Under the pieces are notes generated by a model that searched no databases, had not been told where the DNA came from, and saw only the letters and a program-made list of their open reading frames with translations. A stretch of DNA of 64,000 nucleotides from contig NADL03000005.1 of NCBI GenBank assembly GCA_002205965.3, positions 496,001-560,000 on the forward strand, in the 5' to 3' direction. This stretch comes from Kappaphycus alvarezii. Taxonomy: Eukaryota; Rhodophyta; Florideophyceae; Gigartinales; Solieriaceae. Below, piece by piece: positions 1-64,000 of this stretch. Position numbers and translations under genes: made by a program. Numbering within the stretch: position 1 is the first letter of the stretch; every line of letters begins with the position of its first letter.

Positions 1-185
1 TCCTTCCTTCAAGATCACATTTGCACTTTACTATTGAGGCCCTATCATGGCACTCTTGTTCAGGGACTCTCCATCTGGTGCTTGGTTGCTATTTTACCAC
101 TGCAGCACCTTTTTTAAGAATTTTTTTCCTCAAAAAAGGCATTACGGTCGGTAAATATAACAATTTCAAATCATTATTTTTCTAT

Positions 186-884
186 ATGGATCTAAATGCC
201 CTTCATTTCGAGTTCTACAACGAGATTTTCGCCGTCGATGGTGAACTTATCGAGAATACTGAGAACTACCCGACTTTAAAGGATATGGTTTCTCTACCGT
301 TTTCTTTTGAAGAAGAAACTCAAGAAATCATCCGTCAAGCTTTAGAGATTGGAATTGAGTGCAACGATTTTTTGAGTTCGCTGAAGGATATTTAAAGTAC
401 TTACGAGAAGGTCTGCTTTGACAAAATTGCCAAGTTCAGCTTTTCCCGTACTGCTGCTCGTTTTCATGGAGGCCTATAGCAGTTCTTGGCATTTCTTGGC
501 CCGAGGAATTATGTTGACATTGTGAAGGCGTTCAAGGAATTCCATTCCAATCGAATCGCATCTTCGAGAACCATATCTCAACTGTTCGGGGTCACGACGA
601 CGAAGATCATGGTTCGTCCCGATTCTCGCGCAATTTGTATCGAGAATAAGGTCGAAACCCTAACAGAAGATCTTTCCCGTTTGACTGTTTACGTAAAGTA
701 AAACAATAAAGAAGCTCGAGAGACGATAACAGGACCTTCTGCTTCACATCAACAGGCAAATGTCTTACTACTACGACTTAACGACGTGTGCCGGGACATG
801 TATCTTCCAGATGCGATGATCTCCAGCACCGCAATCATCAACGCACTTCTTTGCCACAAGTTTTGTCACCCCTTGTATATTTGA
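186..884 (+). pseudogene. Decayed unrecognised reading frame
   Basis: One reading frame stays protein-like for about 230 codons from the ATG at 186 to TGA at 882-884. It is broken only by in-frame stops at 393-395 (TAA), 477-479 (TAG) and 699-701 (TAA), with no frameshift. The composition looks coding: acidic N-terminal third, then a mixed Arg/Lys and Thr-rich part. I recognise no family. It could be the gag of an old retroelement or a dead host gene. No partner genes lie nearby. That it was once coding is an inference from the long shared frame. Confidence 0.4.
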
Positions 885-3570
885 AGGGAAGTGAGATGCG
901 GTCCACCCTCGTCTGGTACGGTCCACATGATTAGTATGGAAACGCACGTGGCAAATACATTGCTGTACTTTACAGTGTGCATGGGTGAGGATTCCGTACG
1001 ATCTTTACGGTTTTATTAGTAGCGCACAGCAGTGGGCTTATTGTAATGGGTAGTATGATCGGTATAAATTAGATCCCATATGCCACGGACCATTACAGGC
1101 TGAGGCCGGGGCCAATCGGACTCCAGGCCGAATTATCGAATATTTAACTGCAATATCATTCTTGTTGCCCGTCAAGTAAGAGGAAAGCACCTTCTACCTC
1201 TCGGAGTACCCTAAACTTGTACTACTACCTTATCACTTTACGGTTTACTCCCTACGGGTTATCTTTTTTTGTTTCTATCGCGCCGTCGTCGACATTGCGC
1301 ATCTTCCCTGACTGCGGCCCGGAAATCTGGTCTGGAGAGTGAGCCAACCTCATCCTTTTTTCCTCTTATCTTTTGGTTAAGTGGTTCCTCGTACGTTGAG
1401 ACCAAGTGTGGGGATGAGGCGAGCAAAGATAAATCTTGGGTTTGTTGGTTACCCCCCGACTGAGAGTTGGTGAACTCGACCCGCGTTTATATAGACGATT
1501 GGAGTTGATTCACCTCGAAAGATAGAAATTCGTACCCTAATCCGGGTCATTCTAGACTGACACTACTTAAATGTAATGGAAGCTGTCCATTGGCTTCTTC
1601 AGCAACCTGGTTACTATGATAGTGTCAGCCATACTCATTCCCAGTAGCTTCTATATATCCCTAGGACAAACAGCTGGAAAATAGTGCTTTCAAAAAGCTA
1701 AAATTCAAGGAAATGAACTATAATGTAAAAGCAGGTAGTGGAGAATGTTTCCAAGGTTAATTACGTGGAGTCTGCGCCACATGTAGCCATCCCAAGCTCT
1801 ACAACGCTACCAAGATTCCTGTTCTACAGAACGGAGACGTCTGTAAAGTAGTACAGGTGAACCTACCTATATCATAACTCACACTGAATCAACTGGATGA
1901 CCATATTGACATACGTTTCCATGCATAATTGCAGATCTGAAAGGTAGGTACACACTACTATGACTTCTGCGGAGAAGAACTTCGTTTCATATGGAAAAGA
2001 TTTGGAGTAATTCCTGCTTACAGTATTATATGGATATTCTTCCCGTCGAATTATCTCATGAAATTCGCTATTCGAACTTGTTTCCGGTTTCATACCACTG
2101 ATAGAACCATCTGGTTCGGTTTCATCTGTAATGAGTAATACGGTCAGGTATCTCCAGCTTGAAATACTCTTGTTATTAATTCAATGGAAAAGGAGGAAGG
2201 GAATTCATTTCCGAGTGGCTCCCAATGCAAACCATGGAGAGACGAAGAAGTTTAATGTGAGAAATTAGGACCTCGCAGAATATAGAGAAGCCGTGGCGCC
2301 TACAGTCAAGTGCCTTGCGTTAAAATCTCCATATTATGCCTTTTTCGCATTTGTAATATCACACATCCCCGCTATTGTTTAACTTCTTAGGGTGGTGTTC
2401 ATTCTCGTCGCTCCTTCCAAAAAAGGTGTAAAGTAGTATGGTTAATTCCGGATGCTTGAACTGGCCTGAATTTTTGTGTTGAGCCGCCCTGGTGAACCCC
2501 TGCTGGTTGTCTTGAAGCAACGGCGTAAGTTCTTATGATCCGGGTTCCCACACGGTGTGCATTGCTGGCTGTCAAAGTGCGATAATTTAGGGTACGGTAG
2601 GATGATCATTGTATCCCCTGCAGAATACATTACACACTTCGCGGAAATGTCGTAGGAATCCGTTAGGAAAGCACCTTCAGAAGTCTCGTGGCCCAAGAGC
2701 CTTACCGGAGCTGGACTCACTGAATTATTCCCCTTTTAGTAGTTTCTTATTTACAGAAATAGCCTCGGCAGGTTAGATCGTTTTTATTTGCAGTTTTTTA
2801 TCCTTAATGGTTTAGTAAAGAGACAATAACCCTTTGATACTTAACTCATGCGCTTCTAATTCATCTGTACCGTACTAGGATCCTTTAACTCCAGTCAGAC
2901 AGCCGCCCACTCATTCGACGATTCGATTCCTGCCTTCTTTGGGTAACTAATTGCAATCATTATTAATGTGTCCAGTTGTTTTTTATTACTCTATCGCACT
3001 GCCCCGCTACTGATGAATCATCGGGGATTAATACCACACGAGAGGATCACTCTTGTGAATCGTATGCCCGACTCAATTCAAGCGTCACATGTCTCAGTGA
3101 GTGTCTTAATTTACATCATTTTATCTCATGACTTCACTGTTTCCTCTTTTCTTTTTAGCTAAATAATTAGCCACCATTTTTATACGAATTTTTTTTATTA
3201 TTTCATAATGAGCGAGTCGAGTTGTTTTTCTCTCTGTATCCCTTCCTTACTCCGATCCTAAGCCATACCTCGTCTCTACAGACTATGCACCATTCGCCAA
3301 CTAATTGACGTCATTCTGTCAATTATTTAGCCATTTAGATAGTTTCGACATCCAAATGGTCCAAAAAGTCCAAAAAAGGATCTTTGGATGGGCCAAACCA
3401 GTTCTCCTTTCGGTCTTCCTCCCTATTGATGGACTTGTCCGTAAGTTCTTGTTGGCCCCAATCGATGAGGATACGGACCAAAGGCGGCGCTGTGCAGTGA
3501 AGACAGGAGATCGTCTGAGTTGCGGGATGGATATTTGGGTACTGTGATGTGGAGTGGCACGGTACTGTAG
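885..3570. other. No recognised gene
   Basis: Short ORFs occur on both strands, for example minus 2442-2720 and overlapping plus/minus ORFs at 3305-3636, but none shows a family motif. A TATA-like word in the GGTATAAATT context near 1059 followed by T-rich and C/T-rich stretches could be part of an old LTR promoter. I found no second copy in the window to prove this. Confidence 0.4.
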
Positions 3571-3648
3571 GTGAGGGTGTAGGTGAGCTTCATGACTATG
3601 AAGAGTGTAGGTGAGCTTCATGAATATGAAGCTCACCTACACCCTCAC
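3571..3648. repeat. Hairpin with 23-bp perfect arms
   Basis: The 23 bases at 3571-3593 are the exact reverse complement of 3626-3648. Between them lies a second copy of the same arm core (GTGTAGGTGAGCTTCATGA), in the same orientation as the left arm. The sequence can fold into a stem with a 32-nt spacer, or slip to use the inner copy. It lies about 170 bp from the Tc1-like element but outside its inverted repeats. Function unknown; a small fold-back element is possible. Confidence 0.75.
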
Positions 3649-3820
3649 GGTGATTTAGCAGATGGGGCATTTTTATACTGCACTGTGCGCCGGGCAACAG
3701 TTTGGAGACCGGGTGGTGTTAAGAGCTCTTGTGGCACCCAAAGAATCGCGCTATTTGGTTACTTGCATGTGGATTTCTATTTCTATGGTGACTAGCTGCT
3801 GAAGTCTAGTACAGTATATA

Positions 3821-5373
3821 CCACTGCCGCTCTAATTTTAAAGCACCCTTCAGAATGCAGGTGAATCAGCTATACATGTATATTTTTAAAAAGTAGTACG
3901 TGATATGCATTCAGTGCCCTCTTCAATGGTGGAAACCAAGGAAATTTTATACAGTTCGTGCAACTGTAGTGGAAAAAGTATAAAAATGTCATTTTAGGGG
4001 CAACTATAATTATAAAGCACTTCTATAAAGGAAGATGTTAGTAACCTTCCCCTGCGTCTTAATGGTTCTCGGACCCTCTAAACGTACTGCTCTCATCCAG
4101 CAAAAACTTCTGGACACAAAAATGCCCCGCGGAAAAGCCCTTACCGATATTGAGAAGTGGAAAATAATGGCACCACACTAGGAAGGAAAGCTTGATGCCC
4201 AAATTGCAAGAGAATCGAACGCAGCCGAGCCGCAGTCCAAAAATTCCTCAAAAATCCAACAGGAAGGCACAGAAAGTCTCGCACGGACCGCACCTCAAAA
4301 ATGATCGAGCAAGATAGGCGCAGTCTATTCCGAGAGGCCCGGAAAAGTGTGGACACTGCCCGTTCCTTGCAACAAAAGTGTGTACTACCGGTCTCTGTGT
4401 CGCGGACGCACGCAATTCTGGCTTAAGACCCCACATGGGCTTTTGCAAGGCACAGAAGGCTCCCCGCTAAGTCAATCTCATAAGGAAAATCGTCTGAAGT
4501 GGGCAAGAGATCATGTTACATGGAACCATGGTAAGTGGAAAAACATTTTGTTAAGCGATGAGAAAAGCTTCTGTCTGGATAGTCCCGACGGCTTTCACAC
4601 ATATCGGCATGATTTGGGTAGCAATCAGACGCTTATTAGTAGAAGGCAGAAGGGTGGTGGCGGTGAAATGTTTTGGGAGGAATATCTGGCCTCATTAAGA
4701 CGGATTTGGTTGTTTTGAATGGAAGACAAACAACAAAAACCTATTTGAATGTGATAGAGGAACACTTGCTTCCTTTTGCGTACAATTTTATGCCGTTAGA
4801 CTGGACCTATCAGCAAGACAATGCTCCCATCCATGTGAGTCAAGACTCGACGGAGGGGTTCTCGGAGAATGGAATTCGTCTAATGTACTGGCACGCGCGG
4901 TCTCTGGACCCAAATCCGATAGAGAATGTTTGGGGATGGCTAGTAGGAAAGTATACGCGAATGCAATGCAGTTTCGGTCAGTTGAATAGCTTATTAATTG
5001 TGTAAAACAATGTTGGAGTGAAATGCCCAGTTCTGTTATTCATTCTCTACTTTTCTCAATGCCAAACAGGTGTATCGAGGTGATTGAGCGTTCCGGAGGA
5101 GCTACTCATCATTGAAATGCGAATGAAGTGGCCGTGAAGTTTAAGAAGGCCCTACTCTGCTCAGTTAAGTGAAGGTGCTTTAAATTATAGTTGCCCCTAA
5201 AATGACATTTTCATACTTTTTCCACTACAGTTGCACGAACTGTATAAAATTTCCTTGGTTTCCACAGTTTAAGAGGGCGCTGAATCCATATCAGATACTA
5301 ATTTTTAAAAATATACATGTATAGCTGATACACCTGCATTAGGAGGGGTGCTTTATAATTATAGGTGGCAGTG
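3821..5373 (+). mobile_element. Tc1-like DNA transposon, long terminal inverted repeats
   Basis: The ends are imperfect inverted repeats of about 200 bp: 3821 to about 4025, and about 5165 to 5373 reversed. They share the terminal word CACTGCC and a long block containing ATACATGTATA and the GTGCAACTGTAGTGGAAAAAG segment. TA dinucleotides flank both ends (3819-3820 and 5374-5375), as expected for TA-target Tc1/mariner elements. The left end has one extra C after the TA. Total length of about 1.55 kb is normal for a Tc1 element, although inverted repeats this long are at the upper end. The single gene inside is broken, so the copy is dead. Confidence 0.85.
4122..5005 (+). pseudogene. Tc1-type transposase, DD34E, multiply broken
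   Basis: The enzyme would cut and paste the surrounding element at TA sites. The catalytic part shows the first Asp in LLSDEKSFCLD (about 4554), the second in QQDNAPIH (about 4812) and the Glu in DPNPIENVW (about 4910-4936). There are 34 residues between the second Asp and the Glu, the Tc1-subfamily spacing. An N-terminal HTH-like part with a Lys/Arg/Thr-rich linker is visible in another frame around 4206-4400. In-frame stops (near 4179 and 4302) and frameshifts near 4205, 4400 and 4690 destroy the ORF. The start was chosen at the ATG opening the recognisable N-terminus. Confidence 0.85.
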
Positions 5374-5719
5374 TACTTAGCTTAGTTTTTTTGCTTTTTT
5401 ATTTTTCTTTTTTATTTTTCGAACGTAAAGTGTATGGATCTAGTCTAAAGGTGTGAAATGTGGTATATTTCATATTTTAAAGATATTATCGGCTATGGCC
5501 CGGAATAATCTACAAGGTGACCAGTAGTACCTCTAAAACTTCCTTAAAATGCCGGCTCAAGGCCGCCAAGCAGACAAACTGCGTTGTAGATTACGGTCAT
5601 AGCAGTATTCCTCTGAGTAAGTACCGCTCGGACCTTACCATCTAACCCATCGCCCTACCGGCCACGTTACGCTCGACGTCTAGTATACTGTAGGTGCGAG
5701 GCATGTTAAAAAAATTGCT

Positions 5720-6013
5720 CGAGATAGTTCCAGCACCGCAAAAAAAGAGTTTGCTATGACAGCACAGTATCTATTACAGCTCAGCAGAATGCCGAGATAT
5801 TTTTATGATATTAATTGATTACAAAATGCTACTGTAGCCACTATTTATTTTTATGGTGGCTTCAGTTTGCACCGCACAGTACTGTAGTGTTACATACAGT
5901 GCAGAGGGGCTACAAAAGTCTATATGAGGTCTTGCGTGCCGAGTAGTGGAGCAGGTCCAAAACAAGATCCATCAGACAGAAGAATTAAACACTTATAATA
6001 AGGGGAAAGCAAC
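5720..6013 (+). repeat. Left part of an element-D-family LTR, split by hAT
   Basis: It matches the 5' LTR of the copia element starting near 59.59 kb. Shared blocks include ACAAAATGCTACTGTAGCCAC, the GTCTATA promoter word, CTTGCGTRCCGAGTAG and the ATCAGACAGAAGAA segment. Similarity stops at 6013, exactly where the hAT inverted repeat begins, and resumes at 9947. It is a solo or truncated LTR that received a DNA transposon. Confidence 0.75.
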
Positions 6014-6699
6014 TCACCATGAACACGGCTTGACTGGACCACTAAGCGGAGCGGTCAAACCAGGAAAATCTCGGTTCTGCAGAGGTCCCACGGCAAAACG
6101 TAAGGCGGTCTCTGATAGAGCTTTATATTTATCAGTTCGGTTCTTGTAAATCATCTCAAACAGAAGCGCCACATTTCACAATAACAGAAAAAATAACCGG
6201 TCCGGTCACTGCTCCGGTCTTATTCTTGGTCTCAAACCGCGGTTCAAACCACGGTTCAGTCTGAATGCATTCTGATGCTGTAAGAATTTGCAACCGCAGC
6301 ATTGCTTTGCAGAAAAACTTCCTCCAGTACAATTTTAAAGTTTTTTTAAACTTGAATTTACGGCCAAGAGCTCATAGGTACATAAGTTCTAAAAAACCTT
6401 TGAAATGAGATATCTCATCCAAACAGCGTCTGCACTTTTTACCAGTTCTGATTCATCTGATTCATTACGTTCACAGCCCAACCTTCTCACCGATCTCAAC
6501 ATGGATCGAAACAGCTCTTCGACTGGAAAAATTTGGGCACCTACTGCCGATATGCATGATTGTTTCACCGCCACAACAGTCGGGGGACGAATGTCACAAA
6601 AAAAATGCGGCCGCTGCCCAGCCACGTAAAGTGTTAACAGTGGGATATCAACGTTGCGATCTCGCGTCAGGAAGCATGGATTTCTACTTGGAAACCGCA

Positions 6700-7420
6700 A
6701 AAAAGGTTTATGGCAGACGGTCACTTCAATTGACGTTTCAGTTGCCAAAGAGAGAATACAACGAACTTTTAAACAGCGGCTCTGCCGATGGATTGTGAAA
6801 CAGAGCCTTCCCTTTTCGTCTGTAGAAGACATCTAATTTAACAGGTTTTTTGCGTTGCTGGACAGCACAATCACGGTCCCATCTCGTGTGAGAGAGAGCA
6901 GAATGGTTAATGATATGCATAAAGGGAAGAGACTGCAGCTCAAATCTTTCCTATCGCAAGTACCTGGAAAATTCTGCTTGATCACAGACGCATAGTCCTC
7001 AAAAATTTGTAAGGGGTACATTTTGATAAGCACATTGGGTCACGACTGAATGAAAGCCATATCTATAGAACTGGATTTTATTCGTTTCATTTCCCGTACA
7101 CAGGTGATGCCACATGTGCATTGCTCTATGAGGTTTTATCTTCCTGGGATCTCTGCAATATATTTCGCGCAATTACTGCAGATAATGCAAGCGAGGTTTG
7201 CAGTGGAGTGTCAAAATTACTGAATCTTCTTGGAACAGATGCCCATCAATCATCAGTATTAGAATATTTTCACGTTCGATGTCTGGCACTTGTGGTTAAT
7301 CTAGCCGTGAAATATTTCCTATTTTTGATAAGGGAGTAAATTGCGAAGATATGATCTCTATTCAGTTCTATCCGGGCTTCTGTGAGGGGGCGTGATCTGT
7401 TTGAAAAGTAAGGGTAGAGC
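6700..7420 (+). pseudogene. hAT-family transposase remnant
   Basis: Diagnostic hAT blocks occur in order but in shifting frames. An N-terminal core resembles RWIVKQSLPFSSVED (6790-6830), followed by a VPSR block (about 6880). Then comes a YTGDA-like block before 7110 and the segment with ITADNAS (about 7170, catalytic-core Asp region) and HVRCLALVVNLAVK (7270-7310). The C-terminal dimerisation region was not found. Frameshifts and stops are numerous. Family assignment rests on the DNA and HVRC-NLAV blocks, which are typical of hAT. The product is certainly inactive here. Confidence 0.75.
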
Positions 7421-9930
7421 TGGGGACAATGCTGTAGTGCAATGCGCGGTGCGCAGTTCTTTTTTTTCGTCTAGTAACGGAAACTCGTCAGACAATGAGA
7501 ATACTAACACATACACACCAAGACTCACAGGGTGTTCGCTGACCCTCTTTCTCTTTAAGCACTCTGCGATGCAGTAGCACAGCTCGTCGACGGCGAGGAG
7601 AATTTGGGATTGTAGAGCGGGGTTGGTTCCGTAGACGGCTGGACGTTATACTTGTCCTCCAGTTAGTAAGGCCGGACTAAGATCCGCGGAATGCTAGAAT
7701 CTTAATATGAATCGAGTCCAAAAAACCATAGACACCAGGGGGGTAATACTTGACAAAGAAGATGTAGTAGTGGGTCAGCAGTGCTGAACATCTCCTTTAG
7801 AGATAAGGATGTTGTCACCAACGACAACGTGAAGTTCCTATTTATATATAGACGCCGGAGTCCGGGGGCGTCAAGTGTGAGTAAATATCACAAACAAACA
7901 AAAGGGGTATTATAATACTGAATAGAGGGGAGGGATAAAAAGGGGGACCCGGGCGGATAAAAGTAGCTATAGCCAAAGTTTCCGTTGGAAAATTTTCTGC
8001 TAAGGGGGTAAGTTTGGAGTCAAGTTCAGAGCTAAAACCGGGGTGGACGTTTAATAGAGGGCTCTAGTGGTCAGGTGGTATAAATACTGCTAGTTAGCTA
8101 ACTTGGGACGAGCGACTGCGGTGCGGTAAGTAAAGTCAATGTCAGCCAAGAAATAAATATCAAAGTTAAAGATGAGCTAGCCTACACTTGGCCTAATGGG
8201 TGGCTTGCGCCTGCGAAAACATCAGGTCCAAGTTTAGGGCCGATTGGTCCGGACTAAACGACCTCAGGCCCTTTCGGTTGGTATACAGTCCGAGTCTAAT
8301 TGCGGTCGACAATAACAGTTTGCAATTACTGTAAATTGCATTAACTTCCGGTAGCAGCGCAATGCCCTGTACAAAAATTGGGTCGTAAAAAGATTACTAA
8401 AATCTGCTTTGCCGTTGGCAGTACAGTAGGAGTATTAATTCCACTAAAAATGCGAAGCTTCCTGTTTTTGATATTGACACCAGGTGTTCTTTACCTTTTC
8501 GTATGGTGAGAGATGCCTTTTCAGCTTGCAGTGCCTTTACAGCTGTTTAGCACAGGATTTCATATTTAGCAGCATTCGTAATTTCGGAGAGTGATTTCGG
8601 GTGGAGAAGTTGGCGAGGATAGTTATGGAGTGGGAAGGGGAGCCATGGCTGTTTTGTTTACAATAGGGGGATGTGGTGTATTATAAGAGGTACTTCAGGA
8701 GGTACAAGCGGTACGAGGATGATGTTTTCTAAAATGAATGGGACCTCCGATGAATGGCGAGAGACTGCAAACTTGTACGTAAGATGTAAAAAGCTACGCT
8801 TGAGGGGAAATAAACGTAGTAGGTTGAGGTCCAACAACAGTCGTTAACTGAGGTTACTCATCTTTGTTCAATAAACCAAGTTTTCCGAACGCTTTCAATA
8901 AACTAAGTTTATCCATTGTTGTTCGATACGATGGGTAAGCTAAGTCTACCCATCGTTTTTCGATCCGAAGAACTTGTCGCCTATGCTGTTAAATTCCTAT
9001 TATCTGGGTCGGTTGGAAGGTGAAGCCTCTTCATCCATCCTGGATACAAAAAGTTTACAGTATTTTTTGCGTTGATGAATATGTTCATATTGTTGATATG
9101 TATTTATTAGGCGCCATGATGGCGATTTTTTGTTCGTGTCTGATGATTAGGACCGTCTTACATTGATGTCTAGAAGGGTGCTCACTTTTACTTTTGTCTA
9201 AAAGGCTGTTCTACTTTCGTCACCCTGGCTCAATGGTGAAAAGAGTGTAGGTGCTTTATTGCTTCAAAGAACGTTCGCTTCTTTCCCGTGGCAGCATTAT
9301 GTTCTAATGGTCTACGGAAAAATTACTCGGCGCCCTCAAAAGTCAGGCAGAAGGCCGGTCATACAGAATGTCCCGTTGGAAGTGACAGATTCGGCAGCAT
9401 ACGTCATCATCAACATCAAAGAAATTTTTTCCGGAACTCCAGTAGTTATCTTTCGGGGTAAACGGGGTAAAAAGCGCTTTCGAAAATTGGTGCTGGGAGG
9501 AGTAAACTTACAACTACCATTTTTGTCCCTATTAGGCCCTTATTGTTAGATTTGAAACCTGTCTTAGTTCAGTGTGGATCGGTTCAATTTGATCAAATCC
9601 ATCGCTGGTTCGGAACATTTAATAGTTCAGCCTGCAACGGTTCGGTTTCTGTCAGTCATGGTGGTGGAGCGGTCTGGTTTGAAGGCTGTCGAAAAGACTG
9701 CGAAGGCCGCCTCTTATTCGCAAGTTTGGTTCAGCACGGACTCGTTTCGAGCCAAGTCCGTTTCGATATTAATTTATGTCTGAGGAATTTCGGTTTGTGC
9801 TGACGGTTTGAAATATGCAGGGCGGTTAGAGCCTCCATCAATGACAACATGGTCGGTCATGATATTTCTGTGCTCTAAGGGAGTTCGGCTTGGCAGTAGA
9901 AAGTGCCCCTTTTTTCGGACCGTTACGGGA
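7420..9930. other. Interior of the hAT element without recognised coding sequence
   Basis: About 2.5 kb lies between the transposase remnant and the right inverted repeat. The ORF at 9259-9549 (96 aa, Lys/Arg-rich C-terminal half) matches nothing I know. A TATAAATA word near 8078 and the block GGTCCGGACTAAACGACCTC near 8250 could belong to a further decayed insertion, but no repeat pair delimits it. Confidence 0.35.
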
Positions 9931-9946
9931 CCGTGTTCATGGTTTA

Positions 9947-10085
9947 GCCAACCCGTCGAGCACAACGGTCAGTAGTTGTGTCAGGCATTGTAAAATCGGC
10001 TTATAGAGCTTACAGTAGACTTCCACCAGCAAACTTTCTGGGTGCTACACGTGTCATACCTTCTGGGCTGTAATATTGTACTACA
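9947..10085 (+). repeat. Right part of the split element-D-family LTR
   Basis: Matches 59.84-59.97 kb: AGCACAACGGTCAGTAGTTGTGTCAG, CAGTAGACTTCCACCAGCAA, GTGCTACACGTGTCATACCTT and GGGCTGT are shared. Similarity ends near 10085, so the LTR is 3' truncated or diverges there. No internal element follows. Confidence 0.75.
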
Positions 10086-11210
10086 ACGCAGGCTGGAACG
10101 CTCCAATGATCTCCAGCGTCCAGCTCCTCCAGGACATGGGCAAACTGCACCGCCGCGAGGCAGCGAAATCTGCCGTCACGGAGTTTTGCGCGCTCCGAAC
10201 AAAGCTGTCAGCTTTCGTGCAACGTTATACTGCCGAAATTAACAACCAGCTCAAATTCAGCGCTGTTGAGCCCCACTAGGTTCAGTGGGGGCCGTAAGGT
10301 CCCCTCTTCCTGCAATTGAACAAAAGGTGACCTCCCCCCCATTATGCAAGAGAGAATCTTTTTGACAGCGAGAGAGAAAAGAAGAATGACGCTTTACTGT
10401 TTGAAGACAAGTCCGCACTGCACAGGACCTCGGGTTCTGCTAGACGGACGACTCTGTGCAATGGCTGAACCAATTGCCCACTCAAGCGAGAAAGGGACCG
10501 GAGGAAAACTCCACCACCTGAACCGAGGATTCAGGAGGCTTAAAAAATCCCGCTGTAAGCACATAGGCTTACAGATAGAGACGGCGATGACAACGGCGAA
10601 AACTCCGGATGAGCGAGCTTGACGACAAGCCCGCAAGGCTGTGAGGACCGCAACCCTCGCATTCCGTCAAAATGACAGAAGATTTGAGCGCGGCAGGGTA
10701 CGGTGTACTTCGCAAACCTTGTTCGAGTAGTAGAGCCATCCTTGTACACCTTTCCCAGTTCGTCCCACGTGCGCTGGGGGCGGAGAGGCAATCACTCGAT
10801 GTGGCCATCGACAAGAACGTTGCAGCGAGAGCTCTGCAGCCGTGACGGGCAATCTCCTGAGGAAGAGCCGGATGAAAGTTCCCCGCGCCGTGCGCGGGCG
10901 CCGAGCGAGATGAAATGAAGGTTGGGTGTAGTCTGTCGAGATGAGATGGATTGAAACACTAAAAAAAGAGAGAAAAGAGAACAATATTTATGCTCATTTG
11001 TCATTTCGAGCAAGCCCGGCTACAGCATCCATCGAGGGTCACAGAAGGGGACAACACGAAGTAACCGTCTTCACCCCCTCTACCGTTTTCAATTTAATTG
11101 GGCGTATCAGTATTTACGCGAAAACGGACGATGACAGTAACGTCTGAAGCCTTGTCCGCGGTAAGGAAAGCGTTGAGAAAGTTCTCAAGGCATTTCTATT
11201 ATATCATACC

Positions 11211-11227
11211 GTACAGTACAGTACAGT
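11211..11227. repeat. CAGTA pentanucleotide tract
   Basis: GTACAGTACAGTACAGT, three and a half units of the CAGTA pentamer. The same pentamer, read as TACTG on this strand, recurs at 11835-11853, 11915-11928, 12071-12086 and elsewhere in the window. Confidence 0.8.
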
Positions 11228-11834
11228 CAATCGCTGAGGTCGAGGACAGTTTTTGCGACCACAGTTTGACTTGACAAACAAATCAAGTGGTATCTACCTG
11301 TGAAGGTGAGGCACAAAAGTTTTGCAAGATTGCCAATCAATAAGTCCCCCCGTTCGAAGCCCATAATTATGGCCTCCCTGCTGTAGACAGCTGAGCGTTT
11401 CACTACCCTTTTGGTGAAGGTTTTTGAACACATACCCCCTCCCGAGTGCTACCGTACCACCACCTTCCAACTGAACCATCAATTACTTGAGACCAATCAG
11501 TGACCCTACTTTCCTAATGCAGTATTGATTTACAAAAAGCGCCAAAAGTTAAAACCAATAGTAGGAGACGCCCCAAATCCATTGCATCTCCGAGAATCAA
11601 ACAAATCTACCCCTTTCCAAATCTCGAGTTCTTTCGATCTTCAAAAGCACTTCATCTTGAGCAGGTCCCAACAGCAAGGCCTTTCGTCCCGTTGGTGCAG
11701 AGCGAATCCTGAAGTACAAGAAATATTAAAAATACAAAAACAGTACCTGAGAAAAGGGCCGGCTTTCTGTTCGCCGGATGTCGGTGATGACGTGGTTCAC
11801 AAGAGGGCACGAAGCGTATCTCTCTTTCCAAATA

Positions 11835-12086
11835 TACTGTACTGTACTGTACTAAGAAACCTGCTGAGCATTACCTTCGTATGTGCAAGAAATGCTGCCG
11901 CCTCAGCTGCTGCTTGTACAGTACAGTAGTTGGTGTCTTTGTGCTTCGCCCTTGTCACTCGACTTGCACTAGGACTCCCAACCGTTCCATTACTCGCAGT
12001 AAACCAAACCCATTCGACTGTAAGCCCCATTCACCCATTATTTTCTGCAACTCATGCCGGTCCTACAGTATGTACTGTACTGTACT
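11835..12086. repeat. Cluster of TACTG pentanucleotide tracts
   Basis: Three tracts lie within 250 bp: 11835-11853 (nearly four TACTG units), 11915-11928 (CAGTA phase) and 12071-12086 (three units). The unit and its complement join into GTACAGTAC/GTACTGTAC words that can pair with one another. No gene link is evident. Confidence 0.75.
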
Positions 12087-12541
12087 TTAGTATCAGAGTA
12101 TGTTACACGTTATAACTCTTGACACAAGTACTTCAAAAGTAACTCTGAGCTGCAGTCTCCTGAATCTGCCACTTCAGAACAAAAAGTCGCCAGCCATCTG
12201 TACCATCTATTGCTATTTCTGTGTTTTTTGAAAACTAGTCTCCAGTTCCCTGCGCCCTTTGGGTACTGGAGGAGGGCGAATCCGTTCTGCTGATACAGTA
12301 AACATGTACCGTACGTGTCGAGACCAATTGATTTGGTTACTGCTGCGAACGGAATTTATACTATGCAGAGCAGCCGAAATTATAGTAGGTAACTTAGAAA
12401 AATATTGGAACAGCGCTGCGGAATCCAATCCACCACCAGCCTTGTTTTATTTGATCCATAGAGAAAGAGTGGGTCGCGATACGCAACCGAATTGATTATT
12501 TTCCCGTTTGAACGCTGGTTTAGTGTTCGGCCGATTTAACT

Positions 12542-13042
12542 TCAGAAAGCAAAGAAGTCATCCTCATCTGCAGTTTCAAACTCAACGTTTGGAATTATCA
12601 GTCTTTCAATGAACCATGGATGAAGTCCTGTGCGGTCAACGTTAAGCTTCAAACTGATTTTCAGCTGCACATGCCCCAATAAATTCTCTTTTTCTTCAAG
12701 AGTACATGGTGAAATTGCCCGAAAAAGGACAAAAACTTTGCAAATGAACTCGGCAACAAAATGTTTGATTGGGGAATCACTACAGTAGTCTCGCGATAAA
12801 CCGTATGTACAATACACATGCACTGTATAAAACAAGCAAACGGCAAGGAATGGCGACAGTCTTGTGTGGAGAGATCCTGCTAAATTTGGTACAAGTGCCG
12901 TATCAAGTATTTCTGTATCACATTCTGATCTGAAAAGGATTGCAATTGTCGCAGGCTGCCACCGCAAAAAAAAATTTGGATTATGGTGAGGCGTCCATGG
13001 GGTGAATCTCCGTACTAATACTATCCTTCGAAGGGTACTCAT
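12542..13042 (-). CDS. Hypothetical protein, 166 aa
   Basis: An uninterrupted ORF on the minus strand with a coding-like composition. It has a hydrophobic middle (residues about 62-85), a basic N-terminal third with several aromatic residues, and a strongly acidic end (ADEDDFFAF). I do not recognise the family. It sits tail-away from the glycosyltransferase gene 400 bp further on, so the two may be divergent host genes. Upstream minus-strand sequence at 13208-13435 is also open, so this ORF could be the last exon of a spliced gene; no convincing splice joins the two. Spurious ORF remains possible. Confidence 0.35.
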   Translation of the reverse strand: MSTLRRIVLVRRFTPWTPHHNPNFFLRWQPATIAILFRSECDTEILDTALVPNLAGSLHTRLSPFLAVCLFYTVHVYCTYGLSRDYCSDSPIKHFVAEFICKVFVLFRAISPCTLEEKENLLGHVQLKISLKLNVDRTGLHPWFIERLIIPNVEFETADEDDFFAF

Positions 13043-13207
13043 TTATGTACAATTCTTTGTACTTTTTGCATTTCAATCACCACTCGGCTTCTGGAAGAAA
13101 ATTAGAGTATTTATTGGTGTTCGAAGGTTACTGCCTAAAGCAGCACTGCTGCCTCGATGGGTTTACATGGTATGATAATCGTTGCGTCGTAAGAGAGCGA
13201 TCTTAGA

Positions 13208-13435
13208 TTACATTCCGAGCAAGAACCAAGAACGAATATCAAAGGCAGGGGAGCCGTCCAACTTCGTATACAGTACAGCAGAAAGCGTTGACGACAATAG
13301 TTCAGGAGCAATCCTGAATCTTCCAGCATGTTTTCTTTCCTTGTACACATAATATTCCAGATTTCTGAGAGCAAACCTGAATCCCACTTGCGATATCATC
13401 TGCACAACAGTCCTGTTTCCCGAGCAGAATTTCAA
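13208..13435 (-). CDS. Small hypothetical ORF, possibly first exon
   Basis: 75 codons that read like protein. Downstream on the minus strand a pyrimidine-rich acceptor ending TTTTCTTCCAG lies near 13098, and a GT donor follows GCTCGGAAT near 13200. Splicing between them would extend the protein by about 18 residues to a stop. It overlaps the 5' end of the divergent glycosyltransferase gene by its start region. Unrecognised, low certainty. Confidence 0.2.
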   Translation of the reverse strand: MKFCSGNRTVVQMISQVGFRFALRNLEYYVYKERKHAGRFRIAPELLSSTLSAVLYTKLDGSPAFDIRSWFLLGM

Positions 13436-13437
13436 AC

Positions 13438-14831
13438 ATGCTTAAGAAGGAGAATTATGGTAACGCGCCGCGTATCAAAGAAACCCCCTGTTCACCTTCT
13501 TCTCCATCTAAATCTACCTCAACTCACTTTCGAACCAGAATCGCTACATCTATATTTATTCTTTGCCTCATTGCGGGAGTTGTTACATTCTTGCAATGGC
13601 CCAGGCCAAAACGCGTCGAATCTCTGGGAAATTTGTGTGAACCACCTCAAAGAATCCTCCTCAAAGACCGACACCTGCGATTCAACTTTCTGAACGCCTA
13701 TGTCCGGAAACATCATGAGCAACGTGCCTGTTTGGTCTCCAAGTCGTGCTTCCCCAAGCCAAAAGTTCTCATATGGCAGTGTCCACACGAGCACCCTCCG
13801 GCTGTGCTGGCTTGGGCGACCGTATAAGGGGTATTCAGTTTACATTCCTGCTGGCTGTTGCTACAAACAGACTTTTCTTCCTTTCTTGGCCATCCGAGCC
13901 ATACCCGTTGCTGTCAGCTCTTCAACCAAATCTTATCGATTGGCGAGTGCCGAAAGAACTTGGAGGACCTGAGGAACGTCCAGAACTTAACTGGCTCTTT
14001 TGTCATGGAAACCGCTCGTGTGAAGCCAGGCATAGACCAAATCTAACAAGCCTCCCCGCAATTGACGAACATCAGCAAGATGTGAATATTTTTGAGACTG
14101 ACATAGAGGATTCCTTTGCGCGGCACGACGTTATTGGTATTATAACTCGAATCGGAAACACCATGCTGCCTCTTTTCCTACGAAACCCGAACATCTTGAA
14201 AAATCTTGAACCTCTGCATGACTCACAGATAGTTCCGCTCGTGCGGGATGTGTTCAGTGCCCTGTTTCGGGCGTCACCTTCAGTTGAGCGAGTTATCCAG
14301 TTACATTCTCTCTCATTTGACGGACCCCACGTAAGTATTCATGCCAGAACCGGTCTTGATGTGAACGAAGGGACCAATGAACGATTCCAGTACATTAATG
14401 GCCATTTAAGGGACTCTGCTCAGCAGCTTATTTCCTGTGCACAGAGCATGGTACAGTCAATTCCTAAGCATATTTTTGTCGCGGCCGACTCTCAGGAGAT
14501 CAAGGAATATTTGGCAGAGGAGGCAAAAATACAAGGCGCCAATGTCAAGTTTATACCCGATAAGGCTCTGCACCTCGGAATAAATGTGCGTCAAACAGAA
14601 GAAATGGAGAAAGTTCAAAAATGCAAGGCGTTCATGAACATATTTGCGGACCTAGTGATGGTGGCTCGCGGCCAGGGAATAGTGGCAACGGGTTCTGGCT
14701 TTGCCAATGTTGCCTACATCTTGGGATCCTCTGAGAGATTTACAGAGGTGAAATTAGACGGGACTGGCGACGTAAAAAGCCAATGTCAGCCGTCAGAACG
14801 AGACGCCGGTTGGCGGCTCTTCTTTTTTTAA
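13438..14831 (+). CDS. Fucosyltransferase-like type II membrane glycosyltransferase, one frameshift
   Basis: Probably a Golgi enzyme transferring a sugar, likely fucose, to glycans. The N-terminus has a short basic cytosolic tail, then a membrane anchor at residues about 34-53 (IATSIFILCLIAGVVTFLQW), then a lumenal domain. The motif CAGLGDRIRGI followed by LLAVATNRLFFLSW (13814-13893) resembles the donor-binding start of fucosyltransferase-type folds. Near the C-terminus there is SIHARTGLD (about 14337), IFVAADS and GIVATGSGFANVAYILG. The anchor and catalytic parts lie in different frames: the shift falls at about 13790-13812, consistent with one lost base, either real or a sequence error. 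Without it the product would be about 464 aa. The start is the ATG at 13438, the first in frame before the anchor. The specific substrate cannot be read from the sequence. Confidence 0.65.
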
Positions 14832-15792
14832 ATGATGCAGGAAGTCTTCTCTTCCCTAATTACTTGACTGCCGGAATTCGGCAATCACCTTTAGCTTCCG
14901 CTCAGAGGATATATGTAGTATGTTAAGGTAGGATACATGCTACAGTAGTTCGACGAAAAGTTCGAGGATTCCGCAGTCCTCTTGTTGGAATAGATGCCTG
15001 AGATACAAGAGGGTTGGACGAAATTGCACTTTGATTCCTGCGTTCTATCCTTTACTACAAGCAGTATGACTTGGCGGAGAATGTTTCACCTCATCCACTT
15101 TGGTGAAAAAGACCTCGATGGTTCTAGTGCAGGAAACGTTTAGTCCCTTCGTCACAGACCTGTCCCCCCTCCGTCTCGGAAAATAGCTGTCCTACATCTC
15201 TAATCAGTAAACCAGCCCAAATCCTTCCCCAGCTGCACTCATCTCACCCACTTTGTATTTATAGCCGTTAGCAGCAGATATATGGATCAGGAGTCAATTT
15301 CAGATGAGTGTAATACTTTGGGGCTGTGCGACCCAATAGTTTTAATCCATGAGTTGGGAGATTGCACAAGAATACAGTCTTAACATATTCAGCACGAATA
15401 ATGTACTAATGGAATATTGTTATGCATGGTAGCCTTGCGGTGAGGACGGTACCGCAGGAATAATAGTGACGTGCAGTAGAAGCTCCGCAAAGGCTAGTTC
15501 TACAACATGCCTGTTGTATTTGCTGATGCATGGGGCCGCAGTGTTTCCAACACCGCAGGTATCACTATACACTCCTGACTAATGCCATAAGACACCCCCC
15601 AGATGTTACCCCCAGATGTTAAAGTTCTCTGAGTTCCTTTAATTTAATCTATCCCAACTATGTAGGGATGAGATGAGGGTGATCTGAGCGGCGGCTGTGC
15701 CGTACCGTACTGTAACAGTGCAGGACAGCGCACAGTACTGTACAGTGCACAGCTAAGCACGTTGAGAGTACAGACATCGTAGCACCTGACGG
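14832..15792. other. Intergenic, no recognised gene
   Basis: The 3' flank of the glycosyltransferase gene. The last 130 bp (from about 15660) contains CGCACAGTACTGTA and ACAGTGCA words resembling the upstream half of the element-D LTR. Element A may therefore have inserted into such an LTR, whose other half would be 30003-30400. That reading is tentative. Confidence 0.3.
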
Positions 15793-15880
15793 TGTAATGA
15801 TAGGATTGTACTTCTATATGTACCCGACTCGCTGGCGGCAGTGACCGACGCGGCGACCGCAGACAACGGTCACCTCTACA
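15793..15880 (+). repeat. Element A 5' LTR, 88 bp
   Basis: Starts TGTAATGATAGGATT and ends CACCTCTACA, so it is bounded by TG and CA. It matches 29914-30002, which starts TGTAATGCTAGGATT and ends CACCTCTATA, with blocks GCGACCG and GGTCACCTCTA conserved. At 88 bp it is unusually short for an LTR. It is followed immediately by a primer-binding-like GGTTATGG. Confidence 0.75.
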
Positions 15881-15895
15881 GGTTATGGACCTACG
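15881..15895 (+). promoter_or_regulatory. Element A primer binding site
   Basis: GGTTATGGACCTACG directly follows the LTR. Compared with GGTTATGGGCCCAG after the 5' LTR of element C, it is the same site with substitutions. It is complementary to the anticodon-arm segment of an initiator methionine tRNA rather than to a tRNA 3' end, the arrangement known for Drosophila copia. Confidence 0.6.
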
Positions 15896-15899
15896 GTAT

Positions 15900-17427
15900 G
15901 TACTACGCACCGATTCTAGGGACACCTCCGACGATCACTGACGACGACTTGACGCGCAACACCCAGAAAGCCGCTTGCAGCGGCCGATACTCACTACGTA
16001 AACACATTGACGAGCTCACGCGCACGGCTGCCATAGGACATGAGTAAGACGAGCACGACCGCACGATGACTGTTCAAAGCTGCACCTCCACACGCCTGTC
16101 CTCAAGTGAAAACTGCAGGGCACTCAAAGCGATGTGCAATCAACCACGTCATAGAAAGGAACCTCACGGGCCGGAAGCCTCTTGCAAGTGAGACAATAAC
16201 AAATAAAGAAGCCGTGTACCGCGCAATGCGCCAAAATTCTTGGATGCAAATTACACAAGTTACAAGAGAATGACTACGAAGAACAACAGGAGCAACCAGC
16301 ACCAACCGAATTCGAACAAAACTTTGCCGATCCAGGCCTTTCCGTTGACACTAATTAAGGCACTATTGACTACATTCTTGACTTAGCATGATATCTGTTC
16401 TGCACACACAACAAACCGTACCACCGGCAAGAACACATATCACAAGTCAAGTTTTGGGATGGGGCTAGGGTTTTCACCACCGGACACGCACCAGCATTAA
16501 CTATGTGTTCCATTGACAACACTGAGCTCAAGACACCAAAGCTGGTTCACACACCTACATTCGACATGAACCTAGGGTCGGTCCGGCAGGTGACTAGGGC
16601 GAAAAATTGCGCTATAACTTTCCTGCCAAATGGCGGTTACATAACGAAACTGAGACCTGCCGGAACCTAGGTTGGTAATGGCAGTCATCGATTTAGTAGA
16701 CGTCCAATATAGCTTTGAACTTCAGAAAGTGCCCCAACTAGAAGCAGACAATGTACAGAGCCCACGACACACCATAGAAAGGCACTTAAACAAGAAAGCC
16801 AAAGCCGCGATGATCCAGCGCGAAAGACCACAGCCGAAGACGGTGCCACCAAACTAACGCCTGGTCGAAGAACAGAAACTGCATTTACACACGAAAAAAC
16901 AGCAACAAAAACAGCCAAAGCCACACTGTGCCAAATAAGATGCAATAACACAAAGCGTCGCGTATCTGTATCACTTCCCGGACATACTGCCACACTGGAA
17001 CAGCAGATAGAGTGTGCACACAACTATAACCTATGCTTAAACAATATAGCCCTAGAAAAGCTCACTCAAATAGCGCGCATGCCGATACTACTGGGCTTAC
17101 CAACGATATTGGCCAAACTCGTGGATCAAAACCACTTCGAAGGCTGCTCTCTCGGACACTTCCTACGTGCCCCTGACATAGATCATACTACTAGAAAGCT
17201 TCCAGACATATTATTACTACAGACATAGCTGGACAATTACCAACTGCAGTGGGGGGACACAGGTACTTCATTTCATTTACGGATGTATACACGAGTATGA
17301 GCGTTGTCGCATTACTCAAGCAGCGGAAGAGGATGAAACCCAGATCTTTACCACAGTAACGCAGATTGAGAGACATTTCAGGGATCGAGCGGCGAAAATA
17401 AGACTCGATAAATCCAATGAATACATT
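15900..17427 (+). pseudogene. Element A gag, protease and first half of integrase
   Basis: The gag part is poorly readable. A protease-end/pre-integrase block resembling NLGSVRQVTRAKNCAITF lies at 16570-16620. A zinc-binding-like integrase N-terminal region follows at 17030-17160. The integrase catalytic core ends in AAKIRLDKSNEYI (17392-17427), the D-N-x-E-Y block of copia integrases. Here the frame is cut by the LTR of element B; the protein continues at 24797. Several stops and frameshifts are present. The product would have inserted the element's cDNA into the genome. Confidence 0.65.
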
Positions 17428-17647
17428 TGTAGACCGCCAGAGACTGCCGTTCGCGCACGGAACACATCGACCGGTATTAGCATGTAATAAGTAGCACGAG
17501 CACCGTGAAAGTCCACAACTGACACCAGATAGGTAGTTCATTGTCCATTTTCCTTTTCTTTCTTTCCCTTCGCTGCCTTTGCCGTCCGACGGCGAAATCA
17601 CAAGCATCTTTCTCTAATTGCATTACAGACCCTAACACTACATTAGA
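17428..17647 (-). repeat. Element B 3' LTR
   Basis: About 85 percent similar by eye to 20759-20977. Shared blocks include GAGACTGCCGTT, ACCGGTATT, AAGTAGCA, GTCCACAACT, TTCATTGTC and CCTAACACTACATTA. The outer edge abuts the interrupted integrase of element A. Confidence 0.75.
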
Positions 17648-17659
17648 GCAAATGTACCA

Positions 17660-19384
17660 CGTCTCTTCGAGCTTGAGTTTGCCATGGTTGCACATTTCGT
17701 AGACGTCAACTTGCAAACTGCCAAACATCAGCATACCTTCAAGTAAGCGGACTGTTTCTCCGGCATGTGGTTTTGTCAAAGCATCATCCGGATTATTCTT
17801 ACCGGCTAGCCAACTTATCACGTCAATCAGTCATCTCTCATAATCCAACCTTAATCCATGGATGTCTGATAGTGTAGCCATATCTCTTGGTGTTGCTTGT
17901 GTCGCTAAAGTCTTGTGAAGTCCAATACTGTTAACTAATATAGTTACAGAAAAAATTTTCTCAGTTACCTCTTCCAGAACAGGCTTTAGGTTCAGTGAAT
18001 AACCAAAACTTGCTACTGCCACTACAAACTCGGCTTGCGGACTTTAATTAGACACTATCCTCTGCTTTCGAAAAATATAGCCGACGACATGTATCAATGA
18101 ACCACGCTTTTCTCCATAAGAAACTTCAAGAATGAATCCTTCTTCTGCAATCTTCTTCTCCATACCTTGACGGGGATAACCTGCATCAATGAACACAAAA
18201 ATACGTGCCAGACTCATCTAATTCTCCACAGGCCTTACATATTAGACTGTTATACTCCTCTTGAGTATGTCCCTCACGATTCCGTTCGCATATTTGACCT
18301 CGGCAATGTTCATCTTAGGAACAGTTTGTTGAATAAATCTATCCGTGAAACAAGCAATATGTGATACAGCTACACCCAGATAACCAAGCTTTCCAGCCAT
18401 TGATCGAACGCTCCTTACTTTATGCTCTTCCAATTCCAATGAGTTCTGCCTCCTTATACTTGGAATCAATATGAAAAGTTCAATTTATTTCTTCAACCAT
18501 TGCGTTGATATATAAACGCTCTCTTTCGTCTGAACGATTTCCGTACTGTTGTCATCTAAGGTATATGAGTATTTTTTCCAAAATTTACCTCTCTTAGCTT
18601 AATTAATGCCACCACGAAGCTCATCCAGCAAGGACTCACTTCTAGTGGCCATCATCAAAGCATCCACGTACCTCGCCAACAGTGTCGTAAGACTGAAATC
18701 CTTATCTCGAACCATGAATAACTGAGGCATACCGATAACGACTCTCATGTCCAATAAAGTCTTAACGAAGTCTTCAATTCTCCTCTTACATTTCCTTCCC
18801 GCGAATAAAATGCCTTACCAATGGTCATCCCCTTTGCGCAGGCAATGGCATATAATAATCGAAAAAAACATGTGAGACACTACAGCAGCATCTGTTCTCA
18901 GAGCCTCCCGCTCTGCATCCTTGTTTCCTTGCACGCATAAACTGGACTTATGCTTCATCACTCTACTAGGAACACCTTCAACATCTTCGGTAGAAACCTT
19001 CACTTTGTATACAAAATGCGATCCAATGATATTCGCATCGCTTGTCATATCCTTGATGGGTACTTCAACCATATTTGGTTTCCATTTCTTCTTCAGCTCT
19101 TCCTTATCAGACTTCAGTAGAAGATACTGTGGTAGTAAAGGCGCTTGTCTCGCATAAAATTGACCTCCTTAAAACTGGTCATATGCCATACTCAGATACT
19201 CTTGCTTAGCACCATCCCCTGATAATATTTCCCGCGACATAGCAGCATACCGAGCAGTCTTCACTACAGCCCGACCATATCTCATACGCGGTATGTCAGC
19301 AGTAGGTTCCGCATTACAATACTCGAAGACCTCTTTCTCTGGTCCACTCTCCTGAGCATTGAGTTCAATCTGCTCTTGTTTCAT
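17660..19384 (-). pseudogene. Element B reverse transcriptase and RNase H
   Basis: Read on the minus strand. The RT start resembles copia W-K-x-K-RLV blocks: GSHFVYKVKVSTEDVEG with a downstream CVQGNKDAE (about 18905-19020). A block with RSMAGKLGYLGVAVSHIA (18350-18410) matches the region where copia proteins read YRSLVGSLMYLA. The C-terminus shows an RNase H end, SWLAGKNNPDDALTKPHAGE (about 17757-17815), typical of the copia NPADxLTK block. At least four frameshifts or stops separate the pieces. Confidence 0.7.
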
Positions 19385-19459
19385 CTACTTCCCCGGTAGG
19401 TTCCTCATCTCCTTGTGACTCACCTATTGTGCGTTTGTTATATTAATTTCTATGTTTCC

Positions 19460-20690
19460 ATGTAATATATCGCATCAAGACTCCCTTTTTGCTTCTTCTC
19501 GAGCTTTTCCTTTTAGTCCGGGTTTTGGTATGCCAGATGGTCTCCACTGCATATCCAGCATTTACCCTTCTCATTGGTGGTCAACTGGGATCTTGTTACG
19601 TAATTACCCCAGGACCCGTTTTTTTGCTAGTTATTTCCACCTTGACCGCCACTCTAGAGAGCCTTAATACTAAAGTCCAGCCTTCTCAAGGCAATCATGA
19701 CAGATTCTATGGCAATAATAGGATCATAAGTAGTTTTCGTAATTTTCTTTCGTGGTCTTTGATGCCGAACTTTGACAAATCTCCATTCGCAACTTTGTCC
19801 GCAAATTTTGTACCGCTTACCATTCCCCTTTGCAGTGAGTCGATTCTCGCTTTCGTGTTATTCAACTCCTCAACTGCGTCAGCAACTGTACCGATCTCTT
19901 GTCCCAACATTGTGACAGTATTTTCGATGCTTTCTTTGATAGTTGCGCTACTGTTCATTGCGAATTACAACTCTTCTCTTAGCTCCCTCCCGTGGTTCTT
20001 GAGTTCGATCCGGCTGATTCCATTCGTTGCGTTTCAGCCATTGGCCCTCCCGACATTGAGCTCACAGCATCTCTTGCTGACCTTGCATCAGCTCGTCCAA
20101 CTCCTCTCGTCCCATTCAGCTTGATCTTTGACTGTTGTACCATAGCAGATTGTAGGATGGTTCCAAATTCAGACCTCTCCAGGGGGTATTGATAACTCAC
20201 AGCAAGCGCATCAGTTCTTGAACATCAGCAGACATTGCGACCTCGCCACGTGTTTAAAGTACATGAACTTGTCACACACCGCGATATACTCAGCCAAGTA
20301 TTGGTCTTTGCTCTGGTTTCGTCCATGGAACTTGGTCATCAGGTCTTTCCATGTCTTCGCCGTTTCGAGGAATGACGACTCGCAATAAAAAGGATCGATC
20401 GTACCCAGTATGTAGTCCAAAATATCAGCGAACTCCTCTTCGCTAATTTTCGCATGCATCATGTCCGTCATATATGCAAAGCAAATTCTTGCACCGCAAC
20501 TCTTTCGATTTATCTCAATCACGCGCTGTCCAATCTTAGGAACTTCGATGACTCCATGTCGGTAATTTCTTGAAAATTCAGCAACTCAATTAGATACATT
20601 CGGTAGGCATTTGGGCTACCATCATCTCCATACCGTGGTGGCTCACCAGTCCTTTATTCGGTAACGTACTCGCGTCGCTCCATAGTCTAC
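19460..20690 (-). pseudogene. Element B gag
   Basis: Starts near the minus-strand ATG at about 20681. A helical gag core is readable at 20211-20522, including ISEEEFADILDYILGT and KTWKDLMTKFHG. A middle part rich in Gly, Ser and Arg follows (19979-20200), then a coiled-coil-like part (19707-19958) and a CWICSGDH zinc-knuckle-like end near 19540. Gag would form the virus-like particle. Several frameshifts. Confidence 0.6.
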
Positions 20691-20758
20691 GGTCTTCCTC
20701 TACCGCGACCACGTCCACAACTACCGTGCCCACCGTGAGAGCAACCTATGCACATAAC

Positions 20759-20977
20759 TGTAGACCACCGAGACTGCCGTTTGAAAACGGAACAAAAACC
20801 AACCGGTATTCGTAGGTAAGAAGTAGCAATAGAACCGTGACAGTCCACAACTTACACCAGCTCGGTCATTCATTGTCGCTTTTTTCTCCTTTTTTTCCTT
20901 CGCTTCTTTTGCCGTCCGCCGGCGAAAGCATAATTATCTTTCTCTAGTTGCGCTAAAGGTCCTAACACTACATTACA
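20759..20977 (-). repeat. Element B 5' LTR
   Basis: Partner of the 3' LTR at 17428-17647. The inner edge (20759, TGTAGACC in plus orientation) is followed on the minus strand by the gag leader. The outer edge lies 23 bp from element C, so B and C entered nearly the same spot of element A. Confidence 0.75.
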
Positions 20978-21000
20978 GTAAATGTGGTATCCCGGGATAC

Positions 21001-21437
21001 TGTCAGTGTAATTTCACTTCTTAGCCTTTTTCTGACAGCTGACAAATCATAAAGAGGCTTACAGTTATTACTGTACTTTACCGTTCAACCTAGAACTTGA
21101 CCGTTATGTTTATGCACTGTACAGTGCTGTAAGCTTGAGCTGATCTACTTTAGATCAGCTCAAGCAAGTTTAGGGTTAGACACTCACCGTCGTCTATATG
21201 TCTTCTGGAAACTTCCTTCGATCAACAGAAAGCATCAGTCGACTCGCCTTGAAGTCTATATAACCCCGGTCTCTCTCCATCTTCTACCTGAGTAAAGTTC
21301 CTTACCACCTTCTCCTCTCTCATCTCTCCATCTCGGTCCCTCACTCTTACTGCCCTTCTCTCTCTCTCTCCTGCTCTCCCGCTCTCTCCCTCACTCCTGT
21401 CTGGCTCCCTCGCTCCCGCTCTCTGTTCTGTCCATCA
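21001..21437 (+). repeat. Element C 5' LTR
   Basis: 437 bp, starting TGTCAGTGTAATTTC and ending TCCATCA. A TATATAA box lies near 21258, followed by a long CT-rich leader (21285-21437). Compared with the 3' LTR it has an extra 87-bp segment (about 21145-21231), which includes the second arm of a palindrome, and lacks about 26 bp close to its start. Confidence 0.85.
21133..21165. repeat. Perfect 15-bp-stem palindrome in element C 5' LTR
   Basis: The 15 bases at 21133-21147 (GCTTGAGCTGATCTA) pair exactly with 21151-21165 around a CTT loop. The 3' LTR keeps only the first half because of the 87-bp deletion. The palindrome lies about 90 bp upstream of the TATA box and could bind a dimeric regulator or stall replication; both are guesses. 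Confidence 0.85.
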
Positions 21438-21451
21438 GGTTATGGGCCCAG
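21438..21451 (+). promoter_or_regulatory. Element C primer binding site
   Basis: GGTTATGGGCCCAG starts right after the LTR terminal CA. It is the complement of CTGGGCCCATAACC, the anticodon stem-loop segment of eukaryotic initiator methionine tRNAs (the CAT inside is the anticodon). This implies priming by an internally cleaved tRNA half, as for Drosophila copia. Confidence 0.8.
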
Positions 21452-21889
21452 GCCGCTAGCGCTGCACACCGACTTATCTCTTTCGCGCTCTCTGCTTGAC
21501 GCGAACCACCTCGAGGCTACCTACACTCCGTGTAGGGAGAAAACACGAAGCTCCAAAAAAAAAGCACCTAAGGTTTGATCTGACTTCTTTGTCGTCTCTG
21601 CACTATCTACTGACCTTCTGTCTTGTGGCCTGTCTAACGCCCGTCGTCTCTGCACTACCTACCTTGGTTGGTTTTGCGGCCCGTCGTCGTTCTTCATCCC
21701 CGCACCACAGAACAAAGTCCATTTTGCGGCCCGACTCCTCGTTGCTACTCGCCTCGTCTCTGTGTCACATACCTCGGTTTGTTTCACAGCCCGTGTCTAG
21801 TTTCAACAGTAAGTCCAAATCTCCTCGAAACCTCTTGCTTCCTTATATCTTTCACGCTTCTTCCTCAGCCTTCGCCTAACCTCGCAACG

Positions 21890-23800
21890 TCCTGCCTCCA
21901 GTGGTCATCTGCCGCTCCGTCTTCCTTCGAGGAATCAAGATCTCTCCAGACGACCCTGTCGTCCGCCGTATCAATTTCACTTCCGACGACGACTCATTAG
22001 ACCCTGTCCAAGCCCCGCCCGATCCGAGAAGCCGCAGCTTCGCCCGAAGTGCCGTTTCATCGACGACTCCGCTATTGAGTCTGACGGTGAAGGCGGTGAT
22101 ATAACCTCCACTGCAACCACTCCGGACGTCGTTTCACTCCCTTCTCACTCTCAAAGAAGATTATCTCCCAAGAAGAAGGATTTTCTTCAACACATCTTGG
22201 CATTGGGTACAAAGAAAAGGCCGCAATCGGAAACATCTCCAATAATCCAGTCAAGCTCCGCTCAAAGCCTCTACCGTCTCTGCAAGCCGTGTGTCGAAAC
22301 CAAAGGGTCAGAAGAAACCAGTTACAAACGTAGCTGCCCCAGTTCAAGTTATTAACTTGACTCTCCTACTCCAGCACCTCCGACACCTCCAGCTCCTGCT
22401 CCAGTCACTCTCACCCAGTCTCCTTTATCGCCTGCGTGCCGCTCTTCCTGCTGACCCCCAGCGTTAAGAATCCGACTCCGCTTACTGTCGAACCCCTCTC
22501 TCCGGCTCCACTTCTTTCGTCCACTGTACCTTCTCCTCCACCTCCTGTGGCACCTATAATACCCTTTGTTTCGGAACCCAAGTCTTCTTTCCTCACCTGT
22601 GATCTCTGTCAGCTCAAAGTATCGGGTCCGAAGCAACTTGCTCAGCACAGAGTGGTAGGAAGTGCCGCAACAGATCTGAGCGGAAGTCGGCTATTACTCC
22701 TTGTGCCCACTGTAACCGCGTCTTCCAAACTAGACACGACCGCAACAAACACATTGACACAAACACAAAAATTAAATTTTGATTCACTTGGTCCCATTAT
22801 ACTCATCATGGACTCCTCTGCCGGACCTCGTATTGATAATCTCGAGAAGCTCCGTGATGATAACTTCACATTTGGAAAGCTCGAATTCAACTCATCCTAT
22901 CTCTCAGGGAGGTTGACAATCATCTTACACTTGATCCACCGGAAGCATCTTCGTCAACTCACTCCGCATGGCAAAAGGCAGATGCCAAGGCAAGAGCCAT
23001 CATTGGACTCACACTTTCAGATGCTCACCTTGAGCAGGTTCAACATGCCACCACGGCCAAGAAAATGTGGAAACTCATTTGTGATATTTTCGAAAAGCAT
23101 ACTCTGCTAAACAAGCTCGCCGCAAGACGTCGCTTCTATACCCGCAGATGCACCCAAATGAGAAAGTTTTACTATTTGCTGCCCGTATTCGCCAACTTGC
23201 GGCCACTCTAAAATCCATGTCTGTGTATGTCGAGGACAGCGAAATGGCCATGGCCTTCCTCAATGGCTTGCCCGATCGCTTTGACAGCCTCATATCAGCC
23301 CTTGATGCTTCCAATATCGAATATGGTAAGCTTTCGTTCGAATTTGTACAGTAGATGTCTCCAAGAAGAGCAGCGCCATGCTCAGCGAGATCAAGACGCA
23401 CTCAAAGTCGCTGAGACGGCTGCACTCCTGGGACCCAGTCTTCCAAGCCTCGAACAGGAACTTCCGCTGAAATTGCATACACTGCGGCAGGCATCGTGAT
23501 AGCAACCGATGCTACAAGAAGTTCCCTCATCTCGCTCCCAGAGGTCATCAGCTAGAGCTCATTTGATAAGGCTAGAGGAAGTGGAGGAAAATCCCTCAAT
23601 GCCACGGAGGTTGCTGAAACTACCTAACACTCAGATGTTGTTTGTCTCTTTGCGTCGACTTCCCAGCACAACAAGTAGCACTTCAATCTACCTGAGGCCC
23701 TCCTCTCTCATCAATGCAATGGATCATCGACTCAGGATGTACCTCGCATGTCACTTACGACCGCTCTGCTGTAGCCAAGCTGTCGCAGTTCTGCTAAAAG
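21890..23800 (+). pseudogene. Element C gag with C2H2-like fingers, and protease start
   Basis: A Pro/Ser/Thr-rich leader (22380-22560) precedes two C2H2-type finger candidates. The first is CDLCQLKVSGPKQLAQH (22600-22650); the second, in another frame, is CAHCNRVFQTRHDRNKH (22706-22756). A copia gag core follows from about 22809, including MAMAFLNGLPDRFDSLISAL (23246-23305). A short Cys/His-containing knuckle-like stretch (CIHCGRHRDSNRC, near 23475-23515) precedes the protease DSGCTSHVTYD block. Several frameshifts are present. C2H2 fingers in front of a copia gag are unusual; they could be host-derived or DNA-targeting. Confidence 0.65.
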
Positions 23801-24370
23801 CCGATTGTCACTCACTGGAGGGCTGTCAAACGTGTATATTGCTACTTGAACGGATCTAAAACTCTTGGAATTCGTTACGGTCCGTCTTCATCTTACACTA
23901 TCACTGGATTCAGTGACTCTGACTGGGCTGGCTGCCACAATACTCGCAAGTCTACCGAAAGCTTCGCGTTCATGATGTCTGGTGGACCTATCTCATGGCG
24001 CTCCAAGAAGCAAGGATGTATCGCGCTGTCGCCCTGCGAAGCAGAGTACATATATCTGTGCACTGCCTCTAAAGAAGCTATTTTGGTTGTCAAACCTTCT
24101 CTGCAGTTTGATGAATGAGAAATGCCCGACTCCTATTAAAATATCAGTTGACAACTCAGGCGCAATTAGCTCGTCCCAGAACGAATCAATCAATGAACGG
24201 AACAAGCACATTGATATTAGGTATCATTTTGCTCGTGAAGCTGTGTCGTCCAAAGAGATCTCTGTTACTCACTGTCGAACTGAAGAACAAGTCTCTGACC
24301 TTCTAACGAAAGCTTTGCTGCGCGTCAAGTATGTGAAGTTTCGAAGTGAGTTGGGAATTTTTCCTCTGGT
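23800..24370 (+). pseudogene. Element C RNase H domain
   Basis: Joined almost directly to the protease block. Copia RNase H motifs are seen: WRAVKRVYCYLNGSKTLGI (in the phase before 23865), FSDSDWAGCHNTRKSTESF (23907-23964), ISWRSKKQGCIALSPCEAEY (23991-24050) and a C-terminal VDNSGAI and HIDIRYHFARE block (24150-24240). It would degrade the RNA strand of the replication hybrid. One frameshift near 24100 and another near 23800 break it. Confidence 0.75.
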
Positions 24371-24402
24371 ATTTCAAGTTAGTATTTTATTGTTTTCAGA
24401 TC

Positions 24403-24410
24403 GAGGGGGC
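24403..24410 (+). promoter_or_regulatory. Element C polypurine tract
   Basis: GAGGGGGC, six bases before the start of the 3' LTR. It is the purine run expected to prime plus-strand synthesis in an LTR retrotransposon. Confidence 0.55.
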
Positions 24411-24415
24411 GCTAC

Positions 24416-24791
24416 TGAGGTCAGTTCTAGTTTGAGGGGCCGGTTAGTGTAATTTCACTTCTTAGCCTTTTTCTGACAGCTGACAAATCACAAAGAGGCT
24501 TATCGTTATTACTGTACTTTACCGTTCAACCTAGAACTTGACCGTTATGTTTATGCACTGTACAGTGCTGTAAGCTTGAGCTGATGCATCAGTCGACTCG
24601 CCTTGAAGTCTATATAAGCCCCGGTCTCTCTCCATCTTCTACCTGAGTAACGTTCTTACCACCTTCTCCTCTCTCATCTCTCCATCTCGGTCCCTCACTC
24701 GTACTGCCTTCTCTCTTATCTCTCCTGCTCTCCGATCTCTCCTTCACTCCTGTCTGGCTCCCTCGCTCCCGCTCTCTCCTTCTGTCTATCA
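24416..24791 (+). repeat. Element C 3' LTR
   Basis: 376 bp, starting TGAGGTCAGTTC and ending TCTATCA. It shares the blocks TGTAATTTCACTTCTTAGCC, GACAGCTGACAAATCA and the CT-rich leader with the 5' LTR. It lacks 87 bp of the 5' LTR that span one palindrome arm. Confidence 0.85.
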
Positions 24792-24796
24792 GATAT

Positions 24797-26416
24797 CACG
24801 GGCTAAACAGCATTAACAAGGTACTCCTCAAACAATCCAGGGGACGAGACAAACGCATAGATCTAACTACTCCACAAATTCCACAGCAGGATAAGTTCGC
24901 GGAAAGGCTCAACTGCACTCGTATCTCATGCGTGGGAGCAACACTGCACACAGAAAATATGCCAATCACTGAATATTGGGCCTACTGCCTATTGGATACG
25001 GTCACCAAAACAAACGCCACCCTCTACCTACCTATCTAAGACATTCATCGACGACTGGGTAGGATTTGTCCATAATATTTTCTCTACTCCGTACCAGACC
25101 ACTTACGCTTGACCGATTCAGTATGTTCGGGGAATTCGACCACATCCCAACACTGGCTGGCAACATGGGGAAAATCTCCAAGGGCAAGATTAGTGCCTTA
25201 CCTAAGCGCTCCTGATGGAAAACATTACCTTGTCATCGACCCAACCAACGGTCAACTGCTCACGACAGGGTAACTGATTTCCGACCTTACAATCCGAACT
25301 ACGATCTCCAGTGATTGCGCTTTCACAGCATACCACCCCACGAAACAGACCACCCACGTATCAATACTCACCGTGCGATACCGTCTCAAGCACATGCCAA
25401 TAAAAATACTTATGAAGAGGAACCCACGGCAGTACGAGAAAAGTACCTCACTACACCTCCACTCAATCTAAGAGAAGCAGCACGTCGTCAGGATTTCGAC
25501 ATGTGGCGCAGTGCATACGAAAACGAAGTCGGCATGCACACACAGTTTGGCACTTTCCGCTTTATACACCGGTCATAACTGCCCAAAATTCGAAATTATA
25601 CAAACTCGTCGTCAATTTTGCCGACAATTACGACGCGCAGGATGATTTCTCGGGGCACAAATTCCGCATGAACTACCCGGACACCCACTGCGACCGGGTA
25701 AGAATTTCGATAATTCCTATTTGGCGGTCCACACCGCGGCCAGGGATAGCATGAGCCTCCTCGTATCCATTGCCATATCGTACGTCAATAATATAAACCA
25801 AATCAATCTCAAGAACGCATTTTTCTATGAATAGTACGAAGGAAACTAGCTCATTTACATTAGGACACTACCTCATTCGATGAACCTAGGGAAAACACGG
25901 ACACGGTCGCTCAAGTTGTCAAGTACATATATGGAAACCCCACAAGTAACGAGGACCTTATACACAAGCATGGATTCTTTCCTCCAAAGAAATGGCTACC
26001 GTCCTATGGTAAGTGACCGCAATTTCTACTTTCGTACGCACTGAGAACATAAAATCATCCTCGCCGTCACAATAGATGATTTTGCAGTGGCCCCCATAAA
26101 CGAGGCAATGTATAAAAAACTTCTCCGTCTAATACGCAGAAAGCACGAAGTAAAGGAACTCAGAGCAGCCACAAACATCATTGTGTGTACAATACACCAG
26201 GACCGGCAAAAGAGGCTTACATACATCTCACAACCGCGTCTGACACAGACGGTCACCAATAGCCTTCGCCTCCACAATTGAAAGCCGTTCAAAACGCCTT
26301 ACCTATCAGGGTACTTTATCTCCGCCATAAAGAACACGGAGAACGCAATGGACGCAAAGGGTTACCCATATGCTCGAATTATTGGAATGTTCAGGTATTT
26401 CGTGGAATCGACAAGA
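24797..26416 (+). pseudogene. Element A: end of integrase and reverse transcriptase
   Basis: Continues the frame cut at 17427. Integrase end: LTTPQIPQQDKFAERLN (about 24867-24918), the PQQNG-AER block of copia. RT: DFDMWRSAYENEVGMHTQF (25495-25551), NQINLKNAFF (about 25797), the catalytic box VTIDDFAV (about 26067, normally Y-V/I-D-D, here Thr in the first position) and RIIGMFRYFVESTR (26374-26415). The frame then stops at a PiggyBac-like insertion and continues at 29216. Several stops. Confidence 0.75.
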
Positions 26417-26420
26417 CTAG

Positions 26421-29211
26421 TGACCAAAGGACAAGCAATGTACTCATATGAGTACAAATCATTGTTCGAAATTACCTAGATTTTTTTAATTTAAAATTAT
26501 ACACTGGCACGCTGAATCCCTGAAAAATAACTTCCCCTAACTATAAAAGAAGCAATTTCATCCTCATTCACAACAACTGCTATGGCCTAATGGGCTTCAA
26601 GTAAAGAATGAACAAAGAAATAGTGAGTCCGACTCGCCGCGCTCCACAGGAGGGCAAAAACTTCCTTCAGGAAGGTCGACATTTCTGCGACAGCTACTTC
26701 CTCAGTTTGCCTTAGCGCGCCCACTTGAACATGAGCAGAGGGTTAATTCACTGATCACTCATAAAGGGGAATAACGCCATAGGTAAGTATGCTAATTCCG
26801 CAAGTCGAACGACGCGAATCAGAAATGTAGGCGGCTATAGTCAAGGACTCAATTTTTTTCATTTTTACTCATTCACCTACATAAAATGTAAGCTTAGACA
26901 AGTAAACATCACTATAGAGTAGTATAAAGCATCTTCTAATTATGACAGAAGTGGACATCGCGTAAGTGATTTTGAAAGCAGTTACGTCCTGTCTCTGAAT
27001 GGCATATCCAAACCTCTTTGTTCAGTTTCAGGCACTCAGAGCAGAGAAATTTGGACTTCTTGTCAGATTTGCAACTTTTGCATCTGCTTTGAAACGCCGC
27101 TTTCGTTGGGGCCCCATTGGCTCCTTTGCGCCTTTTCACTGTGGGCACCAGGTGGATTACAGTACCGCAGGCCAATGAGGGAACAGAATCCTCTGGACGT
27201 CAATATCAGATCTGCGGAGGCCAATAGCATCAAATGAATTGTCAATGAGTTGCTCAGCAAGTTTTGCATAAAAATCTTTTTGAGACATGCAATTCTTGCA
27301 CCCATTAAACCCTTGTATAGAAGCCATGAATCAACGATGAAAATTGCAAGCAAAGATGTATTAACCCTCAACGACCAACATTGACTTCGAATTTCTTCTC
27401 CAGTCCAAGATCATCTTGTCTGCATCTGTTATGCCTGTCAATCTGGAGCACGTTTGATAATATGTGCTGACAACCGCTGCAACTGGAATTTCCATTTCCA
27501 CAAGTAGCGTTTCATTACCAGCAGATCTCCAACGAGATTTTCTGATGGGCTCTGACGGAAGTGTTGTACCGGAGGTGCTGACAAAGTATCTTCTGTCTCT
27601 ATCCATCCACAGAACGGCCATCATAGAAGGGTGGCTTTCCGTCCTCGGACTTACCATACAGATATGATCTCCGCGCCTGAAAAGTTCCAGCCCTGACAAA
27701 AATGACATAGGAAACTGCCTTGTCGCATTCTTGACGACACCTGTAAACCTCAGTCCATATTCAAAAAGCGCATTTGCTGTGGCCACAGAAGCAAATGCAG
27801 AGTCTGCACAGACAAGTCGATTCGAATGAAACCAAGGCTCTGTAAGGCGAAGAACAATAGCAGTACCATGAGGGAAATTTGACTCGTAACGCCGATTACT
27901 GCTGTCAGATGCTGACAAAACAATCTCCAAATTCAATACAATGCCACTGACACCGCAGCACGCAGTCTTGATCTCACATCCGTTTTCAGGCTTACGGTCC
28001 ATGGCGACATAGTGCGGTAGTCCTTCTGACATCCAATCCCCCCATTCCGTACCAGCGTGACATGCTTTCATCCACGCAAATTCTCTCCGATGGCGAAAAA
28101 CTTGACCTCCTATGCCGTTTTATGGCCTCCACGAATCCGCTGACCAAAGACCATCTTCTGTCAGTGCTTTCAGTTTCAGTGTAGCGGGCTGAATGTAATA
28201 CATGAAACCAGTGCTTCGAAACGGTTCCTCGAAATGATTTTTCCAAAAGCCGCCAATGGAATGTATTTGGATGTAGACTGTGTACTCCAAAGTGACCTTC
28301 TGCTTGTAAACTCGAATCTGCATAGCAATATGAGAATTCCAAAAAACTTTAGAATTTCACAGCTGTTGTACGCATGTGCCCACCATTAGCGAGTTTCCGG
28401 TTTGTAAGTTCGGTAATTGTGGAAAGGTGTTCGACGGAAACATGCAAAGGAAAAAATCATACGGGGTCTTCTCATACTCGGTATGACCTTGTATGTACGT
28501 GTTCCCTGCTGGACCAATTACCTTCCATGGCCGATATGCCGTTGATCCATTCAACGGTAATACTACCTCCTGATTGGTCCAAATTTTTCCATGCACTTCT
28601 TTGCATACCCCTCCTACTCCGGCCATCCCATTGGCTTCTTCTCGAGGTTCTTCAACAGAAGGTTGACGTTCGGTAGCTCGACTCAGCAGCAGTTGTCTCC
28701 ATTTCATTGGACGTTGCGAGGCCACCTTCAGATGCTTCTCCTGGCTTGATGTTGACGAGTTTCAAGCTGACGCGCTTTGTCCTGTCCTGAATGGACCAGT
28801 CTGCGGTGACCGAAGTCTGACGTATTCCGGTAGATGTGTCAACTTCGATGCTGACCACGGTTCCGTTGACGCGCTTACTTCTCCAAAGGGAACGAATAGT
28901 CGCTTACACTCAGCCACTGACGTGACAAGGGTTGCGCGAGTGTTGACAAGGTTTCCGGGCTGTTGACGGGGTCATTTGGTTCGTCATTTTTGGTTAAATT
29001 TTCGATGTTGACAAACTTGTTGTGTGTTCGAATGAACAGTTGAGGAGTAAACTCCGAAGTTTTGCACGGTTGACTACCTAAGGGTGTTATTAGATATGGT
29101 GAAAAGCTAATGGTGTCATTATGTTAGTTTTTTGTATAAAATCTAGCCGTTAGAAATATGGACTCATATGAGTACATTTGGACTCATATGAGTACAATTG
29201 TCCTCTGGACA
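26421..29211 (-). mobile_element. PiggyBac-like DNA transposon with CTAG target duplication
   Basis: The target duplication CTAG is seen at 26417-26420 and 29212-29215. The ends are imperfect inverted repeats of about 30 bp: TGACCAAAGGACAAG at the left against TGTCCAGAGGACAAT at the right (reversed). Each is followed by the palindrome TACTCATATGAGTA; a second, one-base variant of the palindrome lies inside the right end. Excising 26421-29211 plus one CTAG fuses element A's pol in frame (ESTRL then DFAYFAY), which proves the boundaries. The transposase lies on the minus strand. Known PiggyBac elements use TTAA, so CTAG is unexpected. Confidence 0.85.
26944..28860 (-). pseudogene. PiggyBac-like transposase (DDE_Tnp_1_7 type), frameshifted
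   Basis: Minus-strand blocks follow the PiggyBac order. Near the N-terminus is YEKTPYDFFLCMFPSNTFP (about 28420-28480). The first Asp lies in ERICVDESMSRWYG (28040-28085), followed by a VAMDRKPENGCEIKTACC block; the second in LVCADSAFAS (about 27785-27815); the third in VLWMDRDRRYFVSTSG (about 27575-27620). A C-terminal cysteine finger, CKSCKSDKKSKFLCSEC followed by CFQNHL, is at 26950-27090. All three Asp codons survive. Frameshifts near 28725, 28350, 28070, 27365 and 27175 kill the gene. It would catalyse excision and insertion of the element. Confidence 0.8.
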
Positions 29212-29215
29212 CTAG

Positions 29216-29910
29216 ACTTCGCATACTTCGCGTACATACTGGCTACATACACCGCCAAACCCACAGTGAGGCACTGGAAAGCCCTCAAAAAGTGGCGCGA
29301 TATCTCAAACATACGGACACGATGGGATTGCTCAAGGGAACGGTTCCAGATTCATTCCAAGTGCAATCCGATAAGCGACTATGCCTGCCCATATATCCGT
29401 CAGTCAACTTATACATCCCTGGTTTACCACACCGGGAACCTGGTATCATGGGGCTCACGCAAGATATGCATTGTAGTCAACAGCACCTGCGAAGCAGAAT
29501 TCATCGCAGTCAGCAACATAATGCCGCACAAAAAGTGGATACAATAACTGCTTGAAGACCTCGGACAAAGAAACCACAAAACTATCCTCCGCAAGATAGA
29601 AAATCAAGCGGACATTGACGTCGCGAGGACCAGCCCCACCACCGAGCATTCTAAGTACATCGAAGTCAAGTACTTCCACATACAACAGGCTGTGGATTAT
29701 TGTACCATAGAGCTATCACACACATCATCCGCAATGTTACAGGCTGATATCCTGACAACGCCGCTATCACCAGACCAGTTTCTGAGACATCGCGCAAATC
29801 TATGCTTAACGCAGGTAATCCAGTCCGTGCCCACGGCTGTAGAGATATCATCATCTCATTCTCACATATGTACTGGATTGCACCTGAGACGGAGGATTCA
29901 TAGAAACTGA
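29216..29910 (+). pseudogene. Element A RNase H domain
   Basis: Continuation of A's pol. ILATYTAKPTVRHWKALKK (29235-29291) is the copia connection block, followed in the next frame by VARYLKHTDTMGLLKGTV. WGSRKICIVVNSTCEAEF (29449-29502) matches the copia W-x-S-x-K-Q...STxEAE block of RNase H. One frameshift near 29290 and a stop near 29546. The 3' LTR begins 29914; a weak purine-rich tract (GAGACGGAGG, 29886-29895) precedes it. Confidence 0.75.
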
Positions 29911-29913
29911 CAG

Positions 29914-30002
29914 TGTAATGCTAGGATTTTACCGCTATAGATGCTCCATTCGCCGGAGGAAGTAAAACACCGCTGCGACCGGGGACATAGGTCACCTCTA
30001 TA
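29914..30002 (+). repeat. Element A 3' LTR, 89 bp
   Basis: TGTAATGCTAGGATT to GGTCACCTCTATA, matching the 88-bp 5' LTR at 15793-15880. The terminal CA has become TA. It abuts a fragment of the element-D-family LTR at 30003. Confidence 0.75.
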
Positions 30003-30400
30003 TAGAGTATGCGGAATATATTGCTAGTGGGCCTCCAAAATTCTCTGTACAGTATAGGAACTTGCGTTTGAAGTTGCAGCGTAAGTCCAAGAAAACGAAT
30101 AAGAACTCAGCCAATCAGATAGAACTAAACACTTGTTCTTGTCGCAGAAAGGGAAAGCCCACCCTTCAAGCAAAGCGGCTAGTATTTTACCAGCCGTTTT
30201 GGTTGACGGTTGTTATGGAAGACTTTGAAAGCTCGATTCGTAGGGCTTACAATAGACTTCCACTAGCACCTTTGCTGCGTGCTACACGTGTCATACCGTT
30301 TGAGCTGCGATACTGTACAGTACTAAGTTCGCGAATTATTTTCAGTGTCCTCCATTTCCTTAATGTCCAACGCGGCATGACTGCTGGCCGGTCTTGAGCC
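30003..30400 (+). repeat. Element-D-family LTR fragment
   Basis: Matches 59.75-60.01 kb: GAACTTGCGT-type start region, AAGTCCAAGA, ATCAGA...GAA.TAAAC, CTTACAATAGACTTCCACTAGCA, CTGCGTGCTACACGTGTCATACC, CGCGAATTATTTTCAGTGTCC. It carries an extra block around 30165-30225. No internal element follows, so it is a truncated or solo LTR. Confidence 0.7.
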
Positions 30401-30817
30401 GGCTTATAAGGGAAAATTAAGAGGTACAACTGGTCACCCTCTAGGATATTCTGGGCAACAACCGATCATGTCTTTCAAATATTAAAGCACCTCACATCCA
30501 CTCCCATTTTCTTTACTACCTCTTTTGTTGTTACTGTTCTACAAAAGAACCGGAATTTTCGTCCATCGATTATGGTCGAGAATTTTGTTTCTTACAACCT
30601 GAAGTCGAAGCAAAGTTAACATACGTCCGGTTCTTAAGGGAACTATTTAGAATGAACCCATCAAACACAGGGTATGCTCCAACTATGCTCTTGTCAGAGA
30701 AAGCACTATACTAAAATCTGTGCGTTTTTTATGAACATTAGCCACTTGGGAAAATTCTTCTCGTAAAGACGATTTCATTCCCCAAATATACCAAATCAAT
30801 ACTGTGACAGTACTTTA
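30401..30817. other. No recognised gene
   Basis: Non-coding stretch between the LTR fragment and the left end of the second Tc1-like element. Short ORFs only. Confidence 0.4.
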
Positions 30818-31960
30818 CACTGCCACTTGAAATAATAATACACCTTTCATTTAGTATAAAGCTCCCGATGCGTCTGTTAAAAATTAAAATATTAATGCTT
30901 GAAATTAGTGGTACTAAAAGCGTGAAAAAATGTTTTTACTCATACTCAAATCAAAAAAGACCAACCAATGACCACCGAGGAAAATCAACCCCACATGAAA
31001 GCATGCGATGTGGTCCGATCATCCTCAGGCCAACCAAAAATGCAGAAAATATAAGCTCAAACCAGGCCTCAAGTGGCTACTCCATAGCAGTAGACTAGCT
31101 CTCAAAAGTTCCGAGTTCACACCTTTCGGAGCTGGTGCGCGAAATTCTTGCCTATAAGAAAGAAGGTTTCATAGCATTTCATAAATGGCCAATAAGGTGG
31201 TAAGGATCAGAAAAGCCGGTACAAGGATCCTAGAAGCAGTTATACCGAGTCGAGGAGATCTGATTGGCTTCAAAAAATTTCCGAAAAAGTAGAGAAAAGG
31301 CTTTTTAGGCAGCGATGAGCGGAGAAAAAACAGCCAGTGAGATTCGAGACGAACTCAACTTAGACATTTCGGTATCTATAGCTAGATCATATCGAAGCAA
31401 AAACGCTAATCTGCGCCCCGAATTTTAATGAAGTTCAAAACGTTGCTCCAATCTAACGAGCGCGAGAAAAACTCACATAGAACTTTAATTAGTATTCTTT
31501 TGCAGTCTTATATGATGGAAGGCAATTTAATTTCGATATGCAGGATAGATTTGACGGACCTTTGCAGGATTAAGGGTGACCGTGAGTTTCTTTCTCTTCG
31601 GCAGCATTTTGATGCCCTTTGTGGGTATGGGGAGCTTTTTCTAGTGATTTCACTTGCGATTTACAAGTTTTGACAAGGCGTAAAACATCAGGTAGTTATT
31701 TGAAGTTAAATGAGAGTTTCGTTAACCAAAAGCGGACTTTTCATGCCTACACTTGTATGATCCAGCAAGAAAAAGTCTCTATTACAGAAATCAACACAAT
31801 GGATCAAGGCCTAAGGGACACATTTTCTGAGTTGACTGGACTGCTCCCCAGATTTCCACCAAATTGCAATAATTCGAAGCAATTTTGCGAGAAAATGGCA
31901 CCAATAGGCGTCATTTTTCTTTTACTTCCGTAAAGAGTTGTGTCTTGGGTCTTTGGAGGT
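30818..31960 (+). mobile_element. Second Tc1-like element, strongly decayed
   Basis: The left end reads TA then CACTGCCACTT (30816-30828), the same terminal word as the Tc1-like element at 3.8-5.4 kb (CACTGCCACC at its right end). A decayed transposase lies inside. No matching right inverted repeat was found before 32.2 kb, so the right boundary is a guess and the end may be deleted. Confidence 0.5.
31310..31935 (+). pseudogene. Tc1/mariner transposase remnant
   Basis: Scattered Tc1 blocks in different frames: SGEKTASEIRDELNL (HTH region, about 31321-31365), VWGAFSSD (31620-31645, the WGAFS block of the catalytic domain), TSGSYLKLNESFVNQ (about 31685-31730) and SPDFHQIAII with a following FARKWH (31850-31905). 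The last corresponds to the SPDLNPIEN...FARKVY block holding the catalytic Glu, which is no longer recognisable. Completely inactive. Confidence 0.6.
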
Positions 31961-32097
31961 AAATACCTATAGAAAGTATAATTTGTGCATTACACATCAT
32001 ACGATGTATTTTACTGATAAATATTTCATCCGAGCGATTTCAATACTTTTTGCGAGTAGTAACAATACTTTTTTCTGTGAATTTACTTTACTTTGAA

Positions 32098-32152
32098 TAT
32101 ATTAGTTCTTGTGTACAATATATTTTGTATATATTAGTTCTTGTGTACAATA
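32098..32152. repeat. Two-copy tandem repeat, period 32
   Basis: TATATTAGTTCTTGTGTACA at 32098 recurs at 32130 with the following bases AATA. The spacer is AT-rich. May mark the edge of an element. Confidence 0.8.
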
Positions 32153-32438
32153 CATTAATTGTCCATACCTAGTTTGATAACGAGATCCAAAGTACATAAT
32201 GTCGCCATGAGCGCAAAGGCTTCTAGGCGAACTGGGACGCTTAATTGTCGCCCTCTAGCGCAAGCTACTGGTAATGAAACTGATGTTCCTGCGCTGTAAG
32301 CTTGATCAGCCAAACGTAGTTGGGTTTGTTCCTCCCTTGGGGAGCTCCAGGGAAGGTTTAGAGGAAGGTAATGAACTATTAATGGTAATTTTACTTTCAA
32401 AGTCTAATCATTCTATTTTCTGGTCTGCGTAAAAGCCC

Positions 32439-33300
32439 CTAGTAAGAGCTTGAGCTTCTCAATCTTAAGCTCATGTTGCGCTTCGCGCTCTCCACGACGC
32501 ATTGCCCGCTCCTTCTCGCGCTCCTATTGAACATTTTAATTCGCTCGCGCTCAACTTGTAGCCTTTCTTTCTCAAAGTTTATGCGCGCCGTATCTGCTTC
32601 CTTGACAGCCGTTCCTAGTTTTCCTAGCTCCATCTCTTCTTCTTTCCACGCCGAACTTGCTGCGCGCAGTTTCTTCTTCGCAGGTCCATCTTCTTTCCCA
32701 TTTTCTCTTTCATCACTGCGAATTGTGCCGAGAGAAAATGAATGTTGGAATAATTCTCTTCCAATTCGCTCTTAATCTTCAGCGCGCTTAGCCTGGGCCT
32801 CTCAATGCCTTCTTCTCTTTTTCCATATCTTCTCGTGCTTCTGCCATCATTCACAGGAATTCATCTATTTCTCCCATCTCCCCTCCAATTCCCGAAAGCT
32901 TTCTCTCAACGGCATTTTTCTTACCATGCGAGTCTTTAATCTTCTTGTAGCGGTCTTGAATGCTCTTCGTGGTCACGAGTTGCGAGGGCTTCTTGTTCTT
33001 ATTCGCATTTTTGACGGCCTAAACTAGCCGGGTGGCCCTCGCGACCGCAACTTTGCGCGTAATTATGAGTTCGTCCGCATTCGTGATATTGGGACCGCGT
33101 TCCGCCTTTTTCTGTGTTGAGCTAGCATTTTGGCCTACCTCTGTGGGTTTTTCTTCGTCCACGTCCTGCGGTTCAAGAGGTTTGGAGTAAAGGAAAGCGT
33201 TAGAGGGGGAAGGGAGATTGGGGAGCTGGGTGAAGACACGTCGATAATCTTTGCCGGTAGGGTGGCAGTGGACCTGAATTTGGGAATCCAATGGGAAGCG
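32439..33300 (-). pseudogene. Myb/trihelix-like coiled-coil protein, broken
   Basis: Minus-strand frames read as one degraded protein: a start near 33291, a charged linker, then a helix-rich DNA-binding-like segment (SQLVTTKSIQDRYKKIKDSHG, 32930-33000) followed by SGIGGEMGEIDEFL. After that comes a long Glu/Lys/Arg coiled coil ending near 32439. A trihelix/Myb-like domain followed by SGI-E and a coiled coil is common in uncharacterised algal and fungal multicopy proteins, some carried by Harbinger-type transposons. In-frame stops (near 33019 and 32865) and frameshifts break it. The assignment is by general pattern only. Confidence 0.4.
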
Positions 33301-33547
33301 CGAATACGTTCCGCAAAACTACAGTATCTTACACGTTGACACATATTGCATAGTTAATTGCAGTAAGGATTTCACTATGGGGTTACATTTCGCTAATTAT
33401 TGTCACATCCTAATACTGAAATCCGCCACGGGTATAGAATATGATCATTTTTTAGTCACATCTATGGAAGAAATCTTTTACGTAACTCTTTACAGTACGT
33501 ATACCGTATGTGCTGTAATGTACTGTACGGCACGGTACGGTTAGAGT

Positions 33548-33615
33548 TCAGAACTGACCCACCGCACGTGGCCGACGTAAGACATCTGGTTAGATCTCAG
33601 CCGAGTAGTCGGACA
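33548..33615 (+). repeat. 3' tail fragment of the non-LTR element
   Basis: GCACGTGGCCGACGTAAGACATCTGGTTAGATCTCAGCCG and AGTAGTCGGA match the ends of the copies at 41490-41545 (CTGCACGTGGCCGACGT, GTATAGTCGGATCC) and 51030-51080 (CATCCGGTTAGATCTTAGCCGTATAG). It is a severely 5'-truncated copy, as expected when reverse transcription from the 3' end aborts early. GTACTGTAC words precede it. Confidence 0.65.
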
Positions 33616-33741
33616 ATACAGACACAGTTTGAACTAAAGATTCGTTATTGACATTATCCAACCCAATAGAATCAACTGGGACCACTGAGGCAAGGCTGTC
33701 ATGCTTCAATGTATCAAAAGTGGATCCACTACAAATGTGCA

Positions 33742-33810
33742 GACAACAATCTGACCCAAGTGAGGACAACAATCTGACCCAAGTGAGGACAACAGTCTGG
33801 CCCAAGAGTC
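33742..33810. repeat. Three-copy tandem repeat, period 23
   Basis: Unit GACAACAATCTGACCCAAG plus GTGAG-type spacer starts at 33742, 33765 and 33788; the third copy has CAGTCTGGC in place of CAATCTGAC. Confidence 0.85.
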
Positions 33811-34486
33811 ATCACTCTCATCTTTTCACCTATTTTAGATTTCTTCAAATGGAAAGACCCTCCGAGACCCGCTACCTGCCAAGATCTGTCGCTCTCGAGG
33901 AGATTATCAACAGCCGCCGGAAAATATTTTTTGTTGCTGCTTTTCTTTCAATGGTGTCCTGAGAGGGAGCCTTGCAGAAGCCGAGAGGGAGAAACGATTG
34001 TGATATTGACTAACCCAAAACCTCCTCGTGTCTTGACAAGCATTGCTTAAAATGATGACAATTTGTGCATTTATCATGCATGGTCTTATCAACGCTTTCA
34101 ATGTAGATAAACTGAAATGCTGTGAGAGCTCACAATGCAGTCTTACTCGAAACTGGAGGACAGATTTGCATCCTCAGTTCAGCATGTATGACGTACATAT
34201 CTAGCTTGGGACTCTCTCTTTTCATAAAATAATGAAGTGTCACGCAGATCTGTTACATTTTTGGATTACTGTAACCGGATAAAGGTGACATTGCTTGTGC
34301 GTGGAGGCATCTCATCCAAAAGCAGTACAAACATACTTTTGTCAACAATCCTCTAAGACTAAACCTCGGCAGTCGCCTTTAAATTAACATTCGACTTCCT
34401 GCAGACTTCATCTCAGGACAGAGGAAAACTCATCGTAAATGTGAATCTGTTCACCAGTCCAAAGCAACAAGCCAACAAGAAAAGAA

Positions 34487-34825
34487 ATGAAACGGGTGAC
34501 ACCGAGGCTGACGATGACGAGGGGCGCATCAAAATCGGTTCAGAAGGAACCAACCACGGTCAGTGCAAGAGTCCTGAGGAATCAAACTCCAAGTACTCTA
34601 GAGATTGAGAACCTTCTTTCGCGTTTACATCAATCAGAGCTAGAAGTACAGGCTGTTCGCTTCTCTGCGAAGTGCTCTATGACAGCTGCTGTCGAACTTG
34701 CCCAGGAATTGAAGCAGACGGAGATTCGACTGGTCGCCGAGAAAATGGCTTTCAAAGCAATTGCTACCACATTGGTAGATCAGTTCGCTCATCATTGCGC
34801 AGGTAGCAGTGAAAGCAAAGTATAG
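34487..34825 (+). CDS. Hypothetical protein, 112 aa, helical
   Basis: Intact ORF with a basic Thr/Arg-rich N-terminus (residues 1-40) and a predicted-looking amphipathic helix (about 41-105; IENLLSRLHQSELEVQAV, EIRLVAEKMAFKAIATTL). No family recognised. It could be a small host gene or a scrap of an element; no neighbouring gene helps. The start is the first ATG after an upstream stop. Confidence 0.3.
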   Translation: MKRVTPRLTMTRGASKSVQKEPTTVSARVLRNQTPSTLEIENLLSRLHQSELEVQAVRFSAKCSMTAAVELAQELKQTEIRLVAEKMAFKAIATTLVDQFAHHCAGSSESKV

Positions 34826-36540
34826 CTGATTGAGCATAGGGCCAATAGTAAGGGCTCCGATATTGCCCAGCTTCCGGGTGTGATGTCTGCAAGATGGCTA
34901 AATAAAACTAGTAACAATGGACAGATGAATGTACTCGATTGTTTTTCGGCAAGGTGCGGAGCGCAGTCCAGTTTCTGTGACCAGCAGCTATGTCCCGAAG
35001 TTTGTTACTCAGCTCCATTTCCGGTGCAGTTCCGCACTGAACTGTGAGGAGAGCTAGAAATTCAGCGCAATGGTTTGTTCGAAGTGAGTGTCAGCAATTT
35101 TTGTCCATTTCACTAAGAACTCAGACTAGCCTTTTTGCTTAAGGAACTGATATATGTACACCAGATGAAACTCGATCAAACTTTTGGGGTTACGGATTTA
35201 GAAGCTGCCTACTCCAACTCTCACAGAATTCTCAACCACCACACCACAGAACTATCAATACATGTACCGGTTCCCCACACTTACAGGCTGGAAAGATCCG
35301 GCACAAGAATTTAACCCAAGACGTGATGTGAGTCGATGTTTAGGGTTCTTGAGCGTATGTGCATTTCCTTCTGCGAAAATCGCCGTTAGAGAAACCACTG
35401 TCGCTTGGGCTTGGCCATAAAACGCAGATTAAGTTAACAAAAGCAGACAGAATTCCTCCTTGCCTTAATGTACAGCGACCCTCCATCCCTTTTCTAGTGT
35501 TGCAACGGTCTTCAGTAGGTTGTACCAACTTTCAAACTCTATGACATGGGCATTTGTAACAATGCCCGTCCGGTCTCGCTCCCCCTTGCAAGCAGCGGTA
35601 GCATATAGGAATACATTTGAGGAAAGAGTTTGGTTTTGAGGATCTCCGTGACCTATGCTTTGCGTGCTCTAGTCAGAGACCCCTGGATAGGGTCCTGGAA
35701 GAGCTCACTTCTCTGAAAGGCAAGCAATCAGCGGTATGAGGGAAGGTCTTTGCCTGGCAAAATCTTGGCTTTACAATGTTCAAAAACAAAAGGGGCGACT
35801 GGTCTTGTAAGGACAGGTGTCTTTAACATCAAAGTAGTTACACAGGGATGCGACGGTGACTGCACCGGTGAGTTGTGGTTGGGATGGAAAGTAAAGGCTA
35901 CTGAAGCGGACCAGATGGCTTATTTGGCGGCCCGTTCTGGATTTATAATGGGCAGTTTTCACGTTTGCTCTTTTGTCTCTGGATGATGAGCGATTTCGAG
36001 GACAATGCCGCCGTGATGCTCTGACACCAGTCAACGCGCGCTTGGCCTCTGATGTTAAACCATGCTACTCTGAAAATGCAGACCCAGGGACTCCATTGGC
36101 GCCAGAATCCTCCTAACGATGTTGACATTAACAGGAAGCTTCACGCGTGCTTGAATTGTCGGAAGCGTCTGAATCAACATGTGGCGTTCAGATTATGTAT
36201 TTATTTGGTTCAAACTATGTCTAGGCGGTACGCTAACGGGTCCGACGATTGAGCTACATAGGAGAAGTGGACAATTGTGTGAATGCCGCGCCGTCTCGAT
36301 CGTACCCAATCATCCTATCTTACATTCCACGTGTGCGCGTTGTAAATTTTTGGAAAAAGCAAGCTCTGAAAAGTCGATCTGGCCTATGAGGAGCTGATTT
36401 TCAATTGATGAATTTCCTATGCCGCTAATGAATATCGTTGCGGACTCTACTCATGTGTTGATATGTTCATTTTTTATCACTGGTGTAGTCCAAATGTGCA
36501 ACGTTGCAATACTTAAAATTAAGTTGGAATTGGTGACTAA
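34826..36540. other. No recognised gene
   Basis: A plausible but unassigned coding scrap is the ORF 35750-35986 (78 aa, with VTQGCDGDCTGELWLGWKVKA). Others are short and overlap on both strands. Nothing repeats elsewhere in the window. Confidence 0.35.
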
Positions 36541-37985
36541 GCTCTGGGTGTTGCGGTGCGCGACAAATTACGGATGCTGCACATGTTGACCAGATGAGTA
36601 GCTAAGCTTCTGATACAGGCGAGTCTTCACTCCTCCCGTCGAGCATCTGCTACGAGACGCTACGTCTGCCGCGTATGTCTCTATAACCTTGGATGTTTCT
36701 AAAGAGGGTGTTCCTAACGAGTCGAAGGCTAGTGGTACAAAATCCCATCCTAGCCTTGATCGTCCCGGCATTGCCTCGCCTGGAATCGCTGCCACTTTCG
36801 TAGCTAAGTCTCTCTTCTTCCGCTTTCCTGCTGCGTTTGCAACAGCTCGCGCTTTCCGTGCTGCCATTGACTAATAGCTCTCTTGGAACGGGATGATATA
36901 GTCACGTCATACGCCACTGGAGAGGGGACTGGATGTTGATTGCATCAGACCTTGGGTACACCAGAATGTCTGCGGGTCGCGCGTTCAGTCCAGGAAGTAA
37001 GTACTTCACTTCGTATTGAACGCTGACTCCTGCTGCCTTGAACAGCTCTCGGCCAAGTACCTTTACCACCGCTGTGTGACGGTTGGTCCATCCGAGACCT
37101 TTGTTGCATAAGTCTGCTGCATGGTCTCCTAGAACGTCCATGGGCCTGTGGCACTCCCAGATGGCGACGGAGCATTACTGTCCACACTCGTCGTACGTTC
37201 GTTGACCGCAGACAGATGCGCAGTGAGGAACGCTGCTGCAGGCGTCTCCACGTATGCTTGTCGGCGAATCCTTCGCCGAATATCTTCTTCCGAGTGCGTT
37301 GCGGGGTTGGGGATTCTTGTCCATTCATCGTCCTTCCGGAAGGACTTTGCTGCCGACTCGCACCAGGCTCGATATAGAACGTTGTGTGGATTATCGGCTT
37401 GGCAGCAAGGCTGGCCGCTGTCGGTGCTTCTGGAAGACTGCCTTGTTCGTTCGGAAAGGATGCTTGGAGCTGTCGTACAAAGTCCCGAAGGTGTCCATCC
37501 GCTTCCGCGTACCTATACTCGCGGTGTTCTAAGGCATCGGGCTCGTCAGGGCATCGCAGTTGCTCGGCTTCAATAATGCTCGCCGCATACGCTGCGATAT
37601 TGAGCGTCGCAACAGGTGTGAAGCCATGACCGCCATATCGCAGAGGTAAGGACACCTGCTGTCGAACTGCAGCGGTCATCGGCACATTATTGGAGCGCGA
37701 GTAGAATTCCAACTGTTCTTCATCAAATCTCATTGCAATGGCAGTGGACACATCCGGCGGCGTTAGCTTGACCACATGTTGAAGCTTGCATGCCGAGGCA
37801 CATACTCGGTGAAGGTGGAACCGAGTACGAGCGTCTCCGATACCGTCGGTCAGCGATAAAGTGTTCTTACAGCCGCTGATTTTCTCAATGAGAAAGTTTT
37901 CCATGAATTGGGGCGATCCAATCGGGGCGCCGAGGAGGACGATGCTTTCAGTGGAAAAGTTATCCATCGCATGTGTTGGCACTTT
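36541..37985 (-). pseudogene. Non-LTR retrotransposon C-terminal region, copy E1
   Basis: Minus strand. From 37982 the frame carries the end of a reverse transcriptase (LLGAPIGSPQFMENFLIEKI; RFHLHRVCASACKLQHVV; LPLRYGGHGF). Past a frameshift come MLRRHLGVP, DVLGDHAADLC, TNRHTAVVK, and ARPADILVYP, a C-terminal Cys/His motif followed by an endonuclease-like core. A last piece at 36568-36867 includes FVPLAFDSLGTPSLET. The same order is intact in copy E2. 5' truncated at about 37985, near the enolase gene. Frameshifts near 37280, 36900 and elsewhere. Confidence 0.75.
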
Positions 37986-38304
37986 TTTCAGCTAGCTTGA
38001 TCAAAGCCTATTGGCTAACCCAGATATTGCAATTTCAATATCCAATCATTGTTGACATTTACAAATGAACGGAAAATCTGAACAAAAGTCATTCACGTCG
38101 TTGACCTACTCGCCTATGAGAGCAAAATTCTTGCATGTCATTCAATGACAAATTGATGCCACGGCATTTGTCTAATATCTCTGCCCAACGGCAGGGTCGT
38201 CCCTTCAATTCATTACTTCCTGTGCCATCACGATCATCCCCCCGACAATCAACAATTCCTCCATCACGTCTCTTCCCAACACTTGCACCAACCACCAAAC
38301 CACC
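37986..38304. other. Upstream region of enolase
   Basis: About 320 bp between copy E1 and the enolase ATG. C-rich with CACC and CATC words near the start; no TATA box obvious. The promoter must lie here or inside the truncated element. Confidence 0.4.
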
Positions 38305-39871
<1,567 letters not shown>

Positions 39872-40560
39872 TTAGCAGATCTTGTTGCTACACACACTGC
39901 CGTCGTTTGATCTCATTTCTCTCGAATACGCTTTTGCAAAGAAGCATGTGAAATGTGCAGGATAGTCAGATATCATCGCGAATATGTATTTGTGCTACTC
40001 TTGTCCGTCAAGGAAGCAGTAGTCGACAAGAAAATAAGTTCGGAGTCTAGATTGCGCAAACAAGTAACCCGGTGTTGAATTGACAAGAGTGGGGCGTTAT
40101 GGCTCTTCTACCTTGAGTGCGGTGGTAACCTTGACGCTTGTTGTTTAGCGGACAAAGGTTTAAGACCTGCGAAGCGGGCTCTCTTTTCCTGCTGTGGAGT
40201 GAGGATCAACGCGTCCGAATCACCTGAATTAAATTTTACGCGAGATTGACGGTTGTGCAAAGTTGCAGTCTGCTACGGGGAATTCTTTCATTTAACCAGA
40301 TCTTGGTTGATAGCACCCCCTGAGTGTTTATGTTAGTGTCAGCTTCATTGATTCTTCGTCTCGTGCTTGTAGTCTTTGATGTCTCTGCTGTAAAAACCTT
40401 GAAGCCTGCGTTCCAGAGGCCTGGGCTTGACGTGATGTTCAACGCATTCGCTGGTACTGCAGCACGGTCTGTTCGTAACTGTGGTACGGGGACAAAGACG
40501 AACCGCCTGTACGAAAAAGACGCTTACGTGGTAGATATTGTACGTGAAAATCGAGATTGT
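39872..40560. other. Enolase 3' flank, no recognised gene
   Basis: No motif-bearing ORF. Non-LTR copy E2 begins being readable near 40574; its 5' truncation point lies somewhere in 40440-40570. Confidence 0.45.
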
Positions 40561-40573
40561 GATGGCACTTTAA

Positions 40574-41536
40574 GTGAAGAAAGAAAGAAGTTTAATGCAC
40601 ACACACATCCAAACCTTCCTAAAACGTGTGCAGCAGGAGGCGCTGGCCAAGGTTCATTGGCGCGACGACCACTGGGCTACATCTCCGAACCCGGACCGAC
40701 ACACGGATGCAGATGTACGGCAACGCATACGCGGTCTAGCGCTACGCAAAGGCCCCGGTGCTGCCTTTCTTTACGCACATCCCTCGGCTGACACGGAGGT
40801 GTCCGCGGTGCACTGGAAAATAATGCTTCGCCGATACTTGGGACTGCCCGTTTATGATGACTCGCTTCCTCGGAACTGCGAGCATTGTAAACGCCAAATG
40901 GACATATTAGGCGATCATGCTGTAGACTTGTGCCCGTCTGGGTTTGGTCGCAAACACCGGCATAAATCACTGCGCAACGTCATCGCTGGCCGTATCGCAC
41001 GTGCCGCCGGCCTGGACTGCCAGCTCGAGGTCCCACTCCTCGTGCCCGGCACCGAGCTGCGACCCGCTGACGTACTGGTTCACCCACCAGCTGCCCCGCA
41101 AGGCACTGTGGCCCGCCCGATCGCCTGCGACGTTACCGTAGTCTCGCCATTCAAGGACGATGTCAGAACGAGAGCTACAAGGGAAGTGGGCGGTGCGGCT
41201 GCAATTGCACACCGCAACAAGGTGACGGACCTGGAGAGAAAATTGTCGCGTCGACTCCCCCCGCCCTCCGATAACCCTACACAGGCCCCTGATTCGAATT
41301 TCAACCGCTGGCCTTTGATTCCTTGGGTCCCCTTCCCCGAAACCATCCGCTTCATAGAGGGACTGGTGCCTCGCATTGCTGACAAATTCCACACGTCGAC
41401 AGGAGTTATCCGCAATCGGATTTATAGGCGCATTAGTAGCACAATCTGGTCGTCGAGTGCACAATCTATTGAATCGCGTATGTCGCTGCACGTGGCCGAC
41501 GTGGACCACCCGGTTAGCACTTCGCTAGCAGTATAG
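40574..41536 (+). CDS. Non-LTR retrotransposon C-terminal domain, copy E2, intact 320 codons
   Basis: A single open frame, the best-preserved copy. Order: helical region with VHWRDDHW, then MLRRYLGLPVYDDSLP, the Cys/His cluster CEHCKRQMDILGDHAVDLC (C-x2-C-x9-H-x4-C, residues about 111-129), RKHRHKSL, then AAGLDCQLEVPLL, TELRPADVLVHPP, ACDVTVVSP and a later Lys/Arg-rich helix, WPLIPWVPFPETI near the end. A C-H-C cluster followed by an Arg-Pro-x-Asp core and Asp-Val-Thr-Val is the pattern of C-terminal restriction-like endonucleases in early-branching non-LTR elements. That it nicks DNA is inferred. The RT is absent (5' truncation). Confidence 0.7.
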   Translation: MKKERSLMHTHIQTFLKRVQQEALAKVHWRDDHWATSPNPDRHTDADVRQRIRGLALRKGPGAAFLYAHPSADTEVSAVHWKIMLRRYLGLPVYDDSLPRNCEHCKRQMDILGDHAVDLCPSGFGRKHRHKSLRNVIAGRIARAAGLDCQLEVPLLVPGTELRPADVLVHPPAAPQGTVARPIACDVTVVSPFKDDVRTRATREVGGAAAIAHRNKVTDLERKLSRRLPPPSDNPTQAPDSNFNRWPLIPWVPFPETIRFIEGLVPRIADKFHTSTGVIRNRIYRRISSTIWSSSAQSIESRMSLHVADVDHPVSTSLAV

Positions 41537-41813
41537 TCGGATCCTGCAGCAGACACCCGTTCTACTGATGCCATAAAGTTAACCAAACCGTTCAGTGGGG
41601 GTTTGAACTTGTATTAATTTAACTATACAGTATAATACTGTAATCATAAACTGAACTACTGTACTGTAGTTTATTACAGCAATGTATCAACTGTAGTCAA
41701 ACTGTACCGGTTGAAATTGGTCCGGACCACACAGCGTGTGAAAAGACATGCTGTAATGTCTTTTTATTATTTATTATTTTTTATATTACACATCTCGTGT
41801 ACTATGTGAAGTT
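41537..41813. other. Spacer between E2 and the DIRS-like element
   Basis: AT-rich 3' tail of E2 with several CAGTA/TACTG words (41630-41700) and a T-rich run at 41759-41790. No gene. Confidence 0.5.
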
Positions 41814-42084
41814 GGTGGAATGATTGGAAAATGATGGGTGAATATGATAAGGGGCTTCGACGTGGCTATGATTCACAACTGGAAGCAAGTCACGCTGTCA
41901 CCTCCACATCTCGGTTGCATTTGCATCCGCTGGACTGTAAGCCACTCCAGATAAGGCCACGTTGGCAGCCTACCGTTGCTCAAGGACTTGATGTGCGATC
42001 GGAACCCGTCGACACATTCTATATAATCGATAACTTGGAAACCGTAGCCACGACTTTTGGTCCCTCAAGTCGTCGCTTGTTCTC
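41814..42084 (+). repeat. Repeat A1 of the DIRS-like element
   Basis: About 96 percent identical by eye to A2. A TATATAA box (42021-42027, in ATTCTATATAATCG) lies 57-63 bp before its end, so the repeat holds the promoter. Gag starts about 70 bp further on. Confidence 0.85.
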
Positions 42085-42150
42085 AACCTTCGAACCAGCT
42101 CCGGGAGAATCCTCGTTTAGGTCGACATTCAAAACACGTCAACAACACCA

Positions 42151-42979
42151 TGACTAATGAATCCTCCTCCTCCTCTAAACCATCCTCTCAGTCTCGCATC
42201 GTCACCCTCGAGAACAAGGTTGCCGGCATTGAAGGCCAGCTCTCCGAAATCGTCAACCTTCTCAGAGCGAACTCAGGAAACGCAGCCGCTCCCACGTCAA
42301 CTGCAACTGCAGGTGCCGCCGAGGCTCCGTCGGACCTGCCTGCCGACAAATATCCGTCTGCCGCAGAAGACTTTCAGTTGGGAAGTCTACAGTTTTCGCT
42401 ACCAACCCCTTCAGCTGAACACGTCGCTGACACCTTCGCAGCCGACGAGCTTACGCCGCTACGGGTAAGCTCAACAAGTTTGGGAAACCGGCAACTACGC
42501 GCCGTTCCCCGTCAAGAGGTTAATTCCGAACCAGAAGGGCTATTGGAAGAATCAAGTCGCAGATCTCCGGGACGTTGGGAAGCAGAGGTCTGTGGAACAT
42601 CGGTGACAACTGTGAAAAGCCCTCGCCACCGCGCAAAAGGTCACAGAAGCGCTCGCCGCCAAAGATGTTGACGCCGCCACCGAGGCCTTTGCAGTGCTCA
42701 ACCACTTCCTTCAAGCATCTTACGACCGTGTACTGGAACGTGTGGACTTACTCGCCGACGCTCTCGAATCAGGAAAGACGGAGGCTATTCTTTACAGAAA
42801 TATCTCCGCGAAGACGACTACCCTACTCTTCGGAACTGTATCGTTCAACCAAGCAGAAGTTCGCTGAGCTCCGCTCTCAGGCCTACGCCAAGGAGTTCAA
42901 TAAGCAGCAAGCTGCTTCAGGAGGACGCAGACAGGCCCGCGGACAAGAAAGTTCTGAGCAGAAGCCCGCTCGCAAGTAA
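42151..42979 (+). pseudogene. DIRS-like gag
   Basis: ATG at 42151 (MTNESSSSSKPSSQ). A Ser-rich start is followed by a heptad coiled coil (IVTLENKVAGIEGQLSEIVNLLR) and a Pro/Ala/Thr linker. Then, past frameshifts near 42470 and 42700, come helix-rich segments and a basic Gln/Arg/Gly end (GGRRQARGQ...). A coiled-coil gag is common in DIRS elements. Broken. Confidence 0.65.
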
Positions 42980-43379
42980 AACGGTTGCTGTCGCGACCTT
43001 TTTCTTTTGGTATGTCGCACGTCTTTGGCACAATACCAAATGTGCCGCTCCCTTTTGGTCCAACACCCTTCACCTCCGAATTCCTCTCCGCACTCTCGCT
43101 ACGGGGTTTACGAGGCTCCCATCAAAACATCTCTTCATCATACTCAATTCTCTCTCCCTCAAATTCCTATTGCCCCGGAAGACAGACTTCTTCGATTCAG
43201 CCATTACCGACGCTCTACATCGGAACTTACGAAGAAATTCACCAGACACGCACGAAGGCTACATCGCGAGGGTTACCAATATACAACGCGTTTGTAGCCC
43301 TCAGGAGACAAACAGCGGCTGTTGTCAACCTTCTCGACAATCAACGCTGTTCGGACATGCCGGTGAAAATGGAAATTCT

Positions 43380-44510
43380 CGAAGGGTTCGCTCTGGAGCT
43401 CTAACAACGGATCTCATGTTCTCTTTCGACATCGCCAAAGGTATATCATCATTTCCGCCTCCACCCAAAGATACGGAACTGGTTCTATTCAAGGTCGACA
43501 ATCGATATTTCCGATGTATTGCCCTCCCTTTCGGCTGGAAGCTTTCACCCGCCTACTTCGTCAAGTTCTGCGCCCTATGGTTCGTTACATACGCCAACGT
43601 CTCCGTCTACGCATCCACCCTTACATGGACGACTTCCTCATCGCTGTAAGGAGTCGTTCCCGACTACGAAGGCCAAGCAACAAATCGACCAGTTACTACA
43701 GGCCTGTGGGTTTTGCGGAAAGAAGACAAGGGAAATTGGACTGGAACTCGCCTCATGAGCACCTGGGATTCGTTATCGATACCTCTCGAATTTTTTGGAA
43801 TTACGGCTCGACGTATGGACAAACTGCGCGGTATTGCACAGCAACTGTTGCGCCAAGGCCGCCGAACAAACGTCTATTCGACGTCCAGCTACTACGCCAC
43901 TTCACCGGGGTAGCGATCTCATGCTCGCTCGCTATGCCGCTCGCCCGGTTCTACACCCGGTCACTGTACGACTCCATGCAGAACCGATCAACGAAGTCAG
44001 GGAAACGGGTTCGACTGCTCCACGCTGGATGAGGGACCTCAGTTCTGGCGGGATCTCGCCAAACACCACCCGAACGGCTAATGTGTACTCCATCCCCTAC
44101 CATGGTCTCCACTCCGACGCGTCCACATCGATCGGTCAGGGGGTACTGGGTCGGATCTTCGACCAGGGGTTCAAGGGACTTGGGAAGCACGGGGTTATGG
44201 GACCCGGCACTGCGTGTGAAACCAATCACGTTCCTGGAATTACGCGCGGTTACGGACAACATTCGGTCCTTCGCAACAATGCTACGCTCAGGACACATCT
44301 CAAAATCTGGGAGGACAACCAAGCGGTCGTTCAATCTTGAATGCCATGACCACCAATCCAGACCTCTCATGCAAGAGCTCCGAGTGTTACACCGCTTGCT
44401 GGACCGACTTGGAATCTCAATCGAGTCTCATTTCTCCCTCCGCCGTGAATCAGTTCGCAGACAGGCTATCTCGGCTCCACACGCTCGACGATTGGAGAAT
44501 CAACACGAAG
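43380..44510 (+). pseudogene. DIRS-like reverse transcriptase and RNase H
   Basis: RT: FSFDIAKGISSF (43422-43457, first catalytic Asp), LPFGWKLSPAYFVKFC (43525-43572), YMDDFLIAV (43622-43648, catalytic YxDD box). RNase H in a later frame: SDASTSIG (about 44108-44135), ITFLELRAVTDN (about 44228-44265), and AVNQFADRLSRLHTLDDWRI near 44440-44500. Frames change near 43500, 43620, 43660, 44090 and 44340. It would copy the element RNA. Confidence 0.75.
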
Positions 44511-44963
44511 GCAATTCAACCCCTTCTCGATTCATTCCCGCCAACCATCGACCGTTTGCCGACAGCACCAACAAGGTATGCAGCCGATTCAACAGCGAAT
44601 TCGCATCGCCTGGCTCCCTCGGGATCAACACACTCAGTCAAGATTGGAGTACGGACATCAATTTCTGGAATCCGCCGCTCAAGCTGCTTCCACTCGTCGT
44701 CAGAAAATCTGCCACGAACGGGCCAAGGGGATTCTGGTCACGCCGTACTGGCCCGCGCACCAATGGTTTACTCGCTTGCTCCATATGGCACAACCGCGGG
44801 TTTCGACGCAGAAACCTCTACCTACCTCCAGTTTGGGCTCCGCCGCAAATGCCGTCGCCACCGTGGAAACTCGCCGTTTGGAAAATTTAGCTGACGAAGC
44901 CGCCTCGCTGCCGCTGGATGTCACGTTACAGCAATCAGTGTTGACGCAGCAGATGGTCATACG

Positions 44964-45906
44964 TTGGGTGGAACTACAATTGCACAGTTGATGCACAAGG
45001 CTCGAGCTCCGAACACATGGCGTTCGAACGAAATCTTGTGGAAGAAATGGATGCAATTCTGCTCAGAAGACAAAATTGACCTTTCGGGGTCAGAAAGTTC
45101 TTTACTTCGATACCTTGGCTGGTTATTCAATCAAGATAAGGTCAGTGCTTCGTCAGTCCGTAACTACATTTCTAACGTCGTTACCGCACACACACGCATC
45201 GGCCGAACCTTGACCTATACCCCTTTAATCCAGCTTGCTATCTCGGCATATCAACAAGCAGACCGGGAACTGAAATGATCAGAGATCCAACACTGGCTTC
45301 CGAACGTCGTGCGTTACCCAGTTCCGTGGATATTCAAGTGTTTACAGCTGCAATTGCTACAACCTACAAAATATTTCTCCGAAATGCAACTGCTGTACTG
45401 GTTAGCTACGTGTTCTTCGAGCGGGGTGAAGCTGGTGTGTCGTTACTCCTCAGCAATATTTCGGTGTCTCAAAATTCCGTCGATATCGCCATCGCGTTAC
45501 GAAAAAATCAGCAACGAGGCTCACACCCTTTCGTATTCCCAATTTCGAGAAAAGTTTGATCGACCTCGTGGCACGCTATGACGCTATTCGCAGAGGAAAC
45601 CGCACAACCAGCAACTACTACTGGGCCATGCCTGGCACCAAACTGTCCACAAGTACCAGAACAATTACAGTTTGGCTCCGTTCATGCTTAGAAGAACTCA
45701 AAGTTGCTCCACCACCTCAAGTATCATGGTCCTCGCACTCGCTGTGCATGGGAGCAGCCTCGGAATGTGCCGCCATTGGTGTTCAAGAGTACAGGATTTT
45801 AATTTGGGGTGACTGGACGGACAGCCGCACGTTCCGAAAATCTTATTTGGATGGTCGAGTTTTACAGACGGAGGATTCGCTCTTTTTCTTCGCTCACTTT
45901 CTGTAA
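44964..45906 (+). pseudogene. DIRS-like tyrosine recombinase, catalytic Arg changed
   Basis: N-terminal SAM-like domain (44994-45230; ARAPNTWRSNEILWKKWMQF...SASSVRNYISNVV), then the catalytic domain: FFERGEAGVSLL (first Arg), IALRKNQQRGSHPFVF (Lys), SWSSHSLCMGAASECAAIGV (45726-45785), WGDWTDSRTF and SYLDG (nucleophile Tyr, about 45844). In active relatives the H-x-x-R motif has Arg where this copy has Cys (TGC), a single C-to-T change. Two frameshifts (45276, 45558), each at overlapping ORF ends, also break it. It replaces an integrase in this element class. Confidence 0.75.
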
Positions 45907-45960
45907 CCTCACTCTCGAATACTCCCTACGGTCCTTTGGTTTTCTCAATGTTTTAAACTC

Positions 45961-46231
45961 GGTGGAATGATTGGAAAATGATGGGTGAATATGATAATGG
46001 GGCTTCGACGTGGCTATGATCCACAACTGGAAGCAAGTCACGCTGTCACCTACACATATCGGTTGCATTTGCATCCGCTGGACTGTAAGCCACTCCAGAT
46101 AAGGCCACGTTGGCAGCCTACCGTTGCTCAAGGACTTGATGTGCGATCGGAACCCGTCGAGCAGTCTATATAACCGACAACTTGGAAACCGTAGGCACAA
46201 CTTTTGGTCCCTCAAGTCGTCGCTTGTTCTC
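45961..46231 (+). repeat. Repeat A2 of the DIRS-like element
   Basis: 271 bp, the same length as A1; includes the TCTATATAACCGACAACTTGG block. Preceded directly by the B1 word. Followed by a region with no second A copy. Confidence 0.85.
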
Positions 46232-47003
46232 CCGCCTCCCGCCCTGCATTCATCCTTCATGCCCCAATCACAAGCCGTCTTTTGTTCTTGATTTATGTTA
46301 TATTTTATGTTATGATTTTTCTATTATGGATATTATGATGATTCAAGTCTCACGCAAACGCATCAACCGGTGGAAGTATTGATTTGGTTCTGGTCAGAGG
46401 ATCAACGCGCATATTGGTCACGGGCGTATGACCGCGCTACTCTCCTTACAACTCTTGCGACGCGAACACACCAAATCTAAAGAGTTTACCCAGGCGTACG
46501 CATGATGGAACGAATGGAACCGGACAAGGATTTCAGCGTCTGGGGAGACACGCCGATCACCTCTTTCAATTCCACCATTCCATTACTTCCGGTTCATTAT
46601 CCTCGGTCCTGGCAACTCACCCGCCTTTTCGCTGGAACATCCTCTCCCCTTCGTGTGCCTCCCCAGGCCGGCCATTGCTGGCAGCGTACGTCCACTCAAG
46701 ACAAGTAAGGTTGACACCAAACGGAAGCTTTCACACCACACCCCATTGGGGTACCATCCCGGGAAAAAGCGCCCCGCGCCCATAGCCGCTGCACAGCAGT
46801 ATCCGAGGATTCGAGTGATCAAGCATTTTTAACCCTGCCATTACCAGTTCTGTCTCGGGCAAACGTGCAACACAAAGGTTCAAATCAGTCCCAACTACTG
46901 GAGCAAGTAAGCTGCATAAGTTATCCCTGATTGCTGTAATGCGTACTTATTTAGCTATCCCTATTGCTGTTAGCTATTATTTGCTTTGATAAAAGAGTTT
47001 TTG
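46232..47003. other. Region between A2 and B2 of the DIRS-like element
   Basis: A coding-like scrap (46380-46708; WFWSEDQRAYWSRAYDRATLL then a Pro/Thr-rich part) is unassigned. It may come from an older element copy into which the DIRS-like repeat was added. Confidence 0.3.
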
Positions 47004-47025
47004 TTTCTCAATGTTTTAAATTCAA

Positions 47026-47540
47026 GTCATCACAGAGGGGAGCACTCTGGGCCGAAGCTCTCGCGGCTCATCAAGCTCGGCTTGAATGGTGGGAAGGAAA
47101 CACGCTATGTGCCCCAAGTCCCCGGCGACACCGGGCGCGCCCGTCGTCCAGAGGCCCTTTGCGCTGATGCGCGATATGGCAAGGCCACGCGCGCCCTCCA
47201 CAATGGCCTGCTCGCCGACGTCAACGACCCGGCGACGATTCAGCGGCTCCGGGATCTGCACCCGTCCCCGCCGCGCCCTGTCTCGCCGCTCCGGAAGGAC
47301 GACTCCCGCCGCCCCCGTACATCACCGAGGCTGCTGTGCGGTCCGCGGCGTCCCGCGGGATACCACCGCCGGACCCAAAAGAACGCCATCCTGCTGGTTC
47401 CACCTCCTGGTTAAGACTCGCGTCAGTCCTGAAGCCGGCGTGACCGGTCTGCGTGTCCTGACACAGCTCGTTTCCTGGCTCGCACCGGGGGAACTCCCGG
47501 ACGCTGTGCTCCCTGATGTGCGCAAAAATTGTACACGAAA
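47026..47540 (+). pseudogene. Non-LTR element E3, segment upstream of RT
   Basis: The frame EALCADARYGKATRALHNGLLA followed by NDPATIQRLRDLHPSPPRP (47146-47274) matches the part before the RT core of LINE-type proteins, where a short helical region ends in L..LHP. A second piece, SRLVLTRTVSWLAP-like, follows in other frames. The RT core resumes at 48.88 kb, so the 1.35 kb between is probably an insertion, although no duplicated target was identified. Confidence 0.5.
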
Positions 47541-47826
47541 AAAAATCTAGAGGAGGACCAAATTTGGATACAGTATCGGGATTTGCAAGATATTTTTTAC
47601 AGTTCCTGAATTTGCAAGATATTTTTAATTTGGATGAGTGTGGCAAAATTCATGAGTTGATTTTTTATTTTAAGACACAGTGTCATTAATAGATGTCATT
47701 ACTGTACACGTCCAAGTTCGACATACTTTTCGAAGACGTCGCAGTATTTAAACTTCGAAGTCGACGTCGTTAAGGCAACACCCGCCATCAACTCCCATCG
47801 GCTCACCCCTTCTTTTAGCCCTTAAC
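47541..47826. other. AT-rich spacer before the acidic ORF
   Basis: Contains a duplicated ATTTGCAAGATATTTTT word (47580-47630) and a palindromic TTCGAAGACGTCG/CGACGTCG cluster (47730-47775) that may be a promoter region for the ORF. No gene. Confidence 0.4.
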
Positions 47827-48426
47827 ATGACCAACCTCCGTCCTTCCCTCACCATCACCAAGTCATCCCGAGGCCGTCGCCAACTCAACGCTTTGGCCCT
47901 GAAGGCAAATGGTCCAACCGACTACGATGATTACTGTAGAAGGTTGGACCGGGAACGCGTTCGGGAGTGGGTCCGCCGTAACTGCTTCGAGCAGGCAGAA
48001 GAGGCAGAGGAGGAAGAGGAGGGAGAAGAGGAGTTAGAGGAAGAGTAGGAAGAGGAGGATGAAGAGGAGGACTGGGTGGATCCGAGGGAACCACTAGTGT
48101 ATAACGGTGGGGGGGCTCCCGTGGAGAAAGTTGGGGAGACTGAGGGAGTATTTGTGATCTTTGACTCTTCTGACGAGGATGAAGAGAGAAGAGAAGAGGA
48201 GGATGAGGAGGATGAGGAGGAGGGAGACATGGAAAGTGCTGTATTAGTGGGGAAGGGGCCAGAAATTATGGACCAGGGGTTCCGACTCCGGAACCGGATG
48301 GGGACGTCCTCAGTGGTCCAGATATTTAACAGGAGGCAATGGAGAATTCTAAGCCGTTCGCGGATATTTGTGTGGACTGCCTGGGTGGAATGGATATTTT
48401 GGGGGAACTGTTTGGCTCTGATGTAG
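47827..48426 (+). pseudogene. Acidic Glu-rich protein with one in-frame stop
   Basis: One frame of 199 codons from ATG 47827 to TAG 48424-48426, cut only by TAG at 48046-48048 inside a run of GAG/GAA codons (a GAG-to-TAG change). It has a basic head (residues 1-60), a Glu/Asp-rich middle with two acidic blocks (about 60-82 and 118-136, the second beginning DSSDEDEERREE), and a C-terminus with Trp-rich IFVWTAWVEWIFWGN. No family recognised; possibly carried by the segment that splits non-LTR copy E3. Acidic tracts of this kind occur in unrelated nuclear proteins. Confidence 0.4.
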
Positions 48427-48880
48427 AGGACTAAGATATGAAGGAAGAATCTATATTTATTCTGATAGTATCTGCTGTTAGTCTTTCTCGTTCACACGAT
48501 TCCATTTGATGCATTTTATGGTTCTTAGTATGTTTCTTTGGGACTTTAAGGATACCCAAAAATCTATATAAGCTGAGTAAACTGCTTCCTCTTGTGGAGG
48601 TCAAGCAAGTTGGCAGACAACTTCAAGTCAAGTCCCGAGTAGTAGGAAGTTGAGAGTCAACTTCAGACCCAAGAAACCTTTTTCCTACGCTGCTCACAGA
48701 GCATCAGTAGTAGACTCTGCCCCTTTCATACTTGCTTGTAGCCCTCTCAACTCTCTTCCATATACACTCCTTCTTTCTCGTTCAACTATACCACGGTAGC
48801 ACTTTTGTCGCTTGCAAAACCTCCTTCTTGGGGTAGTTGGTTCTGAGTATCTCTTCTCCCGACGATTTACCCCTATCACT
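48427..48880. other. Spacer with a TATA-like LTR-style promoter
   Basis: A TATATAA word in AATCTATATAAGCTGAG (about 48560-48576) is followed by direct words CAACTTCA and a CT-rich stretch. It resembles LTR leaders elsewhere in the window, but no partner repeat was found. No gene. Confidence 0.35.
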
Positions 48881-51110
48881 CCCCCTCATGGCAGCGGCGA
48901 CGCTCCTCCCGCTTCAGCCGACTCCCGCCAAGGTCGCCCGAACGCCATCGGGTCTGTGCTCCGCATGATAGTGACAAAGGCACTGCTCCCGGCCGCGATA
49001 GCCGATTCACACTCGGTTATGTCGCCGCATCAGACGGCCAACGGAGTTTAAGCCGGGTTGGACTCTATTATCCACGACACCCGCACGACACTACGCCTCT
49101 CCGCCACCCCGAATGTTGCCACGGTCCTCATGGACGCCAACAGCGCCTTTAACCGTGTTGATCGGCAGTCTATGCTGGACCACCTACCAATGCTCGTCCC
49201 TCGCTAGCCCGCTTGCAAACATGATCTACGGCCGAATACAACCGCTATTGCTTGTCCCGAACCGGGATCGCACCGTCATACCAAGTGCCCAGGGCACCCA
49301 ACAGGGTGACCCGGCCAGAACATTGTTGTTCTCGCTAACGATCCAAACCTCATCCGTCGGGTTGCTGAGATCCCCAACATTGCTCTCTGCCAATGGTAAG
49401 CCGATGACGGCACGATCGTCGGGAACCTTGGCGGCATCCGTCAGGAGCTCAGGCTCCTCGCCGAGATGGTCCCACGGTTGGCTTCCATGTCAACCCACGT
49501 AAGAAACGGATATATTGGCCTTACGTCATGCCTCCGGATCGAGCAGCCCTCTTAGCGGAATTCCTCTCGCAGAATGCTCGCGGAACGGGTTTCCGCTTAT
49601 AAGGGCCCCATTGGCAACAAAACGTTCACGGAGAGTTTTCTCCGGTCCAAGATCGCTCAGTGCCGCTGCACCCTGGACCGCCTCCTGCTGGTCCGCAACG
49701 CCCGCGCTCGGTTCCACATGCACCGGATCTGTGCCTCTGCACGCTCCTATCGCATGCATTCAAGCGCTCAGATCCGCGCTTAGCTGAGTCCACCGCAGAA
49801 GAATTTGATGATCTACAACGGTCATCATATGAAAAGTTACACGGCATCGCACTCACGGACCGAGCCTGGGACCAAGTTTGCCTCCCCATGCACCTCGGAA
49901 GTCAGGGCTTGGAAATCATCGCCTCGTGCCTCCACGCTGCCGACGCCAGCATCATGATGCTGCGCCCGCACGGCAGCGGACTTCCGCATACGGCACACCG
50001 CGTGCTTGTGTACTAGCTTCCGGCCGCTTCCGCGGCGAACGTTCCTTCCTCCTCCGTCAGGCTGGGCCTTCTCTCCGCCGTTTCGCCTGTCCATCCCCGG
50101 GATAGTCGACCTTTCGACCCTTGACCCTCTAACTCTAGCTGCTTCCCACCAACACTCTAACTCTTCTCAATCGGGTGCAGCAAGAGGCGCGGGCAAGAGT
50201 ACATTGGCACAACGAATCTTGGCGAATGCCCCCCGACCGCCCATAGCGACGCCGACATTCGACATCGCATCCGTGGCTTAGCGTTCCGCCGCAGCCCGCT
50301 GCGGCGTTTCTCTTCGCTCACCCACGGCATCTACGAAGGTGCACAACACACTGCAGACTATGCTCCGTCGTCACCTCAGACTGCCAGTGTATGATGACTC
50401 CATCCCCTCAACTGCCACCACTGTGACCCCCTTGGACACCCTCGGGGATCACGCCTCCGACCTATGATGCCCTGGTTTCGGCCGTCGTCACAGCCATGAA
50501 TCGCTCTGTTATGCGTTTGCGACACACGTTACCCGCGCCGCGGGTCTGAGATACTCGGCACGAGTTCGCTCCTCGTCCCGGGCACTGAGCTCCGGCCGCC
50601 GATATCCTTGTACAACCCCCCCAACACCGGAAGGCACAAACGTTGCACCCCATTGCGTGTGACATCACTGTCGTCTCACCGTTCAAGGGCCGCAGTTCGA
50701 CCAAGGCGACCAAGGTTGCCGGTGGCGCTGCTGAACTGGCGGCCCGCGACAAGGTTACAACTCTGGAACGCAACCTCGCCCGACGCTTCCCCGCTCCCTC
50801 AACTGGCCCATCTTCTGCGCCTAACACGCCGAATTTCACGTTTTCGACCTCTGGCGTTTGATTCCCTGGGTGCCCCTTCCCCTGGTACCATTGCGTTTTT
50901 GAGGACTTAGTTCCGCGGATCGCATCCAAGTGTCACTCGACACTTGGTGTTATCCGCCGCCGTATCTACCAGCGACTGAGTTGCACTCTCTGGTCATTCA
51001 TTGCTCAAGCTATCCTGTCCCGAGCCCAGATGCGCATGGACGACGAGGTACATCCGGTTAGATCTTAGCCGTATAGTTAGGACGTGCGCAGTCCCCAGTA
51101 GATACTGAAT
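48881..51110 (+). pseudogene. Non-LTR retrotransposon E3, RT core and endonuclease-like end
   Basis: RT blocks in order: RPNAIGSVLRMIVTKALLP (48937-48993), VLMDANSAFNRVDRQSML (about 49123-49175, catalytic Asp), TQQGDPA (about 49298-49318), and ADDGTIVG (about 49404-49426, catalytic DD box). Past the RT there are RVSAYKGPIGN (49580-49615), RARFHMHRICASA, then the region aligning with E2: TPTFDI/IRGLAFRR, the PGTELRPP block, HPIACDITVVSPFK (50646-50690), and the 3' end ATCCGGTTAGATCTTAG (51051-51067). Stops and indels break it throughout. Longest copy of the family in the window. Confidence 0.75.
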
Positions 51111-51459
51111 GCATTAAACTTCTTTTCTACTTTGTATTTCACCAGATCATGACTAGACCTTTGGGTGATTGAGACCCATGCGAAACTGATACCGCGACGA
51201 CTGTTCTGTACACCAGCGGCGGCCCTTGACCACCTGCGGCAACGAAGCTCGTCGACCATATGGTCCACCTTTGCAACATCGATCCTAGCACGTACTCCCA
51301 AGTTGGGCAGCGACGAACTTCAACTATCTTAGCTTACGCTGTCAGCTAGGCTGTACGCCTTTTGTAATACATGAAGTAAAGAGATGATTGTATATGACTA
51401 GCCCTGATTCGTACGGTGCAGTAATACTGTACTAGACCGGAAAATATACATTAAACGTA
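51111..51459. other. No recognised gene
   Basis: 3' flank of copy E3 up to the MITE. AT-rich; one CAGTA/TACTG-type tract (ACTGTACTAG) near 51426. Confidence 0.45.
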
Positions 51460-51872
51460 GAAACAACCGTAATAAGCTATGTCACGGTAAGAGCCGAAGG
51501 CCAAAGGCCTCTGAGCCGAAGGCCAAAGGCCTCTTACCGTGACATAAGAGGCGAAGGCCGAAGGCCTCTTACCGTGACATAATGTGGCTGTTTGTATAAA
51601 AAAAGCGCAGATTCGGAAGCTCCGTGTCACCCTTGCGCGCTTTTTGCGCGATTCATGAAGGATTTCAATAAAATGAAGTAGTCACGGTTGTTTCTCTATT
51701 GGTGCCGGTTGTTTAATGGGCCCGAATGTAAAAGCTGCATTTTCACTCCCATTTATTTTAGAACGAAGGGTTATGTTTATGACAAATTTCCTGTTGGGGC
51801 CGCACAGTAACGAACGCGCTTGCTGGCCCCTTTTATGGTGCCAAGAAACCACCCGAGAGACGGTTGTTTCAG
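51460..51872. mobile_element. MITE-like element with fold-back interior
   Basis: Terminal inverted words GAAACAACCG at 51460-51469 and CGGTTGTTTC at 51861-51870 are flanked by TA (51458-51459 and 51873-51874), so a Tc1/mariner-type MITE of about 413 bp is likely. Another ACGGTTGTTTC at 51684-51694 could be the end of a smaller version. Inside, TATGTCACGGTAAGAG (51478-51493) is inverted at 51531-51546 and again at 51566-51581, separated by GGCCAAAGGCC and GGCCGAAGGCC words. Confidence 0.55.
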
Positions 51873-52870
51873 TAAATCGAGGAAAGCATTTGTGTAGAAT
51901 GCTCTCGTAAAAATATAAAATAAAAACTATGAAATATGAATTTGAACTTCAAGCTCATTTTAAAATACAAACATACATACATATTCAAACACATACAGTC
52001 AAACTCACTGAGAATTTATCCAACATTTTCCAGCACATTCTTTTCCAAACCAACCGTGTTCGCTGGGCTTTTGGAATAATCGCAGGAAACTACCGAAAAA
52101 ATTAAAATAACCTAAATATTAACAGCTCCGCTCTTTAATTTACGCTGTCTCAATAGCTATCGCTATGCAGATATATATTGCACAGAGATACATCCTCCAC
52201 CCTATAGGAATACATAAAGCCGCACATAGAAGTATCATATTTGCACTTTCTCTCACGGTTGATTCAAATGGCATAAATTAAGCTAATGAACGCCATAGAT
52301 ACTTGTAGTGCCGGATTGTTTACCATTTGTCATTACTTAGATGACAAATGGGCTACAAATTGTTCACTGGAGTAATATAAATGTGCTGGAAAGAGCTGGG
52401 ATGCTTAACTCAAGTTTAACAATTGCGACCAGCTACGTTCCAGAGTGTTCAGTTGAGAATTGTGAAGGGGAAATAATTAAGTGTTTATCCCAGATCACTG
52501 TAGATAGTCGCTACCAGCTTGCGTTATGGCGAATTACCCATTGCTCCACAGTGCTTAGACACCGTAGGTAATAAAGGCCTCTAGATCGCAATTATAGAGC
52601 ATATGTGTTACTGTTGCTCTAGAGACATAAAACATCTCTTACCCTGACTACTTGTGAAGATGCTGTACGAGACTTCTCAAAGCACTAAGATTAAACCACC
52701 ATAGCACAGTACAACATTACAGGAGGAGCAGCTCTGTTGAACACATCGTCTTGTGTTCGACAGAGCTGCGTATTGAAGTTCCGAACTTGCTTGCGCATCG
52801 ACTGTATGAGAAGATGTGTGTCAAGGGGTTGACAGTATTGTAGCATAACAATATTTCGAAAGTTCTGGCC

Positions 52871-52935
52871 ACGCAATGTGTCACCCCCTCGACACAATGT
52901 GTCACTCCGTCGACACAGTTTGTCACCCCCTCGAC
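52871..52935. repeat. Three-copy tandem repeat, period 21
   Basis: ACACAATGTGTCACCCCCTCG-like units start at 52871, 52892 and 52913. Each contains an ACAxxxTGT palindrome core and the words GACACA and TGTGTCAC. Confidence 0.8.
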
Positions 52936-53024
52936 TCACTGTTTCATCTGCATAGCACACCGTTAACTACTCTCGCACAGTTTCTTACCATATAATACCC
53001 TTCTTAAATCAGCCGCACATGTGT

Positions 53025-53060
53025 CGGGTGGGTGACACAGTGTGTCCCACCCGCACCCGT
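53025..53060. repeat. Hairpin of GTGGG/CCCAC arms
   Basis: CGGGTGGGTGACACAGTG then TGTCCCACCCG can pair over about 11 bp with one bulge. It shares GTGTC and GACAC words with the neighbouring tandem repeats. Confidence 0.65.
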
Positions 53061-53368
53061 CTGACACACTGCGTCTTCTACACGACCCACTGTAATGCAT
53101 TGCAGAATTACAGTTCTCCAAAAATTGGCGGGCATTTTTTGCTCATATAATCCTCCTCCCCAGCTCCCTCCCTCACCTATCCCGCATGCTTCAAGCGAGG
53201 TTCCCATCGCCCATCCCCCTCGTTAAGCTCCCTCCTCCCTCTCCCACATTGCCCCATCGCGTTTCCCCTCCTCCACTTTTCGCCCCTTCCCCCCTGTCCT
53301 AGTTATTGTTCTCACCGTCTCCAGGTGTGTCTTTGTGTTTTTTGCGCAGCGGTTGCGCTACGGCCTGT

Positions 53369-54709
53369 ATGTCAAAAAAGCGCAAACTGGTCACCGCAGA
53401 GTGCCGGAAGGCACAAGCAGAAACGACAAGCCTCGCGTTTGTTCGGGAAAGCAGTGAGTTGTTGTATTCACGGAAATGGAAGTATTTTCGGGAGTTTTGT
53501 ATGGATTAAAACCTGCAAGAAGGTGGAATGAATGTATCGATCCTGAAGGACTACAGAACTGAGTGCGGCGATTGTGGGCAAGATAACCGAATACTTTTAT
53601 TATAGGTAATCGAATCCGGATGTGACCCAGGCGAGGTTGTGAATATCAGATCTGCCCTTGCGAGTGTGTATAAAAGGAAATTCCGAAGGGATGGGAAGTG
53701 GAGAACGTTCCCAGGAGGAGGACTGAAGGAAATCCTGTCACAACACTAGAAGTAGAGGCTTCAATGAATCATTACAAACGATTGAAAAAACAAGTTGGCT
53801 ACAAGAGAGAGCTCCCTTTCAGATACAGGTACATGGAACGTATTCGACGACACACTCAATTCGCATCGGGGCTCAATCGTTGCAGTCGACGTATGTAATG
53901 GCGGCGGCGTCCTTTGCTTCACGTTGTGGCTTCGCATTGATGAGCTTGTGCAGTTGAAATGGGATGATGTAAAACTGACGCCGTCAATGAACAGCTGTTC
54001 CATATGTAGAGCTGATGTTGAGGGGAATGAAATTTGAGAGAACTCAGACGGCCAGAAATATGCGATATACGAGCAAAAGGAGTCCTGCTATGTTCATACA
54101 CTCATGTTCGGGCATGGGCTGAGAAGTATCAATCTTTACTGCCCGCCCTCTTGAGAGCGGCGATCCGCTGTTCCCGTGCTGATGAATTGGTCACTCAAAT
54201 TAGTTTTGATCCAAGATGAATCAACAAAACTTCATGAACTGTGAACTACTGGGTTGTCAGATGCAACATCATGCCCAAAAATGCAAAAGGGGAGGATTTG
54301 GGCAAATTCACTATGCATTATTCCGGCGTGGTGGCCCAGCATCGATTCCTCACTGGTTCCAAACGGTGGCCGTTGCATGTGGTGAAGTGGTGGGGGGGGG
54401 GGTGGGGAGTGGGATGACGTCAATACAATAATTCGGTACCTGCTGGAGGAGACATGGAAATACGAGGAGAGCTATACCCATTACCTATTTAACTGTGGGA
54501 ACGACCTCGAAGTAAGGTCGAGCATAGAATCCGTCGAAGATCTCGAAGAGGAGATGTCGAAACTGAAATTGGCTTTACAGGAAACACAAAAGGAAATGAA
54601 TGATTTCGAGCAACGAGTCACCTTACACATATCAGCCCAGACGGACCTTTGTCAGAACTGTGGAAAAATGTCCAGGACAGTTATGGTGCCGGTTAAAAGG
54701 CTTCTGTAG
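53369..54709 (+). pseudogene. Crypton-like tyrosine recombinase
   Basis: Starts at ATG 53369 (MSKKRKLVTAECRKAQA). The N-terminal SAM-like part includes KWKYFREFCMD and SALASVYKRKF. A GNPVTTLEVEASMNHYKRL block (53725-53782) is typical of Crypton and similar eukaryotic YR proteins. The catalytic part shows LWLRIDELVQLKWDDV (53925-53970, first Arg), an H...FRRGG-like box at 54307-54335 split between frames, KRWPLHVVKWWGG (54362-54400), and IRYLLEETWKYEESYTHYL (54430-54488). The C-terminal coiled coil (54530-54610) ends with a short Cys pair. Stops and indels break it. Such recombinases insert their element without a transposase. Confidence 0.65.
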
Positions 54710-54991
54710 GGGGTCAGCTGACGGGGACCGTCGGCGGGGGAATGAGTCTGTGGTGGAAGACGTAATGGGCTGGGCGGGACTGAGGATGAAATTAAATCCA
54801 AATGACGTTCATACCTAGAGTAAGGAACTGGCGTGAGATCATTGAGCATTGGAATTACGGATGCTCGGGATTGAATTTGGTTGTGCCACTGAAAGATTGG
54901 CCTGAGAAGGCGAGTACATCTGCAATGAAATACAAATATCATGATAGGAAACTTATCGCCGAAGAGTAAGATAGACTTGGAGAGAGACAAT
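54710..54991. other. Spacer after the recombinase
   Basis: No recognised gene. The strands carry a weak ORF on minus 54652-54990 that overlaps the recombinase end. Confidence 0.35.
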
Positions 54992-55892
54992 TTATTGAAA
55001 CATACATCTAGACGACGTTACGATTTTCGAGCTGAAGAAGCATGTAAGAGCCAGCAAACGGGTTGCAGAAGATGGGGAGAATAGCTGAGATCCGGTGTCA
55101 TCTTGATTTTCCTGTTCATCACTGCGAGGGACACAGTTGAAACAGAAGATGTTTAACATGTTTCGTCTTCCCGTCCTGCCAAGTTCTGGAGTCAATGTAA
55201 CGTCTACAAAAGTAGCATGGAGGGGGCGGGAACAATAGCAACACTTTAGCGATGCTATATTCTGTACAGTAAGTTTACACAAAGTACGTCACCAAAGTCG
55301 TCCCGGTACACGCTCACGAAACTCGGTCGTCATTGAGCCAGGATTGAAATTAGTACTATGTGCTTTTCCAGTCACGAACGGCCACATCAGATTCGTGCAC
55401 CGCGTTCCATCCATAGTCTTCCCGATGAAACTTGTCCAAATCGTTTCCAGTCCCGCTTGTTAACTTTGTCGGAGCATGTTTACTTCGCAGCAGAAGTTGA
55501 TCTCGAACATAACACTTGAAATTGACTTTCTTATCGGTGGCTTCTTTTTCTGCGATGTCCAACCGTTTTTCGAGTTGTAAAAGGACGTGATGGGTGAAAG
55601 CTCCATCTAGGTCTGGATTAGGAGTACCGAAAGCATATTATGAAGAAGGGAAATGAGATGTTATGTGTAGGAGGGAAGGCAGATGTTTGAGACGATGGCG
55701 GTGTACCGTAGTGTTCCGGCACAACATTGAAGCCTTCTGAAATGTCAATTTGAGCTGTTGAAATGGGAGTGAAGCTCGGCGGTGGCTGAAAAATCCGTGG
55801 AAGGATATGTCGGGCTGGTGAAACAATCGTGTTGTTTGTCAAAAGTGAGACAATGGAGATACTAACACCGGTTATGAATGAGGTTGACGCCA
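54992..55892 (-). pseudogene. Unrecognised minus-strand coding remnants
   Basis: Three protein-like pieces on the minus strand. From ATG near 55892: MASTSFITGVSISIVSLL, a possible signal or membrane segment, then a Pro-rich part. At 55356-55562: VNFKCYVRDQLLLRSKH, charged and helical. At 54992-55282: CCYCSRPLHATFVDV, with Cys pairs. They may be one broken gene read 55892 to 54992, or two. No family recognised. Confidence 0.3.
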
Positions 55893-55949
55893 TTTTGAAG
55901 GCCAACCTTGGGAACGATATGCTATGGGCTCTTCGCCGAGGTGTTGAAT

Positions 55950-56610
55950 ACTGCTCATGTGTCGGATGGCTAACACAATTGGATGTGATACGTCGGATGT
56001 GTAACACAATGGCAAGAGTCGTGTAGGCTAGCTAGCACATGTGGGTGTTGTATTGGGAATTCAACTAATGGCAGGAGTAGTTTTCGGCTGGTTAACACAA
56101 TGGGAAGAGGTGTGTTGGGAGGCCAATGCAAAGACCGAGGATTGTCGGCTGGCTGACACAATGGGAGGAGGTGTGTTGGGAGGCCAAAAAAATGGTAGGC
56201 ATTGTGCTGACTGGCTAACACAATTGTACGTGTTGTGTGCACTGTAAGACAGAATGGTACATGGTGTGTCGAGTGGCTAACACAATGGCAGAAGTTGTGT
56301 CGGCTGGCTAACAAAATGGTAGCAAGTGTTGCGAATTGCTAACACAACCGTACGTAATGTGTCTTCTGCCTAACACAATGGGAGGAGGAGTCGAATGGCT
56401 AACAGAAGGTGAACGTAATGTGTCGGCTGCCTAACACAATAGGACGAGGTGTGTTGCGAGGGCGACACAATGACAGAAGTTGTGTTGACTGGCTAACACA
56501 ATGGCACGTGGTGTGTTGGGAGGGCAGCGCAGTGACAGAAGTTGTGTTGGACGGCAACGCAATGGCAGAAGTTGTGTGGAATGGCCTACAAAACAATAAG
56601 ATTTGTGTCG
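55950..56610. repeat. Imperfect minisatellite, unit about 31-38 bp
   Basis: Repeated words TGTGTCGGCTGGCTAACACAATGG and AGAAGTTGTGTxGGxxGGC. The core GGCTAACACAATGG (variants: GGCTAACAxAATGG) recurs more than ten times, in one direction, with variable spacers. A few further units occur near 56890-56945. Both strands give long meaningless ORFs here. Confidence 0.8.
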
Positions 56611-57067
56611 CAGTGGTAAGAGACAAGAAAAGGGTACATTGGGTGCGATGCAGGATGGAGGTTGTTTTTTGGGGTCTGTTTCGTAACATAACAGCCTCTG
56701 TTGTGCCATGAGGACAAGTCATCTGACCTGCACTAGTCCCCACGGCTAAGTTTCAACGGGTATACTTCGTATGTGTCGGTACGGGGACTCTCGCTTCTCC
56801 AGGCACATTCCACTGAAGAACTCGCAGGTTGGACTACTAAGAACATGTGAGTGCTGTCATAGGTGTAGCTCGAGGATTGAGCACCGCTGTTAGTTGTGTC
56901 GCTTTGGTAACACACTGCTGAAAGTTGTGTTAGAGGGACGACACATTCCTTTCCAGTTGGATACAGAGGCAAAACTCATGCAGACGCAAAGGGAGATCTC
57001 ATTTCATCCTACTTTATCGTGCGTGATTCAACAACGTATGCTTGTTCCTACTTGGCTATTTCCACTA
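56611..57067. other. Edge of the minisatellite, no gene
   Basis: Contains scattered GTTGTGT and ACAC words (56890-56945) of the same repeat family. No convincing coding sequence. Confidence 0.4.
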
Positions 57068-59469
57068 CTACTTCTCCTTGTCCAAGAGTACCACGCGAAA
57101 ACTGTTCTCTGCTTCATCTTCCTCAGTTTCCATGTCGTCGTCCTCTTCGTCAATACTATCCCCAAACGCAGCCTCACCTTCGTCACCGTTTCCCTCCCCC
57201 ACATCATCACCATCCCCAACCGCAGCCTCACCTTCGTCACCGTCTCCCTCTTCCACAGCCTCTCCATCGCTGTTCTCGTCATTTTGCCCGAAAGACTCAT
57301 TAACATCATCCGCAGCATCGTTTCGTCGTACTCGTCACTGCTTCTTTCCTCAGCATTATTGGTTTCTCGAAGAACACGGCTTGATAGATTCCTTCTCGGT
57401 TCCCCCTTCCCCCCCTCGGGAGCATCCTGCTGCCTCTTTCTCGACCTCTCCGTGTACGCGGAGTAGACGAAGCGAGCGGCGGCAAACATTGCACTGGGGA
57501 AAAGACATGACCTCATCCCTTTTGTCAGGATGGATCATGTCGTACAGGGGATATAACGTGATGTGCGCGAAAAGGTCCTCAACAAATCTCTGACAGAAAA
57601 ACTTCACACCCCGAAGGACTGGAGCTACCTTGTCGGAAGCCTCAATCATTTACATCAGAGCAGTTTCGCTCGGCCCTTCTCCATCAATTTTTTCCACGGG
57701 GGGAGATCGTCAAAGTCCTGGTCATAAACAGCACGCAAGTAATCGGCGAGTACGCCCATATCTTGCCACAGCTTTCGAGCATATCCATGCCCTTGCAATA
57801 TGCAATAGACGGTTCCGTTATCTGTGTATGCCGCGTACGTATTGTTTCAGAACAATGTCTTGTTGTTTTTACCTCGCAATTTGGAATGAAGTTTTGCTAT
57901 GTCCTCCCCTCCTGCTGTTGGGACATCATCTCTCTGTGAAATTATGCTGCAACCTCGTCATTTCCGAGTCCAAGCTGAAGAAGGGTAGCACACGCTGCAA
58001 CACATACATTAACGAAGATGGAAAGCCTGTGGTTCCGGATATATCAACAAACTCAGCATTTTCCCTGAATTCCTTCCATCGTTTGCTCCCCTAAATAAGA
58101 CAGTTCTCTCCGAACACCTCAGTGCTGAGCTCTGTGAGAGTGTTAGTAGATTCTAGGACCTGCAATGGTAACAACAGCTCACATACGGCCGTGACAAACG
58201 CCACAACCTCATTCAAATGGTTCTGTCTCTGTCCAGTGACATGCCGAACCTCGGTGTCACGATGGAATACGATACACATTCTGAAGCAAGAATATGGGCT
58301 CGCTCCTGACAAGGTCTTGGCTATTTTCGAACACATTCTTGTAAAAGCTGCCCACTGAATCTTCCCGAGAAATCAATTCTCACAGACTCTGCACATGCAG
58401 CTATATGTGCGGAGAGCACGAAGTAACTCAATGTCGTTACAACGTGAAGTATCGGTAAATCGAAGGCCGACGAGACACTCCCAATGGAAAGAAAAGGACG
58501 GGCAACACTCTCAAGTCGACCGAAAACTTTGCTCGGTGGGCCACCATCGAACTACCGATCTTCGTTTGCTTCGCTCGCGTGGGGACACATCGCTTCTGAC
58601 TCTTCCTGAAATCTTTCCGAAGCTGGTCCAAATCAGCATGCACGTCGCTTAATAGACTGCTCAACATGGCTCCCTTCACCCCAAGCTTCAACAGCGAAGA
58701 TAAAATGACGTGTTACTCAAAAATCGCATGTCGTGATAGTTAAAACGAGTGTACGCCTTGATCTTCCTCACTCGTTCTTTCTCCATAGGCCCCACCATAT
58801 CTGTAAACCTTCCTATCAATTCCTTCTCGCAATAATTCTTTCACTGTACCTGATAACCGCGACCCATGCGCGATTAGAATTCTCAAAAGGACTTGCGACA
58901 ATGGCAGTATGGATAACCAAAACAATCTTTCATCATCAAGGGTGGGCTAGAATCTTGGGATCTGCGAAACTCCAAGAAGATTGATGCTTCCTCATCGATT
59001 TCCGTTGGACCAGAACTCTCAGTCTCAGCAGCAGCATTGCTTGTTTGGCTGATTTGGGCCACTTGCTCTTAAAGTTTCCATATAAGGGATTTCTGATTGA
59101 CACGCGAGCTGTGTCGCACGGCGACCACCGAGTGGTCGTGCGACTTTAGAAGGTGGGAGGTTGTGTGCGAACGTTTGGCTCGTAGTAGGGGAAACGGTGA
59201 TTAAGAAGTGCAGCAGTGCTGCTTGGGCCAACGTTGCCAGATGTCGTTCCAGACACACTTGATGTCTGTACGCCCCTCACAAAAAAACCAGGGTACAAAC
59301 CCGGCGAGATGTGATGTGTTAACCGTGGCGACACAGATCCATTAACTGTGTCGGGGACAGTACCGTTTCCGCGCAAATGGGCGTGAATCTTGCTGGCCCC
59401 CGCCTCCGGCAAAACATTGTACGCGGTTTGAAAATATTTGGGGGTTTGAGATATTTTGAAATAATTCAA
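57068..59469 (-). pseudogene. Large broken minus-strand gene with acidic repeated C-terminus
   Basis: Read from ATG 59469 down, pieces in several frames give a protein of perhaps 700 residues. The N-terminal Pro/Ser/Thr-rich part (59146-59469) is followed by a CFGYPYCHCRKSF Cys-rich block (about 58890). A central region has AYTDNGTVYCILQGHGYARKLW and YDQDFDDLPPWKK (57690-57850). Then MIEASDKVAPVLRGVKFFC (57590-57649) and PQCNVCRRSL lead into an acidic end, whose EGDGDEGEAAVGDGDD and EGNGDEGEAAFGD blocks (57140-57256) repeat an 18-residue unit. A TATA-like region lies near 59550. No family recognised. Several frameshifts. It could be a host gene or a large transposon gene. Confidence 0.35.
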
Positions 59470-59590
59470 ATCGTAACGCTAGAATGCCGCCCAAAAAACC
59501 GCTCTGGGGGCTGTCACGGTCGTTAAGGGCGCGAAAATGGTACATGAATATATTATACACAAGGGCTCGCTATAGTCCCAGCGCAGCATT

Positions 59591-60020
59591 TGTGACTGCT
59601 AAGCAGGAATTCTTTGATATTTTACGACATTAATCTATTACAAAATGCTACTGTAGCCACTAGATGTAATTTGTATGGTGAACTAGTTCTACACTGCACT
59701 GTACTGTATTTTCAAATACAGTGCAGACGGCTACAAAAAAGTCTATATAAGGGCTTGCGTACCGAGTAGCGGGGCAAGTCCAAGATAAGAATCATCAGCC
59801 ATCAGACAGAAGAAGTAAACGCTTGTTCTCTGCAGCAATAAGGGGAAGCCAACCGTCGGGCACAACGGTCAGTAGTTGTGTCAGACATTGTAAGCCCGGC
59901 TTTTAATATTGCAGTAGACTTCCACCAGCAACCTTGCTGCGTGCTACACGTGTCATACCTTTTGGGCTGTGATACTACATTCGCGAGTTATCCTCACAGT
60001 GTCCTCAGTTTCATTTATTC
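59591..60020 (+). repeat. Element D 5' LTR
   Basis: Starts near TGTGACTGC and contains ACAAAATGCTACTGTAGCCAC. The promoter TATATAA is at 59744-59750, with CTTGCGTACCGAGTAGC downstream, and the region shared with two other LTR copies runs to about 60010. The 3' edge is uncertain because no primer-binding match is obvious. Confidence 0.65.
59744..59750 (+). promoter_or_regulatory. TATA box of element D LTR
   Basis: TATATAA in GTCTATATAAGGGCTTGCG. In the copy at 5.92 kb the box reads TATATGA, which should weaken it. Confidence 0.55.
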
Positions 60021-60177
60021 CACACTTTGCACTTACAATTACATACTAATCCACTGAACAAAAGCCTAAACATCCTTCCGTCAACCTTGGACAGAGCATT
60101 GTTACTACATATCAACCTTCTGTTGAAAACAAGTCAAAACCAATTTCCAATCCTTATTTCTAGGTCAGTGATCAACA

Positions 60178-61510
60178 TGGATCAAGGAAGCACTGCAATA
60201 CATCGGACCTGTTTCTGTCTGACATAGCACTTGAATATGTCTCTCAAGCGGTTCAGGATTCATCAACTCAATTCGAATACTCGGGAATCGTGTCTCTGCT
60301 TCGTCTATGACTGGACCTCAAGTAGTCGATGAGGTTGTCGAAATTTTTACACCGGCTTTATTGTTCTCTCCTGCTATACAATCTCTGCCTATTGCGTATA
60401 AAGCACTTCGTGACTGGTTGAATGCCCTCGAGCAAGTATGACGCCGCATAGTTCCCGTCGTGTAATCCACCAGCTAGCTGCTGATCTCTATACCGAAGAC
60501 GAGGACAAGTTAGCTGCAGAAGATATAACAAAGGACATACTGAAATCAGCTCTTCGTACAACCCGAAGAGGCCAGGAAAAATTAGCTCCCAAAGATGAAG
60601 AATCTCGTGCTAGATCCGTCCCTACGCATCAGGACAAGTTGGCGTATATATCGGCTCTAGATTCCGTGACATGGACCAAAAGTTCTCGGAGACCTTGGTG
60701 AATCATAGATGGAATATGTTGCCGAGTACCAACAAGTTGCTCGTGACTATGGTCTCAGCGCTGCGCAGAAGAAAAAATACCTCCATAAACTTCTACGTGG
60801 TGATGCTAAGAGATTTTACCTGGATCGGATCAATAACGAAGTTAATTCGTTTACGGAGGCGGTAAACCTCATTGGTAATGAACACAACTCCATGGTTCGT
60901 CAAAATCGAGTGAAGAACTATCTCAGTGGACTTAGTTATCTAAGTATACTTCTGAAGGTCTTAATGAGCTTGTAGCACTTGAAAAACTGTACAAGCTGAT
61001 AACAAAGCTTTCACTGCATGTGCCTGTGTTTGCACAGGAGTGAGGCACACAAGATTGAATTTCTTCGTAATGCTACCGTCAGTTATGCATGGGCGACGGA
61101 GCCTTTAAGTCGCGTGCTACCCATGGTCTCTCATTTCAGCAACTCTATGGAAAACTTGAAGCAGCTTTGCATCTCTCGAGGGAAGCCAAATCGGCAAAAA
61201 TGAGAGATAAAGTTGCAATTAGGTCACGTACACTTCAGATGAGGACGAAAAGGTCCCTAGTATTACTCTATCAAGGACATGCTCGCTACGCAAACCGACA
61301 TCTTGGTGTCGGTGATACACGTAGTTACGGCCAAAGGAAGGATCCCCCTGGACCACTTTCTGTCATGGAGTGCTTCAATCGTGATTCCCGTGATCATATG
61401 CTAAGTTCATGTCCGCATAATATTGACCTTGCTAAGCCGCCCTTCGAAAAATGGAGTACATATCGAAGAAAATGGAAACATCCGAAATGCTCAGGTTGTA
61501 TTACTTGAAT
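60178..61510 (+). pseudogene. Element D gag
   Basis: ATG at 60178 begins MDQGSTAIHRTC. Gag helices in shifting frames: LAADLYTEDEDKLAAEDITK (60477-60536), RPW/EYVAEYQQVARDYGL and LRGDAKRFYLDRINNEVNSF (60796-60855), VNLIGNEHNSMVRQNRVKNYL, QLYGKLEAALHLSREAKSA (61142-61198). A zinc-knuckle-like ECFNRDSRDHMLSSC is at 61371-61415. It would build the particle. Confidence 0.65.
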
Positions 61511-61749
61511 AATGTCAACAGCTCGACTCCGTAAATGAAGCAAAGAGGAAATGAGTCAAGAAGTACCGATGAAACAACGTGAATGTTAACGATGAAGTTG
61601 AAGAAGAAAAAACAGACTTTGATCTCTTCGATGCATTTGTTAATTATGTCGGAGACAAGAATGATGAGAAAACCTGTAGCTGAAGCTACAATCAACCTCA
61701 CTTCTCCCTTGCCTCAAAAAGAATTGAAAAGTTCAATGGAGAATGTCTG

Positions 61750-63080
61750 GATACTGAACTCAGAGGTCTGTAGTAGGGAAGAGTCAAGCTGAGGCATACT
61801 ACCGCCTCATGGGAATCCCTCTAGCTTTCATTCCGTTAACAGCAATGGTCCACAAATTTGGAGCAAATAGAAGGAAAGCATTGGAAAAGCAAAGTTTCGA
61901 ATCCCATATGGCGACAACCGTCACATGAAGATCGTTCTGGATGTTGTAGATATTGTAATACTGCTTCTTTTAGGACTCGACGTACTTGGTAAGTACAAGC
62001 TTCTAGCAGACACCGTGGACAATCGTATCCGATGCAAAGATCCTGTCTGGAGCGCATCTCTCACTCGAAAGCTAGGCCATGCCTACTATGAATGGAACTA
62101 CGAAGTTATCTATACAGAGCCAGAATTGAAAAGGATTCACTGACACTTTTATCACCTGCATCCGCTAAGAATATACAAAATGATGAAGCAGGCCAAGGAT
62201 TCTCAAGCGAAACCAAAGAAACTCAAGGCACTCGAAAAGTTACTGAATCTTGTGAGGTTTGCCAAAGAATTTCGAACCAAAATGGTCGTTTACCCGTCGC
62301 ACTGCCAAGCGAAGACGTGTTCTTTAACCGAACTGTGCTTATGGATTCTTATGTACTTGGAAAGAATGCCCATGCTACACATGGATTGCAAGGATATGTT
62401 GTTCAGTGCTGCAGTATTCCTCGACGGAGAGTCGGAAAACCACGTATGGACAGCTTACATCCGTCAATGGGTTACAAAGTACGTTGGTTACTCGAAAAGG
62501 AATTCACATTGATCGTGGACCGCAATTCGATAGTGACCGTGGCGTCACTTGCTACAAGCGAGTGGGAAAAAAACGCTTGGACTCAGGTATCGAAAGCCAT
62601 AATGCTATTGGCGTCGGTGAAAAGTATCATGACTTCCTCCGACGAATTTATCGTAAAGTCACGAATGGAGCACCAAAAAGATTTCGAAATATGACTGTCT
62701 TTCTCTTTCTGTTCATGCCATGAACAACACTGTCGGACCAGATGGGTCGTCTCCCACTCTTCTCGTGTTTAGAATCGTTCTACAATTCCGCTGGGGCCCT
62801 CAGATCTTCCGGAGCAGCACGAGCGAATGAAAGCATACGAAATGCTCGCTATGAGATGTCTAAGGTTTTTGCTTCTGCCCGCATCCGCACTGCTCTTAAT
62901 CGTAACGTCCCGATTGCATCAGACCCGCGAATTAGGATTGGATCTCAAGTACTCTTCTATCGCGAAAAGGTGAAAGCATGGGAAGGCCCATACAAGGTTG
63001 TTGCAAGAGATGAAAAAAACCTTTGGATCAGTATCAATAACGAACTTAAAAGGGTTTCGATTGACAAAGTCCCGTGAATA
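61750..63080 (+). pseudogene. Element D protease and integrase
   Basis: Protease: KIVLDVVDIVILLLLGLDVLGKYKLL (61928-62005), where the Asp-Val-Leu-type block near LLGLD is typical of this lineage. RKLGHAYYEWNY, then ELKRIHxHFYHL precede the integrase. Integrase: GPQFDSDRGV (62530-62560, catalytic Asp region), RLDSGIESHNAIGVGEKYHD (62572-62631) and LRRIYRKV, a strong match to GalEa/PyRE-type integrase. The C-terminal end is RIGSQVLFYREKVKAWEGPYKVV (62934-63002). Frames change near 62100, 62180, 62410 and 62720. Confidence 0.7.
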
Positions 63081-63289
63081 TATAACGGATCCGGATCACA
63101 GGAAGGACAGGAAAAATTGTCTGATAGTGAGCGTGACGAACAGATACAGTCATTGACAGAATTTTCTCGGCTAAACATTTTTGGCAACAGTTCAAGAAAG
63201 AATGGCTGAAGTTCGGGTCAAAACGAGGGAACAACTAATGTCTTAGAGACACCAAGCATAGCGTATATCATGGAGAAAGTTCCTGCTGC

Positions 63290-64000
63290 TGACAAAGGAT
63301 ACAACTCGAAGCATTTGAAATAGCCAAACGCAACGAGATTCAGGGTCTATCTGATCGAAAGGTCTGGGAAGTCGTCAATATTTCGACTCTTCCCCGAAGG
63401 CAAACATTATCGGTGGAAGATTTGAACTTACGCTAAAGAACCCAGGTACGATAGTCAGAAGTCCAAAGCACGTTTCGTTGGACAAGGCTACAAAGACGAC
63501 ATGAAAGAGTTATGCATAGCTGCCCAACGCTACGCCAAAGCTCTACCAAATAATCCTTTCAGTATCTACTATTCTTAATTACCGCCTTCGCAATGATTTA
63601 TTACTTTCAAGCTTACCTCCAAGCGAAAGAAAAGCTGAGTCGTGAATATATCTTAAGATCCATGTGGCCGATCGAAAGTTTTCAACATCGGGGGAGATCA
63701 AGTACTGAAGCTAAAAAAGACTCTTTATGGTATCTGTGATTCTGGTGACTACTGGGGCGCTACTTTCGAAATCTTTATCAAGAATGAACTAGGAATGCTA
63801 CCACTCGACGGAGATCCTCTTCTACATGAAACAAGGTACAAAGGGTACCGATGGACTTCCTGGAGCCTATGTCGATGATAATTTGTTCCTGGAAATTTAA
63901 ATTTTGATAAGCTCGCTGAACTCACAGCTCGTTCGTCTGAGTCAAAACCGGTCGAGTATGGCAATCCTTAGTTCGTTGGCATCATATTGAAACTGAAAAA
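63290..64000 (+). pseudogene. Element D reverse transcriptase, partial
   Basis: RT blocks in order: EIAKRNEIQGLSDRKVWEVV (63318-63377), SKARFVGQGYKDDMKELC (about 63463-63520), KLKKTLYGICDSGDYWG (63709-63760), ELGMLPLDGDPLLHETR (about 63788-63838) and the catalytic box AYVDDNLF (about 63868-63890). Several frameshifts and stops. Continues past the window. Confidence 0.75.

Follow-up and report, generated by a model that had tools for sequence, protein, structure and literature searches.

The 2,791 bp element at positions 26421-29211 of the window (the whole stretch of 64,000 nucleotides analysed here) is best explained, with a probability of about 70%, as a dead copy of an autonomous piggyBac-type cut-and-paste transposon belonging to a lineage that integrates at CTAG.

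Anatomy of the window element and its insertion site

The element is bordered by CTAG on each side, and its limits coincide exactly with those drawn by the first-pass annotation, which had described a piggyBac-like transposon with a CTAG target duplication instead of TTAA. The parts of the element and its immediate surroundings are the following.

25910-26416, plus strand: left-hand part of the interrupted copia pol remnant (15 further matches elsewhere in the genome; the frame runs on across the insertion)
26417-26420, no strand: left CTAG, target site or duplication (from the sequence; of 36 other copies whose two ends could be read, 32 are CTAG/CTAG)
26421-29211, minus strand: transposon, 2,791 bp, with its transposase on the minus strand (ends common to the fetched copies)
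26421-26435, plus strand: terminal inverted repeat TGACCAAAGGACAAG, family form TGTCCAAAGGACAAG (sequence and copy comparison)
26440-26455, no strand: 16-bp subterminal palindrome GTACTCATATGAGTAC (sequence)
26936-27199, minus strand: C-terminal cysteine-rich finger piece (sequence and alignment)
26939-28987, minus strand: transposase remnant with frameshifts (upper limit set by eye at the ATG matching the one where the intact 687-aa relatives begin)
27361-28119, minus strand: longest open transposase piece, 252 aa, containing the second Asp block (DDE_Tnp_1_7, E 4.4e-15)
29160-29175, no strand: subterminal near-palindrome GGACTCATATGAGTAC (sequence)
29180-29195, no strand: subterminal near-palindrome GGACTCATATGAGTAC (sequence)
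29197-29211, minus strand: terminal inverted repeat TGTCCAGAGGACAAT (sequence and copy comparison)
29212-29215, no strand: right CTAG, target site or duplication (sequence)
29216-29547, plus strand: right-hand part of the interrupted copia pol remnant (frame read-through and paralogue comparison)

The TGACC end is peculiar to the window copy, the comparison of copies giving TGTCC in its relatives. The window copy, L012, L022, L052 and L053 all have subterminal 16-bp palindromes or near-palindromes at either end; the window copy has one on the left and two on the right, L012 two at each end, and L022 two on the left and one on the right. Judged from the palindromic repeat that piggyBac itself has, as presented in the structural account of that transposon (PMC7351741), the left palindrome of the window copy is a possible binding site for the cysteine-rich domain. 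The three catalytic Asp blocks and the C-terminal cysteine finger reported by the first-pass annotation are indeed all there, but they are scattered across several frames, which means that the transposase of the window copy is broken.

The insertion interrupts a copia pol frame. When the two flanks are joined with one CTAG, frame 0 is open without a stop and reads ...RYFVESTRLDFAYFAYILATYTAKP... (RYFVESTRL followed by DFAYFAYILATYTAKP), in full agreement with the restoration of this frame noted previously. The left flank matches 15 other places in the genome, nine of which extend to the insertion point; all eight of those that were fetched have exactly four bases there and lack the element, and thus represent empty sites, of the kind that the first-pass annotation had proposed to align. 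In each of these eight diverged copia paralogues the four bases differ from CTAG.

CTAG targets across the family and its sister families

Searching the genome (336 Mb, 884 contigs) with the element gave 40 scored loci among 615 candidates, the window included, so that the copy number of this family (family A) is at least 40. All 40 loci, the window's own among them, were fetched with their flanks; 38 are near full length in one piece and two are in pieces, and two of the 40 (L032 and L045) have common flanks and are therefore not independent. The ends and the CTAG are common to the 38 copies matching nearly full length, and with 40 scored loci behind it the pattern seen in the window is not due to chance. 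Using a tolerant end pattern, the two ends could be read in 36 other copies, of which 32 have CTAG/CTAG flanks, or 33 of 37 when the window copy is added by eye. The remaining four have GTAG/CTAG, GAAG/CTAG, CTAG/GTAG and CTAG/CTAA, each deviating on one side only, and TTAA flanks occur in none of the 36. The count leaves aside the window copy itself (L009), which a single-base deletion puts outside the pattern and which shows CTAG/CTAG on visual inspection, as well as L020 and L040, where the family left end was not found, and L048, whose right end was unrecognised. Neighbouring elements share one CTAG in L010, L019, L022, L023 and L046. The L020 locus (C607:611101-616572) contains a pair of related elements, about 80% alike, that lie directly against each other in opposite orientations.

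A genome search with the Pfam profile PF13843 returned at least 119 matches, 116 of the 951 candidates having been scored; 16 chosen loci were fetched. Family B (L052, L053, L063) has ends of the form CTAG followed by TGTCTATYSGACCA. Family C (L058, L062) carries the same transposase type, with CTAG at one L062 end and CTAT at one L058 end. The genome also contains short elements whose ends are of B type and which have GTCCTCATATGAGGAC palindromes (L067), and among the first 100 of the 1,117 B-type CTAG places many pairs of facing ends lie about 380-540 bp apart; the short non-autonomous derivatives were probably moved by the same enzymes. One short B-type element (L071) is inserted at CTAG within a family A copy; among 32 other A copies, the corresponding site has a single CTAG in nine (as in CACTATATCTAGTCGCACCC) and mostly CTAA in the remainder.

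Exact ends with the TA intact were also counted genome-wide. Family A gives 201 CTAG, 22 outer-deviant and 13 inner-deviant ends; family B with its short derivatives gives 1,117 CTAG, 73 outer-deviant and 48 inner-deviant ends, 1,238 in total. For A and B pooled, the target is CTAG at 1,318 of 1,474 exact ends (TA intact, at most one deviant base), and not TTAA. The reversed-pattern control was zero in all six exact-end searches. For B ends with both bases deviant there were six matches, one of them TTAA; since the reversed control of that pattern gave 17, these doubly deviant matches may be chance. The CTAG preference suspected from the window copy extends to the family and to at least one sister family.

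Length of the target-site duplication

A CTAG flank is in itself no proof of a CTAG duplication, because a duplication of TA inside an obligatory CTAG looks identical. Taking into account that CTAG is a palindrome and fits either length, only non-palindromic targets can discriminate. The same non-palindromic tetramer is found on both sides in four loci, namely CTAC (L067), ATAG (L068), CTAA (L071) and ATAG (L102), and GTAG is found at both of L069 and L070, whose ends lie 8.4 kb apart and putatively belong to one element. When pairs are defined as facing ends within 12 kb, one outer-deviant and the other inner-deviant, the end lists contain four, all concordant (L067, L068, L069 with L070, and L071), against at most 1.35 expected (p 0.049). 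Mates were additionally sought for 20 of the 45 inner-deviant B ends without a pair in the lists. Thirteen were found: eight CTAG, one concordant ATAG (L102), and CAAG, CTAA, CCAA and GTAC. The GTAC mate, in L107, deviates at the outer base, and its tetramers are discordant. Overall, five of the six outer/inner deviant pairs are concordant, compared with about one third expected from independent change.

Most deviations from CTAG are nevertheless one-sided, and they fall more often on the outer base than on the inner (95 versus 61, p 0.008, or p 0.012 once two tandem duplicates are removed). Two adjacent elements have one deviant tetramer (C509, L024) in common, which was entered in both lists. 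A pure 4-bp duplication does not predict the excess at the outer base, which is consequently a counter-signal to the 4-bp reading; sequence-context mutation is one idea for its cause. The excess falls on T and G.

A further family of the same genome bears on the question of length. Family D (L050, L057) combines the classical DYN..MGGVD..D motif with ends TCCCCTCGTCTGTA. Its seven full copies (L050 1285-3735, L057, one each on C450, C658 and C675, and two on C744) have TA on both sides in six cases and a matching tetramer in none; C precedes TA in five of the seven and G follows it in two. The duplication in family D is apparently the 2-bp TA only, which is unusual within the DDE_Tnp_1_7 protein family, and its occurrence in this genome makes the length question for the CTAG elements a real one. 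Separately, TCCCCTCGTCTGTA recurs at a spacing of about 12.3 kb on contigs C54, C274 and C576, with no flanking TA in L091 and L092; an Rfam search of the window, L091 and L092 added nothing, the latter two being without a match. For family E, likewise of DDE_Tnp_1_7 type (L054 1270-3766 and L056 1298-3880, two copies seen), a reading of TTAA as the duplication was rejected, as the TTAA lies within the inverted repeat TATCCCTTAATTCCC. The bases outside the repeat resemble a TA duplication, with TA/TA in L056 and CA/TA in L054.

Collectively, these data allow the alternatives concerning the target to be weighed. That the window copy is an exception, either a TTAA element with mutated flanks or a chance CTAG, is next to impossible: nothing in its support was found, and it is ruled out by the CTAG counts in both the family and the sister-family ends, TTAA having appeared once, in the pattern for which the control exceeded the matches. 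The case that would have spoken for it, other copies flanked by TTAA, was not found among the readable copies. A more serious contender is that only TA (2 bp) is duplicated within an obligatory C-TA-G, so that the elements would start with GTGTCC and end with GGACAC. The excess of outer deviations, the several copies that are outer-deviant on one side alone and the TA-only behaviour of family D are all in its favour, but it has to contend with the concordant tetramers, and the end lists, paired over distances of up to 12 kb, contain no element that deviates at the outer base on both sides. Moreover, the piggyBac-type cleavage described in the accounts available (PMC7351741, PMC3408717) has a 4-nt stagger. 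A TA-only duplication is thus considered unlikely, and a 4-bp duplication is favoured. The CTAG duplication originally proposed is supported as to the target and favoured by most of the informative pairs, while the outer-base excess and the one discordant pair speak against it.

Transposase relationships and target choice

Two family A copies, L020 and L040, retain an open frame of 687 aa. The proteins P0001 and P0002 match PF13843 (DDE_Tnp_1_7) over positions 1-349 of 349, with E values of 1.3e-43 and 3.2e-43. In a comparison of the L020 protein with the PDB at E up to 10, the sole match is piggyBat (9c0f, E 8e-4) and T. ni piggyBac is unmatched; the family D protein matches T. ni piggyBac at 1.4e-20. 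The equivalents of D268, D346 and D447 are all found, as the CxDES, xD(S/T) and (I/V)DRH blocks align with 6x67 and 9c0f. A C-terminal CxxC...CxxC...C...H is present in those rows of families A and B and of L118 that reach that far, in a variant Cys/His arrangement. Comparing the two intact A copies gives a dN/dS ratio of about 0.28; for A against B, where synonymous sites are saturated, it is 0.21. These values point to past selection for function.

Homologues were also found on two contigs from other sources. L066, at 40% identity, lies on an IMG/VR contig that is probably a piece of a eukaryotic chromosome. Its left end, CTAG followed by TGTCTATCC, is the sole recognisable one; a right end was looked for and not found, and scans of the viral contigs for the L066 end returned the same contig only. 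At positions 5134-7029 of this 'viral' contig, a Plavaka transposase stands next to the CTAG-type transposase. L118 (1-2607), at 44% identity, has an open frame of 869 aa on a short contig of 68% GC from a Rhodobacteraceae MAG, likely a eukaryotic contaminant, with neither an element end nor any CTAG on the contig. A genome contig search with alignment A1 and a search of phage records added nothing. In the tree, a branch supported at 100/100 separates the twelve rows of families A, B and C, L066 and L118 from families D and E, piggyBac and piggyBat. This tree is unrooted, contains two known piggyBac rows, both partial, and drew a long-branch warning from the program. The phylogeny suggested with the first-pass annotation thus yields a CTAG clade set apart from both solved piggyBac transposases.

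T. ni piggyBac (6x67/6x68) shares with the CTAG elements the DDE_Tnp_1_7 domain with three Asp, a cysteine-rich domain at the C terminus, inverted repeats accompanied by subterminal palindromes, and a four-base palindromic target with a central TA. It differs in its TTAA target and CC ends, as against CTAG and TGTCC ends here; N440, which makes a base contact to the target-hairpin A, is Tyr in the CTAG clade, G444-G445 are not conserved, and the segment between the first Asp and the KP motif looks about eight residues longer here by a count made by eye on the printed sequences. In piggyBat of Myotis lucifugus, the only PDB match, the catalytic blocks follow in the same order. However, piggyBat has DYNKHMKGVD where YYQTCSQID stands here, and its TTAA target is replaced by CTAG. 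PiggyMac of Paramecium is described (PMC3408717) as making a staggered four-base cut around a conserved TA without requiring TTAA, which is under-represented; unlike the mobile element considered here, with its fixed ends and strict CTAG, it is a domesticated excisase acting on IESs. Prokaryotic IS1380, considered here by its description, is said to be distantly related to piggyBac and to make 4-bp duplications, but also to have CC...GG ends (PMC10045372).

It is on these points that the assignment to piggyBac has to be qualified. The superfamily rule, as worded in the sources cited, is a terminal CC(C/T)...GG motif (PMC2872659, PMC10045372), whereas the ends found here are TGTCC and TGTCTAT. 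That the clade is a separate superfamily sharing the broad DDE_Tnp_1_7 domain, a view compatible with the mechanism preferred here, is suggested by the long, fully supported branch, the lack of TTAA, ends in TGTC instead of CC, the change of the GGVD motif to (S/A)(Q/S)(I/V)D with N440 replaced, and the unmatched T. ni piggyBac in the PDB. It is nonetheless improbable in view of the full-length PF13843 match at 1e-43, the three Asp blocks with the C-terminal cysteine finger, the subterminal palindromes and the four-base target with central TA. The original identification stands, then, as to the DDE_Tnp_1_7 type and falls short in the TTAA and CC...GG hallmarks; given those two failed DNA hallmarks and the long branch, 'piggyBac-like sister lineage' is a safer name than 'piggyBac'. 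The transposase and anatomy work like piggyBac, and the element is classified as a sister lineage or a variant of piggyBac-like type rather than as piggyBac in the canonical sense.

The preferred reading, a piggyBac-type transposon integrating at CTAG, can be set against the contacts reported for the solved piggyBac complex (PMC7351741). There, N440 touches an A of the TTAA hairpin and Y439 shares the pocket occupied by T-3; G444-G445 join a pair of helices extending to the minor groove at the end of the transposon; and an omega loop organises the unpaired target, a T0-A3 hydrogen bond being held to enforce TTAA. In all 12 rows of the CTAG clade the corresponding block is YY-x-(T/P)-C-(S/A)-(Q/S)-(I/V)-D, so that Y439 is kept, N440 has become Tyr and both Gly are lost; Y-N is retained in piggyBac, piggyBat, family D and L054. 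Likewise, CTAG compared with TTAA keeps the central TA (T-3, A-2) and exchanges the outer T-4/A-1 for C/G. The clade-specific changes at N440 and G444-G445 are candidate residues for target choice in what would be cut-and-paste transposition of piggyBac type through an adjusted target pocket, and excision would presumably be seamless, through hairpins of the target sequence. The evolutionary account, in which a eukaryotic piggyBac-type lineage (this genome and at least one other source) switched from TTAA to CTAG while keeping the central TA and a 4-bp duplication and replacing N440, G444-G445 and the omega loop, the hairpin and transposon-end contacts of piggyBac, is evenly poised.

No report of a CTAG piggyBac was found among the titles and abstract beginnings listed in the literature searches, Repbase and subscription journals aside. 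The strict TTAA targeting of piggyBac is explained, in the part of the structural work concerned with it, by a T-A contact said to be satisfied by no other base (PMC7351741). The present findings suggest that a target rule held nearly fixed can change in nature. A large natural CTAG clade would be a counter-example with its own enzymes, pointing to residues that possibly set target choice, and would supply a transposon with another four-base address; if the reading is true, the lineage provides an example, found in nature, of a C/G equivalent to the T0-A3 contact underlying TTAA specificity, and target length, too, varies inside one protein family, as in the TA-only family D of the same genome. 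For annotation, the use of TTAA alone would overlook CTAG families, and the internal TTAA of family E could be misread automatically as a TTAA duplication. Elsewhere in the window, a hint at an algal source comes from positions 38176-39708, which hold pieces of an enolase gene whose N-terminal extension resembles an organelle leader.
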